Shown here one piece after another: positions 1 to 64,000 of a stretch of 64,000 nucleotides of DNA. Below the pieces are notes generated by a model. That model ran no database searches, was not told the DNA's origin, and was given only the letters and a program-made list of their open reading frames with translations. The stretch is from positions 2,266,001 through 2,330,000 of the forward strand of contig NZ_CP159996.1 of NCBI RefSeq assembly GCF_040703035.1. Direction: 5' to 3'. Each line of letters starts with the position of its first letter. The first letter of the stretch is position 1. A program made the position numbers and the translations under genes. Source of the DNA: Terribacillus aidingensis (GTDB lineage: Bacteria > Bacillota > Bacilli > Bacillales > Amphibacillaceae).

Positions 1-2
1 TC

Positions 3-839
3 ACTTTCCAAGGAAAGCCGCTAACCCTTCCTGGCACACTAGGACAAGCGCCAGTTATAAGGCTCAACCAACAGCCTGCTAATCTTGATTCACCGATCCA
101 GGATGGAGACAAGCTGGATGTAGAAGCTGGAGTAGATGGCTCGCCGCCGCAAGTGACTGTAAGTGATATTACGGGAGATTTAGACCCGATTACAGTCTTT
201 TATAATGGAAAAGCTTATCAGGTGAAACAGCAGCTGCTTGTAAATGGACAGCCCGTCCATCCTGCGCATCAGCTCAAAGACAGGGATGAAGTAAACTTAC
301 AGCGAACAACAACTGTAGAACGCTTCTTGCATGAACAGCAGCTTCCTTTGCCAGCTTTGCCTGATGACATGGAATATAACGTCTACATAAATGATAAGCT
401 TGTATCCATTGACTCGTTCAGTCAGGTGTTTACCATTAATGAAATTCCAGCCCGATTACGTGATCAGGTGAAAGATGGAGATAGCATCCGCATCCGTGAA
501 CGCAGCTTGCCTACTGCCTCTGAGCTGCTTTCTCATCTGCAAACGGAAAACCAAGCGACCTTGACAGTTGAATTCAACGGAAAAACACTTAAGCTTACAC
601 CTCCAGCTGCACAGCTATATATTGGAGATAAGCCGGTGGAACAGGAAGAGCGGATTCCAAGTGGTACCCGACTTCAAATGCGTGTAGCTACAGATCAATT
701 CATCATCCAGGACATTTTTCGCTTTGTTGATATAGATTTGACAAAGATCAGCGGAAACTTCCAATTATTAAAAAATGGAGACAAAGCTTCCTTCCATGAT
801 GCTTTGTCTCCACACGATAAAATCGAGCTGACTACTTAA
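3..839 (+). CDS. C-terminal part of a protein with repeated beta-grasp-like units (5' end outside window)
   Basis: The frame is open from the left edge, so the gene starts outside the window and 278 codons are seen. About five units of 40-50 residues recur, each with a pattern like (Y/F)NGKxx near its start and DGDxhxh near its end (FQGKPLTL, FYNGKAYQV, YINDKLVSI, EFNGKTLKL, then FQLLKNGDKASF). This spacing resembles SLBB or ThiS-like beta-grasp repeats. I recall proteins with an FtsA/PilM-like N-terminus and such a tail in related Bacillaceae, but the N-terminus is not here, so that identity is only a guess. It converges on the ytxG-H-J operon and shares its terminator. Confidence 0.6.
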   Translation, partial: TFQGKPLTLPGTLGQAPVIRLNQQPANLDSPIQDGDKLDVEAGVDGSPPQVTVSDITGDLDPITVFYNGKAYQVKQQLLVNGQPVHPAHQLKDRDEVNLQRTTTVERFLHEQQLPLPALPDDMEYNVYINDKLVSIDSFSQVFTINEIPARLRDQVKDGDSIRIRERSLPTASELLSHLQTENQATLTVEFNGKTLKLTPPAAQLYIGDKPVEQEERIPSGTRLQMRVATDQFIIQDIFRFVDIDLTKISGNFQLLKNGDKASFHDALSPHDKIELTT

Positions 840-870
840 AAAAGCTGTACGCATTAGCGTACAGCTTTTT
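839..870. terminator. Bidirectional intrinsic terminator
   Basis: A perfect 14-bp stem (AAAAAGCTGTACGC, loop ATTA) with A and T runs on both sides. It ends the plus-strand gene on its left and the minus-strand ytx operon on its right; the stop codon of the small 44-codon gene lies inside it. Confidence 0.85.
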
Positions 871-1003
871 AGTGATTTTTACTATAGCGTTTATAGTGAA
901 TATCGTGGACAAGACGGATCTGATATGGACGCTTGAAAAAGATACCATATTCGCCCACTCGGAGAACTTCTTCATTTTTACCCGATTTGTGTTCATGTTT
1001 CAT
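869..1003 (-). CDS. Small basic hypothetical protein, 44 aa
   Basis: This ORF is short and easily missed. It has an ATG preceded by a good ribosome binding site (AGGTGGG, 7 nt upstream), starts only 12 nt after the ytxJ stop, and its stop sits in the operon terminator, so position and translation signals support a real gene. The product is rich in Lys, Arg, His and Tyr (starts MKHEHKSGKNEE, then VGEYGIFFKRPYQIRL, ends YSKNH), with no membrane segment or cysteine. I do not recognise a family. Co-transcription with ytxG-H-J would place it in the general stress response. Confidence 0.6.
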   Translation of the reverse strand: MKHEHKSGKNEEVLRVGEYGIFFKRPYQIRLVHDIHYKRYSKNH

Positions 1004-1014
1004 GTATAACCCAC

Positions 1015-1350
1015 CTACTGATTGAATCTTTTTTCCTGTTCCCGTAAAACGGTCTCTGTAATGTCATGGTGTGATGTATGCCAGATCACTTGATTATTTG
1101 CAAAAAGCAATGCCTGCGGAGATTCGTGTCTCACCTCATAGCGGTCTGCAATCGTATTGGATAGATCCCGTGCTTCTTGGACATATAACGTGTACATCGG
1201 TATCTGTGTATCTAGACTGTATCGGTCATATTCCTGCTTCGCCCTTGCACTGATCGGGCAAGTCAGACTATGCTTGAGCACGTAAAATGATGCATCCCTG
1301 TTCAGGACATCTTGAAATTCCTCTTGGCTTTGAATGACTTTTGCTTCCAT
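1015..1350 (-). CDS. ytxJ: Monothiol bacilliredoxin YtxJ/BrxC
   Basis: The 111-residue product is a thioredoxin-fold protein. The motif TCPIS at about residues 30-34 is the hallmark of the YtxJ/BrxC bacilliredoxins, where the single Cys is thought to remove bacillithiol from mixed disulfides on proteins. It acts in the cytosol with bacillithiol as partner. The ATG follows a GAAGGGAG ribosome binding site. It is the third gene of ytxG-ytxH-ytxJ as in B. subtilis. A hairpin lies between it and ytxH, so it may be partly uncoupled from the upstream genes. Confidence 0.9.
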   Translation of the reverse strand: MEAKVIQSQEEFQDVLNRDASFYVLKHSLTCPISARAKQEYDRYSLDTQIPMYTLYVQEARDLSNTIADRYEVRHESPQALLFANNQVIWHTSHHDITETVLREQEKRFNQ

Positions 1351-1377
1351 TTGTCAAAACTCCCTTCGAAAATAAAC

Positions 1378-1406
1378 AGACTCCTAAGCGAGATGCTTAG
1401 GAGTCT
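1378..1406 (-). terminator. Hairpin between ytxH and ytxJ
   Basis: A perfect 12-bp stem (AGACTCCTAAGC, 5-nt loop) followed on the minus strand by TGTTTATTTT. It may act as a partial terminator or an RNA processing site that lowers expression of ytxJ relative to ytxG-H. Confidence 0.7.
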
Positions 1407-1411
1407 TATAA

Positions 1412-1846
1412 TTAAAGATCCTTATTACGTTCAATCGTGGATTTTTGCTGTTCCATTTCCAATTCCCTTGCAGCTTCCTCGATTGCGCGTGCTACTTCTT
1501 CCGCTGCATCTTCTGCTTCCTTATCGTTTGAAGCTGTGTCATCTGCTTGGTCTTTGGATGTTAGGTTTTTGACTTTGTCCTGTACAGTCTGAGAGGATTC
1601 TTTCACCTTATCAGCTACTACACGGGATTTCTCAGTGACAACATCTTTCCATTGTGCACCTTTTTCACTGTACTGTGTTTTCATTTCGCCCGCGCGCCCT
1701 TTCAGGGAGCTAGCTTGTTCCGTAATATCACTGCGTAGTTCTTTACCGGATTTAGGTGCAAGAACTAGAGCTGTCACAGCTCCTACTACGCTGCCGATGA
1801 TCGAACCAATCAGAAAATCTCTTCCGTTCGTCTTTTTCGTTGACAT
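1412..1846 (-). CDS. ytxH: YtxH-family general stress protein
   Basis: A 144-residue protein of the YtxH (gas-vesicle GvpP-like) family. The N-terminus carries a short glycine-rich membrane or amphipathic segment (LIGSIIGSVVGAVTALVLA, about residues 11-29) followed by PKSGKELR. The rest is a charged, Ala/Glu/Lys-rich helix likely to form a coiled coil. It follows ytxG by 30 nt. YtxH proteins are induced by general stress in B. subtilis; the molecular function is unknown. Confidence 0.85.
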   Translation of the reverse strand: MSTKKTNGRDFLIGSIIGSVVGAVTALVLAPKSGKELRSDITEQASSLKGRAGEMKTQYSEKGAQWKDVVTEKSRVVADKVKESSQTVQDKVKNLTSKDQADDTASNDKEAEDAAEEVARAIEEAARELEMEQQKSTIERNKDL

Positions 1847-1876
1847 ACTGCATTGCCTCCTATCGCGTCGCTTGGT

Positions 1877-2359
1877 TTAATGGGATGTTTCTTTTACTGG
1901 TAGCGGCTGCTCTGTTGGCTGCACTGCAGGTACAGAGGCGACCTCATTGGCTTCATTCTGCTTCTTTTTCTTCCATAAGTCAAGTATAACTGAGCCCCAT
2001 TTTAGTACTTGGCCAGTTTGTTCTGTATGCTGTTCTGCTGATAGAGCCACTTTGTTGGACACATTGCGAATAGAATTGTTGAGGCTGTGTACTGTATCAC
2101 CGATGCCTTCAATTCCGTCAACAAGAGTGTTAAGCTTCTGCGCTTTCTCTCCGATGTCTTCTGCAAGGTGATTTGTCTTGCTGAGCAGTTCTGCTGTTTC
2201 GCTCGTAATACCCTGCATTTGCTTTTCGACACCTTCCAATGTGCTTGCTACATCATTTAGTGTGCGTGAAGCAGCTTTCAATGTTTTTGCGAGGTAGATT
2301 ACTAAGACTGCGAATGCGATTGCTGCAATCAATGCAGCGATGTACCCTAGAATTTCCAT
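1877..2359 (-). CDS. ytxG: YtxG, DUF948 general stress protein
   Basis: The 160-residue product starts with a transmembrane segment (about residues 4-25) and continues as a long helical region with heptad-like spacing (TLEGVEKQMQGITSETAELL), typical of DUF948. The C-terminal 20 residues are Pro-rich. It heads the ytxG-H-J operon and is preceded by a sequence matching the sigma-B consensus, which agrees with its membership of the general stress regulon in B. subtilis. Function unknown; probably membrane-anchored with the helical part in the cytosol. Confidence 0.85.
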   Translation of the reverse strand: MEILGYIAALIAAIAFAVLVIYLAKTLKAASRTLNDVASTLEGVEKQMQGITSETAELLSKTNHLAEDIGEKAQKLNTLVDGIEGIGDTVHSLNNSIRNVSNKVALSAEQHTEQTGQVLKWGSVILDLWKKKKQNEANEVASVPAVQPTEQPLPVKETSH

Positions 2360-2443
2360 AATGATTAGTCAGCTCCTTCTTGGTATGTAGTATGAGTAGT
2401 TGAAGCACATCTCATGCTTTATACTCCTTCGTCTAACTACGTT

Positions 2444-2468
2444 ATTCCCCAGGTGTACGTCGTTAAAC
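2444..2468 (-). promoter_or_regulatory. Candidate sigma-B promoter for ytxG-H-J
   Basis: On the minus strand GTTTAA is followed after exactly 13 nt by GGGAAT. The sigma-B consensus is GTTTAA-N13-15-GGGTAT, so only one base differs. The -10 lies about 85 nt upstream of the ytxG ATG. Confidence 0.7.
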
Positions 2469-2483
2469 ATAAAAGTATAAATA

Positions 2484-2510
2484 AAAAAAGGGAGTATTAC
2501 TCCCTTTTTT
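2484..2510 (-). terminator. Terminator of murC
   Basis: AAAAAAGGGAGT and its complement enclose a very short loop just after the murC stop codon. The stem is T-rich on both arms, so it can work in either direction. Confidence 0.8.
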
Positions 2511-2522
2511 AAGTGTAATGGA

Positions 2523-3827
2523 TTATTGGACAGCTTGCAACGACTCTTCATAGCGAGCCTGGAATTTCTGTATGTCACCGGCTCCCATGAATAGAAGGAC
2601 ACTGTCTTCATACTGCTTAAGTACGTTTACATCTTCAAGCTGCAGCACCTCACAGCCTGGTATAAGCTCCTGGAGATCCTGGATAGACAAATTTCCTTTT
2701 GCTTCCCGTGCAGAGCCAAAAATATCACAAAGATAAACGACATCTGCATTTTTCAGACTATCTGCAAACTCTTGCAGGAAAGTCTTTGTCCTTGAGAAGG
2801 TATGAGGCTGGAATACCGCAACAATCTGCTTATCTGGGTATTTCTTTTGAGCAGATTCGATTGTTACTTCGATCTCCTTCGGATGATGAGCATAGTCATC
2901 CACCAATACTTGGCTGCCGGCTTTCTTTTCAGAGAACCGTCGTTTCACACCTGTGAAACCATACATTTCCTTGATTTGATCAGGTGTCATACCTTCTTGA
3001 TGACATACTGCTGTCACTGCCAGTGCATTAAGAACTTGGTGGTTCCCGTATCCTGGAATGGTAAACGTATGGTAGAAGCTGCCTTCTATATATACGTCGA
3101 ATGTCGTGCCATTCGGCTCTTCATGTACATTCTTGGCCTGGTACGTATTAGAAGCATCAAATCCATAATAATGAACTGGTACATTTGCTTGAAGGTCACG
3201 CAAATATGGATCATCACCGCAAGCAATGATACCGTACTTCACTTGATCAGCTAATTGCTGAAAAGCCTGAAAAACGTCCTCGATATTCTGGAAATAATCA
3301 GGATGATCGAAATCGATATTCAGCATGACCGCATAATCCGGCTTGTAAGCCAGGAAGTGGCGGCGATATTCACATGCCTCAAAAACAAAGTAGTCACTCT
3401 TCGGCTGTCCGCTTCCAGTTCCATCTCCGATCAAATAGGAAATCGGGTGAGACTGTTTCAGTGTATACGCCAAGAGACCTGTAGTAGATGTTTTACCATG
3501 TGCTCCGGTAACTGCTATACTGCGGAATTTATCAGCATATGCACCTAGGAAGTCATGATAGCGGTAGATCGGGAGACCAAGTCGTTTGGCTTCCACGATT
3601 TCCTCGTGTTCATCAGAGAACGCGTTCCCTGCAATAATTGTCAGATTAGGTTTGATATTATCTTTAGTAAATGGCAAGATTGTAATGTTTTTATCTTTCA
3701 GAGCCTGATCCGTGAAGAAAACTTTCTCCACATCGGAGCCTTGGACTTTCTCACCTGCATCATGCAGGATCTGCGCCAATGCACTCATACCAGATCCTTT
3801 AATACCAACGAAATGGTAAGTTGTCAT
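2523..3827 (-). CDS. murC: UDP-N-acetylmuramate--L-alanine ligase
   Basis: MurC adds L-alanine to UDP-N-acetylmuramic acid in cytosolic peptidoglycan precursor synthesis. The 434-residue product shows the N-terminal nucleotide-sugar motif [10 protein letters not shown] (about residues 7-16), the Mur-ligase ATP loop GAHGKTSTT (about 108-116) and the C-terminal [11 protein letters not shown] motif. An upstream ATG at 3842 exists, but GTGGAGG sits between the two and fits the ATG at 3827. It lies downstream of sftA as in B. subtilis, with its own candidate promoter. Confidence 0.95.
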
Positions 3828-3900
3828 AATAGGAACCTCCACATAGTAATATATCGCTTTTGTATGGTGTCAGTATAAGTATGTAAAGCGTTGTGTGTCA

Positions 3901-3929
3901 CATATACATGAAAAAAAGCATACTAGCAA
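3901..3929 (-). promoter_or_regulatory. Candidate sigma-A promoter of murC
   Basis: TTGCTA, 17 nt, TATATG on the minus strand, about 75 nt upstream of the murC start. Other possible -35/-10 pairs exist nearby, so the choice is tentative. Confidence 0.4.
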
Positions 3930-4030
3930 CAGTATAGCATTTTGTCGGTATTTTATAAATGCAGAATCTCTTCTGTTACGCTTTTTACAGTATATACATA
4001 GCACCCTTTATTGGTGTCTCGGATAACAAT

Positions 4031-4067
4031 ACAGCCTGGACGGTCCATAGGACAACATCCAGGCTGT
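4031..4067 (-). terminator. Hairpin after sftA, weak terminator
   Basis: A perfect 10-bp stem (ACAGCCTGGA) sits just beyond the sftA stop. No T-run follows on the minus strand, so termination would be inefficient and some readthrough into murC is possible. Confidence 0.5.
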
Positions 4068-4070
4068 CAT

Positions 4071-6782
4071 TCATTCCGCTTGAAGCTGAGCCAGCGAGAC
4101 GAGTACGTCACGCGGCTTGCTCCCTTTCTGTTCGGAGATGACACCTCTCATCTCCATATGATCAATCAATCTGGCAGCACGATTGTAACCGATCTTGAAA
4201 CGGCGCTGCAGCAAGCTTGCACTCGCACTATTGTGCTCGATAACAAACTCGACTGCATCCCGATACAACTCGTCTTCGTCCTCCTCGGACTCTCGTCGCT
4301 CAAGCAGATCCTCATGCTGGAAAAGATACTCAGGCGGTGCTGTCTGTTTCACATACTGCACAACCCGTTCGATCTCTTCATCAGACACAAAAGCACCTTG
4401 GATACGCTGAGCTTGCCGTGCTCCATTTTCAATGAAGAGCATATCACCTTTACCAAGCAATTTCTCTGCACCATTATTGTCGATGATTGTCCGGGAATCG
4501 ATTGCAGAAGAAACACTGAAAGCAATTCGTGTCGGGATATTTGCTTTGATCAAGCCTGTAATAACATCCACGGACGGACGCTGTGTCGCCAGCAGCAGAT
4601 GGATTCCGGCTGCCCGCGCTTTTTGGGCAATCCGGCAGATGGAATCTTCAACATCCTGAGGAGCTACCATCATCAGATCAGCCAGTTCGTCGATGACGAT
4701 GACCAAATATGGCATCTTATCAGCGTAACGTCCTTGCTTATCGAGTTTCTCATTGTAACGACCGATATCGCGGACTCCTTCGCCGACGAACTTCATGTAG
4801 CGTTCTTCCATTTCATTTACCGCCCATTTCAAGGCTGCAGTAGCTGCTTTAGTGTCGGTAATAACTGGTGAGACTAGATGAGGCAGGTCGTTGTAAGGAG
4901 CAAGCTCCACCATCTTCGGATCGATCAGCAGGAATTTCACCTGCTTATGATTCGCCTTATACAATAGACTTAGCAGAATAGTATTGATACATACACTTTT
5001 TCCGGAACCTGTTGCTCCAGCTATTAGACCGTGCGGCATCTTCTGCAGGTTCGTCACAATCGGATTGCCGGAAATATTCAAGCCTAAGCCGACTGAAAGC
5101 GGCGAGCTGTTTCCCTGAAAATCTTCGGTCTCCAGTATTTCCTGTAAGCCGACTTGCTTCGATACGGCATTCGGCACTTCAATTCCGATGGCATTCTTCC
5201 CTGGAATCGGTGCTTCCATCCGGATGTCCTTGGCTGCCATGTTCAGCTTGATATCATCTGTCAGGCTCTTGATTTTACTAACCTTGACTCCAAGATCAGG
5301 CTGAACCTCAAAACGTGTGACTGACGGGCCTTGCATTGCATTGACCACGTGAGCATTTACGTTGAAGTGTTCCAAAGTAGTCTCTAAAAGCTGACTTTGC
5401 TGGTCGACCCAAGCATCATTTTCGATCGTCTGTTCGACAGGATCATTCAGAAGATGCATCGGAGGTTTGGCAAAGCTCGGTTCTGTCTGCTGCGGGATAT
5501 CCTGTACAACAGGCTCCGTTTTCTCCGGCTCCTTGCGAGTGGGCACCTGCTGATGATTTCGTTTATCTCTTGGCGTCATGAACACGTTGAAAGGCACTGA
5601 TTTCCTCACTGTACTGCCAGTTTCGCGAATTTGGGAATTTGTTGTTTCCGTGCTCTCTTCCGCTTGCAGGACTTCTTTTTCATCTGTTTGTTTTGATGAT
5701 TTTACTGTTTCAACATCAAAAGAATCAGGCTGCGCAATAGACTCGCTGATCATTTCAGAACCATGGCTAGACGTATTACTTTCTGCTGCACTAGATGCTA
5801 CTTCGTCCGGAACAGCTTCTTCTGCTGTCGGATCATTCGCATTGCGCATAGCTGTGCTATCCTCTGCTAAGTCCGGTACACGAGTCTCTTCTATCCTATT
5901 AATCGATTGATCCGGATCAAACTTTTCTGTTAAGTCATCTTCTGCTTCAATCGAAGCAGTTTCCTCTATAACGGTCGATGGGTCCAAACCAGTCTCTTCT
6001 ATGCTAGCTGACTCATCAAGCTGAATAGGTTCAGCTTGATGATTTTCCGTTGTTTCAGGAACAGATATCTCCTCGATCATCTCTCCCTCTGCAACGCTCG
6101 TATCTTTATTTTCTAAAAATGATTCCTTACTTAATTCTGCTGCCGCAATGTCCGTTTTTTCTTTACGTTCTATTACAGGCTCTTCAAGCGTGATTTCTTC
6201 GACTGGATCCTGTTCAACGTGAATATCGAACTTTTTTTCTTCCTGTACTTCAGGATTAACCGTATTAGCAGATGCTGCGATTCTTTTCCAATCTGCTCGG
6301 TCTTGAATAGAAGCCAATGTTACAATATCAGCGACCTCTTCTTTCCGCTTGCGGAAACCGTATACAGGGGATGGAACTTCTGTCGGCTGGAAGGGTTTCT
6401 TTTCTTCCTTTGGTACCGGATTCTTTATTTCTGGCTTGCGCTGCCAGTTTACACTGGAAGGCCGTTCTTGCATTTTCGGTTTTTCAGGCTGACGAGGCAG
6501 CCGCTTTTCTGGTATCTTTGTATCTGGTTGGGCTCGACGTACTGGCCGCACGTTTGAGGCTGGCGGTTTTGCACTTCCAGACTCGTCCGGTATCATTGGA
6601 AACCGGAAAGCGCGTTCCTTTGGGTATGTATAAGCCATTTTTGCTTGTGGCTGCTGATTTGTCTGATACTGTTTCTGTACTTTCTGTTCAGAAGCGTTCC
6701 GTGATTTCAGCTCTGGTTCTTCTTCCACTACTACTTCGGTCATAAAAAAGTTGCTTAGAGCTTGCTTAAGACGCTCCCACAT
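4071..6782 (-). CDS. sftA: SftA, soluble FtsK/SpoIIIE-type DNA translocase
   Basis: SftA is the septum-associated translocase that clears chromosomal DNA from the division site. The 903-residue product has no transmembrane segments, unlike SpoIIIE. Residues 1 to about 430 are a long acidic, low-complexity linker rich in Glu, Thr and Ser. The motor follows: Walker A GATGSGKS (about 588-595) and Walker B VIVIDELADLM (about 693-703). A winged-helix gamma domain (about 837-900, with YNRAARLIDHME) should read DNA polarity. B. subtilis SftA (formerly YtpT) is of similar length and also lies upstream of murC. The start follows a GGAAG ribosome binding site. Confidence 0.92.
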   Translation of the reverse strand: MWERLKQALSNFFMTEVVVEEEPELKSRNASEQKVQKQYQTNQQPQAKMAYTYPKERAFRFPMIPDESGSAKPPASNVRPVRRAQPDTKIPEKRLPRQPEKPKMQERPSSVNWQRKPEIKNPVPKEEKKPFQPTEVPSPVYGFRKRKEEVADIVTLASIQDRADWKRIAASANTVNPEVQEEKKFDIHVEQDPVEEITLEEPVIERKEKTDIAAAELSKESFLENKDTSVAEGEMIEEISVPETTENHQAEPIQLDESASIEETGLDPSTVIEETASIEAEDDLTEKFDPDQSINRIEETRVPDLAEDSTAMRNANDPTAEEAVPDEVASSAAESNTSSHGSEMISESIAQPDSFDVETVKSSKQTDEKEVLQAEESTETTNSQIRETGSTVRKSVPFNVFMTPRDKRNHQQVPTRKEPEKTEPVVQDIPQQTEPSFAKPPMHLLNDPVEQTIENDAWVDQQSQLLETTLEHFNVNAHVVNAMQGPSVTRFEVQPDLGVKVSKIKSLTDDIKLNMAAKDIRMEAPIPGKNAIGIEVPNAVSKQVGLQEILETEDFQGNSSPLSVGLGLNISGNPIVTNLQKMPHGLIAGATGSGKSVCINTILLSLLYKANHKQVKFLLIDPKMVELAPYNDLPHLVSPVITDTKAATAALKWAVNEMEERYMKFVGEGVRDIGRYNEKLDKQGRYADKMPYLVIVIDELADLMMVAPQDVEDSICRIAQKARAAGIHLLLATQRPSVDVITGLIKANIPTRIAFSVSSAIDSRTIIDNNGAEKLLGKGDMLFIENGARQAQRIQGAFVSDEEIERVVQYVKQTAPPEYLFQHEDLLERRESEEDEDELYRDAVEFVIEHNSASASLLQRRFKIGYNRAARLIDHMEMRGVISEQKGSKPRDVLVSLAQLQAE

Positions 6783-6922
6783 AGTAAATCTTCCTTTTTC
6801 AGTATAATATCTTCATTTTAGCAGGTTTTCACAAACCGTGAATAGCTTTACCCTAAAAACATTCCATCAAAACTTAAAAAATATGGCGGTTACTCGCCAT
6901 TTCCGTTCCATTTTCCTAAAAA

Positions 6923-6950
6923 AACACCGGATACGTTTGTATCCGGTGTT
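6923..6950 (-). terminator. Terminator of the ytpP-ytpQ-ytpR operon
   Basis: Perfect 12-bp stem AACACCGGATAC with a 4-nt loop, followed on the minus strand by a run of seven T residues. Confidence 0.9.
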
Positions 6951-6960
6951 CATTTCCCTA

Positions 6961-7560
6961 TTAAAAGTCAAATACCTGGCCAACTTTATAGGAATCATCC
7001 AGCACATAAATCCCTTTTTCTTCCGGTGCATTCGGCAGACCTAGCTCTTTTTGAGAGCAGATCATTCCAAAACTATCTTCACCGCGTAAATTGCCGGCTT
7101 TGATTTCCAAACCGCTTGGCATGATTGCGCCCACTTTCGCGACGACCACTTTTTGGCCTGCATCTACATTTGGTGCACCACAAACGATTTGTACTGTTTC
7201 ATCACCAAGGTCGACTTGGCAGACACTTAATTTATCAGCGTTGCTATGCTTTACTTTTTCCTTAACAAAGCCGACAACGAATTTAGGTGTAAGATCTACC
7301 TCAAACGTATCTTCCAAGTTGTTCTGACGGAAAATATCACGAATCTTGCCCGCGAAATCCTCATCCATTTGCACCTTGCCAGCTGTTGTGATTTTCAAGT
7401 ATTCGGAAGCGCGGAAGATATTATAACCGACTAGCTCATCCTTATCTGTAATACGGACAACATCTCCGAATCTCTCTTCTTTAATGGAATGACGGTCTCC
7501 TTGCTTAATGGCGAGCAGCAATACGTCACCGATCCCTTGCTTGTTATAGAATGCTTGCAT
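6961..7560 (-). CDS. ytpR: YtpR, tRNA-binding domain protein
   Basis: The 199-residue product contains a C-terminal OB-fold tRNA-binding domain of the Trbp111/PheT-N type: [20 protein letters not shown] (about residues 92-111), [18 protein letters not shown] and the [19 protein letters not shown] stretch. The N-terminal ~90 residues are specific to the YtpR family. It starts 1 nt after the ytpQ stop, so the two are translationally coupled. The presumed role is structured-RNA binding; the substrate is unknown. Confidence 0.9.
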
Positions 7561-7561
7561 C

Positions 7562-8383
7562 TTACTTTTCCTCTCCCTTGGCAGACTCCGGTCTATTGCG
7601 AGCCATAATGAAAACTGGCTCTAATTTCTTTTCTTCATAAATGAATGGTAAAGATGTAATTGGTACGCGGCCTTCTGCGAAATATTTCATGGTTACCTGT
7701 GCTAATATATCATAACCAGTCTTATTTTCAATATCCGCCAATATCAGCACATCCTGGTGAGGAACAGCAACAAGGACATCTCCCTTTGCATTGGCACGGA
7801 ATCCTTCCAGCAGAGACTCGTTCAGTATGCGGCTGGCATCGTAGCCATCCTGCGTCGCAATAAAGTAAAAGGAATTCCCTGCAACCCTGTCTTCCTTTAA
7901 TTCTGTGGAAAGACTTCTAGCGTTAAATGCAGCAATTTCCCGAAGACGTTCGATGGTCCAGCCTTGCTCTTCCATCATTTGTTCGTCAATGAGGCGGTAC
8001 GATTTACCAAGGTCAAGTGCGTAATAGATTCTCGTTTCAGCCGTATGCTCCGAATATACCATCTTCAGTCCGGCTTTCGTTTTCGAAGGGAAAGAAGTGG
8101 CTCGTATCACTGGAAAGACATGCTGTTCATTTCCTTCCAAATGCTGCTCTTCATGCATGACACGCAAAGCTTCTTTTACATGCTGTTCGAGTTCATCCAG
8201 CGCTTTTTCGCCTCGTGTCTCATATTTTGCAATAATATTCGGAAGCGCCAGCGTCACGCCTTCGTTCGTATCCTGCCATTCTACTCGGAACTTACTTTTA
8301 TCCCGGTCATACGAAGTGCGCCAGGAAGGATCCTGCAAACGCTCCTCCAGTTTTTTCTTCATTTTCAAAGCCGTCATTTTCAT
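7562..8383 (-). CDS. ytpQ: YtpQ, DUF1444 protein
   Basis: A 273-residue cytosolic protein matching the DUF1444/YtpQ family, of unknown function, always found with ytpP and ytpR in Bacillaceae. No catalytic motif stands out. The first ATG (MKMTALKMK) is supported by AAGGAG 9 nt upstream. It follows ytpP by 18 nt and is nearly contiguous with ytpR, so the three are one operon. Confidence 0.88.
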
Positions 8384-8401
8384 AAGCTATGCTCCTTGCA
8401 A

Positions 8402-8719
8402 TTATTGCGGTAAGGATTCGATGAAAGACTCGATTTCCTCTTTAGACTTACGATCCTTCGATACGAATCGTCCGATTTCTTCGTCCTGGTTGAAGGCAAC
8501 AAAACTCGGAATACCGAATACGTCATATTGCTGACAAACATCGATGAATTGGTCACGGTCTACATGAATGAATTCGAATTCGCTGTATTTTGCTTCAATT
8601 TCCGGCAGTTCCGGCTCGATGATTCGGCAGTCCGGACACCAGTCAGCAGAAAACATCAAGATTGTTTTGCCGTTTTGAAGTACTTCTTTTAGTTGTGCTT
8701 CTGATTCTAGATTTTTCAT
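8402..8719 (-). CDS. ytpP: YtpP, thioredoxin-family protein
   Basis: A 105-residue thioredoxin-fold protein with an active-site motif WCPDC (about residues 27-31) instead of the WCGPC of classical thioredoxin, and the conserved cis-proline region FGIPSFVAF. It is likely a cytosolic thiol-disulfide reductase. It heads the ytpP-Q-R operon. The CPDC motif suggests a different redox potential or partner from TrxA. Confidence 0.9.
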   Translation of the reverse strand: MKNLESEAQLKEVLQNGKTILMFSADWCPDCRIIEPELPEIEAKYSEFEFIHVDRDQFIDVCQQYDVFGIPSFVAFNQDEEIGRFVSKDRKSKEEIESFIESLPQ

Positions 8720-8898
8720 TTTTAAATGCCCCCATTAATCTTTTCTTCATTTTATCAAAGCACTGAACCAAAAGCGAATATACTGCGCAGCAGCTGTCAT
8801 TTATCTTCCTGCTTCCTATTTATACATAGGAATATTCAGGTCTAGCAGCAAATATGGGTCGAATCAATCAGTTAAATTATCAAACTTTTATTAATTTA

Positions 8899-8927
8899 TT
8901 GTAAATATGGTAGGTTATACCTATAAT
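8899..8927 (+). promoter_or_regulatory. Sigma-A promoter of the 8964 chemoreceptor gene
   Basis: TTGTAA, 17 nt, TATAAT, ending about 36 nt upstream of the ATG. The palindrome TAGGTTATACCTA (8911-8923) overlaps the spacer and the first base pairs of the -10. Confidence 0.7.
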
Positions 8928-8963
8928 GAAAGGGAGCACACAAAAGCATTAGGGGGGAAATAT

Positions 8964-11123
8964 ATGCACACCATTCGACAGAGAATCCGATTGATTATGT
9001 TCTCTTCACTGGCAAGTATTCTGGTACTTGGAGCATTCAGTTTTTATTATTTCTACCAGCAGAATCAAATGTCAGAGGAAACGCAGCGATACCAAGAAGC
9101 CTATGTGTCCAGTCAGTATATCAAGGATGATATGCTCGATACACTGGAGAAGCAACAGACATACTTTGCCCAGCCTTCTGTATCCAACGCCGAAGCTGTA
9201 CTAGGCGCTATAGCCGGCATTGAAAAACAAGCTTCTACATATGAAGCAAAATACCAGGATGAAAAAGATTTGCAAGCGTACTTCACGCAAATCAAGGAAG
9301 GTGCAGCATCTTATGAAAAGGAACTCGAAAAAGTCACGAGTATGAATGAAACAATCGGCTACACTTCCGATGAGGGACTGCGAAAGATCATAAGTGATGC
9401 CTCGGAGAATTTTCGCAGCCTTGCTGAAAATGCAGGAAATGATGTCTCTGCTGCTTTGGAGAACGTTACGCGGACCGAACAAGGTATCATCCAGCCTCCA
9501 AATGGTGCTGCTCCAGATAAAGATGCATTCGATGGAGCAGTAGATGCATTCAAGACAGCGATTTCCGATTCCGATTTGGATAGTGACGCGGTTAGTGAGA
9601 TAAACTCCAGTCTTTTGAAATACACATCAGCAATGTCCACCCTTTCGAACACACGCACCCAGGCAACTGAGCTGGCAGCGAATTTCGAAACAGCCGCTTT
9701 GGAAGTCACAACGACTGTGGACAGTGTCGGCGAAACAGCCATCGAACAAACTGACAATTTAAAACAATCAAACGAAAGGACCTCTACCATTCTTGGCATC
9801 GTCCTACTTGCTGTCATCATTCTTAGTTTCCTGCTCGTACTTTGTATCGGCTGGCCGTTAATCCGCGCCATCGCAAAATCAATACGTCAGCTAAAAGAAG
9901 CTACGGAAATTATCGGAAATGGTAATCTGGCTTATCGTGTACCAATTACCACAAAGGACGAGATGGCAGATTTGGGTGAAACATTTAATCAGATGGCAGG
10001 GAAAATGGAGCAATCCATGATTAAAGTGAAAGAAGCATCCGAAGTATTGGATGATTCCTCTTCGTATCTGGCTGCAGCTTCCCAGCAGACAGCAGCTCAA
10101 TATGAAGAAGTGAACCAAGCTATCGGTCAGGTGGCTGGCGGCGCGCAGGCTCAGGCTGCTCAACTCGAAGAAAGTAATATGATGCTGGATAAGGTACGCC
10201 AGGCTATTACAATGATGAAGGATGAAACAGCACTAGTCAGTCAGGCGATGAAACTAGCAGAGCGGGAAGGAAGCAATGGTATCAATCAGATGCAAAAACT
10301 GCATGAAACCTCTGATAGCTTCTTGACGCTCGCTCAAAAACTGACAGAAGAAATCCAAAGTGCTGTACAGCAGGCAAACCAAATTCGCTCCATCGTCCAA
10401 ACAATTGAAGAGATTTCAGAAAGCACAAACCTGCTCGCGCTGAATGCTGCTATCGAATCTGCTCGTGCAGGTGAGCATGGCCGAGGATTTGCTGTAGTAG
10501 CAGATGAAGTGAAGAAGCTGGCAGAACGCTCCAAACAAGAAGCACAGCAGATCCACAAGCTTGTTGGCACAATGAATCAGCAGATGACCAATTTGGCAGA
10601 AGAAGCTAAAGCCTTTGATGCTTATCAGCAAGTCCAAGCATCAAGTGTTGAAGAAACGACAAATGCATTTGATCGAATTCATAAACAGCTGCAGCAAGGT
10701 AATTCGAAAATGAAGGACATTTCTGCTTCTGTTTCAGAAGTCGCCGCAAGTAATGATACTGTTGCGAGCATGCTTGGCCATATCAACCAGATTGCCGATG
10801 AAGCAGCCGCAACAGCTCAGGAAGTAGCTTCCTCAAGTGATACGCAGGCCGCATCGATTGATATCCTGACAAACGCAGCCGCCCAGCTGCAGCAGCTGGC
10901 AAAGGAATTGGCTGTCGAGGTAGCTCAATTCGAATTCGCCTATGCTTCGGATAATCCAGCTGAATCCAGCGGAGTAGAAGATTCAAATACATCCGAATCC
11001 ACTGTAACAGATGCCACCGAAACAGAAGGCATTGCTGACGAGCTTTTCGAAGCAGATCAGCAAGATTCCCCTGTCATCGGTGATGATAAAGATGATTCGA
11101 CCGAATATAAAAAGACATCATAA
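8964..11123 (+). CDS. Methyl-accepting chemotaxis protein, 719 aa
   Basis: A transmembrane chemoreceptor. TM1 is near residues 7-30, then an extracellular helical sensor domain of about 245 residues, TM2 (about 277-298), a HAMP domain (about 300-350) and a signalling coiled coil whose tip reads [20 protein letters not shown] (about 487-506). An acidic Ser/Thr/Asp/Glu-rich tail of about 55 residues ends the protein. The ATG at 8964 follows AGGGGGGAA, so an ATG in frame at 8907 is rejected. It is monocistronic, with its own promoter and terminator. Ligand unknown; the alpha-helical sensor gives no clue. Confidence 0.9.
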
Positions 11124-11165
11124 AAAAGAAGGAAGCGGATATTAAAATTCCGCTTCCTTCTTTTT
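11123..11165. terminator. Bidirectional terminator
   Basis: A 17-bp stem (AAAAAGAAGGAAGCGGA and its complement, loop about 9 nt) with A/T runs on both sides. It ends the chemoreceptor gene and the convergent xanthosine triphosphatase gene, whose stop codon falls in the loop. Confidence 0.88.
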
Positions 11166-11669
11166 GTTTAACTCATAAAAGCTATATTGCCCTTTCAACA
11201 GCAAACAAATATGCTCAAACATAGCAGAGCGGGACATATGCCCATTGGTAAAGACGCCGACCGCTCCTTCTGTCGTCGAGATATCCTGCCTGCTTGTAAA
11301 TGTCCGCATAACTGGTCCCAGTTCTTCGCCTGCAAGCACTGGTTCGGCGATGAAGTCAGGCAAAAGCAGTTTTGCACCGCTCGCGCTCCATACCTTGTCC
11401 CCGACTGCTAAAGCACCCCAGTTACATATATACAGACCGTCATCCATCTTTGTGACGCCACCCTCCAAACCGATACCAGCAGCTGCTCCTTCCAGCTTGC
11501 TGCATGCTATCGCACGTTGGATTGCTCCTTGGCGTGTCTCTGCATCGCTCATCGGCTGTTCACTCACGCCGGATTCAACCGCTGCACTTTCAAGCTCCCA
11601 CCGAGCTCCGAAAACTGCTGAAACCGCCTGAACTTTGGCAGGATTTTTAGATCCGACTATCATTTTCAT
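11142..11669 (-). CDS. Inosine/xanthosine triphosphatase (YjjX/DUF84 family)
   Basis: The 175-residue product begins KMIVGSKNPAKVQAVSAVF, typical of the YjjX family, which hydrolyses ITP and XTP to keep non-canonical purines out of nucleic acids. Other family motifs are ETRQGAIQRA and GIGLEGGV. The ATG at 11669 has AAGGAAG 8 nt upstream; the reading frame extends further but lacks such a site. It lies 25 nt downstream of ytoP in the same direction. Confidence 0.85.
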   Translation of the reverse strand: MKMIVGSKNPAKVQAVSAVFGARWELESAAVESGVSEQPMSDAETRQGAIQRAIACSKLEGAAAGIGLEGGVTKMDDGLYICNWGALAVGDKVWSASGAKLLLPDFIAEPVLAGEELGPVMRTFTSRQDISTTEGAVGVFTNGHMSRSAMFEHICLLLKGQYSFYELNKKKEAEF

Positions 11670-11694
11670 CAGTTGCGCTTCCTTTCCGACGAGA

Positions 11695-12762
11695 TCAATC
11701 GTTCGAAGTAATAAGATCCACTGTCGACTGATCCGTCGCCCGTACAAGCTTGATCAGAAGCTCTTTTGCAGCTGCATAATCATCAACATGAATGATGCTT
11801 GCACTTGTGTGGACATAGCGGGAAACTATCCCGATTACAGCTGATGGAACACCTTCGTGTGCTAAATGGACACGTCCGGCATCCGTTCCGCCTTTGCCAA
11901 CATAGTATTGGTAGTTGATATTATTGGATTCCGCAGTATCAAGAATGAATTCACGCATATTACGATTCATGATCATGGTGCCGTCAAAAATACGAAGCAA
12001 TGCTCCCTGCCCCAAATGACCGAAGGCTTGCTTGTCTCCGCTGACATCATTAGCAGGTGAAGCATCCAGTGCATAGAAAATATCAGGATTAATCATATTT
12101 GCAGCTACTTGGGCACCGCGAAGACCGACTTCTTCCTGAACCGTCGCACCAGCATACAACTGGTTCGGCAATGTTTCCCCAGCCACTTCTTCCATTAATT
12201 CCAGCGCCAATCCACAGCCATAACGATTATCCCAAGCCTTGGCCAAAATCTTCTTCTCATTTGCCATTGGTGTAAACGGCATGTACGGCAGAATTTGCTG
12301 TCCCAGCTTCACACCAAGCTCATATGCATCACGCTCATCATCTGCGCCGATATCAATCAGCATACTGTCGATACTGGCAGGCTTACTCCGCTGCTCAGGC
12401 GTTAACAAATGAGGAGGTGTAGAGCTGATGACACCCGGAATCGGTCCTTCGTCCGTCATTACCTGCACGCGCTGTGCAAGCAAAACTTGACTCCACCAGC
12501 CGCCTAAGGTCTGAAAACGAAGCAGACCATTGGGTGTAATGCCTGTGACCATGAAACCGACCTCATCCATATGTCCAGCAGCCATTACCTTAGGTCCACT
12601 GCCTTTCTTTACACCAAAAATACCGCCAAGCTTATCCTGGATGATCTCATCCGCATAAGGCTTCAGCCTTTCCTTCATAAAAGCACGCATCAGCTGTTCG
12701 TTACCTGGCGCTGCCTGCAGCTCTGTCAATTGTTTAAATAAATCCAATGTTTTTTGGTTCAT
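11695..12762 (-). CDS. ytoP: M42-family metallo-aminopeptidase YtoP
   Basis: The 355-residue product has the M42 co-catalytic metal pattern: [10 protein letters not shown] (about residues 63-72), [10 protein letters not shown], the catalytic QEEVGLRGA and ALDASP. These enzymes remove N-terminal residues (glutamyl or broad specificity) from peptides and form large tetrahedral assemblies in the cytosol. It is divergent from ytzB. Confidence 0.92.
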
Positions 12763-12905
12763 GTATATGTACTCCCTTTTTGTCAGACTATTGTATATCT
12801 ATTGTAAACTATTGCTCCTCAACATGCCATAAAGGTTGTTTCGTTTTATATTTCTAAGGTAATAAGATATAATAGAACATAACTTAAGTTGAAGAGGTGA
12901 CCAAA

Positions 12906-13223
12906 ATGGGCGTAAAGAAAACAGTAGCAATCGTAGGTGCTGGCCTTGCGGCTGGATACTTGATCCAGAAGCAGATTGCGAAACAACAGAAAGTGACTCC
13001 GGAAAAAGCATTGAAATTCGCTAAAGAAGCGTTCAAGAAAGAAGGTCCGATCAGTGGATCTTGGATCTATATGAAACCGGAAGAAAAAGTGAAGCACGGC
13101 CTCACGTATACTGTTTACCGTGGCGGTATCTCCCGTACGATCGACGGAAAACCTGCTCAATACGAATTTTTCGTAGATGCAGAAACTGGATCAGTTATCG
13201 ACGCTGTCGAATCAGCATCCTAA
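12906..13223 (+). CDS. ytzB: YtzB, PepSY-like small protein
   Basis: A 105-residue protein with an N-terminal hydrophobic segment (TVAIVGAGLAAGYLIQKQI) and a PepSY-like region (TPEKALKFAKEAFKKEG ... YEFFVDAETGSVIDAVES). The ATG at 12906 is chosen because GAGGTGA lies 6 nt upstream; the GTG at 12897 overlaps that site. It matches ytzB in length and position next to ytoP. Function unknown. Confidence 0.8.
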   Translation: MGVKKTVAIVGAGLAAGYLIQKQIAKQQKVTPEKALKFAKEAFKKEGPISGSWIYMKPEEKVKHGLTYTVYRGGISRTIDGKPAQYEFFVDAETGSVIDAVESAS

Positions 13224-13234
13224 TAAAAAGCCGC

Positions 13235-13267
13235 ACCCCAAAAGTTAGTAACTTAACATTTGGGGTG
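13235..13267 (+). terminator. Terminator of ytzB
   Basis: Stem CACCCCAAA with a 15-nt loop, followed by TTTTTTT on the plus strand. Confidence 0.85.
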
Positions 13268-13605
13268 TTTTTTTGTGGACTTTTTGAATGAAATCAGGCT
13301 TTTCTGACTCTTAATATAGAGTAGATATCCGAGAGCAAATCTCCCTTCTTATGATCACCTTTGTATAATTAATTTCTTCCCTAATGTGGAATTCGGATTG
13401 TTACTTTCCAAGTCAGTCGGTTACAACCCTTGTCTACAAATTGAATCATTATATATACATAGCCGAACTTGTATTCATTCCACCCATCACATAAGTAAAC
13501 AGTCTAACTTTTGAATCGATCGATGGAGAATATTAGCATAAAGGTACGCAGCGGCATCTTTGCCGGGGGAGAAAAAAATATAATCAAAGACCATTTACAC
13601 TACAT
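13268..13605. other. Gene-free stretch before a strong hairpin
   Basis: About 340 nt without a convincing ORF on either strand. It contains the short hairpin CGGCATCTTTGCCG near 13552 and ends at a bidirectional terminator that serves no annotated gene, so a small RNA is possible. Confidence 0.3.
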
Positions 13606-13648
13606 AAAAATATCCCGGAAGTCTGAAATAAACTTCCGGGATATTTTT
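13606..13648. terminator. Orphan bidirectional terminator-like hairpin
   Basis: A perfect 17-bp stem (AAAAATATCCCGGAAGT, 9-nt loop) with T-rich 3' arms in both directions. No coding gene ends here. Confidence 0.75.
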
Positions 13649-13724
13649 ATTGGTATATGGTTATGATTTCAAACAATCAACCTAATCCTTATTGCAGCTT
13701 AATTATGTTATTCACATTTAAAAA

Positions 13725-13763
13725 GCTGGCTTGAGTTCGGTAATAGACCGTCCTCAAGCCAGC
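13725..13763 (-). terminator. Terminator of trmB
   Basis: Perfect 11-bp stem (GCTGGCTTGAG) followed on the minus strand by TTTTT, about 57 nt after the trmB stop. Confidence 0.8.
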
Positions 13764-13820
13764 CTACTGGCAATATATAGTAACTTGTTTTCTACACCCT
13801 ACTTAACTAGCCGAGTTTTT

Positions 13821-14459
13821 TTATTTGAATGTAGCGACACTGCGATAGATGCGGTAGCCGCGTGAAGAGAATTTCTCCTCATATTCTGTTTTCACATTTA
13901 ACGGATCGTTCTCTGCATGCAAATCAAGCTTCACTTCCTGCAGAATCATGCCGTATCGGGAGAAACTAGACAAACTATACTCAAATAGCTTCTGATTATC
14001 TGTCTTGAAGACCACTTCTCCATCATCTTTTAATACAGATTCATATTGCTTCAAAAAGCTTTTATATGTTAAGCGACGCTTTTCATGCTTATTCTTCGGC
14101 CAAGGATCAGAGAAATTCAGATAAATGCTATCCACTTCATTCACTTCAAATAATTCACGGAAATCAGCTGCATTTTCATTCAATAGCCTTACATTCGGAA
14201 GATCTGCTTCAGCTGCTTTTTCCACAGCTGTCACAATAATACTTTTCGCTTGTTCAATTCCGATGAAATTGTATTCCGGATGCTGGGCTGCCATGCCAGT
14301 GATGAACTGCCCTTTGCCAGATCCAATCTCAACATGCAGCGGCTTATCGTTACCGAATAGCTCTCTCCATTTGCCTTTATAATTTTTCGGTTCTTGTACC
14401 ACGATATGATCGTTTTCTTTTAAATAATCGTCTGCCCAGGGTTTATGGCGCACACGCAT
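13821..14459 (-). CDS. trmB: tRNA (guanine-N7-)-methyltransferase
   Basis: TrmB makes m7G46 in tRNA using S-adenosylmethionine. The 212-residue product starts MRVRHKPWADDYLKEND, typical of the family, and has the SAM loop VEIGSGKGQFI (about residues 43-53) and the catalytic NFSDPWPKNKHEKRRL region (about 119-134). The ATG at 14459 has AGGAG 9 nt upstream; the longer frame reaching 14624 has no family similarity. Divergent from ytzH. Confidence 0.95.
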   Translation of the reverse strand: MRVRHKPWADDYLKENDHIVVQEPKNYKGKWRELFGNDKPLHVEIGSGKGQFITGMAAQHPEYNFIGIEQAKSIIVTAVEKAAEADLPNVRLLNENAADFRELFEVNEVDSIYLNFSDPWPKNKHEKRRLTYKSFLKQYESVLKDDGEVVFKTDNQKLFEYSLSSFSRYGMILQEVKLDLHAENDPLNVKTEYEEKFSSRGYRIYRSVATFK

Positions 14460-14544
14460 ATGTCTCACTCCTATTTCTGCCCACCCGCCTGCATAGTTTG
14501 ATGCCAAAACGCACACGCTATGCTCAGGAAGGAGGGGAAAATCG

Positions 14545-14829
14545 ATGTCACTTTCCGTTGAAAACCAACTTAGCCTTCTTCGGGATATACTTAGCGAACA
14601 TTGCGAATCCTGCTGCGGCAGCAAATCCGAATACGAGCAAATATCCCGCCTGGCACGTTCTATTTTATCTAATAAATCAACCGATCAGCAAGAGCTTCTT
14701 GCTTTGCTTCCTGGTATCCATTCGTACAGTTCTGCCGGTGAAAAAGCTGCAGATATCAATGCGCACATCACATCGAACAGAGAACATCTCGAGGATTGGG
14801 TAGAGACCATCAACAGCTTTCAAGGCTAG
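14545..14829 (+). CDS. ytzH: YtzH-like small protein
   Basis: A 94-residue protein starting MSLSVENQLSLLRDILSEH, followed by the conserved CESCCGSKSEYEQ segment with three closely spaced cysteines. The length and the position between trmB and ytmP match YtzH. The start follows GGAAGGAGGGG. Its TAG stop shares the palindrome CTAG with the stop of convergent ytmP. Function unknown; the Cys cluster could bind a metal, which is my inference. Confidence 0.8.
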   Translation: MSLSVENQLSLLRDILSEHCESCCGSKSEYEQISRLARSILSNKSTDQQELLALLPGIHSYSSAGEKAADINAHITSNREHLEDWVETINSFQG

Positions 14830-15611
14830 CAGGACAGCTGGTGCAGTTCCGTAAGCAGCTGTCCTAATTCTATACTTTTGCGTTTCATGTTATCATCGCG
14901 GAGCGACATGATGATACGGGCAGCTTCATACCAATAAATACGTTTTAAAAGTGCATCATTCAGTGGCTTGCCGTATGCTTTCATCCATTCTTCCCAGTCA
15001 GGATATGGAACGTACTTCCTAAGCAGCATTCCAATGTCAGCTGCCGGGTCCGCAATGAGAGCACTGTCCCAGTCTACAAGATACAGCTCATTATGCTGGC
15101 TTATCATCCAATTATTATGATCGATATCAAAATGACAGACTGCCAATAGCTGATCTGGCATTTCAGGTAAGAATTGCTCCATACTTGCAAGCACCTGTTT
15201 TAAAGCAGGCAGCCGATTTTGGAAGCCAGCTGCTTTCTCCCGCAGCTCTTCCATTTTCGTCTCTGGCTGAAGCGGCTTCTTTCCCATACGCATTAGCAAG
15301 TTCAGCATCTCGGAGGAATGATGGATTTTGCTAAGTAGCTTTGCCACTCGAGGATCGCTCATTTCTGAGAAGGTCAGACCTCGTCCCATCAGCCATTCCT
15401 GAGCCGTAATGACATCCCCGTTTTCCATCCTTTTTGTCCATACCAGCTTCGGCACAATCCCTTCTGCTGAAAGTACAGCCAAAAAAGGAGAAGAATTGCG
15501 CTTTAGAAACAGCTGCCTCTCTCCGCTTTTTGCATAATATGCTTCTCCTGTTACACCGCCGGCAGGAGCAATCTTCCACTCATTTCCCAGTATGTGTTCT
15601 AACCAATTCAC
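14826..15611 (-). CDS. ytmP: YtmP, aminoglycoside phosphotransferase-fold kinase
   Basis: A 261-residue APH/choline-kinase-fold protein. The catalytic loop is CHFDIDHNNW (about residues 152-161) and the metal-binding motif is LVDWDSA (about 171-177). The start is a GTG preceded by AGGAATG. The family phosphorylates small hydroxylated substrates; the one used here is unknown. It converges with ytzH with overlapping stop codons. Confidence 0.85.
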   Translation of the reverse strand: MNWLEHILGNEWKIAPAGGVTGEAYYAKSGERQLFLKRNSSPFLAVLSAEGIVPKLVWTKRMENGDVITAQEWLMGRGLTFSEMSDPRVAKLLSKIHHSSEMLNLLMRMGKKPLQPETKMEELREKAAGFQNRLPALKQVLASMEQFLPEMPDQLLAVCHFDIDHNNWMISQHNELYLVDWDSALIADPAADIGMLLRKYVPYPDWEEWMKAYGKPLNDALLKRIYWYEAARIIMSLRDDNMKRKSIELGQLLTELHQLSC

Positions 15612-15775
15612 CGTTCATTCCTACTTTCCTAGTGCAATCGCTTTGCATTACTAGCTGTAAACAAGCCCAGCGTGACACAAGGCAAGTACATTCCCGAACA
15701 AATTCGACAGACATACTTAAGATTACAACATTTGCTATGGTTTTATCAATACGATAGGACTATAAAACCGTTTAT

Positions 15776-16687
15776 TTAACTAAAAAATTCTTCCTTTTCT
15801 TCCTCTTCCCATTCCGGACGGGCAACAGCCTTCGTATATGCGTGGTCCAGCAGCACTTCACTGGCACGAAGCTGCACATGTTTAAGAGCTAACTGCTCCT
15901 CTCGCTTGGCCATCAGCCAAGCTGTATGCTTTTGACTGCCGATAAACTGTGTGTTTCTTGGCTCGCTTGCAAAACGAATTTGATTTTCCCTGCTCAAGAC
16001 TACCTTTTGAACAGGAAGATCGATATCATATTTTCTGAGGATACCTTGTACCAGCTTTTCTGTTCTATTCAACGATAGCATTGGATTGAGGAAAGTAGAA
16101 AACTGCCCCTTAGATTCCCGCTTCCATGTTCGTTCCTCACTAGCCCAAAACAATACATCCGGCTTGTCCTCCAGAACGGAAATGATCTCTATGCCCAAAG
16201 GATGGATTAAAATCGTTTCTGCCTCCATTGTGGTCTGCTTCACTTCAAAAACAGGCTTATACATTACAAAGAAAGTGTCAGGAAATCGCTTCAGAAAGTA
16301 TCTGAGAACCGGATCTTTTTTAAATTTTTGATCAAAGAAAGAAAATTCCCCAAGCGTGCTTGTAGCCCATTTTAGCTGAAAATCAAATAGCTCTTCCAAG
16401 AAATCCTGCTTCAGGATCTTTTCTGTGGGAGCCACATATGCGAGAGCAGGGTTCGGCTGTTCCACTTCTTCCTCTTTTTTACGGAAGACATGATACCACG
16501 ATTTCTTTTGGTCTTCTTCCTTTGCTTCGTCTGTAACAAAGGAAGCAGGAGCAGCTTGCTGCTGCTCCCATTCCCTGTGCATTTTCTCCCAATTCTCTTT
16601 TTTCAATTTGATGAATTGTCCAGGATATCGGTAAGGATGCTGTTCATAACGAGATATATATTCATGCAGCTTGATCAATTGCGCCAC
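15776..16687 (-). CDS. ytlQ: YtlQ-like protein
   Basis: A 303-residue cytosolic protein without membrane segments. The N-terminal ~80 residues are basic with KLKKENWEKMHREWEQQ, and the central part has a DVLFWASEERTWKRESKG motif reminiscent of nuclease-related NERD folds, though I cannot confirm the catalytic residues. It lies immediately downstream of the 2',3'-cyclic phosphodiesterase gene (6 nt gap), as ytlQ does beside ytlP in B. subtilis, so the name rests mainly on synteny. Confidence 0.65.
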   Translation of the reverse strand: MAQLIKLHEYISRYEQHPYRYPGQFIKLKKENWEKMHREWEQQQAAPASFVTDEAKEEDQKKSWYHVFRKKEEEVEQPNPALAYVAPTEKILKQDFLEELFDFQLKWATSTLGEFSFFDQKFKKDPVLRYFLKRFPDTFFVMYKPVFEVKQTTMEAETILIHPLGIEIISVLEDKPDVLFWASEERTWKRESKGQFSTFLNPMLSLNRTEKLVQGILRKYDIDLPVQKVVLSRENQIRFASEPRNTQFIGSQKHTAWLMAKREEQLALKHVQLRASEVLLDHAYTKAVARPEWEEEEKEEFFS

Positions 16688-16693
16688 ATAGAT

Positions 16694-17245
16694 TCACTCC
16701 TTTTCCAAATCTTTGACCAGTACTGGAACGTATTTCGGTCGTTTACCCGGTTCAATACGGTAAAGTGTTACCTTATCCACAAAGAATGGTACGGTCAAAT
16801 GTTTATCCAGAAGCGGAAGCGGACCCTCCACCTTGCCTGATCCCCATTTCTTCCCGAGTGTTATATGCGGCCGATACGGTCGGTTCTCACGCTGGAATCC
16901 AGCTGTCATTGTACTTGCAGTCACTTGCTGATACAGCGCTTGGAGCGGATCAAATGGTTTTAACCCAGCCCATACAACGCGAGGCTGCTTCGGACTGCCG
17001 AAAGTGTCCACACCGGCTACTTCCAAGGAAAAAGCATTACCAAAATCCTGCTTCTGCCAAGCTAACTTTATCTTATCCAGCTGTTCATCTGTTGTAGGCC
17101 CCAGGAATTGAAGTGTAATATGCAATTCCTCCGGCCTTGGCCATAGCTTCATTGGAACATACGCTTTCAACTCGTCTTGCCATTCAGCCAATGCTGCCTG
17201 AATAGATTCATCAGAACCTATACCAATGAAATAATGTGCACTCAT
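16694..17245 (-). CDS. thpR: RNA 2',3'-cyclic phosphodiesterase
   Basis: A 183-residue 2H phosphoesterase. The two HxTx motifs are LHITLQFLG (about residues 45-53) and PHITLGKKW (about 127-135). Family members open 2',3'-cyclic phosphates on RNA ends and ligate tRNA halves in vitro. The start overlaps the preceding MFS gene by 4 nt (ATGA type), so they are translationally coupled. B. subtilis name ytlP. Confidence 0.9.
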   Translation of the reverse strand: MSAHYFIGIGSDESIQAALAEWQDELKAYVPMKLWPRPEELHITLQFLGPTTDEQLDKIKLAWQKQDFGNAFSLEVAGVDTFGSPKQPRVVWAGLKPFDPLQALYQQVTASTMTAGFQRENRPYRPHITLGKKWGSGKVEGPLPLLDKHLTVPFFVDKVTLYRIEPGKRPKYVPVLVKDLEKE

Positions 17246-18426
17246 GCTACTCCTCTTTTCCCTTTAGCAGTACCCATCATTCTCTTCACGATAAACAAAA
17301 TACCCACACCAATGAAAGTCGTTGCAGCAAACAATGCATACATGTGGTAAACAGTTGCTATCTCCAGTATCATCCCGCCCATCAGGTTGAACAGCGCATT
17401 ACCCAGTCCTGTACCGACTGCGGAATAAAGCGCAATGGCAGTAGCTTGTACAGATGATGGCGCAGTACTTCTGATGTAAAGCAAGGCAGCTGGCACATAG
17501 AGTCCGATCGACAATCCCTGGACAATGGTTGTAATGAAGATAACAGTAAGAGATGGGTCGAACATATACAAAATCCATCTTGCACCTGATACAGCTGCAC
17601 TTAATATGACAACATGCAGAATGCTCATCTTACCAATGATCCGATGAGCCAGTTTCATGAACGGCGCTTCACTGCCTGCTCCCAGGAAGAAAGCGATGCC
17701 GACAGCGCTTAGTGTTCCTCCAGCCGCTAAAATGAATGTCCCAAAATAGAAATTATTTGCGAGAATTGGGCCGAAAATAAGGAAATTAGATGCAAGGAAC
17801 AACATGAATGGTTTATTTTTCCTTAATGTACGTAATCCTTCTTTCATTGACACTCTGGCTATGTCATAACCTTGCCGCGGAAATTTACGCAATGCTGGCA
17901 GTGCAAGAAGCAGAAACAAACCGTATGCTATGAAAATGACATCCACTGTACCTGCGAAATCTGCTATGTATCCTAACAGGAAGGAAGCAACCGCGAATCC
18001 TATAGCTCCCCATAGACGGATGTTCCCGTAAACAAGCTTGTGCTGCTCAACAAAGCTCAACGCCATACTGTCGGACAAAGGAATGACAGCTGCTTGGAAT
18101 ACGGCAATAGCCAGCATTCCGATCAGCAGCAATGCATAATGATCATAAAATAAATAAATGAATGCAAGCGCCGCTGCAGCAAGTAATGCTGCAGCCAAGA
18201 GACGCAATGGTTTCTGGGTATAATCGCTAAGAAGCCCCCAGACAGGCTCCATTACCGTATTAACCAATGGAATTGCCGCTACTATCAGACCAACAAGCAC
18301 AGGATCTAATTGTTTTTCTTCCTGGAGGAAAACAGCAAGCAGCGGAAACAATGATCCATTGGAAAGAAAAGCTGCTAAATAAAAGTACTGAAAAGATCTG
18401 TAGGTCTGTTTAGTCGTTGCTTGCAT
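17242..18426 (-). CDS. MFS transporter, MFS_1-like group
   Basis: A 394-residue integral membrane protein with about 12 hydrophobic segments. The motif following TM2 (VWGLLSDYTQKPLRL) corresponds to the MFS loop A signature. Sequence style (YFYLAAFLSNGSLFPLLAVFL at the N-terminus) resembles the LacY/NupG-like MFS_1 branch, for which sugars or nucleosides are usual substrates; the substrate here is not determined. The start abuts the pepV stop, so it is in the pepV-MFS-thpR-ytlQ operon. Confidence 0.8.
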   Translation of the reverse strand: MQATTKQTYRSFQYFYLAAFLSNGSLFPLLAVFLQEEKQLDPVLVGLIVAAIPLVNTVMEPVWGLLSDYTQKPLRLLAAALLAAAALAFIYLFYDHYALLLIGMLAIAVFQAAVIPLSDSMALSFVEQHKLVYGNIRLWGAIGFAVASFLLGYIADFAGTVDVIFIAYGLFLLLALPALRKFPRQGYDIARVSMKEGLRTLRKNKPFMLFLASNFLIFGPILANNFYFGTFILAAGGTLSAVGIAFFLGAGSEAPFMKLAHRIIGKMSILHVVILSAAVSGARWILYMFDPSLTVIFITTIVQGLSIGLYVPAALLYIRSTAPSSVQATAIALYSAVGTGLGNALFNLMGGMILEIATVYHMYALFAATTFIGVGILFIVKRMMGTAKGKRGVA

Positions 18427-19841
18427 TACTCGCGCTCATCCTTTGTCAGCAAATATAGTGCTTCTGCATAAATGGCGATGGAACGAAGCATATCTTCAAC
18501 TAAGATGTGCTCATCCTGCTGATGGGCGCTGTCTGATCCGCCTGGGAACAGTGGACCGAATGCCACACCTTTTTTCATCGCTCGTGCATAGGTGCCGCCG
18601 CCGATTGCTAAGATATCGGTTTGATCACCTGTTTGACGACGATATACATCGAGCAATGTCTCAACTAGTGGATCATCCTTCTCCACATATAATGAAGCCA
18701 AGTGAGAAGTTTCCTGGAATCCGGCACCTGCTTCTGCAAGCTGTGCAAACAATTTAGAAGTGACCGTATCATATTCAGATGTAACTGGATAACGGATATT
18801 GACGCCAATTTTCCACGCCTCCGCATCTTTCATGCTGAATTCCCCAAGATTGAGTGTCAACGGTCCTGATACATCATCTGCCAGTCCCAAATCAATGCCA
18901 TTGCCATTATAATCTTCGAATTTTCCGATAAGCCAGCTTAGCTTGTCTGTCATATTACCGTGTAATGGAAGGGTTACTAAGAATTTGGCCAAGGCCACTA
19001 CTGCATTGATACCTTTTTCAGGTGTAGAGCCATGAGCTGCTTTACCGGTTAGGCTTAGCAGAATAGCATTTTCTTTGGCTTCAGCTTTACCACTGTACCC
19101 TTCTGCAGCCAGGAAGGCCTTGAAAGCTTCTTCAACCTTTACCAAGCTTTCTCCGGAAAGAAGCGCCTCCGCAAGTCCTGGAACCATATTCAGAGCTTTT
19201 CCTCCCTCAAAACGGTCAAGTCGAAGCATGTCACTTTGTGCTGCTGCAGGAGGAAGCGAGATATAACCATCGATGATACCTTTTTCTGCGTAGATAAGCG
19301 GAAAATCGGCATCTGGTGTAAAGCCGGTATCCGGCATTTCTTCATGCTGGAAGTAATACGTCATGCATTGCCAATCGCGCTCTTCATCGGTTCCCAGAAT
19401 CAGACGGATACGCTTCTTCGGCTCGTAACCTAAATCTTTTAGCAATTTAATCGCAAAATAAGCTGCTACAACGGGCCCCTTATCATCCAATGTTCCTCTG
19501 CCGAATAGATGATCTTCAGCCAGCGTCGGGTTGAATGCTCCATATGTCCATTCCCCATCAGCAGGAACCACATCCAAATGACCAAGTACGCCTACTAAGC
19601 CTTTTCCTTGCCCATACTCGATATGACCTGCATAGCCATCGACATATTTAGTAAGGAATCCATTGTTCTTTCCTACTTGCAATATATACTGGAGTGCTTC
19701 GTCGATCTTTTTGCCAAAAGGCTGCTTGTCCGTTTTTGTCGATTCATCATACACACTCGGAATCGATACAAGTCCTTTCAGCACTTCTACATAGTCATCC
19801 TTATAAGCAGATGCCTTCTCATACCAATTGATTTTTTCCAT
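18426..19841 (-). CDS. pepV: Dipeptidase PepV
   Basis: A 471-residue M20 metallopeptidase (Xaa-His dipeptidase type, B. subtilis YtjP). Metal ligands and catalytic residues are visible in VLGHLDVVPA (about residues 83-92), GTLDDKGP (about 115-122), LGTDEERDW and the C-terminal GGSDSAHQQDEH. It cleaves dipeptides in the cytosol. A GGAGGAGAAGG ribosome binding site precedes the ATG. Confidence 0.92.
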   Translation of the reverse strand: MEKINWYEKASAYKDDYVEVLKGLVSIPSVYDESTKTDKQPFGKKIDEALQYILQVGKNNGFLTKYVDGYAGHIEYGQGKGLVGVLGHLDVVPADGEWTYGAFNPTLAEDHLFGRGTLDDKGPVVAAYFAIKLLKDLGYEPKKRIRLILGTDEERDWQCMTYYFQHEEMPDTGFTPDADFPLIYAEKGIIDGYISLPPAAAQSDMLRLDRFEGGKALNMVPGLAEALLSGESLVKVEEAFKAFLAAEGYSGKAEAKENAILLSLTGKAAHGSTPEKGINAVVALAKFLVTLPLHGNMTDKLSWLIGKFEDYNGNGIDLGLADDVSGPLTLNLGEFSMKDAEAWKIGVNIRYPVTSEYDTVTSKLFAQLAEAGAGFQETSHLASLYVEKDDPLVETLLDVYRRQTGDQTDILAIGGGTYARAMKKGVAFGPLFPGGSDSAHQQDEHILVEDMLRSIAIYAEALYLLTKDERE

Positions 19842-20009
19842 TTCCTTCTCCTCCTATTTTCTTATCAATAATTTTATTTACTTGTTAAGAATAGAATTAA
19901 CAGAAAATTAAACCTATCTCCTAGCCATCTTTGCTTAATTATTGTAAAATACGGGTAGAAAGAGATTTAGAGCACCACCGATTCTTATGTAAAACTAAGG
20001 AGTGGTTTT

Positions 20010-20228
20010 TTGAATCAATCAACATCCCGAATGCTAAACCGTGTAAAAGCTGTCTATCTTTACATTAAGGAAAGGGACACAGTTTCTACTACTGAATTGG
20101 CTGAAGAATTTGGTATTACGGACCGTACGGTACAGCGCGATTTAAACGTGCTGGAGTATAACGGTTTAGTACAAAGTCCTCATCGGGGGGTTTGGTCAAC
20201 AACCTCAAAAAAAGTCAAAATCTCTTGA
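20010..20228 (+). CDS. ytzE: YtzE, DeoR-type HTH protein
   Basis: A 72-residue protein consisting only of a DeoR-like helix-turn-helix (VSTTELAEEFGITDRTVQRD, about residues 25-44) without an effector domain. The start is TTG, preceded by AAGGAGTGG. The length and the place between pepV and ytzG match B. subtilis YtzE. Targets unknown. Confidence 0.85.
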   Translation: MNQSTSRMLNRVKAVYLYIKERDTVSTTELAEEFGITDRTVQRDLNVLEYNGLVQSPHRGVWSTTSKKVKIS

Positions 20229-20271
20229 TTCAAATCGTACAACCTATGTAATACCTACCTATCTTTAAGGC

Positions 20272-20297
20272 AAGCTGATCTGTACGCAGATCAGCTT
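20272..20297. terminator. Bidirectional terminator
   Basis: Perfect 11-bp stem AAGCTGATCTG with loop TACG and a T-run on the plus strand. It separates ytzE from the convergent pseudouridine synthase gene, whose stop codon is inside the stem. Confidence 0.85.
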
Positions 20298-21016
20298 TTT
20301 TTTGTATCCTGAATCAGATTGCTTAGCTCTTCATCAGAAAGTTCCCTGTATTCACCTAGCTCCAGATCTTCATCCAGTGCAAGGCTGCCCATGCGCAGAC
20401 GCTTCAAATAGACAACCTCCATCCCCACAGACTCAAACATGCGCTTGATCTGATGAAACTTTCCTTCCGTTATGGTAACTTCAATTTCTGAAATAGGACC
20501 AGCCTCCAGTATTTGCAGAATAGCAGGCTTCGTCACATACCCGTCATCAAGTGTTACGCCTTGATGGAATTGCTTGATCGTTTCCTCGGTTACCTCTCCT
20601 TCGATTCGTGCATAGTAAAGTTTCGGTACATGTTTCTTCGGCGATAAAAGCTGGTGAGCAAGCGTTCCATCATTCGTCAATAGCAGCAGGCCTTCTGTAT
20701 CCTTATCCAATCTGCCGACCGGAAACGGTTCGAATATCCGATCCTCCTGCTGCAGAATATCAACAACTGTTTCATCTCTTTTATCTTCTGTAGCCGAAAC
20801 CAGACCCGGCGGCTTATGCATCATCAGATAGATGAATTCTCTGTATTCGACGGTTTCCCCATTCACTTGTACAATATCTTTCTTTACATCCACATGGATA
20901 GATGGTGATTTGACTTGGGAGCCATTCACCGTAATTGCTCCTTGTTTAAGGAGTGTCTTCACTTCTTTTCTGCTGCCATATCCCATATTGGCAAGCAGCT
21001 TATCCATTCTCATCAT
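20291..21016 (-). CDS. ytzG: RsuA-family 16S rRNA pseudouridine synthase
   Basis: A 241-residue protein with an N-terminal S4 RNA-binding domain (MDKLLANMGYGSRKEVKTLL) and a pseudouridine synthase domain with the catalytic aspartate motif GRLDKDTEGLLLLTNDG (about residues 101-117). It should isomerise one uridine in 16S rRNA. Its start overlaps the murJ stop by 4 nt. Confidence 0.9.
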   Translation of the reverse strand: MMRMDKLLANMGYGSRKEVKTLLKQGAITVNGSQVKSPSIHVDVKKDIVQVNGETVEYREFIYLMMHKPPGLVSATEDKRDETVVDILQQEDRIFEPFPVGRLDKDTEGLLLLTNDGTLAHQLLSPKKHVPKLYYARIEGEVTEETIKQFHQGVTLDDGYVTKPAILQILEAGPISEIEVTITEGKFHQIKRMFESVGMEVVYLKRLRMGSLALDEDLELGEYRELSDEELSNLIQDTKKS

Positions 21017-22662
21017 TTAACCCTTCTTCCTTCTCTTAGACGATCCAAGAACCCAATACGATTACCGAGTACACGTTCGAGCAACGTAGACTTATACGAA
21101 AGAATCATATAAACCGCTCCTCCAGCCAATGCACAAACAAGAATGATAACTGCTGACGCAATTTGTCCATCTCGGAACGAAATCGCGAATCCTAGCAAAT
21201 ACTTAGTGAGCAGTACGACAACCGACATGATGGCTGTAAAAATCACAATCAGGATTGTACGTTTGGTAAGCTGACGAATTGGAAATTTTAGTACATGCTT
21301 CATTTTAAGGAAATTCAATACCGTCGCAATACCGACTGCCAAAGCCGTTCCAATGATGGCACCTTTTGCTCCGAACGCATGTACAAGCGGAATATTGAAG
21401 AATATCTTCACTAATAATCCTGCTGTCAAACTGATGACGGAAAATCGCTGTTCATTTATACCCTGCAAAATGGATGACGTTGTCGTGAATAAAGCAAATA
21501 ACAGCGCTACTGGTGCGTACCAGACCATAAGTGTTCCTGCGTCTATATCTGGATTTAGGACTGCTTCTGTACCGTAGAATGCTGTATAAGCTTCACTGCC
21601 CAGTAAAGCAATACCGATGCTCGCAGGCAAAATCAAGAAAAGAACAATTTGTAATGACTGATTGATTTGCTGTAAATATAATTTACGATCATCGGCGAAA
21701 AATGCACGCGTAATGGCTGGTACTGCAGCCAAAGACAACCCGATCGACAATGTCATTGGAATAGTGATGATCTTTTGACCATAAAAGTTGATTACCCCGA
21801 AAATATCAACGGCCACATCACCTTGTCCGATAGCTTCCAGTGCACGCGGCACCGTAAACTGATCGATGAACTGATACAGCGATGTTGCAATCCCTGTTAC
21901 GACGAATGGTCCTGCATAGCTAAGCAATTCTTTGATGATTGTCCTATCCGACATAGGTGCTGGACGAACTGTTTGCTGTCTCATCATCAGTTCAAGATGC
22001 GGTTTGCGGGCACGCCAATAGACATAGAGCACTGCGCAGGAAGCCAGTGCTCCAACAAATGCCGCGAATGTAGCATATCCAACTGCTACTGCGATGTTTT
22101 CATTGAAGACATGCAGGGCAAGATAGACACTAAGCAATAAGAATACGATACGAGCAATTTGCTCCACAACAGTGGAAATAGCAGAAGGACCCATGGATTG
22201 ATTCCCTTGGAAGAACCCTCTAACGATACTCATTGCAGGTATGATGAGATTGGCGAAGCTGACTAGCTTAATAACATAAGCAACCGTTTCTGTCGTAAAA
22301 CCAGACTTTCCATCACCTACACTCCACTGCGCAATCCAATCTGCACCGAAATACATGATGAGGAATGCCACGACACCTGTCACACCCATAATGGTGAAAC
22401 CCGTCTTGAAGACTCGCTGGCTTGTCCTATAATCGCCGAGGCCATTATACTTAGAAACGAATTTCGATACACCCAACGGAATACCTATTGTGGAGATACT
22501 AATCAATATATTATAAGGGGTATATGCAAAATTGAATAAAGCTCCCCCAGACGCACCTACCAGTGCATTGAACGGGATAACGTAGATGATCCCGAGTAAC
22601 TTCGACAGGAATGTAGCTGCAGTCAGCAGCAATGTCCCGCGAATCATTGTCGACAAAGCCAT
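21013..22662 (-). CDS. murJ: Lipid II flippase MurJ (YtgP)
   Basis: A 549-residue MOP-superfamily membrane protein with about 14 transmembrane segments. The YtgP group is the MurJ-type lipid II flippase of Bacillus, moving the peptidoglycan precursor across the membrane. The ATG at 22662 (MALSTMIRGTLLLTAATFLS) follows an AGGTGA site; the longer frame to 22746 is not family-like. Divergent from ytfP with about 105 nt between them. Confidence 0.9.
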   Translation of the reverse strand: MALSTMIRGTLLLTAATFLSKLLGIIYVIPFNALVGASGGALFNFAYTPYNILISISTIGIPLGVSKFVSKYNGLGDYRTSQRVFKTGFTIMGVTGVVAFLIMYFGADWIAQWSVGDGKSGFTTETVAYVIKLVSFANLIIPAMSIVRGFFQGNQSMGPSAISTVVEQIARIVFLLLSVYLALHVFNENIAVAVGYATFAAFVGALASCAVLYVYWRARKPHLELMMRQQTVRPAPMSDRTIIKELLSYAGPFVVTGIATSLYQFIDQFTVPRALEAIGQGDVAVDIFGVINFYGQKIITIPMTLSIGLSLAAVPAITRAFFADDRKLYLQQINQSLQIVLFLILPASIGIALLGSEAYTAFYGTEAVLNPDIDAGTLMVWYAPVALLFALFTTTSSILQGINEQRFSVISLTAGLLVKIFFNIPLVHAFGAKGAIIGTALAVGIATVLNFLKMKHVLKFPIRQLTKRTILIVIFTAIMSVVVLLTKYLLGFAISFRDGQIASAVIILVCALAGGAVYMILSYKSTLLERVLGNRIGFLDRLREGRRVK

Positions 22663-22767
22663 TATTTCACCTAACTCCTCTTTAAAATCCAATGAATCTA
22701 TTTTATCATAAAGTAGACCTGATGGAAGAATTCCTTTGGATCCCATCAGCAGAAAGGAAGAACAAGT

Positions 22768-24036
22768 ATGAATTACGATGTAGTAGTGATCGGCGGAGGT
22801 CCATCCGGACTAATGGCGGCCATTTCGGCAGCCGAGCATGGAGCTGCCACACTTTTGATTGATAAAGGGAAGAAACTTGGCAACAAACTTGCGATCTCTG
22901 GAGGCGGAAGATGCAACGTTACGAATAGACTGCCACAAGATGAAGTAATTAAGCACATTCCTGGTAACGGAAAATTTTTGTATAGTGCATTTTCTATCTT
23001 TGACAATTACGATATCATTGATTTCTTCGAGAATCTTGGAGTGAAACTGAAGGAAGAAGACCATGGACGCATGTTTCCGGTAAGTAATTCAGCTAAGTCT
23101 GTTGTACAAGCCTTGCTCAATCGATTAGACACACTTCATGTCCGTGTCCGGACAGAAACACCTGTAAAAGCGATTCATTATGGTGACCATGGGCATGAGA
23201 TAATCTTAAAAGACGGTGAAAAAATCAGCACAGGTGCTGTTATTGTTGCTGTCGGCGGAAAAGCAGTACCACATACAGGAAGTACAGGAGACGGTTATGC
23301 ATGGGCTAAGAAAGCAGGACATACTATTACAACTCTGTATCCAACTGAAGTGCCTCTGCTTTCCTCAGCAGCCTTCATTAAGCAAAAACAGCTGCAAGGT
23401 CTTGCTCTGCGGGATGTAGCGGTCAGTGTACTGAACGAGAAGGGAAAAGCAATTATCACACATCAGATGGACATGCTTTTTACGCACTTTGGTATTTCGG
23501 GTCCAGCTGTTTTGCGCTGCTCGCAGTATGTTGTAAAAGAGCTGATGAAAGGCAGGAACGAAGTCCATATTCATATTGACGCAATTCCTGATAAGAAAGC
23601 ACATATGCTAACGGAAGATATTACTAAATTATTGGAGGATCAGCCTAAAAAGGCTTTTCGCAACCTAGTGAAAGGTATCGTACCAGAGCGGTATCTAGAT
23701 TTTCTATTAGAACAAGCTGCAATAGTGCCGGATACGAAAGCAGCAAATATTTCCCGGGAAAATGTGCAACAGTTCGTCAGCTTGATCAAAGGCTTTACTT
23801 TCCCTGTAAATGGTTCACAGCCTATAGAAAAGGCCTTCGTTACTGGAGGAGGCGTTTCTGTAAAGGAAGTTGTACCGACAACGATGCAATCTAAGTTTAT
23901 GCATGGATTATATTTCTGCGGAGAAATCCTGGATATTCATGGATATACCGGAGGTTATAACATAACCTCTGCCATGGTGACTGGCAGAGTAGCTGGTATG
24001 CATGCAGCTTGGGAAGCTGCTTCTGTTACAAATTAA
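22768..24036 (+). CDS. ytfP: YtfP, HI0933/BaiN-family flavoprotein
   Basis: A 422-residue FAD-dependent oxidoreductase. The N-terminal dinucleotide loop is [13 protein letters not shown] (about residues 6-18), followed by the family signature [12 protein letters not shown] (about 44-55), and the C-terminal FAD-contact region [16 protein letters not shown]. Substrate unknown. Confidence 0.9.
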
Positions 24037-24040
24037 AATA

Positions 24041-24069
24041 AAACCCTCCATCTTTCGGGTGGAGGGTTT
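24041..24069 (+). terminator. Terminator of ytfP
   Basis: Perfect stem AAACCCTCCA with a 9-nt loop and TTTTT on the plus strand. Confidence 0.88.
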
Positions 24070-24084
24070 TTGCTATTGATATAT

Positions 24085-24606
24085 TTACTTGTTCGATAAC
24101 CTGGCCATGAGTATAGTATCATGATATTTGCCGTCACTTAATTTTTTATCATCTTTCAAGCAGCCTTCGGTCTTAAAACCGTATTTTTCATACAAACGAA
24201 TGGCTCTATCATTTGATGCAAGAACTGATAAATTGATTTTATGTATTCCTTGATTTTCCGACCACGAAATAACCCTCTCAAGCATTTGTCTGCCTAGACC
24301 GCATCCCCAATATTCTTTCAATATAGCAATTCCGAATGTAACTTGATGTGATAGCCGTTTTAAATTATTTCCTTCACATCTGCAATAACCGATTACTTTT
24401 TCTTTGTCACAAGCAACAAGACATAAATTGGTCATTTCCTTTCGATCCTTCAAGATCAAATCTTCAAAATCTTTAGGATATAGACATCCCTCTCCTTCTT
24501 CCCTATCCATATATTCTGTTTCACCATCTGTTTTCACTCTCAGCCGGGCTAAAGCTTCGGCATCTTTTAACTCTGCTTCCCGGATGGTACTATCTCTTTG
24601 TATCAT
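24085..24606 (-). CDS. GNAT-family N-acetyltransferase
   Basis: A 173-residue GNAT protein. Motif A, which binds acetyl-CoA, is YWGCGLGRQMLERVISWSE (about residues 103-121), and motif B is LSVLASNDRAIRLYEKYGFK. The acceptor substrate is unknown; the sequence resembles ribosomal-protein or antibiotic-type acetyltransferases only in general terms. It sits just downstream of the rRNA operon terminator and was perhaps inserted there; it is not part of the B. subtilis order. Confidence 0.85.
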   Translation of the reverse strand: MIQRDSTIREAELKDAEALARLRVKTDGETEYMDREEGEGCLYPKDFEDLILKDRKEMTNLCLVACDKEKVIGYCRCEGNNLKRLSHQVTFGIAILKEYWGCGLGRQMLERVISWSENQGIHKINLSVLASNDRAIRLYEKYGFKTEGCLKDDKKLSDGKYHDTILMARLSNK

Positions 24607-24640
24607 CTCTCATCCCTCCAGCCCACTTTTCTACAACAAA

Positions 24641-24670
24641 AAATCCCTAATCAATAAGGATCAGGGATTT
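24641..24670 (-). terminator. Terminator of the rRNA operon
   Basis: Stem AAATCCCT (extended by three further pairs after a mismatch) followed on the minus strand by TTTGTTG, directly after 5S rRNA. Confidence 0.8.
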
Positions 24671-24675
24671 CATCT

Positions 24676-24791
24676 TGCCTGGCAGCGTCCTACTCTCGCA
24701 GGGCGAACCCAACTACCATCGGCGCTGAAGAGCTTAACTGCTGTGTTCGGCATGGGAACAGGTGTGACCTCTTCGCTATTACCACCAGACA
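24676..24791 (-). rRNA. rrf: 5S ribosomal RNA
   Basis: About 116 nt. On the minus strand it begins near TGTCTGGTGGTAATAGCG and contains the highly conserved CCCATGCCGAACACAG, ending GACGCTGCCAGGCA. The two ends pair with each other as in all 5S rRNAs. It is the last gene of the operon. Confidence 0.95.
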
Positions 24792-25026
24792 ATGCAAGAA
24801 TTCAATTGAATGAACCCTCAAAACTAGATAAGAAACATGTCCTGCCAGACATTTCATGCGGCCAAGCACCGGAGTGCTTGGACTTTGTTGGCGTTGACTT
24901 ACTCGTCAGATCCAGCTCCGGGAACCAGAAACTCCAGTCTAAGCGATAGCCCTGCAAGGGTAAAACCACCCTTTCCGGCCTTTCACTTATTCTTGCGTTT
25001 CTATGCGGTTCCCTCCGCTTTTCGTT

Positions 25027-27954
<2,928 letters not shown>

Positions 27955-28123
27955 AACGCATGATAAATCTATAAATCGCGACAATAAATTGTCGGCTTTA
28001 AAGTTTGATGTTCTGGCATGTTGTTTCTTATCTAGTTTTCAAGGTTCACAAGAGAGATTGATCTCTCAAAACTGAACAAACAACCAATTACGATGTCTAC
28101 TACGAAGTAGTAGTTCCAATTAT

Positions 28124-29688
<1,565 letters not shown>

Positions 29689-29809
29689 GAAAGTTTTGAT
29701 GCATTGCTCGTTAGAGCTGACGTTGATCTTGCGATCATGTCGTTTAGTTCGTAATTGGTTGTTTTGTTCAGTTTTCAAAGATCAATGACTGCCTTGCGAC
29801 AGTAACTCT

Positions 29810-29838
29810 ATACTATCACCATGTTTCGATACTGTCAA
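29810..29838 (-). promoter_or_regulatory. rRNA operon promoter
   Basis: TTGACA, 17 nt, TAGTAT on the minus strand, about 120 nt upstream of 16S. The perfect -35 is typical of rrn promoters. Only one promoter is clear; the usual tandem P1/P2 pair is not obvious. Confidence 0.75.
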
Positions 29839-29865
29839 TACTAGTTTAAAAGAAATATAGAATAT

Positions 29866-29899
29866 CTGCGAGGAAGCCGTCGAACCGTCTTCCTCGCAG
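29866..29899 (-). terminator. Terminator of ytwF
   Basis: Perfect 11-bp stem CTGCGAGGAAG with a 12-nt loop just after the ytwF stop; followed by an AT-rich tract. It insulates the rRNA promoter from the upstream gene. Confidence 0.8.
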
Positions 29900-29908
29900 T
29901 GCTTTTAC

Positions 29909-30214
29909 CTATTTAAAGACGAGTTCGCCTTTCCATTCCAGCATTCCGCCATCCATATTGATCACATCATAGCCTTGGTTCTCCATAAACGCAGCAGCAT
30001 TCATGCTTCGGTGACCGCCGCGGCAGACAAGTACATATGTGTCGTCCATCGGTAATTCAGGCAGTTTCTCAGGTATTTGCTGCAGCGGGATATGAATTGC
30101 TCCAGGAATCATACCTTGCTCTACTTCTTCATCTTCCCGTACATCAATCACTTTATAGGAAGAGGTGCCATTTTCAATTAGTTGATCCAATTCTTCCGGT
30201 TGTATATTCCGCAT
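29909..30214 (-). CDS. ytwF: YtwF, rhodanese-like protein
   Basis: A 101-residue single-domain rhodanese. The catalytic loop VCRGGHRS holds the cysteine at about residue 64, and VIDVREDEEVEQGMIPGAIH is the CH2A-type motif. It probably carries sulfur as a persulfide in the cytosol; acceptor unknown. It follows leuS, as in B. subtilis, but has a terminator between. Confidence 0.88.
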   Translation of the reverse strand: MRNIQPEELDQLIENGTSSYKVIDVREDEEVEQGMIPGAIHIPLQQIPEKLPELPMDDTYVLVCRGGHRSMNAAAFMENQGYDVINMDGGMLEWKGELVFK

Positions 30215-30239
30215 GTTCAGTTCCCCTTTACTTAAAATA

Positions 30240-30268
30240 GAATCCCTTCCGTAAAACAGAAGGGATTC
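30240..30268 (-). terminator. Terminator of leuS
   Basis: Perfect 10-bp stem GAATCCCTTC with a 9-nt loop, followed on the minus strand by TATTTTAAG. Confidence 0.8.
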
Positions 30269-30273
30269 GCTTA

Positions 30274-32688
30274 TCAGTTTGCTACTACATTGACTAGCTT
30301 GCCTGGAACGACAATCACTTTACGGACAGTCTTTCCTTCCAGCCAGCTTTTCATTTGTTCGTCGTTTAGTGCTATTTTCTCAAGTTCTTCTTTTGAAGCA
30401 TCATGAGGCACCATAACTTTTGATCGCACTTTACCCATTGCCTGTAATACGATTTCGATTTCTTGTTCAACAAGCTTCGACTCATCATGGACCGGCCATT
30501 CTGCAAACGTTATCGTATCTTCATGACCAAGTTTACTCCATAGCTCCTCTGCAATATGCGGTGCCACCGGTGAAAGTAATTTCATGAATCCTTCCGCAAA
30601 TTCGCGCGGGATGACAGGAGCTTTGTAACAATCATTGATGAATACCATCAATTGAGAGATACCTGTATTGAAGCGCAAAGCTTCAAAGTCCTCTGTCACT
30701 TTTTTGACAGTCTCATGATACGTTTTTTGCAGATCTTCCGACTCTGTGTCCTGTACTTTCTCCGAAAGTTCTCCTGCTTCTGTGATAAACAATCGCCATA
30801 CACGATCAAGGAATCGACGGGAGCCATCCAATCCATTTTCAGACCAAGCAATGGAAGCATCCAACGGCCCCATGAACATTTCGTATAGACGAAGTGTATC
30901 TGCACCGTGGGAATCGATAACATCATCAGGGTTCACCACGTTACCTTTGGATTTACTCATCTTTTCATTATTTTCTCCAAGGATCATTCCTTGATTATAT
31001 AACTTTTGGAAAGGTTCTTTTGTCGGCACAGCACCGATATCAAACAAGAACTTGTGCCAGAAACGTGCATACAGCAAGTGAAGCACAGCATGCTCTGCTC
31101 CCCCGATATAGACGTCAACCGGCAGCCATTTCTTCAGCGTCTCAAAATCAGCAAGCTTCTCCGGGTTCTTCGGATCGATATAACGAAGGAAGTACCAGCA
31201 GCTTCCTGCCCATTGCGGCATTGTATGTGTTTCGCGCTTCCCTTTCTTGCCTGTTTCAGGATCAGTGACATTCACCCATTCCGTAATATTTGCAAGCGGG
31301 GACTCACCAGTACCGGATGATTTGATTTCATCTGTTTTCGGCAAAACAAGTGGAAGCTCTTCCTCCGGCACACTTGTCATTGTGCCATCTTCCCAATGGA
31401 TGACTGGAATCGGCTCACCCCAGTAGCGCTGACGGCTGAAAATCCAGTCACGCAGACGGTAGCTGATTTTTTTCGAACCTTGTTTGTTTTCTTCCAGCCA
31501 AGCAATTGCTGCAGATATTGCATCTTGTTTATTCATACCATCAAGGAAATCAGAATTGATATGTGCTCCCTCACCAGTATGAGCTTCATTTTCTATGTCA
31601 GCACCTTCGATAACTGCCTTGATCGGCAAATCGAAAGTCTTTGCAAATTCATAGTCGCGTTCATCATGAGCAGGTACAGCCATGATAGCTCCGGAACCAT
31701 AACTCATAAGTACATAATCCGCAATCCAGATCGGCATTTTCTCGCCATTGACCGGGTTGATTGCATATGCTCCTGTAAAGACACCAGTTTTCTCTTTCGC
31801 AAGATCTGTACGTTCCAAATCACTTTTCGCAGCAACTTCTTGTTTGTATGCTTCGACAGCCTCCTGTTGTGCCTCAGTAGTAATTTTATCAACTAAAGGG
31901 TGCTCTGGGGACAGTACCGCGAATGTAGCACCGAACAAAGTATCCGGACGAGTCGTAAACACATCGAAACTTTCATCAGTGCCTTCTATACGGAATGTTA
32001 CTTCCGCACCTTCCGAGCGTCCAATCCAATTGCGCTGCATTTCTTTCAAGCTTTCCGGCCAGTCAAGTTCATCCAAGTCTTCTAGCAGGCGATCGGCATA
32101 AGCAGTAATACGAAGCACCCATTGCTTCATCGGCTTGCGGATGACAGGATGTCCGCCCCGTTCACTCTTTCCGTCGATGACTTCTTCATTGGAAAGTACA
32201 GTACCAAGAGCTGGACACCAGTTCACTGCTACCTCATCCACATAAGCAAGACCCTTTTTATACAATTGAAGGAAAATCCATTGTGTCCATTTATAGTATT
32301 CTGGATCTGTCGTATTAACTTCACGATCCCAATCGTAAGAGAACCCAAGCTCCTTGATCTGTCTTGTGAAGGTCGCGATATTCTTTTTCGTGAATTCTTC
32401 CGGATCATTTCCAGTGTCGAGCGCGTACTGCTCTGCAGGTAATCCGAAAGCATCCCAACCGATTGGATGCAGTACTTCATAGCCTTGCATCCGTTTCATG
32501 CGAGACAGAATATCTGTAGCTGTATAGCCTTCAGGATGCCCTACATGCAAACCCGCACCGGATGGATAAGGAAACATATCCAGGGCATAAAACTTTTGTT
32601 TTTCAGAGGAAGTATCTGTTTTGAATGTTTTATTTTCTTCCCAATAAGCTTGCCATTTCTTTTCGATTTCATGATGATTGAATGACAT
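30274..32688 (-). CDS. leuS: Leucyl-tRNA synthetase
   Basis: The 804-residue class I synthetase charges tRNA-Leu. The HIGH-type motif is [14 protein letters not shown] (about residues 41-54), the KMSKS loop is [12 protein letters not shown] in the C-terminal half, and the editing CP1 insert lies between. The start at 32688 ([20 protein letters not shown]) has AGGAGGC 8 nt upstream; the frame continues to 32799, but that part falls in the T-box terminator. Regulated by a leucine T-box leader. Confidence 0.96.
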
Positions 32689-32734
32689 ATCGTGTGCCTC
32701 CTGTACTCTCTTCAACTTGAACAATCTGACCGTG

Positions 32735-32986
32735 AAGCAAAGAAAAAAGCCCCTCATCCCAATAATGGGACGAGAGACTTCTCCCGCGGTACCACCCAAC
32801 TTAGCGCTAATTGCGCCCGCTCGACATTCCTTAACGCGGAAAACGGCAAAAAGTACTGGCAGTTCCCTTTTGCAATTACGAAGGCGAGTTCACAAGATGC
32901 TGGGACGGCTTGCACCGGAATGCCGTCTCTCTTAAACCAAGCAGAGCTTGCTACTACTCCTTCTCCTCATCGTTCACAGTATTGTT
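32735..32986 (-). promoter_or_regulatory. Leucine T-box leader of leuS
   Basis: On the minus strand the conserved T-box GGGTGGTACCGCGGG lies at 32783-32797 and is followed by a 14-bp terminator stem (32748-32779, with G-U pairs) and a T-run. The specifier codon fits CTC (Leu) at 32886-32888 in the context GAACTCGCC. Uncharged tRNA-Leu would pair with CTC and with the T-box UGGN and favour readthrough into leuS. Confidence 0.92.
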
Positions 32987-32992
32987 GTGTCC

Positions 32993-33021
32993 AGTGTACG
33001 GAACTGGACTGCATTTGTCAA
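32993..33021 (-). promoter_or_regulatory. leuS promoter
   Basis: TTGACA, 17 nt, TACACT. The -35 hexamer overlaps the stop codon of the chemoreceptor gene upstream (33018-33020). Confidence 0.8.
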
Positions 33022-34679
33022 GATTCGGCAGCTTCCGTCCGGAACACCGAAACAGCCTCCTGCAGTTCACGTGTTACACGGTCAAGCTGACCGACTGTAA
33101 TTGCCAGCTGCTCATATGCTCCATACTGGGCATTGGTGGAATGATGGACGATATCGGTCTTCGCAGTATTTTCCTGAAGGGTACTGCTGATTTGTTCTAC
33201 CCTGCCTAGTACCTCAGCTCCCAGTCGCTCCGATTGGATGCTGCCGCTTTGGATTTGCTGCAGCCGATTCGAGATGGACTGAAACTTTTCTTCAATCTCC
33301 ATGAATGAGCTTTCCATACTTTCCATAGAAGCTGTTTCCGCTTTGGCAATTTCATGGCCGAATTGCACAGCTTCGGATAAACTCATAGTACCCTGTCGAA
33401 TCGACCCTACCGTCTGATAAATAGCATCTGCAGATGATTTGGACTCATCCGCCAGTTTTCTAATTTCATCTGCAACGACAGCAAAGCCTTTCCCCGCTTC
33501 ACCCGCTCTTGCAGCCTCAATTGCGGCGTTTAGCGCAAGCAGATTGGTCTGTTCAGCTACAGAGGATACCGATGCTACCATTTGCTCGATTTGCTGGGAG
33601 TATTGGATGAAACCTCGAAGCGATGCTTCCATCAAGTCTCTGCTTTCTCCGTTTTTGACCATGAGCTGCTGCTGGTTATGTACAGTTTCCCTGCCGCGCA
33701 CCGCTGCCTCAGACGCAAGTTTACCCAGTGCGACTGTTTCTGTAGCAAACGCACTGTTTGCACTGCCTTGCTTATCCATCTGCTCTATCAGCGTCACCGT
33801 CTGCTGCAAATCTGCTGAAATACGCTGCGATCCGGAAGTGATTTCCCCAACTGAAGCAGCAATTTCTTTATGGAGCCCCTGTAGATTCTGGTTGTCTTTA
33901 TCAATTTCAACAGACATTCCAGCTACTTCATCACTGGCCTTCTCAATGGAACCAATCAAATTCTTCAACTGCTCCGTCATTTGTCCGAAGGCTTGGTTCA
34001 TCTCACTGATTTCCAGACTACCTGTTTTCTCTAACGGTCCCACCGTTAGATCACCCGCTGCAATTTGGTTCGTCCTGGATGCGAGTGCCAATAGGGGATC
34101 TGCAATCGACTTACTCGTTCTTCGAGATGTGTAGTTTGTGATAACTATGAGCAGCAATACGCCTATAACAGACACCACAATCACAAATGTAATCTGATTC
34201 TGCAGGGCAAGCTGTTCATCCTCATAAGCTGCTGTACTGTATGCGTTCGCCATATAAATATCATTCAGCAGTCCTTGGACACGGCTTGATAACCGCAGCG
34301 CATCCATCTCATTCACATTAGTCAGCAGACTCGTTACTTCTGCCTGCCAGTCATCATATTTTTCCTTTCCCGCCTCAAGATATGCTGCTGACTGCCCTTC
34401 CGATGATTGCAAAAGCTGCTTGAAGCTTGAATTGCTTTGTTCCATGTAAGAGCGTAAATCAGCCGCGGAAGCATCCGTGCGGATTGTAGTCGTATTCCGC
34501 AGTACCTGTCCGGCATTGTTCAGCTGACTGTCAAGCTGTTGGAGGTGAAGGAGATGCTGAACTTGCTCATAACTCGAAGCATTGATCCTTATCATACTGA
34601 AAATGATAAAAGCAATGAGCGCCAATGCCAAAGCACTCGTCCCTGCTGCCTGCAGGAATAGTTTCCGTGTCAGTTTCAT
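33018..34679 (-). CDS. Methyl-accepting chemotaxis protein, 553 aa
   Basis: A chemoreceptor with TM1 near residues 7-30, an extracellular four-helix-bundle-like sensor of about 130 residues, TM2 (about 162-181), HAMP and a signalling tip reading [20 protein letters not shown] (about 376-395). It starts 5 nt after the stop of a BMP-type lipoprotein gene, so the two are one transcriptional unit. No terminator separates it from leuS; only the T-box attenuator follows. The lipoprotein may present a ligand to this receptor. Confidence 0.9.
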
Positions 34680-34684
34680 TTAGC

Positions 34685-35632
34685 TCACTCCGATTCTAAC
34701 AGCTTTTGTGTCGCTGTATGGACTTTCCCTTCAACTGTGTCGGTAATACTGACAACAGCGATAGGACTTAACCCGACAGCCTGCTCTTCTAAACCGATCA
34801 TATGATTTTCAGGCAACTCTTTACCTTTTGATAACCGTTCAAGAAAATCAAATATAATATGATCAATTTGCACCTGAGCAGACGTGACGACATTTTCAGG
34901 AGCGAGATAGCTCTGGTCACCTCCAGCGCCGATCGCATATACATTCGCGAGTGCTGCTTGCTGCAGCATTGCCTTTCCAGCATCGCCAGGCTCAGCGAAA
35001 AGAATATCTGCTCCTTCAGCAATCATTTCCTTTGCCGCTTTGCTGCCCGCTGCCTTATCATCTGGCGAAGTCTCCCGAACGAGCAGTTCGGTATCCTTGG
35101 ACGTATCTGCAATTCCTTGTTCGAAACCTTCCAGGTAAGCACTGGACGACTCACCAACGAACCCTGCTTTACCAGACTGCGTCACAGTGGCAGCCGCCAC
35201 CCCAGCCAAATAACCTGCCTGCTTTGCATCAAATGAGTAGCCGAACAGATTTTCTCCTTTCAGCTCCGTCTCAAAAGCTATGTATGTAATATCGGGATTG
35301 ACCTTCGACTCACTGGTTACCGCATCCTCCGCTGCTGTTTCCAACGTGATAATCGTGTCCATTCCTTCATCTGCTAGTTCCTTTAATGCTTTCTCATAGG
35401 TTAATTCTGCAGTGATCTCTTTATATGAATAAATGATATCAAGTCGGTCTCTCGCTTTTGTCAGTCCCTCGATCGCTAAATCATTCCCTTCCTGATCTCC
35501 GAGCCCTGCTTCTGTCAAAACGATACCGATACGTTTTTCTTCATCCAATTTAGCTGCTGCCGGGTTTGCCGCACACCCAGATAAATAACATAGAATCAAG
35601 GCACAAATAGGTATTAGGATGTACTTATACAT
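34685..35632 (-). CDS. BMP-family substrate-binding lipoprotein
   Basis: A 315-residue lipoprotein: signal peptide and lipobox YLSGC (Cys at about residue 20), then the basic-membrane-protein (PnrA/Med) fold, with the typical GIVLTEAGLGDQEGNDLA start and AGYLAGVAAATVTQSGKAGF motif. Relatives bind nucleosides or activate competence (Med). No ABC permease or ATPase gene is nearby; instead the chemoreceptor gene follows after 5 nt. That suggests a sensory rather than a transport role, by inference. Confidence 0.88.
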   Translation of the reverse strand: MYKYILIPICALILCYLSGCAANPAAAKLDEEKRIGIVLTEAGLGDQEGNDLAIEGLTKARDRLDIIYSYKEITAELTYEKALKELADEGMDTIITLETAAEDAVTSESKVNPDITYIAFETELKGENLFGYSFDAKQAGYLAGVAAATVTQSGKAGFVGESSSAYLEGFEQGIADTSKDTELLVRETSPDDKAAGSKAAKEMIAEGADILFAEPGDAGKAMLQQAALANVYAIGAGGDQSYLAPENVVTSAQVQIDHIIFDFLERLSKGKELPENHMIGLEEQAVGLSPIAVVSITDTVEGKVHTATQKLLESE

Positions 35633-35814
35633 GTCGATATACTCCTTTCTCTTTCTTCATACTAATACTATGGTCCTTACATCGACAGGTTTCTACATAT
35701 ATTTGGTAAATTAATTGTAAATTTTCCTTTACATTAAAGAGATTTGATTTGCTAAATAAGCGCATGTAGCGTAAAAATAAGAGAGAACAATTTGTCAGAG
35801 AGAGGATTCAAGAA

Positions 35815-36384
35815 ATGCTAAAACACGTTATCGCTTATGCACACGAACTGATGGAGCAAGTGATTCAGCCAGGAGATACAGTCATTGATGCAACATGCGG
35901 AAATGGGAACGATACACTCGTACTCAGCCGTTATGTCGGCGAAGAAGGAAAGGTGCTGGCATTCGATATACAGGAGCAGGCCATCGAAATGACGAGTAAG
36001 CACTTAAGCCTGCATGATGTCACGAATACGACTTTGATTCTGGACAGCCACCAGCGTGTCGATCATTATATAACTCCCGAAGATGAAGGGAAGCTTGCTG
36101 GAGCCATCTTCAATTTAGGCTATTTGCCAGGGAGCAGTAAAGCTATTACCACCAATGCAGAAAGCACGATTACTGCAATTGAGAAAATCCGTCATGCAAT
36201 GAAACCCGGCGGCAGAATCGTTTTGGTCGTTTATCATGGCCATCCGGAAGGCGCCATTGAAAAAGAAGGACTGCTTGCCCACGTAAAGGATTATGATCAA
36301 AAACATTACGCCGTCTTGCAGTACCGTTTCCTTAACCAAAAGAATACCCCTCCATTCATCATTGCAATCGAGAAGAAAAAGTGA
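35815..36384 (+). CDS. ytqB: YtqB/MnmM, tRNA-modifying methyltransferase
   Basis: A 189-residue class I SAM methyltransferase with motif I VIDATCGNGNDTLVLS (about residues 23-38) and the NLGYLPGSSKAI segment. The YtqB group was identified as MnmM, which methylates nm5s2U to mnm5s2U at the tRNA wobble base. In B. subtilis it converges with ytpB; here about 7.4 kb separates the two. Its stop codon lies in the first copy of the duplicated terminator. Confidence 0.9.
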   Translation: MLKHVIAYAHELMEQVIQPGDTVIDATCGNGNDTLVLSRYVGEEGKVLAFDIQEQAIEMTSKHLSLHDVTNTTLILDSHQRVDHYITPEDEGKLAGAIFNLGYLPGSSKAITTNAESTITAIEKIRHAMKPGGRIVLVVYHGHPEGAIEKEGLLAHVKDYDQKHYAVLQYRFLNQKNTPPFIIAIEKKK

Positions 36385-36426
36385 AAGAAGCGCGAGCCCC
36401 TGGCCAATCGGGGTACGCGCTTCTTT
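36382..36426. repeat. 45-bp direct repeat, left end of the island
   Basis: Identical to 43760-43804 except for G at 36402 versus A at 43780. Same orientation as the right copy, bracketing about 7.3 kb. Confidence 0.95.
36384..36426. terminator. Duplicated bidirectional terminator, left copy
   Basis: Stem AAAGAAGCGCG/CGCGCTTCTTT with inner GCCCC/GGGG pairing, T-run on the plus strand. Bases 36382-36426 match 43760-43804 at 44 of 45 positions. It ends ytqB and also the island's hydrolase gene. Confidence 0.9.
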
Positions 36427-36477
36427 TTTATAGGGTCTTAGATAGAAACTTGATAATATTCGGCGTTATACATATAC

Positions 36478-37455
36478 TCAAAGTCTGTTTTTTAAAAACT
36501 GATACGCCATCTGATCAGCTTCCTCTCCCATTGTGGGGCCGTGATTAGCCTTGGAAGCAGATAGATACATAGCCTCCGCATTTGAAGACACTAGGGCTTT
36601 ATAAAGATTCTCGCTTTGCTCAATAGGTACCAGAGGGTCTTTACCCCCATGCAAAATCATCATCGGTGGACTATCGGCGCTTGCGTATGTAATCGGACTG
36701 CATTTTTTGGCTAATTCTATATACTTCCAATCCAGTTCACTCGTATCACCGCTTTCCAGCAATCCATTCAAATCCAACAACGATTTTCCAGGCTCAGTAT
36801 ATCCAAGAATTTGGGTTATAACAGTATCCATGGACTTGTCTGCATGATCAACTTCTGTTCCAGACAGATTCTTTAATGCTGTATTGGCATCATTTTTGAT
36901 GAGTTCTACTAAGTCGGATGGCGCATAAAAAATTGCTGCTGCCCTTACCGCACTTGTATATTCTTGGTTACCGCCGACATCCCCTTCCATTTCTCTGCAA
37001 TTTGCGCTCATTGCGACCATTGCTGCTAGATGTCCTCCAGCAGAGTTCCCCAACACGCCAATTCGTTCAAGATCGATATGGTATCTATTTGAATTCGCTT
37101 TCAAATAACGCACCACTCCCTTGCAGTCATGAATGCACGCTGGGAAAACAGACTGACTGGCCAAGCGATAGGATGGAGATACAATGGTGTATCCTTGTTC
37201 TACCAACTTTATAAGTTCCCTGAAATAAACTGCTTTCTGGGTAACCTGCTTGTATTCTCCATACATCCACCCACCACCAAAATAGTAAATGATGCAGGGA
37301 CCTGGAGTTTTCTGGTTAAGGTCTTGATAAATGTCCATTTTCAGTGTGTATGACTCACCAGTATCAAGCGCGACCTCGGCAAAGGGTATATCTTCGTAGC
37401 GCGGCGGACGGCCTGGCGGACATAATGGTTTTACATTAGAAATCTGTTGTCCCAT
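36478..37455 (-). CDS. Alpha/beta hydrolase (esterase, BD-FAE/HSL-like)
   Basis: A 325-residue cytosolic esterase-like protein. The oxyanion motif is IIYYFGGGWMYG (about residues 55-66), the nucleophile elbow GNSAGGHLA (Ser at about 143), and the acid and histidine appear as HGGKDPLVP and KANHGPTM. No signal peptide. RBS GGGAGGAAA precedes the ATG. It is the last island gene and could remove an ester from the imported compound; substrate unknown. Confidence 0.85.
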   Translation of the reverse strand: MGQQISNVKPLCPPGRPPRYEDIPFAEVALDTGESYTLKMDIYQDLNQKTPGPCIIYYFGGGWMYGEYKQVTQKAVYFRELIKLVEQGYTIVSPSYRLASQSVFPACIHDCKGVVRYLKANSNRYHIDLERIGVLGNSAGGHLAAMVAMSANCREMEGDVGGNQEYTSAVRAAAIFYAPSDLVELIKNDANTALKNLSGTEVDHADKSMDTVITQILGYTEPGKSLLDLNGLLESGDTSELDWKYIELAKKCSPITYASADSPPMMILHGGKDPLVPIEQSENLYKALVSSNAEAMYLSASKANHGPTMGEEADQMAYQFLKNRL

Positions 37456-37621
37456 ACACGTTTCCTCCCAATATATATTTCAGTCTTTTATAGACCGCCT
37501 AGTTGATAAGAAGGGTTCATCCTGATTTGGAATCAAGGTCTCTATCAGGTTAAAACAAAAACGACTCTAGCTTAATCCTCGTTATACAAGCTAATCCCCA
37601 TCAGTTCCTGTTATTACATAA

Positions 37622-38905
37622 TCAACTTACAGGGAACATAATCATCGCACCAACACTTAGCGCGAAAATTCGAATCACATACATAGGAACGGAGAACAGC
37701 CAGAACTGCGGCAGCTTATACTTACCCATACCTAAGATCATAGCAGGCATACCATCGACTGGCATGTAGCCGCCGTTCCATGCAGATATTACAACTGCAA
37801 CTGCTGCAGCAGTTGGATCAAGACCCAAACTCAGGCTTGTTGCAATAGCGATCGGTGCAAAGATATATACAGAACCCATATTTGAACCAGTAAACGTAGC
37901 ACATGTACTAGTTAAAAGAGCAAAAATGAAGATCAGCATGAATGGACTGATATTAGTCCCTAATGAATTTGCCACGTAGTCTCCTACCATAGCTGTGAAT
38001 CCAGTCTCAGCCAACGCATTGGCAACCCCTATAACACCAGCCATTAACAGGATGACGGGTGCACCCATATTATCTCGAACTTCCTTGAAGTCAAGTACAT
38101 TAATTATCAGCAAGAATGCCCCAGCCAGGCCAGGTATTACATAAGCCGCTTCGCCAAACAAATTCATGAGCATCATGCCTGCTACACTTAAGACAAAAGC
38201 TGCTATCGTAGCGTATTCTTTCCATTGAGGCATGGTATTGATCTCAGAAGCAACTGCCACCTCATCAAATCCAGAATCTTCCGAAATCGGATGATCCGGC
38301 AGTAGACGATAAGCAACCAAAGCCCATGCCAAGAAACCAAGGGTCAAGATGAAATTCACCACTGCAAACTTAGACATAGAAAGCCCGCCGGTAAATCCAG
38401 CTGTTTCTAGTACACTGACAGTAACACCATAAAACAGCGCCACATTAAAAGGAATCAAAGGATGGTTAGTCGCAAATCCCAAAGGCATCATTAATTTAGA
38501 CGTAGGCATTTTTTTATTGTAAGGGATAGTAGATATCAAAGATAAAATAAGCACGTAGTATCCAGTGGAACCAGGTCCAGCTAAACTGGCACCAAACATA
38601 ACCACTACAATCAAAAGAGCATAACTTTTGTATCCTCCCTTATTCACCAAAGCAAGCATAGAACTTTGAACCTTACCAATTACACTCGTCTTCATTAGTC
38701 CCGCCATGACAACCATAAAGCCGGCGACCATGATAACGCTTGAGTTTACAAAGCCGGCGAAAGCCTCGGGAACTGTGGCCAGACCTGTCACTACAAGCAA
38801 AAGGGAAGCTATGAGTGGTGGTGCGCCGAAGGCAAACTTATCTGACATGATCATCACAATCATCAGCACCAAGATACCAAGTGCAAGATACATATCCATT
38901 GTCAT
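37622..38905 (-). CDS. SLC13/DASS-family carrier
   Basis: A 427-residue integral membrane protein with about 11-12 hydrophobic segments, resembling the SLC13 (CitT/ArsB-like) permeases: GPGSTGYYVLILSLISTIP, SLGTNISPFMLIFIFALLTS and CATFTGSNMGSVYIFAPIAI motifs. Such carriers move di- and tricarboxylates or sulfate. The ATG at 38905 (MTMDMYLALG) has AGAGGAG upstream. Substrate unknown; the neighbours point to a sugar acid or related organic acid. Confidence 0.8.
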   Translation of the reverse strand: MTMDMYLALGILVLMIVMIMSDKFAFGAPPLIASLLLVVTGLATVPEAFAGFVNSSVIMVAGFMVVMAGLMKTSVIGKVQSSMLALVNKGGYKSYALLIVVVMFGASLAGPGSTGYYVLILSLISTIPYNKKMPTSKLMMPLGFATNHPLIPFNVALFYGVTVSVLETAGFTGGLSMSKFAVVNFILTLGFLAWALVAYRLLPDHPISEDSGFDEVAVASEINTMPQWKEYATIAAFVLSVAGMMLMNLFGEAAYVIPGLAGAFLLIINVLDFKEVRDNMGAPVILLMAGVIGVANALAETGFTAMVGDYVANSLGTNISPFMLIFIFALLTSTCATFTGSNMGSVYIFAPIAIATSLSLGLDPTAAAVAVVISAWNGGYMPVDGMPAMILGMGKYKLPQFWLFSVPMYVIRIFALSVGAMIMFPVS

Positions 38906-39279
38906 TTTTGTTACTCCTCTCTTAAGCGATGACACTTTGCCGTCATCTGAAGACTTCCTAGAGTCTTCTATGGGTTGTACATCATACTCCCTAATAATCC
39001 CGAGCTAATCCTTTCCGGTGAAGCGGTTACATTATATGGCGCTCCAACGGATAATTTTATATAGGAGCATGTTAAACCGATGTCTCAGATTGCTCTGCTG
39101 CAATCAAACTGCGCACCTTTACTAACAATGTGTTTAAACTATATGCGACAGCGTTGCATGAAAGTGTGCTGCGGCTGCTATGCAAACGCAGCACACCGAT
39201 GCTAGAGTATTAGGAGTCAGCCGCTATGTGTCGCTCCACACTCTATTCATTTGTTGGTAGATTCATCTCGCCTTTCTAC
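38906..39279 (-). promoter_or_regulatory. Control region of the carrier gene, with -10 and cre-like site
   Basis: A 374-nt stretch without genes. On the minus strand TATAAT (39031-39036) is followed by GTAACCGCTTCAC; bases 39018-39031 match the first 11 positions of the cre consensus but not the last three. A 7-bp inverted repeat GAAGACT-N6-AGTCTTC lies at 38949-38968. No good -35 is visible, so an activator may be needed. Confidence 0.4.
39164..39196 (-). terminator. Hairpin after the sialidase-like gene
   Basis: Perfect 10-bp stem GTGTGCTGCG with a 13-nt loop, 84 nt beyond the stop codon. Only TTT follows on the minus strand, so it is a weak terminator or an operator. Confidence 0.5.
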
Positions 39280-40443
39280 TTAGCTTATTTCTCCAGAAGT
39301 TGGGTTGTAGACCCCTTCGTATTCGCGCTTTGCGCCATAAATGTCCTCAACTGTAAAACCATTATATTTTACACACATTCTATTCTTATACGCGTAGACT
39401 AGGTGTAGATACCCTTGCGGATCTTGATAAATAGTTGGATATTCGAACTGTGAATTGTTCGTTTTATTCTCCACTCCAATGAAACCTTCAGCGTGTTCAA
39501 TAATCCGGCCAATCGGCCAAGTTTTACCTGCATCCTCCGACACTGAAACTACGACAGGGTTTCTTAATCCAGGCCAAGCTACTTTGCCTTTTTCAGGGTT
39601 ATTAGCTGAATTAGCGTTATATGCAATCGCAATTGCACCGTTATCCAATTTGATTGCGCTTACACTTGAATTGTTATTTGGCAAGGTTGTTGGCTCGGGA
39701 GCTGTCCAAGAATCTCCATAATCGGTCGACTCACTTCTATATATATAATCTGCGAATCTGCTTCTCATAAATGCCACTAGATGACCATTCTCCAATTCTA
39801 TGACGTTGGCATGTACTCGTCCATTACTATCAGGCATACGTACTTCCTTCCAAGTTAGTCCTTCATCGTCCGACACATGCATTACTGTGGGATCATTCGT
39901 TAGACCAAATTCGGAATCTTCACATACCCACGTGCTGAAAATCCATCTGCCATTACTTAATACTTGAATAGCTTGTCGTGCAAAAGTACCTTGCTGGTTG
40001 AACAACACTTCTGGCTCGGACCAACTTTCACCATTGTCACTTGTTTTTTGATACTTAATAATGGAAGTGAATTGCATATTATCTTTGTCTGGCTGTCTGC
40101 CTTCCTGGGAAGTATAGATCAACCAAACGGAATTATCAGGTGCATGGAAGAATGATGGGTTTTGCTCACTGCGCGTATCGTCCTGTGAGATGATTTTCGG
40201 TTCGTTCCACTCTTGGGAGAGATGATCGAATTTAGATAATACAATTGAAATATCCGGGCTGCCTTCAAATGAACCAGCAAACCATGCACATAGCAAATCA
40301 CCATTTTCCAACTTTGTAACAGTCGGTGCATGTGCAGTTGAAAATGGTCCAGATGGAATCAAAGAAAAATCAATATTTGTATATGCATCATGATATAATT
40401 TACCGTTTGGAATTGACTCGTTAATTACTATTTTATTACTCAT
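39280..40443 (-). CDS. BNR/Asp-box sialidase-like protein
   Basis: A 387-residue predicted beta-propeller. At least four Asp-box repeats are visible: TSDNGESWSEPE, SDDEGLTWKEV, STDYGDSWTAPE and SEDAGKTWPIG. The N-terminal AHAPTVTKLENGDLLCAWFAG segment is typical of the predicted-neuraminidase group (BNR_2). No signal peptide is seen, so it should act on an imported compound. The ATG at 40443 has AAGGTG 7 nt upstream; the GTG at 40452 lies in that site. Classical sialidase activity is not assured, as no FRIP motif is visible. Confidence 0.8.
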   Translation of the reverse strand: MSNKIVINESIPNGKLYHDAYTNIDFSLIPSGPFSTAHAPTVTKLENGDLLCAWFAGSFEGSPDISIVLSKFDHLSQEWNEPKIISQDDTRSEQNPSFFHAPDNSVWLIYTSQEGRQPDKDNMQFTSIIKYQKTSDNGESWSEPEVLFNQQGTFARQAIQVLSNGRWIFSTWVCEDSEFGLTNDPTVMHVSDDEGLTWKEVRMPDSNGRVHANVIELENGHLVAFMRSRFADYIYRSESTDYGDSWTAPEPTTLPNNNSSVSAIKLDNGAIAIAYNANSANNPEKGKVAWPGLRNPVVVSVSEDAGKTWPIGRIIEHAEGFIGVENKTNNSQFEYPTIYQDPQGYLHLVYAYKNRMCVKYNGFTVEDIYGAKREYEGVYNPTSGEIS

Positions 40444-40465
40444 ACTATTCACCTTATCTTTCTAT

Positions 40466-40935
40466 TTAAATTTCGATTTTAATAACTGCTTTTTTATAAC
40501 TCGTCGCTTTATCTATATGTTTTAGAGATTTATGTCCATCGTGAGGCAGACAAATGTAGGCCATGCCTTTATTGATTTTCATAGTCATTTTCGGACTGCC
40601 GTTTAATCGAACGACATCTTTTTCGGCATTGTATGTAACATCTACTGCTAATTGATCAATGGGTGCCCATGCTACATATTCCGATATTCCGATCCATCCA
40701 ATACAATTTGAATATCGATATATTTTTTATGAGCTTCAAATGTCCCTTCATCTATGGGAGTCGTAGATCCTTCCTGAAAGAACAAATAGCCTCCATCAAA
40801 ATCAAATCGCTTATTATAATCTATCTCTGCTTCTTTGAATTTCTTTAAACCGTTGTCGATTTTTGGATTTAAGGATTTATACTCATCCAAATTCTCTATT
40901 ACATCGAAAATCACGCAATTCACTCGTTTCTGCAT
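40466..40935 (-). pseudogene. YhcH/TabA-family (DUF386) gene with an 8-bp duplication frameshift
   Basis: Two overlapping frames together encode a normal ~150-residue YhcH/YjgK/YiaL protein. The first (to 40672) ends KKYIDIQIVLDGSEYRNM-stop. The second continues EYVAWAPIDQLAVDVTY through GMAYICLPHDGHKSLKH to AVIKIEI-stop at 40466. The break lies at a tandem copy of the octamer ATATTCCG (40676-40691); removing one copy restores DGSEYVAWAP. The start is either ATG 40935 or GTG 40914, the latter giving the family-like start (V/M)IFDVIENL. E. coli YhcH (NanQ) is a sialic acid anomerase. It may be a true frameshift, a switchable repeat or a sequencing error. Confidence 0.85.
40676..40691. repeat. 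8-bp tandem duplication inside the YhcH gene
   Basis: ATATTCCG occurs twice head to tail, and the period continues for two more bases. It shifts the reading frame by +8. Confidence 0.95.
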
Positions 40936-41087
40936 TAACGTTATGAGCTATCTTCTTCCCCAGAGAAGGGGTTACATTTTTCACATAAGCTTCTTTGAAA
41001 ACTTCTTGAGTAAGATTCTAGGTTCGACACCCATACTGAGATTTTTGGGGATCAAGCACCCATTTTGCATAATGACTATTTTAATTT

Positions 41088-42092
41088 TTATTTCAAAACT
41101 TCCTTTGGAGACAAGTCAGCTGCCGATTGGATAGCTGCAAGCATACTTCTTTCATCTGCAATATTTTTCCCGGCAATATCAAATGCAGTACCATGGTCTA
41201 CAGAGGTACGAATAACACCGCCATTTAAACCAACCGTGATATTGACCCCCTCTTCCAAGCCTAAGACCTTTATCGGAACATGGCCTTGATCATGATAACA
41301 GGCAACGATCAGATCAAAATCACCACGAACTGCTCGGAAAAACACAGTGTCTGCAGGATGCGGACCGCTTACATTTATGCCTTCAGAAAATGCTTCCTGT
41401 ATTCCAGGAACTAGTTTTTCTTCTTCTTCCCCTTCACCAAACAACCCATTTTCACCCGCGTGTGGATTAATTCCGCAAACCGCGATGCTTGGATTTGTAT
41501 ATCCTGCACGTGTCAACGTTTCGTGAGCAAGCTTTACAACCTTATACGTACGTTCTGGCGTGATAGACTCTACTGCTTTAATCAAGCCAACGTGTGTGGT
41601 TAAATGGATGACTTTTAGTTTTGGCGAAGATAACATCATGGAATAATCAGCTGTTTCCGTTAACTCTGCAAGAATTTCAGTATGTCCTGGATATAGATGT
41701 CCTCCTTTGTGAAGGGCTTCTTTATTTAATGGCGCGGTACAGATTGATTGAATCTCCTTCTTTTTAGCTAACTCAACTGCCTTTTTCAAATATTGGAAGG
41801 CAGCATCTCCTGCTTTTGGGGATAACTCTCCAAAAGGTAAATCAGCTGGCAATAAATCCAAATCAATACAATCGATTCTGCCAAATTCAAATTTACTATC
41901 TGAGACAGATGAAACAGTCTCAACGGTTAATGGAGATTGTGTGATGCGGATGGCTCTTTCAATTATTTTCGCATCACCGATCACAATTGGTCTGCATATT
42001 TCGTAAACAGCTGTATGGCTCAAGGCTTTTACAATAATTTCAGGACCTACACCTGCGGCATCTCCCATGGTAATCCCTATAATCGGCTTCAT
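41088..42092 (-). CDS. PdxA-family dehydrogenase (PdxA2-like)
   Basis: A 334-residue protein of the 4-hydroxythreonine-4-phosphate dehydrogenase family: KPIIGITMGDAAGVGPEI at the N-terminus, TAPLNKEALHKGGHLYPGHT, HLTTHVGL and the metal-binding CYHDQGHVPIK region. B. subtilis-type bacteria make PLP by PdxS/PdxT and need no PdxA, so a catabolic PdxA2 role, oxidising a 4-phosphorylated four-carbon acid sugar such as D-threonate or D-erythronate, is more likely. The second ATG (42092) fits GGAGG (spacing 7) better than the first. Lies downstream of the alcohol dehydrogenase. Confidence 0.88.
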   Translation of the reverse strand: MKPIIGITMGDAAGVGPEIIVKALSHTAVYEICRPIVIGDAKIIERAIRITQSPLTVETVSSVSDSKFEFGRIDCIDLDLLPADLPFGELSPKAGDAAFQYLKKAVELAKKKEIQSICTAPLNKEALHKGGHLYPGHTEILAELTETADYSMMLSSPKLKVIHLTTHVGLIKAVESITPERTYKVVKLAHETLTRAGYTNPSIAVCGINPHAGENGLFGEGEEEEKLVPGIQEAFSEGINVSGPHPADTVFFRAVRGDFDLIVACYHDQGHVPIKVLGLEEGVNITVGLNGGVIRTSVDHGTAFDIAGKNIADERSMLAAIQSAADLSPKEVLK

Positions 42093-42170
42093 CATATTCC
42101 CTCCCACGAACTTCATACTCGGCCTGTCAACATGACTTTCTCTTAGCCATGCTGAAAGCTATAGTAACAA

Positions 42171-43355
42171 CTAAACTAATAATTTGCGATAAATCGCTTC
42201 CATATCCTCTACACTTACATCCTTTGGATTGTTATCCAACAAACGTGTGACTTTAGAAGCCGAAATAGCTAATTCCGGGATATCTTCTTCTGTTACGCCA
42301 TATTCCTTCAAGTTTTGTGGAATTTCCAGTATGTTCGTCCATTCTACAATACGGTCCACTACATTTTGAGCCACTTCTTCTTTTGAAAGTCCTTGAATTT
42401 CAATGTCCATTGGTTCAGCTACAAGGTACAATCGATCTATAATGCTATCCATATTAAATTCCATGACATGAGGTAAAAGCATTGAATTTGCTACACCATG
42501 AGGAATTTTGAACTTTCCTCCCAATGGATAAGCCAGTGCATGTACAGCTGCTGTACCCGCTGCCGTCAGGGCCATCCCGCCATACATAGAACCAACAAGC
42601 ATTTTTTCTCTCGCTTCAACAGACTGTCCATTTTGATAGGCTTCAACGATACTTGCCGAGATAAGGCGAATAGATTCTAACGCAACCATGTCACTGATTA
42701 AGTTTGCTTTGTTTGAGATAAATGATTCCAGTGAATGGGTAAACGCATCCATTCCTGTTGCAGCTGTAATAGGCTTTGGTAACCCTAAAGTTAAAAGTGG
42801 ATCAAGGATTACAATGTTCGGCAGAAGATGCTTGCTTACTATTCCGACTTTTAATTCTTCATCAGGCAATGTAACTATTGCATTTGGCGTTACTTCAGCT
42901 CCTGTACCTGAAGTAGTGGGGATTAACACTGTTGGAGTACCAGGTTTTTCAACTAAATCTGTTCCTAATAGTTCACGGACTGATTTATCATTCGTTCTTA
43001 ATACAGATAGAATTTTAGTGGTATCAAGAACGCTACCTCCTCCAATACCAATTAATACGTCGTAATTTTCAGTGGATGTACTTTGAAATACTTCTTCGAT
43101 GTTTTCAACTGTTGGTTCAGGAAGGATGTTCGTATTAACTTCCGCCTTTATACCCTTTGCTGATAGTTGGTTTGTTATTTGATCTACAAACCCTAAATCT
43201 TTCATTGGTGGCTGTGTAATAATTAAAGCCGACTGTATTTTTGTGCCTACTAAATGAAGTTGCTCTCCTAAATCACCAAGAGAATTTGGTCCGGCAATAA
43301 TATGGTCTGCTGTTTGAAATTTATATAACTTTTGCATTGTCGTTTGCATTGTCAT
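42171..43355 (-). CDS. Iron-containing alcohol dehydrogenase
   Basis: A 394-residue group III (Fe-ADH) dehydrogenase. The NAD(P) loop is GIGGGSVLDTTKIL (about residues 95-108), then TTSGTGAEVTP, and the metal ligands lie in GMDAFTHSLESF and HALAYPLGGKFKIPHGVANS. It oxidises a hydroxyl group of a small alcohol or sugar acid, or reduces the aldehyde product. It is the first gene of the island operon, downstream of a cre-containing promoter. The frame extends to 43415 but the ATG at 43355 has AAGGAAATGAGGT before it. Confidence 0.88.
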   Translation of the reverse strand: MTMQTTMQKLYKFQTADHIIAGPNSLGDLGEQLHLVGTKIQSALIITQPPMKDLGFVDQITNQLSAKGIKAEVNTNILPEPTVENIEEVFQSTSTENYDVLIGIGGGSVLDTTKILSVLRTNDKSVRELLGTDLVEKPGTPTVLIPTTSGTGAEVTPNAIVTLPDEELKVGIVSKHLLPNIVILDPLLTLGLPKPITAATGMDAFTHSLESFISNKANLISDMVALESIRLISASIVEAYQNGQSVEAREKMLVGSMYGGMALTAAGTAAVHALAYPLGGKFKIPHGVANSMLLPHVMEFNMDSIIDRLYLVAEPMDIEIQGLSKEEVAQNVVDRIVEWTNILEIPQNLKEYGVTEEDIPELAISASKVTRLLDNNPKDVSVEDMEAIYRKLLV

Positions 43356-43458
43356 TACCTCATTTCCTTCACTTTTTATGAATGCAATGGAGTATAGTGT
43401 CACTAGCACTGGCATTATTATTTAAATTCCGCTAATACTGCTCCATTCAAACATCTAA

Positions 43459-43475
43459 TGTTTAATATTTAAACA
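43459..43475. promoter_or_regulatory. Perfect 7-3-7 palindrome in the island leader
   Basis: TGTTTAA-TAT-TTAAACA, located about 25-40 nt downstream of the predicted transcription start of the alcohol dehydrogenase operon. It has the form of a dimeric repressor operator; no regulator gene is in the island. Confidence 0.5.
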
Positions 43476-43485
43476 CCATTCATTT

Positions 43486-43499
43486 TTATAACGCTTTCA
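43486..43499 (-). promoter_or_regulatory. cre site (CcpA) at the island promoter
   Basis: TGAAAGCGTTATAA on the minus strand matches the cre consensus TGWAANCGNTNWCA at 13 of 14 positions and lies at the predicted transcription start. CcpA bound there would repress the operon when glucose is present. Confidence 0.7.
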
Positions 43500-43506
43500 T
43501 AAATTC

Positions 43507-43535
43507 ATTATATATACCGTTGTTTAATTTATCAA
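43507..43535 (-). promoter_or_regulatory. Promoter of the adh-pdxA-yhcH-BNR operon
   Basis: TTGATA, 17 nt, TATAAT on the minus strand: one mismatch at -35, perfect -10 and ideal spacing. Confidence 0.75.
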
Positions 43536-43759
43536 CATGTTTTTTGAAATTTACATGCACTGTCACCGGGAGATGGTATGGAAGCAGATCGAGATACACC
43601 TATCACAGTTACAATGCAATTTCCGAATGGTGTCATCCTGATATAATGGGGATTAGAAATGATCTTAGAATATTTTAACGGTTAACGGAGTATGTACAGA
43701 AATTCCTGTTGTTCGACCTGCTCATGTGTTTTTGGCAGCCGTTCATCAGAGAGAAAAAA
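43536..43759. other. Gene-poor right margin of the island
   Basis: About 220 nt upstream of the island promoter without a supported gene. A 22-codon ORF (43578-43646, plus) encoding MEADRDTPITVTMQFPNGVI is too short to call. The last 20 nt before the right terminator copy resemble the 3' end of ytqB (CCGTTCATCA, then GAGAAAAAATGA). Confidence 0.4.
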
Positions 43760-43804
43760 TGAAAGAAGCGCGAGCCCCTAGCCAATCGGGGTACGCGCTT
43801 CTTT
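43760..43804. repeat. 45-bp direct repeat and terminator, right end of the island
   Basis: Second copy of 36382-36426, one mismatch. It forms the same hairpin and encodes the last seven codons and stop of ytpB on the minus strand. Confidence 0.95.
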
Positions 43805-44860
43805 CATTTTATTGTATGCCTTGATATTCAAATGGAAAAACTTCGATTTGTTGCCGCTTGCCTTGAGCAATGTTTTGATCATCTCTTTACTATCCGAAAG
43901 CAGACTCACTTTGCGATCTGCCAAGTACAGTCCGACAAGCCCGTGATGGACCATCTCATGGAATGACGCATGCGGTAGACGCTGGACACTTTCGTTCGTC
44001 CGTTCTATGAAGTATAGGAGTCTTTCCTTCATTTCCTCCGAGTCTCGGTAATAATGGCAGAAATTCAGATCGCCTTCCTCTTCATCCTCCATCTGATCAA
44101 TATAGTAATCCAGCAGAATGTGAAGTCCTTGCATATATGGAAAATAGCTTTGATAGATATCATCAGCCAATTGCTGGTCGATTTCCATCCCCATTCCATA
44201 AGATACAAAGCAGAAGATACCGAGTGTCGACCCGCTGCATGCCGAGAATTCATACCACGTAAGATCCCGGTGTTCCTCTTGATGCAGGGCAAACCAGTTT
44301 GTCAGTCTTTCAATCCGCTCTTCCTTCGCTACGTGCTTGTGCACTTGCAAATCGCCGTATAATCCAGAAAGTTTCAGCAAATACGGCTGCAGAACTTGCA
44401 GATTGGGCTGTTTGCCGAGGATAGTCTGACACGTGAAAACAAGCGAGTGCAAGTATCCACCGTCTTCTTTTTCATCACGCAATGCATAATAATCCTTCAG
44501 CTTTTCACCTGGCTGCAATGCATCCAGCATTGATTGATGCAGCAGGCGAAAATCGTCTGGATCGAGTGAAGTACTGCGATCACATAAATTATCGAGATAG
44601 TCACTGATAGTCTGATAGGCAATAATGAACTTGATTGCCTGCTTCCAAGCATCACCAGCAAGCAGACTGTACACCGCTCCGCCCTGGCAATGGAAGCGTT
44701 TGGTCCGAATACTCTCCAGCGCCTGCTTTCGCAGTTCCGGATCCGGTATCGCTTCTGCCCTCTGTGTCCATAGTTCCAATTCTTTATGTACTTCCGGGAA
44801 TATTTTCCGATATACTTGATGCATAAGTAAAACCGATGACTTTGGTATTTGTTGGGTCAT
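43778..44860 (-). CDS. ytpB: YtpB, tetraprenyl-beta-curcumene synthase family
   Basis: A 360-residue DUF2600 protein, the family that cyclises tetraprenyl diphosphate to tetraprenyl-beta-curcumene, a C35 sesquarterpene precursor. An Asp-rich motif DYLDNLCDRS (about residues 91-100) fits diphosphate-Mg binding. The C-terminal EARTPIG-stop is read out of the duplicated terminator hairpin. The ATG follows GAGGAGC at a rather long spacing (about 12 nt). ytqB was presumably its former neighbour. Confidence 0.88.
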   Translation of the reverse strand: MTQQIPKSSVLLMHQVYRKIFPEVHKELELWTQRAEAIPDPELRKQALESIRTKRFHCQGGAVYSLLAGDAWKQAIKFIIAYQTISDYLDNLCDRSTSLDPDDFRLLHQSMLDALQPGEKLKDYYALRDEKEDGGYLHSLVFTCQTILGKQPNLQVLQPYLLKLSGLYGDLQVHKHVAKEERIERLTNWFALHQEEHRDLTWYEFSACSGSTLGIFCFVSYGMGMEIDQQLADDIYQSYFPYMQGLHILLDYYIDQMEDEEEGDLNFCHYYRDSEEMKERLLYFIERTNESVQRLPHASFHEMVHHGLVGLYLADRKVSLLSDSKEMIKTLLKASGNKSKFFHLNIKAYNKMKEARTPIG

Positions 44861-44948
44861 AATGTGATTTCGCTCCTCGAATCCGGGATTGTCTTCATTC
44901 CAAAAAATCTATTAATTCTATAAGAACATAAACGAAGGGAGTATTCAA

Positions 44949-45458
44949 ATGATATACGAATACGACAAGAAACGTCCACATGTTCACAAAGATGCTTATG
45001 TTGCCCCTGATGCTGTTATTACAGGGGAAGTTACGATTGAAAAAGATGCCAGTATATGGTTTAAGACAGTTATACGCGGAGACGTTGCTCCAGTTGTGAT
45101 CGGTGAAGGCGCCAATGTCCAAGATCTTTGCGTCCTTCATCAAAGCCCTGACCTTCCTCTTATTATAAAGGAAGGAGCCACGATTGGTCATCAAGTTACG
45201 CTGCATTCTTGCACAATAGGGAAAAATTCCCTTGTAGGCATGGGCTCACTCGTCCTTGATGGTGCGATCATCGAGGATGGCGCATATGTAGGTGCGGGGT
45301 CACTCGTGCCTCCTGGCAAAACGATTCCTTCCGGCAAGCTCGCATTCGGCAGACCTGCTAAAGTCATTCGTGATTTGACCGAAACCGATTACAAAGATAT
45401 GGAGCGCATACGAATGGAATATATCAAGAAAAGTAAACAGTATAAAGAAACAACATAA
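44949..45458 (+). CDS. ytoA: Gamma-carbonic-anhydrase-like protein YtoA
   Basis: A 169-residue left-handed beta-helix protein built of hexapeptide repeats (VAPDAVITGEVTIEKDASIW, then FKTVIRGDVAPVVIGEGANV). Histidines that bind metal in the gamma-CA class lie in CVLHQS, IGHQVTLHSC. Carbonic anhydrase activity is uncertain for this group. RBS AAGGGAG precedes the ATG. Divergent from ytpB. Confidence 0.88.
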   Translation: MIYEYDKKRPHVHKDAYVAPDAVITGEVTIEKDASIWFKTVIRGDVAPVVIGEGANVQDLCVLHQSPDLPLIIKEGATIGHQVTLHSCTIGKNSLVGMGSLVLDGAIIEDGAYVGAGSLVPPGKTIPSGKLAFGRPAKVIRDLTETDYKDMERIRMEYIKKSKQYKETT

Positions 45459-45492
45459 AAAAAGCCGCCCCTTTCACAGGAACGGCTTTTTT
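45458..45492. terminator. Bidirectional terminator
   Basis: Stem AAAAAAGCCG/CGGCTTTTTT (loop about 15 nt) between the convergent ytoA and asnB genes. Confidence 0.85.
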
Positions 45493-45493
45493 A

Positions 45494-47401
45494 TTATGTG
45501 GTCTGCAGCTTGCTTTCCACTCTGTCGACTTTTTGGAACTCCGCAAAGTCATACTTACGTTCAACATAAATCTGGTGCCATAGCATGAAGGCAAGTACAG
45601 TCCAAATTTTACGGCTGTAGTCTCCCTTGCCTTGACAATGTGCATCCAACAGATTCAAGATATAGTCCTTATGCAAAAGATGATCTGTTTGGCTTTCATA
45701 GATGAGCGTCTTCGCCCAGCCATTCAATTCGTTTTTCAGCCAGTGGCGCATTGGTACTGGGAAACCAAGTTTTTTACGATGTAAAACATGATCCGGCACA
45801 ATGCCTTCTACTGCTTCACGAAGCAAGCTCTTTGTTGTGTTGTTAGCGATTTTCAGATCTTCCGGAATCTCACGGGCAACACGGAATACTTCTTTATCCA
45901 GGAATGGTACGCGAAGCTCAAGTGAATGTGCCATTGTCATCTTATCCGCTTTCAATAGGATGTCTCCGCGCATCCATGTATGAATGTCGATATACTGCAT
46001 CTGATCGACAAGGGATTCGTTTTTCACATTCGCATACAATGGGGCAGTGATCTGTTGATAATGAATTGCATCATTGTATGTTTTCAATAGCTTCTGCTTG
46101 TCTGCATCTTCAAACATTTTAGCATTTCCGATATAGCGATCCTTCAATGGTATTGTACCACGCTCTAGGAAGCTCTTACCGCGTACACCTTCTGGCAAGA
46201 TTTTGGCCACTCTTGCAAGCAAAGCTTTTGCAGGTCCAGGAATGCTGTCGAACATGCGCAAGGATTCTGGCTCACGGTAAATATTGTAACCGCCGAATAG
46301 CTCATCGGAACCTTCACCAGAAAGTACAACCGTTACATGTTTGCTAGCTTCTCTTGCCACAAAATAAAGGGCCACAGCGGATGGATCAGCCAATGGATCA
46401 TCCATATGCCACATGATTTTCGGAAGTTTCTCTAAATATTCTTCTGGTGTGATGATATGGGAATAGTTTTCTACTCCGAGTTTTTCAGCCGTTTCTTTCG
46501 CGACATCAACTTCGGAGAATCCTTCCCGTTCAAAACCTACAGAGAATGTTTTCAAATTCGGATTAAATTGCTTCGCAATGGCTACAATGATGCTGGAATC
46601 AATTCCGCCGGAAAGGAAGGAACCGACCGGCACATCACTTCGCATATGCTTGCTCACAGAATCATGAAGAACATCCTGGATACGCGTGATCCAAGCTTGC
46701 TTGTCCATGATCTTCGGCGAGAATGTCGCATGCCAGTATCGATGGAATTCTATCGGTTCACCTTCACGCTTCACGAAGTAATGACCAGGCTCCACTTTCT
46801 TGATACCTTCTGTCATCGTGAATGGCTCCGGTACATACTGGTAGCTCAAATAATGCTGCAGCGCTTCGGTATCAACTGTTTCTGATTCTTCCAGAAGTGT
46901 GATGCTCTTCTTCTCAGAAGCGAAGAAAATCTCATCTTCTGTCTCCTTATAAAAGAGCGGTTTGATGCCGAATGGATCACGTGCTCCGAAAAGTGTTTTC
47001 TTTTCTTTATCCCATAGCAAGATGCTGAACATACCGCGAAGCTCTTTAAATGCTTCCGTTCCGTATGTATGGTACATCGCAGCGATGACCTCGGTATCGG
47101 ATTCAGTTTTGAACTCTGCGCCTTTTTTCAGCAATTCTTCACGAAGCTCTACGTAGTTGTAGATTTCTCCGTTGAAGACCATCCAGATTTTTTCGTCGTC
47201 ATAGCTTAATGGCTGAACACCAGCCTCGATATCAATAATACTCAAGCGGCGGAAACCGAATGATACATGCTCGTCATGGTAATATCCTTCATCATCCGGA
47301 CCGCGGTGCGTGATGATGTTGTTCTGTTGTTTGAATTTATCCTTATCAGCTTGCGTTAGTTGTTTTACGTTCTTTCTAATTACGCCAATCAAACCACACA
47401 T
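45494..47401 (-). CDS. asnB: Asparagine synthetase, glutamine-hydrolysing
   Basis: A 635-residue AsnB making asparagine from aspartate, ATP and glutamine. Cys2 (MCGLIGVI) is the glutaminase nucleophile; the N-terminal Ntn domain has HRGPDDEGYY and the synthetase domain carries the PP-loop SFLSGGIDSSIIVA (about residues 254-267). The length and position before metK match B. subtilis asnB. Confidence 0.95.
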   Translation of the reverse strand: MCGLIGVIRKNVKQLTQADKDKFKQQNNIITHRGPDDEGYYHDEHVSFGFRRLSIIDIEAGVQPLSYDDEKIWMVFNGEIYNYVELREELLKKGAEFKTESDTEVIAAMYHTYGTEAFKELRGMFSILLWDKEKKTLFGARDPFGIKPLFYKETEDEIFFASEKKSITLLEESETVDTEALQHYLSYQYVPEPFTMTEGIKKVEPGHYFVKREGEPIEFHRYWHATFSPKIMDKQAWITRIQDVLHDSVSKHMRSDVPVGSFLSGGIDSSIIVAIAKQFNPNLKTFSVGFEREGFSEVDVAKETAEKLGVENYSHIITPEEYLEKLPKIMWHMDDPLADPSAVALYFVAREASKHVTVVLSGEGSDELFGGYNIYREPESLRMFDSIPGPAKALLARVAKILPEGVRGKSFLERGTIPLKDRYIGNAKMFEDADKQKLLKTYNDAIHYQQITAPLYANVKNESLVDQMQYIDIHTWMRGDILLKADKMTMAHSLELRVPFLDKEVFRVAREIPEDLKIANNTTKSLLREAVEGIVPDHVLHRKKLGFPVPMRHWLKNELNGWAKTLIYESQTDHLLHKDYILNLLDAHCQGKGDYSRKIWTVLAFMLWHQIYVERKYDFAEFQKVDRVESKLQTT

Positions 47402-47498
47402 TACTTATTAGCCTCTCTTTCATTACTTCTAGCCATTAATTATAGCATAAAACAATTCGGTTCTTGAAGGAAGATTATGGGCGCCGACACAAAAAAAA

Positions 47499-47523
47499 GC
47501 AAGAGCGTAATTATCGCTCTTGC
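47499..47523 (-). terminator. Terminator of metK
   Basis: Perfect stem GCAAGAGCG with a 7-nt loop followed on the minus strand by eight T residues. Confidence 0.92.
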
Positions 47524-47535
47524 CTTTCAAGCAGA

Positions 47536-48735
47536 TTATGCAAATGTATAGCTTTCCAGCTGTACTGCTTTGTCAGTCTGCTCCCAAGGGAAGTTTTTAT
47601 CTGTACGTCCGAAGTGACCGTATGCAGCTGTATCTTTGTAGATTGGCTGACGCAGGTTCAGCATTTTGATGATGCCGGCAGGACGAAGATCGAATAGATC
47701 GCGTACTGCTTTTACCAATGCCTCTTCGGATTGTTTGCTTGTTCCGAAAGTATCGATACTGATGGAAACTGGTTCAGCAACACCGATTGCATAAGCAAGC
47801 TGTACTTCACATTTATCAGCAAGACCTGCTGCAACAATGTTCTTCGCCACATAACGTGCTGCATAAGCACCGGAACGGTCCACTTTCGTAGCATCTTTTC
47901 CGCTGAATGCTCCGCCGCCGTGACGAGCATAGCCGCCATACGTATCAACGATGATTTTACGGCCAGTCAGACCTGCATCACCTTGCGGCCCGCCGATAAC
48001 GAAACGACCTGTCGGGTTGATGATGTATTTCGTATTTTCGTCCAGCAATTCAGCTGGAACAACAGGTTTGATAACAAGCTCTTTCAAATCAGTATGAATC
48101 TGAGCTTGCTCTACTTCCGGATGATGCTGCGTGGAGATGACAATCGTATCAATACGTACTGGCTGATCGTTTTCATCATATTCTACTGTTACTTGTGTTT
48201 TCCCATCCGGGCGCAAGTAATCCACAGTTTCATCTTTCCGTATCTTCGCCAATTGCTTGGATAGACGGTGCGCCAGTGAAATTGGCAGAGGCATGTATTC
48301 TGGTGTTTCATTGCTTGCATAGCCAAACATCAAGCCTTGGTCACCTGCGCCGATTGCATCGATTTCTTCGTCCGTCATCAGCCCTTCACGAGCCTCAAGC
48401 GCCTGATCGACACCGCCTGCGATATCAGGAGATTGCTCATCGATTGCTGTCAATACAGCACATGTATCAGCATCAAAGCCATATTTCGCACGTGTATAAC
48501 CAATTTCCTTGATTGTTTTACGGACGATACTTTGGATATCAACATAAGCACTTGTTGTGATTTCACCTGCAACAAGTACAAGACCTGTCGTAACAGTCGT
48601 CTCACAAGCAACACGGGCATTCGGATCCTTAGCTAGTATTTCATCTAATATAGCATCCGAAATCTGGTCACAGATTTTATCCGGATGGCCTTCAGTAACG
48701 GATTCTGAGGTAAATAATCGACGATTAGCAGTCAT
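47536..48735 (-). CDS. metK: S-adenosylmethionine synthetase
   Basis: The 399-residue enzyme makes SAM from methionine and ATP. The signatures [12 protein letters not shown] (about residues 118-129) and [16 protein letters not shown] (about 267-282) are present. The ATG at 48735 ([20 protein letters not shown]) has GAAGGGGGA upstream; the frame extension to 48840 is not coding. Controlled by a SAM-I riboswitch. Confidence 0.96.
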
Positions 48736-48876
48736 TCTGCCAAATCCCCCTTCAACTACGATTAATACGGAAGTTTTACTCTTTCCAAGTATGTTATTAA
48801 GAAACTTGATAATGGGTGAAGGTTGAAAGAGCACTACCAATAGTATTGCTCTTTTTCTGTTATTAAGCCGTTACAT

Positions 48877-49024
48877 AAAAAAAACCTTCCATCATAACAG
48901 AAGGATGGCTTATTCCCTCTCTTATCGTTCAAGGTATCCCTTGCTCAGGTTGAGCACCATTTCACAAATGTGACGGTTGCCGGGTTTCTTAGGGCCTGTC
49001 CCTCCGCCTACTCTGAATAAGAGT
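48877..49024 (-). promoter_or_regulatory. SAM-I (S-box) riboswitch of metK
   Basis: Minus-strand aptamer from about 49024 to 48919: P1 arms CTCTTATTCAG and GATAAGAG, core GGAGGGACAGGCCCTAAGAA, ACCCGGCAACC and GGTGCTCAACCTGAGCAAGG. It is followed by a terminator (CCTTC, 10-nt loop, GAAGG and eight T residues, 48882-48905). SAM binding should terminate transcription. Confidence 0.95.
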
Positions 49025-49041
49025 GTTTTCCGTTCGCAACT

Positions 49042-49070
49042 ATGTTATCGGAACAGCCTACAGAAGTCAA
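49042..49070 (-). promoter_or_regulatory. metK promoter
   Basis: TTGACT, 17 nt, TAACAT, about 20 nt upstream of the aptamer. Confidence 0.7.
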
Positions 49071-49110
49071 CAAAATCATGTTAATACCAACTAAAAACCT
49101 CGGAATTATT

Positions 49111-49137
49111 AATCAATAAAGCATGCACTTATTGATT
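49111..49137. repeat. Inverted repeat upstream of pckA
   Basis: AATCAATAA, 9-nt centre containing GCATGC, TTATTGATT; both arms are perfect. Lies about 30 nt upstream of the CcpN-type site and could be an operator for pckA. Confidence 0.5.
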
Positions 49138-49169
49138 GCATTTTTAAATAGTATGTATTAATATTTTAA

Positions 49170-49180
49170 TGTGTTATACT
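49170..49180 (+). promoter_or_regulatory. CcpN-type operator over the pckA -10
   Basis: TGTGTTATACT matches the published CcpN consensus TRTGHYATAYW at all 11 positions and contains the -10 hexamer TATACT. CcpN represses pckA and gapB during glycolytic growth in B. subtilis. Confidence 0.65.
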
Positions 49181-49210
49181 AATCAAAAATTAAAAAAAGG
49201 CGGGATCCAG

Positions 49211-50794
49211 ATGCGAATGATGCACGCGTTAACAGCGTTAGAAGAAATGCGCTCCCAATCCAATGTAAGAAAAAACCTATCCGCGGCTCAGCTGACGGAG
49301 GCGGCATTGTCCCGCCAGGAAGCACGTCTGACAAAAACTGGTGCTCTGCGGGCTGCGACAGGAAAATATACCGGCCGCTCACCAAAAGATAAATTCATCG
49401 TCAAAGACGAGCTTTCCGAAAACAAAGTGGATTGGGGAAAAGTCAACCAGCCTATCAGCGAAGAAATATTTGAACACTTATTAGGTAAAGTCGTTGACTA
49501 CCTGCAGGCACAGGAAGAAGTTTTCTCATTCCAAGGCTTTGCCGGAGCTGATGAACGCTACCACCTTCCGATACAGGTAATCAATGAATACGCTTGGCAT
49601 AACCTGTTTGCCCACCAATTGTTCATCCGGCCTAATGAAGAAGAGCTGGCTGCACATAAACCTGCATTCACTGTCATCTCTGCTCCTGGTGTGAAAGCAG
49701 ATCCGCTAGTCGATGGCACTAATTCAGAAGCATTTGTAATCGTCTCTTTCAAACAGCGCGTAATCGTGATAGGCGGTACAGAATATGCTGGGGAAATGAA
49801 GAAATCCATTTTCTCCGTAATGAATTTTCTCCTGCCGCAGCAGGAGATCCTTCCGATGCACTGCTCTGCCAACGTCGGACCGGATGGTGATACAGCCCTC
49901 TTCTTCGGTTTATCCGGAACAGGTAAGACGACACTATCAGCTGATCCGAACAGACCTTTGATCGGGGATGACGAACACGGCTGGTCACCTGATGGTATCT
50001 TCAATATCGAAGGCGGCTGTTACGCTAAGTGCATCAATCTTTCCGCTGAAAAAGAGCCGGAAATTCATGGTGCCATCAAATTTGGTACGATTCTTGAAAA
50101 TGTAGCAGTTGATGAAGCTGGTGTTTGTGATTATGAAGATGGATCTGTTACGGAAAACACACGTGCAGCTTACCCGATTGACTACATCAAGGGCAGCCTG
50201 CCGAAGAGCTTGGCAGGTCATCCAAAGACAATCGTCTTCCTGACAGCAGATGCGACCGGCGTCCTGCCGCCAATCAGTAAACTGACAACTGAACAGGCAA
50301 TGTATCACTTCCTTAGCGGCTATACGAGCAAGCTTGCCGGAACAGAGCGAGGCGTCACAGAACCTGAAGCAACATTCTCGACTTGCTTTGGTGCTCCATT
50401 CCTGCCGCTGGCACCTTCTGTTTATGCTGATATGCTCGGAGAAAAAATCAGTGAGCATCAAGCTGAGGTATATCTAGTCAATACCGGCTGGACGGGTGGA
50501 GATTATCACTCCGGTTCCCGAATGAAGCTTGCCTTTACAAGAGCGATGGTTCAGGCTGCTCTCAGCGGAGAACTGCATGATACAGAGACTACGCAAGATC
50601 CGATCTTCGGCCTGCATGTTCCTGTTTCTATTGCAAATGTACCAGCAGAGCTGCTGATGCCGGAAAATGCATGGGAAGATAAAGCTGCTTACAAAGCGAA
50701 GGCACAAGAACTTGCAGTAAAATTCCATCAAAATTTTGCTAAATTCGATTTCATTGATGAAGCTGTCCGTCAAGCGGGACCGCTATACAGATAA
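49211..50794 (+). CDS. pckA: Phosphoenolpyruvate carboxykinase (ATP)
   Basis: The 527-residue enzyme converts oxaloacetate and ATP to PEP in gluconeogenesis. The ATP loop [16 protein letters not shown] (about residues 236-251) and IGDDEHGW are present, as is the N-terminal [16 protein letters not shown]. The ATG at 49211 follows AAGGCGGGA; an ATG in frame at 49169 lies within the promoter. Divergent from metK. Confidence 0.96.
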
Positions 50795-50827
50795 AAAGAA
50801 CTGCCCCACAATCGGGGCAGTTCTTTT
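50794..50827. terminator. Bidirectional terminator
   Basis: Perfect 14-bp stem AAAAGAACTGCCCC with a 6-nt loop between convergent pckA and ytkD. Confidence 0.9.
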
Positions 50828-51302
50828 ACATTGTCTTTTCAAACTTATCTATATGGTGCAATGCACTAGGCAGCACCTTATCTTTCATCATGAAGCTGTA
50901 TTCTGCATGCTGTGCCAGATGGGAAGGGAACTTCTCGACCAGTACTGGTCCATATGTTTCCAAGTAATTGGATTTCTTTTTCAGTTCCGAGATGATGGCA
51001 TAATAGACATTCTTTACGATATGTCCAGCCTTGCCAGCTACAAAGTACTGACCGACATACTTCAGCTGCTGAACCACACCGCCAGTCTCCTCCATTACCT
51101 CCCGCAAAGCAGCGTGCTCAGCGGTTTCTCCTTTTTCCACCTTGCCGCCTGGGAACTCCAATCCCCGATCCTTATGACGAGTGAGCAGCCATTTGCTGCC
51201 GTATCGGCAAATCACCCACACATGTTTAGGCTGATCAGAAAATGGATGATCGGCAAAAGACATCTTCACTTCATTATTGTAGTAATCTCTGAACGTAATC
51301 AT
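50826..51302 (-). CDS. ytkD: Nudix hydrolase YtkD (nucleoside triphosphatase)
   Basis: A 158-residue Nudix protein. The box GGKVEKGETAEHAALREVMEETGG fits GX5EX7REUXEEXGU (about residues 66-88, written here in parts: GKVEKGE and REVMEETGG). YtkD of B. subtilis hydrolyses 8-oxo-dGTP and other triphosphates. It is downstream of pckA, as in B. subtilis. Confidence 0.88.
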   Translation of the reverse strand: MITFRDYYNNEVKMSFADHPFSDQPKHVWVICRYGSKWLLTRHKDRGLEFPGGKVEKGETAEHAALREVMEETGGVVQQLKYVGQYFVAGKAGHIVKNVYYAIISELKKKSNYLETYGPVLVEKFPSHLAQHAEYSFMMKDKVLPSALHHIDKFEKTM

Positions 51303-51329
51303 CTTCCCACTGCCTTCTTCACATCAAAC

Positions 51330-51845
51330 CTACAAGTATTTGACTGCTGCTATCTTCCAGCCTCCGTCATACAAGAATTTGATCTCGATTGTATAGTTAC
51401 CGTGCAAATCATCGGTATTGCTTTGTGTAATTGTAACATACTTATCGGAGTCTGTTTCCACTTTGTATGAATTATCAGGATTGAACCAAGCAGGTGTCTC
51501 CGTTGGCAAAATATACAAGCCATCCGCTTCCTCTGTGAAATAGAAATCGACAATCGGCCCGCTTACATCTCTAGTAGCCACTTCGTCAAAACTTTTTAGC
51601 AAATCTTCCTTAGTACTATAATTTAGAACTTTGTAATTTGTATCAATGTCCTGTGTGACTTTATCCATAAATGCATCTGTCAGTTGTACTATTTGTTCTT
51701 TATTCAGTTCCGCCTTCTCGACAGTCTCATTTTTTTCAGCTGTAACTGCAGATATATTGTCTGTTTGGTATGATAGCGCGAATGTAAATGGGACTAGGAG
51801 CATGATAATTGCAGCTATTGCTTTTTTCCAAGTTGGTTGAAGCAT
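51330..51845 (-). CDS. Secreted or membrane-anchored hypothetical protein, 171 aa
   Basis: The N-terminus (KKAIAAIIMLLVPFTFALS, about residues 7-25) is a signal peptide or anchor without a lipobox. The rest is a mixed domain with LTDAFMDKVTQDIDTNYKVL and a C-terminal GNYTIEIKFLYDGGWKIAAV, resembling small secreted DUF proteins of Bacilli such as DUF3993; I am not sure of the family. It follows ytkD's direction, 27 nt upstream of it, so the two may be co-transcribed. Confidence 0.7.
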   Translation of the reverse strand: MLQPTWKKAIAAIIMLLVPFTFALSYQTDNISAVTAEKNETVEKAELNKEQIVQLTDAFMDKVTQDIDTNYKVLNYSTKEDLLKSFDEVATRDVSGPIVDFYFTEEADGLYILPTETPAWFNPDNSYKVETDSDKYVTITQSNTDDLHGNYTIEIKFLYDGGWKIAAVKYL

Positions 51846-52141
51846 AAATAGTCCTCCTTATGTAGTCATGTTATAGGTATTCCTCATCTGTAAGCATTTA
51901 AAACCCTGAATGTTTGTAGGATTTTCATACTGTTTGTCGCCATCTGACACTTAACTTCAATTTAGTATTCAAACGCTATATTTGAAAAAGTGTTGTTCCT
52001 AAAAAGAATGCGCGCCTAATTTGTAAAATAAAGGGAATGACATATGAATTACAAATGGCTTGATGAAGAATTACATACTACACGCTTAACTCAAAATCCT
52101 TTCTAATATCTGGCCAACAAAATTATATTGGATGGTTATTC
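51846..52141. other. Gene-free stretch
   Basis: About 300 nt without a supported gene. A 20-codon ORF (52044-52106, plus) starting MNYKWLDEELHTTRL and preceded by GGGAATG is probably a remnant. Confidence 0.3.
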
Positions 52142-52495
52142 TTGAAGAAGCACTGGTATCTAAGTTTGTTTATACTAGTCAGCCACCACTATTTCCAATC
52201 CTGTGGTGCAGATGATTCTTCCAGTGAAGCAGAAGCGGATCAGAATAAAACAATTCGGCTGATGATATAAAGTTTCGAAAACTTATCTATGCAGCTTACA
52301 TCGATAAAGCCTCTCACTTGCCACAATACATAAATTTACAGATGGTAATAGATGCTTCTGCAGACGGAGAGTCAGCTGCGATTGATATCGATCAGCTATA
52401 ACATAGGAAGACTCCAATCGTATGGAACCGATTCAGATACTGCCGAAGCTCGAAATACCCCGGACATAACAGCTTACACATCCTCTGACTTCTAA
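52142..52495 (+). pseudogene. Decayed lipoprotein gene
   Basis: Three reading frames, read in turn, give a lipoprotein-like product. A TTG start opens LKKHWYLSLFILVSHHYFQS then CGADDSSSEAEADQNK. After a one-base slip near an A-run (about 52250) comes SADDIKFRKLIYAAYIDKAS and HLPQYINLQMVIDASADGES up to a stop near 52401. A second shift gives GRLQSYGTDSDTAEARNTPD ending at 52495. The CGADDSSSEAEAD start after a hydrophobic stretch is typical of mature lipoproteins. Parent family not identified. Confidence 0.6.
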
Positions 52496-52833
52496 TGTAT
52501 CCAGACTTCGTTTAGATGCCAGCTTTATAATGACGTGAGTATTAACAACTGCTGTTCCCTAAAGTAAGTATTTAACCTGACTCTAGTGCTGACGTCTCAC
52601 TCCTCATCTAGGTATTATGCTTCCCTTTTGTAATCATTTCCAAAAAAATCGTAGTTACTTATTACTGAATGTAGAATTTTGTAGGAAATTGTGAAGCAAA
52701 TTCATGTAAAATACGTAATGAATTGATAAGCTTTCCATACGGACTAATTTTTTACATCTATTGTAATAAGACATACTCCGTTTGTAATAAGGTAACGGGG
52801 TCCGTGAAAAGCAAATTATTTTGGAGGGATTAG
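52496..52833 (+). promoter_or_regulatory. Upstream region of the 52834 lipoprotein gene with direct repeats
   Basis: No gene is supported in these 338 nt. TTGTAATAAG occurs at 52761 and again at 52782, exactly 21 bp apart, which puts both on one face of the helix. GGAGGG precedes the ATG of the lipoprotein gene. No single -35/-10 pair is convincing. Confidence 0.4.
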
Positions 52834-53655
52834 ATGAAATCGGTAAAACACCTTGGCTGGTTAGTATTAGCACTGGCTCTATTCTTGACTGGATGCGGAA
52901 CAGACAGCGCTTCTACAGATGCGGAAGGCAAAGAAAAGAAAGGCCCGACGCCGGAAGAAATCCTGCAAAAATCCGCCGAAGCCAATGAAAACTTGAATAG
53001 CTATGATATGGATATGACAATGGATATGGACGTTAAAGCTTCTGGAATGGATCAATCCATGACTACAACAGCAGACGGTACTATCGTGATGGATCCACTT
53101 TCCTCAAAACTCAGCATGGATTCCATGGGACAGCAATTCGATATGTACATCCAGGACAATATGATTTATATGTATGAGCCAGCATCCGATATGTGGATGA
53201 AGATGGATGCTGAATCAGAGATCGGCGCTTCACTTGGAACCGATCAGGTTGCACAGCCTTTGGATGAGCAGATCCAGCAAGTTAAAGATTTGGCAGAAAG
53301 TATCAAAGTATCCGAAACGGATACGGAGTATGTACTTGATGTTGTAGTAGCAGAAGATAAGATGATGAGTTTTATGGAAGAACAGATGGGTGCAGCAGGC
53401 GAAAGCCTCGAGAGCATGGGTAACTTTACTTTTGATAAGTTCAATTACACGATCTCCATCGATAAAGAGACAAATTATCCGAAGAATATCAAATTGGATA
53501 TGGTCATGAAGATGGAAGAAGCCGGTGACGAAGCGACCGTCAATGCATTGATGGATATGAATTACGAAAACTACAATGCAGCAGACAGCATCGAAATTCC
53601 AGCTGAAGCAGATAGCGCAGTAGACATCTCTGATCAACCAGCTGCAACTTACTAA
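52834..53655 (+). CDS. Lipoprotein, DUF6612/LppX-like
   Basis: A 273-residue lipoprotein with lipobox LTGC (Cys at about residue 21). The mature part begins with an acidic linker, then EEILQKSAEANENLNSYDMD and alternating beta-strand segments rich in Met and Asp, as in the LppX/LolA-like DUF6612 lipoproteins of Bacilli, which may bind a hydrophobic ligand. It is tethered outside the membrane. Converges with the SurA-like lipoprotein gene. Confidence 0.8.
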   Translation: MKSVKHLGWLVLALALFLTGCGTDSASTDAEGKEKKGPTPEEILQKSAEANENLNSYDMDMTMDMDVKASGMDQSMTTTADGTIVMDPLSSKLSMDSMGQQFDMYIQDNMIYMYEPASDMWMKMDAESEIGASLGTDQVAQPLDEQIQQVKDLAESIKVSETDTEYVLDVVVAEDKMMSFMEEQMGAAGESLESMGNFTFDKFNYTISIDKETNYPKNIKLDMVMKMEEAGDEATVNALMDMNYENYNAADSIEIPAEADSAVDISDQPAATY

Positions 53656-53660
53656 ACAAG

Positions 53661-53688
53661 AAAGGCACCAGGATACCCTGGTGCCTTT
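53661..53688. terminator. Bidirectional terminator
   Basis: Perfect 12-bp stem AAAGGCACCAGG, 4-nt loop, T-run; separates two convergent lipoprotein genes. Confidence 0.9.
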
Positions 53689-53693
53689 TCACT

Positions 53694-54446
53694 TTAAATA
53701 TTATATTTCACATCTGCATCTTTTTCGAGCTCGTCCACTTTTTCAAGCATGACTGTCTGCAGGTTCTGCTGTTCCATTGTTGCTTTCAGCTGATCTTTGA
53801 TGTCATCATATTTTGGCAGGCTGTCTTCCTGTTCACTTTCTTTAGCCTGTTTTTCCATTTCTTCATAATATGTCTTCATATCGTCTTCTGTCACTTCTTT
53901 TGGTGACAGCTCTTCATCGACATATTTATTTACAAGCAAACCTTCTTTCAAACGCTGTTTGTACTCATCTTCTGTTGTACCGGCAGCTTCCAAAGCTTCC
54001 TTGAATTTGTCTTCATTTTCGAACTGTTCTTTTGCAGATTGCATTTGCTCATCCACTTCTTTATCAGAAACCTCGTAGTTTTTCTTCTCCGCTTCCTGGA
54101 AAAGCAGTTCATTTCCTACAAGACTTTTCAACACTTGGTCCTTTAGTTCCTTCGCACCATCATCAGTTGTCGGATCCTCTCCGTTTGCCTGTGATTGCTG
54201 TTGAGCAGAAGAAAGAAGTGAATTATACTCTTCGCCTTTAATCTCCGTACCGTTAACAGTCGCAACTGTCTCTTCCGGATCTACTTGCTGTTCCTCCATC
54301 TTTTTCTGCATTTCTTCCATTTGCTTTTGTGCTTCTTCCTGGTCAGCTGTGGAAGCATTGTCAGATGATTTATCCTCATCATTCCCGCATGCAGCCAATA
54401 CGATAGCTAGTACCAGCATCAGGCATAGGGTTGTAATACGTTTCAT
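53694..54446 (-). CDS. SurA-N-type chaperone lipoprotein without PPIase domain
   Basis: A 250-residue lipoprotein with lipobox LAAC (Cys at about residue 20), a Gln/Glu/Lys-rich helical linker, then a SurA N-terminal-like domain (ATVNGTEIKGEEYNSLL, later VGNELLFQEAEKKNYEVSDK). The parvulin peptidyl-prolyl isomerase domain that PrsA carries is absent. It could be an extracytoplasmic holdase chaperone; this is inference from the fold. Confidence 0.85.
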   Translation of the reverse strand: MKRITTLCLMLVLAIVLAACGNDEDKSSDNASTADQEEAQKQMEEMQKKMEEQQVDPEETVATVNGTEIKGEEYNSLLSSAQQQSQANGEDPTTDDGAKELKDQVLKSLVGNELLFQEAEKKNYEVSDKEVDEQMQSAKEQFENEDKFKEALEAAGTTEDEYKQRLKEGLLVNKYVDEELSPKEVTEDDMKTYYEEMEKQAKESEQEDSLPKYDDIKDQLKATMEQQNLQTVMLEKVDELEKDADVKYNI

Positions 54447-54542
54447 AAAATAGAAACCCCTCTCTTCGTGTATGGTTACGAATGTAACATCTATTAGCTG
54501 TCAACTCAAGTATACCACGTATTTTTAGTAGAAAAGTAAGAG

Positions 54543-54569
54543 AAAGGCGCCCAGTTAGAGGGCGCCTTT
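54543..54569 (-). terminator. Terminator of the PMP3-family gene
   Basis: Perfect 10-bp stem AAAGGCGCCC with a 7-nt loop. Its plus-strand T-run ends in the stop codon of the adjacent gene; on the minus strand TTTCTCTTAC follows. Confidence 0.75.
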
Positions 54570-54743
54570 TTAAGCATACTGTTTTTTACTATTTTTATGA
54601 TCTTTCACTACCAGGGCGGCATGTACGGCTCCCGGAACGAAAAAGAAGAGCGTCAATACTAGATTAAGCAATGCTTTAAATGGCTTGCCCGTGAACAAAA
54701 CGGCAACAGGCGGCAATACAATTGCCAGCAGGTACATAAACAT
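54570..54743 (-). CDS. YqaE/PMP3-family small membrane protein
   Basis: A 57-residue protein with two transmembrane segments: LLAIVLPPVAVLFTGKPFKA and ALLNLVLTLFFFVPGAVHAA, followed by a short basic tail. The LPPVAVLF and PGAVHAALVV motifs are those of the UPF0057/PMP3 proteolipid family, linked to membrane potential and salt stress in other organisms. RBS AGGAGGAG precedes the ATG. It is too short for ordinary ORF lists. Confidence 0.85.
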   Translation of the reverse strand: MFMYLLAIVLPPVAVLFTGKPFKALLNLVLTLFFFVPGAVHAALVVKDHKNSKKQYA

Positions 54744-54804
54744 TAGGTACTCCTCCTCTAAGCAGCATTACTATAGAAGTACCCTTATCTGCTCCCTTTG
54801 ACAC

Positions 54805-55902
54805 CTATTCGCCAGCAGATACCTCTTTGGACACGTGCAGCAAGTAATCCAAATCCACCTCTACCCCGATTCCAGGTCCATCTGGAACTTGGATGCTTCC
54901 TTGTTCCACTCGCAGCGGCTTTATCAGCAGGTCTCGGTCGAAATAGCGATCAGATCCAGACAGATCACCAGGAATTGAAAATCCAGGCAAGGAGGCAAGC
55001 GCCAGATTATGCGCCTTCGATATACCAGTTTCCACCATTCCGCCGCACCAGACCGCTAAGCCAGCTTGCTGGCATAAATCATGAATTCGGATCGCTTCCG
55101 TCAAGCCTCCTACCCTGCCTATCTTGATATTGATGGTACGGCACGCTCCCATTTCAAGAGCCTGCCACGCATCCGAAAAGCTCTCCACTGTTTCATCAAG
55201 ACAAATAGGCGTGTCCATGCGCTGCTGCAAGCGATGATGTAAAATTACATCTCCAGGCAAAAATGGCTGTTCGATCATCTGTAAGTTCAAACTGTCCAAT
55301 TCGGCAAGCAAGGGGATATCCTCTTCCTTGTACATCCCATTACCGTCAATCATAAGCGGCAGCTCTGGATCAATTTCCTTGACCAGCTCAATGGCCTTGC
55401 GCTCGTTATATTTTGTCACTTTCAGCTTGGCACGCTCAAAGCCTTGGCTGCGTATCATCTCTATAGTCTGTTCAAGATCATCGGACAAGCTGATGACCGC
55501 TCCTGCTTTCACTTTCGTCCTTGTACCGCCGATGCAAGAAGCGAGGCTCTTACCCTGCTGCTTCGCGTATAAATCCCATACCGCTCCTTCGACAGCAGCC
55601 TTTGCCATTTGATTGCCGACAATGCCGGCAAACAGCTGCGGAACTTCTGTCGGATGATTTAGCTTATTGGCGAATAAAAACGGAAGTAAGGATTCCTGAA
55701 GCAAGCTCCAGCTGGATGAAACTGTTTCACTCGTATAAAAAGGAGCAGCAAAAGCAACTCCCTCGCCAAAGCCAGAACGCCCATCATGATCCTGAAGCTC
55801 GACAATGATGCCTTCTCTTTCGTGCAATGCACCAGCATGAGTCGTGAAAGGCTGTTTAAGCGGCAGCGTGTATCGGAATAGACGATAGCTTCTAAGTTCC
55901 AT
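54805..55902 (-). CDS. menC: o-Succinylbenzoate synthase
   Basis: A 365-residue enolase-superfamily enzyme that dehydrates SHCHC to o-succinylbenzoate in menaquinone synthesis. Catalytic lysine motif AKLKVTK, metal ligands LMIDGNG, MIEQPF and CLDETVE, and the second lysine NIKIGRVGG are all present. The ATG at 55902 overlaps the menE stop (TGATG). Last gene of the menF-D-H-B-E-C operon. Confidence 0.93.
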   Translation of the reverse strand: MELRSYRLFRYTLPLKQPFTTHAGALHEREGIIVELQDHDGRSGFGEGVAFAAPFYTSETVSSSWSLLQESLLPFLFANKLNHPTEVPQLFAGIVGNQMAKAAVEGAVWDLYAKQQGKSLASCIGGTRTKVKAGAVISLSDDLEQTIEMIRSQGFERAKLKVTKYNERKAIELVKEIDPELPLMIDGNGMYKEEDIPLLAELDSLNLQMIEQPFLPGDVILHHRLQQRMDTPICLDETVESFSDAWQALEMGACRTINIKIGRVGGLTEAIRIHDLCQQAGLAVWCGGMVETGISKAHNLALASLPGFSIPGDLSGSDRYFDRDLLIKPLRVEQGSIQVPDGPGIGVEVDLDYLLHVSKEVSAGE

Positions 55903-57377
55903 CACGCACTCCCCTCATCTACCAGGTGCTGCAGCTTATAGCGCATCAGTTTATTACTGGCGTTACGCGGAAGCTCATCCACAAAGTGCCAGTACTTTGG
56001 AATTTTATAGCGGGCCAGTTTTTCCTGGCAATACGCCTGTAATTCATCGGCGCTCACTTCTGCACTTTTTACAAGGAATGCTACTGGTACAGATCCCCAA
56101 TTCGTATCAGCTTTCCCGATGACAGCTGCCTCTTTTATGCCAGGGTGACTTGTCAAAACACCTTCCACTTCTGCAGGATAGATATTTTCACCACCGGAAA
56201 TAATCAGGTCTTTCCGCCGGTCAAGCACATACAAGTATCCCTCTTTATCTGTGTAGCCAATATCTCCTGTCGCAAGCCAGCCTTCCCGGAAAGCTCCATC
56301 TGTTGCGTCTGGATTCCGATAATATCCTTTTGTAATCATAGGACCTTTCACTTGGATTTCCCCGGGCTCTTCCGGCTTGGCAAACCCGGACTCGGTCATG
56401 ATGCGCAGCTGGGCAGGAACTAGTGCTTTTCCGGCAGATCCTAACTTACGAATACTATCCTCAGGGCTTAACGTCACGATTTGTGACGCAGTTTCGGTCA
56501 TCCCATACGATTGGAATACAGGGATATCACGCGTTTTTGATTCCTCAAGCAAATGGAGCGGAGCAGGTCCTCCGCCCAAAAGCATGCAGCGGAATTTCTC
56601 GGGATATGTGACGCCGTCTTCCTCCTGCAGCCGCAGCAGGCGCTGAAGCATGACCGTCACAACAGAAACGATGGTCACTCCCCGCTCCATGATCGCTGTT
56701 TGTACGACTTTTTCATCGAAGCTCTCGGTCACGTATAATGGCATCCCGTAAATGGCGCTTTTGAAAATGGTCGATAATCCACCTACATGGAACATCGGCA
56801 GAGGAGACAGCCATTTATCCTCCTGTGAAAGACCGAGATTCAAGGCAGACCCTATAGCACTCCACCAGTGGTTGCCATAAGTATGCTCGACGCCTTTCGG
56901 ATTGCCTGTTGTGCCGGAAGTATAGATGATAGTGAACACATCATCTAATTGCAGCTCTGTGCAGCATGTATACTCCTTTTCAGGCTGGTTGTGCAGCATT
57001 TCGATTGTCACTGAAGGAACACCAGTATCTTTTGCCTGCTTTTCAAATCTTGCCTCAGTGAGCAATAATTCAGCTTCACTATCCTGCAGCTGGAATGACC
57101 ATTCAGCAGTTGTCAATCTCGTATTAAGCAGGATCAATGTTGCCCCGATATAGCTCATAGCATGGACAAGCATCACCATCTCCACACTGTTATGGGACAG
57201 CACAGCGACCCGGGATCCTTGCTTTACACCTAGCGAAGTGAGCTTCCGAGCCCGGATATCGACTGCTTTATGCAAATCACCGAATGTTATTGTCGTTCCC
57301 TCGGGCGTCTCCAAAGCTAAACGCCCTGGACTAAGATCAGCCTGCTTCTGCAGCCAATGCGGGATGATTTCCGTCAT
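55902..57377 (-). CDS. menE: o-Succinylbenzoate--CoA ligase
   Basis: A 491-residue acyl-adenylate-forming enzyme. The P-loop is TIIYTSGTTGNPKGVEHTY (about residues 155-173), with QSYGMTETA and DRRKDLIISGGENIYP downstream. It activates o-succinylbenzoate with ATP and CoA. The ATG at 57377 (MTEIIPHWLQKQAD) has AAAGGA upstream. A terminator-like hairpin lies between it and menB. Confidence 0.93.
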   Translation of the reverse strand: MTEIIPHWLQKQADLSPGRLALETPEGTTITFGDLHKAVDIRARKLTSLGVKQGSRVAVLSHNSVEMVMLVHAMSYIGATLILLNTRLTTAEWSFQLQDSEAELLLTEARFEKQAKDTGVPSVTIEMLHNQPEKEYTCCTELQLDDVFTIIYTSGTTGNPKGVEHTYGNHWWSAIGSALNLGLSQEDKWLSPLPMFHVGGLSTIFKSAIYGMPLYVTESFDEKVVQTAIMERGVTIVSVVTVMLQRLLRLQEEDGVTYPEKFRCMLLGGGPAPLHLLEESKTRDIPVFQSYGMTETASQIVTLSPEDSIRKLGSAGKALVPAQLRIMTESGFAKPEEPGEIQVKGPMITKGYYRNPDATDGAFREGWLATGDIGYTDKEGYLYVLDRRKDLIISGGENIYPAEVEGVLTSHPGIKEAAVIGKADTNWGSVPVAFLVKSAEVSADELQAYCQEKLARYKIPKYWHFVDELPRNASNKLMRYKLQHLVDEGSA

Positions 57378-57405
57378 GTTACATCCATTCCTTTCTGTCA
57401 TAAAG

Positions 57406-57437
57406 AAGAACCTTTGCAATATGCTGCAAAGGTTCTT
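57406..57437 (-). terminator. Hairpin between menB and menE
   Basis: Perfect 13-bp stem AAGAACCTTTGCA with a 6-nt loop, followed on the minus strand by CTTTATG. Probably reduces expression of menE-menC rather than ending the operon. Confidence 0.7.
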
Positions 57438-57448
57438 GGTGATATCTA

Positions 57449-58267
57449 TTAAGGGAAACGCGGGAATTTCTTGAAGTCAGGCGTGCGTTTTTCCTTGAAC
57501 GCATCGCGGCCTTCCTTCGCTTCATCCGTTGTATAGTAAAGCAATGTCGCATCTCCGCCCATTTGCTGCAAACCAGCAAGTCCATCTGTATCCGCATTAA
57601 GAGAAGCTTTCAAGAAACGCAATGCTGTCGGAGACATGGAAAGCATCTCTTCACACCATTTAACTGTTTCTGCTTCAAGCTGATCCAATGGAACAACTGT
57701 GTTGACCAAGCCCATATCCAATGCTTCTTGTGCATTGTACTGACGGCATAGGAACCAGATTTCGCGAGCTTTCTTCTGGCCGATGTTACGTGCAAGAAGA
57801 CCAGCGCCATAACCAGCGTCAAAGCTTCCGACACGAGGACCTGTTTGGCCAAAGATTGCGTTATCAGCAGCAATCGTCAAGTCACAGACAACATGAAGCA
57901 CATGTCCGCCGCCAATTGCATAACCAGATACTTCAGCAACGACTGGTTTCGGAATAACACGAATCAAACGCTGCAAATCCAGTACATTCAAGCGAGGAAT
58001 TTGATCTTCTCCTACATAGCCGCCATGACCGCGTACCTTTTGGTCACCACCGGAACAGAATGCTTTATCACCGACACCAGCAAGTACGATAACGCCGATG
58101 TTAGAGTCGTCACGTGCGTATGTAAACGCATCAATCAGTTCATTTACCGTTTGCGGACGGAACGCATTGCGAACTTCCGGACGGTTGATTGAAATTTTTG
58201 CTATTTGATTGTATTCTTCGTACAAAATATCTTCGTACGTACGGGTAGCTTCCCATGTAATTGCCAT
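57449..58267 (-). CDS. menB: 1,4-Dihydroxy-2-naphthoyl-CoA synthase
   Basis: A 272-residue crotonase-fold enzyme that closes the naphthoate ring. The motifs [17 protein letters not shown] (about residues 72-88), [19 protein letters not shown] and [15 protein letters not shown] are diagnostic. It starts next to the menH stop. Confidence 0.95.
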
Positions 58268-59082
58268 TATGATTCCTCCAATATATCCGCTTCATTATGA
58301 AGCAAGTATCTTCTTACTATTTTATCAAAGATTCGCGGTTGTTCAACATGGATGCAATGACCGGCCGATGCTACGATGTGTAATTCTGCTGCAGACAGCC
58401 GTTTTTCCATCTCCTGATTGATACCGACGAATTTATGATCCATTGATCCAGCAACTAAAACGACTGGTTTATCCAAATAGGACAGCTTGTCCCAATAGGA
58501 GTCTTGTTTGCCCGTTCCCATAGTCCGTAATGAACTTGCCAAACCGGTTGCTTGCTGCGATAAGCGTTCTTCCCTGATGATCTGCTGGATAAACTCAGGC
58601 AAGTTTTTTTGTGTATCAAAAAGCGGGATGTTCTCCCAAAAGTTTACAAACTGCTCTAAACCATCCGTTTCAAGCCGACTGGCCAGCCGTTCGTCCTGTT
58701 TTTGCCTGGCCAGCCTTTCTTCTTCTGTTCGCAGTCCGGGGGATGCACTTTCCAACAGTAGTTCACTTACTCTGTCAGGATAATGGCAGGCAAAGGCAAG
58801 TGCTGCCCTGCCTCCCATAGAATACCCGAGCAGCTTTACATCCGCAATTTCTTGTTGGACAAGAAAATCAGCAACATCATCCGTAAACCGGTCCATTGTC
58901 AGGTCATCCTGAATGGCAGTCTTACCATGGCCTGGCATATCCACAGCGATCACATGATGTTTCTCACTCCATGATTCCAGGAAAGGCAGCCACGTTTGAT
59001 GCGTGCCAGTAAATCCATGAAACAGCAGGAGTGTATCTGATGCTGAATCACTGCCGCTTTCGATATAGTGAAACTTAGGCAT
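58267..59082 (-). CDS. menH: SHCHC synthase MenH
   Basis: A 271-residue alpha/beta hydrolase that releases pyruvate from SEPHCHC. Motifs: [14 protein letters not shown] (about residues 18-31), nucleophile elbow [10 protein letters not shown] (Ser at about 93-95), and HCIHVEQP near the end. Its ATG lies 8 nt inside the 3' end of menD, which gives the only natural start; the longer frame to 59373 lies entirely in menD. Confidence 0.9.
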
Positions 59083-60820
59083 GATCAGCATCCAAATAAT
59101 CCAGCAGCTGCCGCTCAGCTTTTTGCCATATTTCACGGTGCCAGCTAACATTAGCGTCCCGCTCGGTACGCACCTCGATGATATGCATGCCCTTTTTATT
59201 ATAACTCTCCTGCAAAGCACTGGAAAATGCTGCACGATCATCTGCCAGTGTATAAGGCAGCTGATATAAATGGGCTGTATGCGCAAAGTCCAAGTTCGTA
59301 GGTGTACCGAAAAGTGCCTCAAAATGAGCTGCCTCCTGCGCTTGCGGAAGGAAGGAGAAGATACCTCCGCCATTATTGTTGATCACAACAATGGTGAGAT
59401 CCAGATCATAATTGCGGCCTAGCATCAGCCCGTTCATATCGTGATAGAAGGAAAGATCCCCGATTACGAGTGTAGTGCGCTTACCGCTGGCAGCAACACC
59501 CAATGCTGTGGAAACAACACCATCGATACCATTTGTTCCGCGGTTGCACCATGGCTGTATTCCTTTATCTGTTGCAAAGAAGAAGCTGTCCAAATCACGG
59601 ATCGGCATACTGTTACCAACGAACACATGACTATCCTCCGGTGTTTCACGCAGCATGTCCTGCACAGCTATTCCCTCAGTCAGCTCTTTTGTTTCCATAT
59701 CATTATGCAATACGTCCTGCGCGATGCGGTTCATTTCCTGCCATGTTGGCAGCCATGTTTCCCTCTTAACGGCAGGAATTAATGCTAACGACATACAAAG
59801 CTTAGCCGGATCAGCATAAATAAATTGCGTGTTCACCCCGACTGGTTCACGGTAGCCTGCGTGTTTTTCTACTACAATATGGTTATTGCCAGTATATTCT
59901 TTCATAAGAAATAGATATGGCTTGGAAACAGGCATAGCACCAAACCGGATAATAAAGTCTGGCTGCAGCTTTGCACGTACTGATTCCGATTTCAGGATCG
60001 TATCATATGTTTCAATAATAACATCCTTCGCATGTGCACCGCTTCGTAATTGCGATAACGGATCTGCCAGGATTGGCAGCTGCCACTTCTCCGCAAAATC
60101 AACGACTGCATCAGCAAATCCTTTATCCTCCTGCGGACCGACTACGATCAAGCCTTTTTTAGAGGTTTCAAGTATTTCCGCAAACTGCTGTACAAGGGTT
60201 GCGTCCAATTGTGCTGATCCATACAGAGCAGGCTTTACAGCTGTTTCTCCTGAGGACCATATGTTCTCAATGGTAAAATCAGGTGTAAGCGGCTCGCGGA
60301 ACGGAAAATTAAGATGCACTGGACCTGGATTTCCTTCCAATGCCTGCTGCATCGCTCTGCCCGCTTGCTGCTGTACATATCGCAGTGCTGCCGGATTCGA
60401 TTCGGGCAGCATCATCTCATGGAACCATTTGACGAAGCCGCCATACATCTGGATTTGATTGATGGCCTGCGGCGCACCTACATCCCGCAGTTCATGCGGG
60501 CGGTCAGCTGTCAAAAGAATCAATGGGATACGACTGTAAAAAGCCTCGACAACTGCAGGCATATAGTTCGCTGCAGCAGTACCTGATGTGCAGACAAGCG
60601 CTACCGGCTTTTGGCTTTCTTTCGCAAGACCGAGCGCGAAGAAAGCAGCGGAACGCTCATCCAGATTCACCCATTGTTTCATTTGTGGATGCTCGGTCAT
60701 CATAAGAGCTAAGGGTGTAGAACGAGAACCAGGAGAAATAACGACCTGCTCCACACCGCTTCGCCAAAGTGCGTCCACAAAATGTCCAACATATTTGGTC
60801 AATGTTTCAATATGACTCAT
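59075..60820 (-). CDS. menD: SEPHCHC synthase MenD
   Basis: A 581-residue ThDP-dependent enzyme joining 2-oxoglutarate to isochorismate. Visible are the N-terminal SPGSRSTPLALM and TSGTAAANYMPAVVEA motifs, GNSMPIRDLD, and the ThDP-binding GDLSFYHDMNGL to NNNGGGIFSFLP. The start overlaps the menF stop by 4 nt. Confidence 0.94.
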   Translation of the reverse strand: MSHIETLTKYVGHFVDALWRSGVEQVVISPGSRSTPLALMMTEHPQMKQWVNLDERSAAFFALGLAKESQKPVALVCTSGTAAANYMPAVVEAFYSRIPLILLTADRPHELRDVGAPQAINQIQMYGGFVKWFHEMMLPESNPAALRYVQQQAGRAMQQALEGNPGPVHLNFPFREPLTPDFTIENIWSSGETAVKPALYGSAQLDATLVQQFAEILETSKKGLIVVGPQEDKGFADAVVDFAEKWQLPILADPLSQLRSGAHAKDVIIETYDTILKSESVRAKLQPDFIIRFGAMPVSKPYLFLMKEYTGNNHIVVEKHAGYREPVGVNTQFIYADPAKLCMSLALIPAVKRETWLPTWQEMNRIAQDVLHNDMETKELTEGIAVQDMLRETPEDSHVFVGNSMPIRDLDSFFFATDKGIQPWCNRGTNGIDGVVSTALGVAASGKRTTLVIGDLSFYHDMNGLMLGRNYDLDLTIVVINNNGGGIFSFLPQAQEAAHFEALFGTPTNLDFAHTAHLYQLPYTLADDRAAFSSALQESYNKKGMHIIEVRTERDANVSWHREIWQKAERQLLDYLDADHA

Positions 60821-62172
60821 TCTGATACCTCCAAAGCTTCCAGCATCGGACGGAATTTGATTGCCGTCTCTTCGAATTCCATATCTGGATCTGAATCCTT
60901 CACGACACCACAGCCTGCAAATAGCACAGCCTGCTTCCCGTTCAGCAGACCAGAACGGATAGCAACGGCTGTATCACCATTACGATAGCTGTCCATCCAG
61001 CCTACCGGCGCACCGTACCAGCCTCGTTCAAGTGGTTCTTTCTTTTCAATGAAATCCAATGCTTCCTGCTTTGGCAAACCGCCCAGTGCAGGTGTTGGAT
61101 GCAGTTCCTGTACAATCTGCTGCAGCGAGGCTCCAGGCATGAGTGTGGCAGAAACTGGAGTATGCAAGTGCTGAAGCTGCCGCAGTTTCAATAGCTGCGG
61201 TCCCTCAGGTACAAGCAAGTCCTTGCTGTATTTGCTGATTACATCGGTAATCATCTTCACAACGTATTGATGTTCTTCACGATTTTTACTATCTTGCAGC
61301 AGCGCATTTCCGATCACTTTATCATCTGTCTCATTTTTACCGCGCGGAGCAGTTCCAGCGACACAGCTTGTATGCAGTGTGCCAGACTCAACACGCACCA
61401 GACGCTCCGGCGTTGCCCCAAGGAAACATGCTGAGCCATTTTCGACAGCAAAAATAAAACTGTCCTTTTGGGAGTCCAGCAAATTCCGAAGCACACCCGC
61501 TGCCTGAAGCTTTTCTTCAAATACAAGTTTCATCGCCCGTGCCAGTACGACTTTATCCAATTCAGTCGACTTTATTGTGTCCGTTGCTTCTTTAATTAAT
61601 CGCTTCCACGCTTGTGACTCAAGCTCTTCTTTACTTATGAGCTCAGTCTGCAGTACAGGAATATCATTTTCAGAGAACAGCTGCTCAAGCTGCTCAAGTA
61701 TACTTGTGATTTGACTCTCGATATTTGAGCTGTCCACTAATTGATTGATGGTTACATAATATTCTTTTTCCGTTTTGGTCAAAGTAAAAGCAGGTATGCG
61801 ATATTGTGTGTCAGGAAAGTCCTGCCACAGCTCACGTTCGCGCTCCTGCTGAAAGTTCATTCCACTGAAAGCAACAGGGCCTGTTCCAGCTATCGCAGAA
61901 AGATTGTGAACAACTGCACTTTCTATAACATGCTCCCATTCTTCAGCAGTGCGCATATCCAATATTGCTGGTCCTGCACCAACCAAGCAAAAATCATCTT
62001 TTTGGCTGTACCAGAAATGGCGGTTTCCTTCCAAAGAGGAACCGTTAGCAAAGAAACGGAGAGGATCTATCGCTCCGACTTTCTCAGTCCAGCTGACAAG
62101 TATTTGCTGTTGCTGCTTAACAGCAGCTTTTCGAAGAAAAGACTCGAAATCTGTCTTATATTGTTGAATCAT
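60817..62172 (-). CDS. menF: Isochorismate synthase MenF
   Basis: A 451-residue chorismate-binding enzyme, the first step from chorismate to menaquinone. Motifs: LDKVVLARA, ATPERLVRVESG, VAGTAPRGKNE and HPTPALGGLPK. The ATG at 62172 has GGAGGT 8 nt upstream; the ATG at 62190 overlaps that site. First gene of the six-gene men operon. Confidence 0.93.
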   Translation of the reverse strand: MIQQYKTDFESFLRKAAVKQQQQILVSWTEKVGAIDPLRFFANGSSLEGNRHFWYSQKDDFCLVGAGPAILDMRTAEEWEHVIESAVVHNLSAIAGTGPVAFSGMNFQQERERELWQDFPDTQYRIPAFTLTKTEKEYYVTINQLVDSSNIESQITSILEQLEQLFSENDIPVLQTELISKEELESQAWKRLIKEATDTIKSTELDKVVLARAMKLVFEEKLQAAGVLRNLLDSQKDSFIFAVENGSACFLGATPERLVRVESGTLHTSCVAGTAPRGKNETDDKVIGNALLQDSKNREEHQYVVKMITDVISKYSKDLLVPEGPQLLKLRQLQHLHTPVSATLMPGASLQQIVQELHPTPALGGLPKQEALDFIEKKEPLERGWYGAPVGWMDSYRNGDTAVAIRSGLLNGKQAVLFAGCGVVKDSDPDMEFEETAIKFRPMLEALEVSE

Positions 62173-62242
62173 ATTTTCCGACCTCCACATTACTGCAAGG
62201 ACAATTAAGTTCGTTTACGTTCATTTTCTGATGTCCTTCCCT

Positions 62243-62271
62243 ATTCTATTCCCTTTTTCGCCGATAAACAA
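62243..62271 (-). promoter_or_regulatory. Candidate men operon promoter
   Basis: TTGTTT, 17 nt, TAGAAT on the minus strand, about 70 nt upstream of menF. Confidence 0.55.
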
Positions 62272-62312
62272 GGAGTAGCACTTGATAACTTATTTTAAGT
62301 AAGCAATTAGCG

Positions 62313-62341
62313 TTGACATGCTATCTTTGTTTCCCTAAAAT
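62313..62341 (+). promoter_or_regulatory. menA promoter
   Basis: TTGACA, 17 nt, TAAAAT on the plus strand, 44 nt upstream of the menA ATG. A second -10-like TATAAT follows at about 62350. Confidence 0.7.
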
Positions 62342-62384
62342 TAATATGATATAATGCCCTGCATTTTTAAGGAGAGAAAGTATT

Positions 62385-63332
62385 ATGCAATCCATCGGTA
62401 ACGATAACGTGCGACAAGCACTTAATGAGCGCGAAGGCTTCCAAATTTGGTGGCGTCTCATGCGTCCTCATACTTTGACAGCTTCCTTCGTGCCTGTCTT
62501 TATAGGAACAATGCTTGCTGCATTGGACGGCAAGATCAACTGGCTGCTTTTCGGAGCTATGCTGCTTGCTTGTATGCTCATTCAATGTGCGACAAATATG
62601 TTCAATGAGTATTATGATTTTGTACGCGGACTGGATAATGAACAGTCTGTCGGAATCGGCGGTACGATCGTACGTGACGGTATCAAGCCGAAAACCGTTT
62701 TGTCACTTGCACTGACATTCTATGCTATCAGCATGCTGTTAGGCGTGTATATTTGCATGGAATCCAGCTGGTATATCGCCTTAATAGGACTGGCATGTAT
62801 GCTTTGCGGTTATTTGTATACAGGAGGTCCATATCCGATTTCCTATACACCTTTTGGTGAATTGACATCTGGCGTTTTTATGGGTGCTATCATCATCTGC
62901 ATCACCTATTACATTCAGACGTTGACGCTTACTGGAGACGTCGTATTGATCAGTATCCCAGTGACTATTTTCATCGCGTGTATCAATTTTGCCAATAACC
63001 TGCGTGACCATGATGGGGACAAAGTGAACGGCAGAAGAACAGTAGCTATCCTGCTCGGACGTAAAAAAGGTGTTACCTTCCTTGGTATTTGTTTCATTGT
63101 CAGCTATGTTATTACTGCTGTGTTCATTGCTGTAGGATTACTTCCAATTTGGGCTGTCATTACTTTCCTGAGCATTAAAAAAGCCCGTGATGCTTACCGC
63201 GGTTTCATCGGCAAGACAATGCCGCTTGAGATGATGCCTGCAATGAAAGCAACGGGACAAACGAATACGATTTATGGTTTATTGCTTGTGATTGCTTTAC
63301 TGATCCAGCAATTCGTACCACTTTCATTCTAA
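62385..63332 (+). CDS. menA: 1,4-Dihydroxy-2-naphthoate polyprenyltransferase
   Basis: A 315-residue UbiA-family membrane enzyme with about nine transmembrane segments, attaching the prenyl tail to DHNA. The first Asp-rich motif is NMFNEYYDFVRGLDNEQS (about residues 68-85) and the second NNLRDHDGDKVNGRRT (about 203-218). RBS AAGGAGAG. Divergent from the menF operon. Confidence 0.94.
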   Translation: MQSIGNDNVRQALNEREGFQIWWRLMRPHTLTASFVPVFIGTMLAALDGKINWLLFGAMLLACMLIQCATNMFNEYYDFVRGLDNEQSVGIGGTIVRDGIKPKTVLSLALTFYAISMLLGVYICMESSWYIALIGLACMLCGYLYTGGPYPISYTPFGELTSGVFMGAIIICITYYIQTLTLTGDVVLISIPVTIFIACINFANNLRDHDGDKVNGRRTVAILLGRKKGVTFLGICFIVSYVITAVFIAVGLLPIWAVITFLSIKKARDAYRGFIGKTMPLEMMPAMKATGQTNTIYGLLLVIALLIQQFVPLSF

Positions 63333-63338
63333 TTATAG

Positions 63339-63359
63339 AAGCGGGCATCCTGCCCGCTT
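63339..63359 (+). terminator. Terminator of menA
   Basis: Stem AAGCGGGCA with a 3-nt loop, followed by TTTTTTTAT. Confidence 0.85.
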
Positions 63360-63424
63360 TTTTATATAGGTTTAATACAGCCTAGTACGGGAAATACATT
63401 ACATACAGAAAGCAGGTTACTATT

Positions 63425-63811
63425 ATGGACTTCTCAGATACATTAATGGAGCAGCTGCAAATGCGGGTGGTCGAAGCAAGCAAGGATCAGGTTGTGATGG
63501 AAATGCCCGTCGGGCCGCATAACCGGCAGCCAATGGGTTTCTTGCACGGAGGCGCCAGCGTAGCTCTGGCAGAGACAGCAGCAAGTATCGGCGGCAACCT
63601 GCACGCAGACCCATCAACACAGGCTGTGTTTGGACTGGAGATCAATGCAAACCATATTCGCAGTGTCCGGTCCGGTATCGTAACTGCGGTCGCTTCTCCG
63701 ATTCATATTGGAAAATCGACGATGGTATGGCAAATAACGATTTCAGATGAGAATAAGGACCTGCTCTCTATCGCCCGCTGTACGCTGGCCGTGAAAACGA
63801 AAAGGCAATAA
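63425..63811 (+). CDS. Hotdog-fold thioesterase, possible DHNA-CoA hydrolase
   Basis: A 128-residue PaaI/YuxO-type hotdog protein. The active-site helix motif GFLHGGASVALAETAASIG (about residues 38-56) contains the HGG and catalytic Glu of this class. The men genes here lack any other candidate for releasing DHNA from CoA, so this gene between menA and yteA is a good MenI candidate; the assignment is inference from context. Confidence 0.8.
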   Translation: MDFSDTLMEQLQMRVVEASKDQVVMEMPVGPHNRQPMGFLHGGASVALAETAASIGGNLHADPSTQAVFGLEINANHIRSVRSGIVTAVASPIHIGKSTMVWQITISDENKDLLSIARCTLAVKTKRQ

Positions 63812-63827
63812 AGGAGATGGATTGAAA

Positions 63828-64000
63828 ATGGATAAAAATAAATTGGATTATTTCCGCAAGCAATTGCTTGCAATGAAGGAAGAAGCAGAGGAACAAATGA
63901 AAGGGAATGACAGCTATAACAGCGCCAAGGAATTCCCTAATGATTCTACCGGGGAACTCTCGACAATCGTCAATCATCCAGGCGACCTTGGCACGGAGAT
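63828..64000 (+). CDS. yteA: DksA/TraR-type regulator YteA, partial
   Basis: The first 57 codons of a gene cut by the right edge: MDKNKLDYFRKQLLAMKEEA, then a helical region and TGELSTIVNHPGDLGTE, as in YteA-type DksA/TraR proteins. The zinc-finger part is outside. The ATG at 63828 is preceded by AAGGAG at 11 nt. yteA is beside menA in B. subtilis too. Confidence 0.75.
   Translation, partial: MDKNKLDYFRKQLLAMKEEAEEQMKGNDSYNSAKEFPNDSTGELSTIVNHPGDLGTE

Follow-up and report, generated by a model that had tools for sequence, protein, structure and literature searches.

The window analysed here, a stretch of 64,000 nt from Terribacillus aidingensis (contig NZ_CP159996.1), carries a catabolic operon between ytqB and ytpB, two convergent genes. 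The site is occupied in some members of the genus and empty in others, and where it is occupied the hairpin and the ytqB tail are duplicated. We propose that the operon was acquired horizontally and would have inserted in the ancestor of the T. saccharophilus group; with moderate confidence, we consider a single crossover between the ytqB/ytpB junction in the chromosome and the junction on a circle to be the likeliest route.

Among ten Terribacillus genomes, the island occupies the ytqB/ytpB site in four (the T. aidingensis genome itself, G009, G006 and G007), and six show an empty site consisting of ytqB, one hairpin and ytpB. The hairpin was found at two places in 4/4 carriers and at one place in 6/6 non-carriers. 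Insertion of a foreign segment at the shared ytqB/ytpB terminator, put forward in the original prediction with an alignment of this interval across relatives as its check, is strongly supported: empty-site genomes with a single hairpin exist (6/10), relatives are not all carriers and the hairpin is not scattered through the genome. The matches to the two genes lie 22–38 nt apart in the four empty genomes that were measured. The empty state is probably ancestral, because ytqB and ytpB are also adjacent in Thalassobacillus, with 26 nt between them. At 12 loci outside Terribacillus (L025–L036), ytqB was matched near ytpB at two (Thalassobacillus, 26 nt; Shouchella, 739 nt) and unmatched at ten, so that the case for ancestral adjacency draws mainly on the genus and Thalassobacillus. 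The literature searched contained no paper naming ytqB and ytpB together.

The two 45-bp direct repeats predicted at 36382–36426 and 43760–43804 are present and can be extended to 53 bp (36374–36426 and 43752–43804), of which 51 positions are identical (96%). A whole-genome search (E 0.001) placed the repeat at exactly two positions in the 3.58-Mb genome, an extra row being the palindrome paired with itself on the opposite strand and not a third copy. Within the window, no other direct or inverted repeat of at least 40 bp was detected (exact seed of 14). We reject a reading of the hairpin as a dispersed repeat, given its two places genome-wide and its standing as the sole direct repeat of that size in the window. 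Both copies fold into a strong hairpin on both strands, and in each of four tests 0/200 shuffles folded equally well. A terminator scan called the two copies only on the minus strand, among 9 sites in the region versus 5.4 expected (s.d. 2.3); on the plus strand the hairpin loop has 9 bases, the limit of the scan being 8, and the left copy is followed by a T run. The left copy (36382–36426), a predicted terminator, is shared by the 3′ ends of ytqB (plus strand) and the island operon (minus strand). The right copy (43760–43804) overlaps ytpB (43778–44860, minus strand) and supplies its last codons, as had been predicted.

Both borders are intact: on the left ytqB (35815–36384, plus strand), of the tRNA 5-(aminomethyl)-2-thiouridylate methyltransferase MnmM family (NCBIfam NF053511, 235.5 bits, cut-off 135; Pfam PF06962, 155.7 bits), and on the right ytpB (DUF2600; PF10776, 470.7 bits). 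The six minus-strand genes originally described between them do lie on that strand, but five are intact and one is broken. They encode, from left to right, an alpha/beta hydrolase of the BD-FAE/Abhydrolase_3 type (36478–37455; Pfam PF20434, 184.9 bits), a CitMHS/DASS-type anion transporter (37622–38935; PF03600, 82.3 bits; TIGR00785, 57.6 bits, under the cut-off of 198.6), a sialidase-like BNR_2 protein (39280–40452; Pfam PF13088, 215.8 bits), a YhcH/YjgK/YiaL-family protein (40469–40935; PF04074 on the first piece), a PdxA-family dehydrogenase of the 4-hydroxythreonine-4-phosphate/sugar-acid 4-phosphate type (41088–42116; PF04166, 355.7 bits; TIGR00557, 349.9 bits, cut-off 290.35) and an iron-containing alcohol dehydrogenase (42171–43415; PF25137, PF00465). 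The YhcH-family gene is the broken one, with a frame change near 40684 that leaves two pieces in two frames compared with the intact G009 protein (153 aa). The alcohol dehydrogenase was not found in G007 and survives as a 121-nt relic in G006. Upstream of the operon lies a promoter-like site, TTGATA-17-TATAAT (43507–43535, minus strand), the best of 23 matches at 11/12 positions; as a class, such sites are not in excess (23 in the region, 22.6 expected in shuffles). A one-mismatch match to a cre site behind this promoter (43486–43500) is one of 36 in the window versus 36.2 expected, and thus gives no evidence for a catabolite-repression site.

Judged by its genes, the cargo appears to be a shortened PdxA/sialidase-like/iron-containing alcohol dehydrogenase/transporter operon, whose closest known counterparts are PdxA/DUF1537-type sugar-acid catabolic operons. 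Four of the island genes, those for the iron-containing alcohol dehydrogenase, PdxA, the sialidase-like protein and the CitMHS-type transporter, recur in unchanged order in the G498 operon, with identities of 90% (PdxA-family), 88% (sialidase-like) and 84% (transporter). The G498 operon also contains a PrpR-type regulator, a DHDPS-family protein and a DUF1537 kinase, whereas the island lacks all three; conversely, the YhcH-family protein and the alpha/beta hydrolase of the island are unmatched in the 16-kb G498 stretch. Compared with the D-threonate/D-erythronate (PdxA2–DUF1537) operon, the island has the PdxA-family dehydrogenase (PF04166 and TIGR00557 over cut-off), this protein scores 343.1 bits with NF002891 (D-threonate 4-phosphate dehydrogenase), under the cut-off of 583, and no DUF1537 kinase was found in the island, three PF07005 matches lying elsewhere in the T. 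aidingensis genome. The sialidase-like gene is present at 93–100% identity in 4/159 family genomes, all four of them island carriers, and at 43–45% in two more; 153/159, including G005, gave no match at E 1e-30. A foreign cargo is strongly supported, the rarity in the family being that of the cargo gene tested. Close plasmid carriers of the operon were not found: among 296 plasmid records with a match to the sialidase-like gene, one reaches 70% and 295 stay below 60%.

The duplicated unit exceeds the hairpin. Judged from G006 and G007, it would comprise the ytqB tail, the hairpin and the ytpB tail over ~130 bp; the claimed duplication of the shared terminator holds for the hairpin, but the unit also takes in the 3′ end of each flanking gene. 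On a profile of six empty junctions, left copies align up to column 506 in G006 and G007, 471 in G009 and 476 in T. aidingensis, and right copies align from columns 367–375. The resulting overlap is 132–140 columns in G006/G007 and 103–107 in T. aidingensis/G009, where the duplication is still detectable over ~100 bp. In front of the right hairpin, shuffle test and base matches identify a decayed remnant of the ytqB 3′ end (43725–43762, plus strand): against each genome's own ytqB tail, 0/300 shuffles were as good in 4/4 carriers, with 33/38 matching bases in G007, 25/38 in G009 and 23/38 in both T. aidingensis and G006. The base-match table covers 10/14 hairpins with cores of 43 nt and excludes G003 (pattern not found) and G001, G002 and G004 (hairpin one base longer). 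After the left copy, a probable decayed remnant of the ytpB 3′ end (36427–36477) is supported unevenly between genomes, being clear only in G006 (0/300 shuffles equally good), suggestive in G007 (11–28/300) and weak in T. aidingensis (30–82/300), with 37–126/300 in G009. Longer remnants past the tails were not found, shuffles being as good in 4–32/60 cases for ytqB and 14–58/60 for ytpB. These shuffle tests (300 for the tails, 60 for longer remnants) were picked after the alignment had been viewed, and the G003 ytqB row, which hit the wrong stretch, was excluded. The right copy is the native junction with a displaced ytqB tail in front, because it continues into ytpB as at empty sites. The idea that it gives back an intact ytpB stop is not borne out, the copy itself being native.

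We searched the island for tyrosine and serine recombinases. As predicted, it contains no integrase: neither phage integrase (PF00589) nor resolvase (PF00239) was matched in or beside it in any of the four carriers, whose genomes have 19 and 15 such matches elsewhere. Gaps between matched island genes are at most 696 nt, and the longest open frame in them has 103 codons, small gap frames being recognized by listing alone. We rejected a tyrosine/serine integrase island, since no match to these two families lies in or beside the island in the four carriers. The island does not look like an insertion sequence or composite transposon either, the cargo proteins being of other families and no further repeat of at least 40 bp being detected in the window. 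The island shares a single-copy empty site and the lack of a recombinase found inside with integrase-less direct-repeat islands of the cagPAI and H47 kind.

In the single-crossover route, a RecA-type exchange would join the junction segment in the chromosome to its counterpart on a circle, either incoming or excised, would require no island-coded recombinase and would duplicate ~130 bp of junction, composed of ~40 nt of ytqB tail, the hairpin and ~50 nt of ytpB tail. Homologous exchange after uptake or a plasmid single crossover, as originally suggested, fits the junctions but is not proven by them, as a long target-site duplication would look alike. We found neither a circle or plasmid nor a donor that carries the ytqB/ytpB segment, and for RecA crossover to be efficient ~130 bp is a short stretch. 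The duplicated terminator would stop ytpB transcription ahead of the operon and operon transcription ahead of ytqB; with these predicted stops on both sides, the cargo would be an insulated unit.

An unlikely source of the same structure is a mobile element that entered by an integrase of its own or by staggered cutting, duplicated its target or att site at the ytqB 3′ end and later lost its recombinase. Target duplication would give identical junctions, and integrase islands usually enter a conserved gene at its 3′ end and leave it intact, which is the pattern seen here. However, known att cores are far shorter than 130 bp, long target duplications are rare, no match to the two recombinase families lies in or beside the island, and the gaps between its genes are short, as described above. 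For comparison, our literature search on terminator-flanked integrase-less islands turned up one paper, on tmRNA/integrase islands (PMC12595487). Less probable still is a tandem duplication (merodiploid) of ytqB–ytpB that preceded the operon, which would then have replaced the stretch between the outer copies and left the gene tails inside. An identical pair of tails would be expected, and transformation yields merodiploids in pneumococcus (PMC3784515); yet two steps are needed, with both inner copies trimmed down to 40–50 nt, and nothing further was detected past the tails.

After the first insertion, the site apparently kept exchanging, since the empty genome G005 is nested among carriers and G006–G007 divergence rises near both repeats. 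In the flank tree as well as in the gyrB+parE tree, G005 groups with G006 and G007 at 100%, beside T. aidingensis/G009, and the five other empty genomes stand apart from the carriers and G005. Per 150 columns, G006–G007 identity runs at 93–98% as far as 36396, drops to 77% over the left repeat, is 85% over the right repeat and stands at 95% from 43868. The divergence is not uniform: single coding windows inside the island reach 94–95%, and outside it the flanking lipoprotein gene (89.8%) has diverged to the same degree. At third positions, identity between G006 and G007 amounts to 69.8, 75.2, 80.4 and 70.5% in four genes of the island, compared with 80.5–91.7% in six flank genes. G005, G006 and G007 stay together in 5/6 single-gene flank trees, the lipoprotein tree being the exception, and the closest pair varies; this disagreement indicates that flank recombination is common. 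Over the first 600 columns of ytpB, G005 differs from G006 and G007 more than those two differ between themselves, as would be expected had an empty allele been imported, but comparable divergence gaps are also seen in the left flank at a distance from the site. The nesting of G005 and the change in divergence near the repeats suggest excision and reintegration through the repeats. The G005 site may be empty through loss by recombination, through exchange for an empty allele, or because the island entered the other lineages only; the G006 and G007 islands, for their part, are more diverged than their surroundings. Tentatively, we extend this to a possible, though not probable, scenario in which the ~130-bp terminator junction would be a reusable dock: with nothing more than RecA crossover, the operon would circulate in Terribacillus, excising as a circle via two repeats, entering empty strains via one, and always ending up insulated between two terminators.

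The lower third-position identity of the island genes, together with the nearly fresh ytqB remnant of G007 beside the decayed ones of the other carriers, would also be expected if the island had been gained more than once, the G007 lineage allele being independent of the T. aidingensis/G006 island. We regard this as more doubtful again: site and gene order are common to all four carriers (G006 and G007 without the alcohol dehydrogenase), the distance from the left hairpin to the hydrolase stop is similar (50–58 nt), and gene conversion between the two G007 copies could refresh the remnant. An island already present in the ancestor of the genus and later lost from the six empty genomes is hardly credible. 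Direct repeats do make loss easy, and G005 may be such a case, but the other five empty genomes have their branches outside the carriers, Thalassobacillus lacks the island, the tested cargo gene is close in only four family genomes, and merely 22–38 nt separate the gene matches in the empty genomes measured.

Parallels are described in the literature. The cag pathogenicity island of H. pylori lies beside the glutamate racemase gene between 31-bp direct repeats (PMC7366825); in Japanese strains the repeats are 22 or 44 bp, and the authors argue that 44-bp identity would permit excision by homologous recombination (PMC3120642). As in Terribacillus, it occupies a single locus between direct repeats, but it measures ~37–40 kb and codes for a type IV secretion system, compared with ~7.3 kb of catabolic genes, and the Terribacillus repeat, unlike that of cagPAI, is a convergent hairpin with the tails of both flanking genes (~130 bp). 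The small H47 genomic island of E. coli is bounded by direct repeats, has no recombinase of its own and reportedly excises; its excision is RecA-independent and its repeats are short (PMC5426353). Additive integration without an integrase, linked to competence or conjugation, is described for transformation merodiploids (PMC3784515) and homology-facilitated illegitimate recombination (PMC3240628), but these are experimental products and the Terribacillus case would be a natural insertion.

The Terribacillus island is a clear case of bacterial gene gain, though cagPAI and H47 are precedents. Gene blocks gained or lost without an integrase are hard to spot because homologous exchange is usually scarless; here the scar is readable from the neighbour-gene tails inside the duplicated terminator, and empty, full and apparently re-exchanged alleles occur within one small genus. 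The scar lends itself to a simple test of whether a 130-bp terminator repeat is enough for excision and entry. Our analysis suggests that a convergent terminator may be a tolerant landing place, where the neighbouring genes stay unbroken and the cargo would be insulated.

We compared the ytqB–ytpB interval across ten Terribacillus genomes and found ytpB in all of them. The island occupies this site in four, the window's own genome, the same-species genome G009 and the T. saccharophilus genomes G006 and G007 (the carriers), and ytqB directly adjoins ytpB in the remaining six (G001, G002, G003, G004, G005 and G008). Excluding the palindrome's self-matches on the opposite strand, the hairpin occurs at two places in each carrier and at one in each non-carrier. 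The original prediction, insertion with duplication of a shared terminator, is therefore strongly supported: relatives do not uniformly carry the six genes and two hairpins, empty sites with a single hairpin exist (6/10), and the repeat is not dispersed, being found at two places only in a search of the whole 3,576,432-bp genome. Beyond Terribacillus, 12 loci were examined: the gap between ytqB and ytpB is 26 nt in Thalassobacillus cyri and 739 nt in a Shouchella locus, and in the other 10, ytqB had no match near ytpB.

The 45-bp direct repeats described originally are real and extend further, to 53 bp (36374–36426 and 43752–43804; 51/53 identical), forming the sole direct repeat of at least 40 bp found across the window. 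Both copies fold into strong hairpins on either strand, and none of 200 shuffles was equally stable in any of four folding tests. The stop codon of ytqB opens the left copy, and a ytqB-like stop and the final ytpB codons lie within the right one.

The duplicated unit is larger than the hairpin. In the carriers, the right hairpin is preceded by a relic of the 3′ end of ytqB, which agrees with the genome's own ytqB tail at 33/38 positions in G007, 25/38 in G009 and 23/38 in both G006 and the window's genome. When this remnant was aligned with an anchor, no shuffle out of 300 scored as well in 11 of 12 tests, among them every carrier against its own ytqB; the exception was G006 against G008 (13/300 as good). 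A ytpB 3′-end remnant follows the left hairpin in G006 (0/300 shuffles as good with three subjects); as many shuffles as 11–28/300 in G007, 30–82/300 in the window's genome and 37–126/300 in G009 did as well. We aligned a profile of the six empty junctions to both copies of the four carriers. Left copies reach column 506 in G006 and G007, 476 in the window's genome and 471 in G009, and right copies start at columns 375, 367, 370 and 369, respectively; the overlap of 132–140 columns in G006/G007 corresponds to ~130 bp of native junction (103–107 columns in the window's genome and G009). No flank remnants beyond these tails were found inside the island. Since the right copy continues into ytpB as empty sites do, it represents the native junction. 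When the copies are compared with the length-matched hairpins of two empty sites (G005 and G008), right copies are nearest to G005 in G007 (1 mismatch) and G006 (3), and to G008 in the window's genome (1); left copies of the window's genome and G006 differ from G008 by 2. The left hairpin core of G007 (locus L014) is inverted relative to the other copies compared, with 10 mismatches to the right copy of G007 as read and 3 for its reverse complement, as though an in-place flip of the palindrome had occurred.

Concatenated flanks group G006 and G007 with the empty T. saccharophilus genome G005 at 100% (G006 + G007 only 55%). Five of six single-gene trees also keep these three together, the lipoprotein tree being the exception, and the closest pair varies. 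The distant gyrB and parE genes give ((G006,G007),G005) beside the window's genome and G009, with every node at 100% in the joint tree. Together these trees nest empty G005 among carriers. No close sialidase-like gene exists elsewhere in G005, which may have lost the island or had it replaced by an empty allele, or the island may have moved between other lineages. Third-position identity between G006 and G007 is 69.8–80.4% in four island genes versus 80.5–91.7% in six flank genes, the lipoprotein gene being lowest of the six, whereas the window's genome and G006 show no such gap (73–85% versus 70–81%). In 150-column windows, G006–G007 identity is 93–98% up to 36396, then 77% and 89%, about 80 to 95% in coding windows inside the island, 85% in the window spanning the right repeat and 95% from position 43868 onward. 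One of the two alleles, most simply that of G007, was probably exchanged by crossovers near the repeats. The fresh ytqB remnant of G007 agrees with this exchange, although gene conversion between copies would also account for it. Within the lipoprotein gene (34685–35632; left-flank alignment columns ~1800–2100), G006 is 92% identical to the window's genome but 84% to G007 and 83% to G005, a sign of local exchange.

A circle bearing a junction segment and entering the chromosome by single crossover would yield complete ytqB, hairpin, ytpB tail, cargo, ytqB tail, hairpin and complete ytpB, the order seen. A long target-site duplication would give the same final order, as would an edited tandem duplication. 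We prefer the single crossover because no recombinase was found, the later exchange seemingly used the same short stretch, and two ComK homologues are present. Phage-integrase and resolvase family matches are absent from the island in all four carriers, with 19 and 15 elsewhere in these genomes. The two ComK-family matches above cut-off (G000:C1:1025819-1026259 and 2748884-2749315, window's genome) hint at competence. From the layout, the terminator copies would keep ytpB transcription from entering the operon and operon transcription from reaching ytqB.

The six minus-strand genes encode, from the right, an Fe-containing alcohol dehydrogenase (ADH), a PdxA-family dehydrogenase, a broken YhcH-family gene (40469–40935), a sialidase-like BNR_2 protein, a CitMHS/DASS-type transporter and an alpha/beta hydrolase. 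A frame change breaks the YhcH-family gene, which is intact in G009. ADH survives as a 121-nt relic in G006 and was not found in G007. No intergenic gap exceeds 696 nt, and open frames in the gaps reach 103 codons. A perfect generic cre pattern lies inside the hydrolase gene (37090–37104); with one mismatch allowed, matches in the window are no more numerous than expected by chance. Four island genes look maintained, as amino-acid identity between carriers is 84–100% despite third-position differences of 4–32%. Of 159 family genomes, only the four carriers have the sialidase-like protein at 93–100%; two others show matches of 43–45%, and in the remaining 153 nothing matched at E 1e-30. Among 398 genomes drawn from the class, the window's genome and G498 match at E 1e-120. 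Among the best 120 of 1272 protein-database matches, the next 18 clusters are 86–90% identical, the named ones belonging to Peribacillus, Mesobacillus, Niallia and Bacillus species or Bacillota MAGs.

The G498 operon runs PrpR-type sigma-54 activator, DHDPS-family protein, Fe-ADH, DUF1537 kinase, PdxA, sialidase-like protein and transporter. The island is a shortened form (identities: Fe-ADH 77%, PdxA 90%, sialidase-like 88%, transporter 84%) without the regulator, DHDPS-family protein and kinase. Elsewhere in the window's genome are three PF07005 (DUF1537-kinase) genes (G000:C1:112362, 1610241 and 3283686), and their products might partner its PdxA in place of the missing kinase.

Additive events are known during pneumococcal transformation (PMC3784515), and the nearest of the published cases considered are the Helicobacter pylori cag island, with 22–44-bp direct repeats beside glutamate racemase and suggested homologous excision (PMC3120642, PMC7366825), and the Escherichia coli H47 island, excised without its own recombinase and without RecA (PMC5426353). 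The Terribacillus island is a fresh and unusually legible case of the cag and H47 kind.
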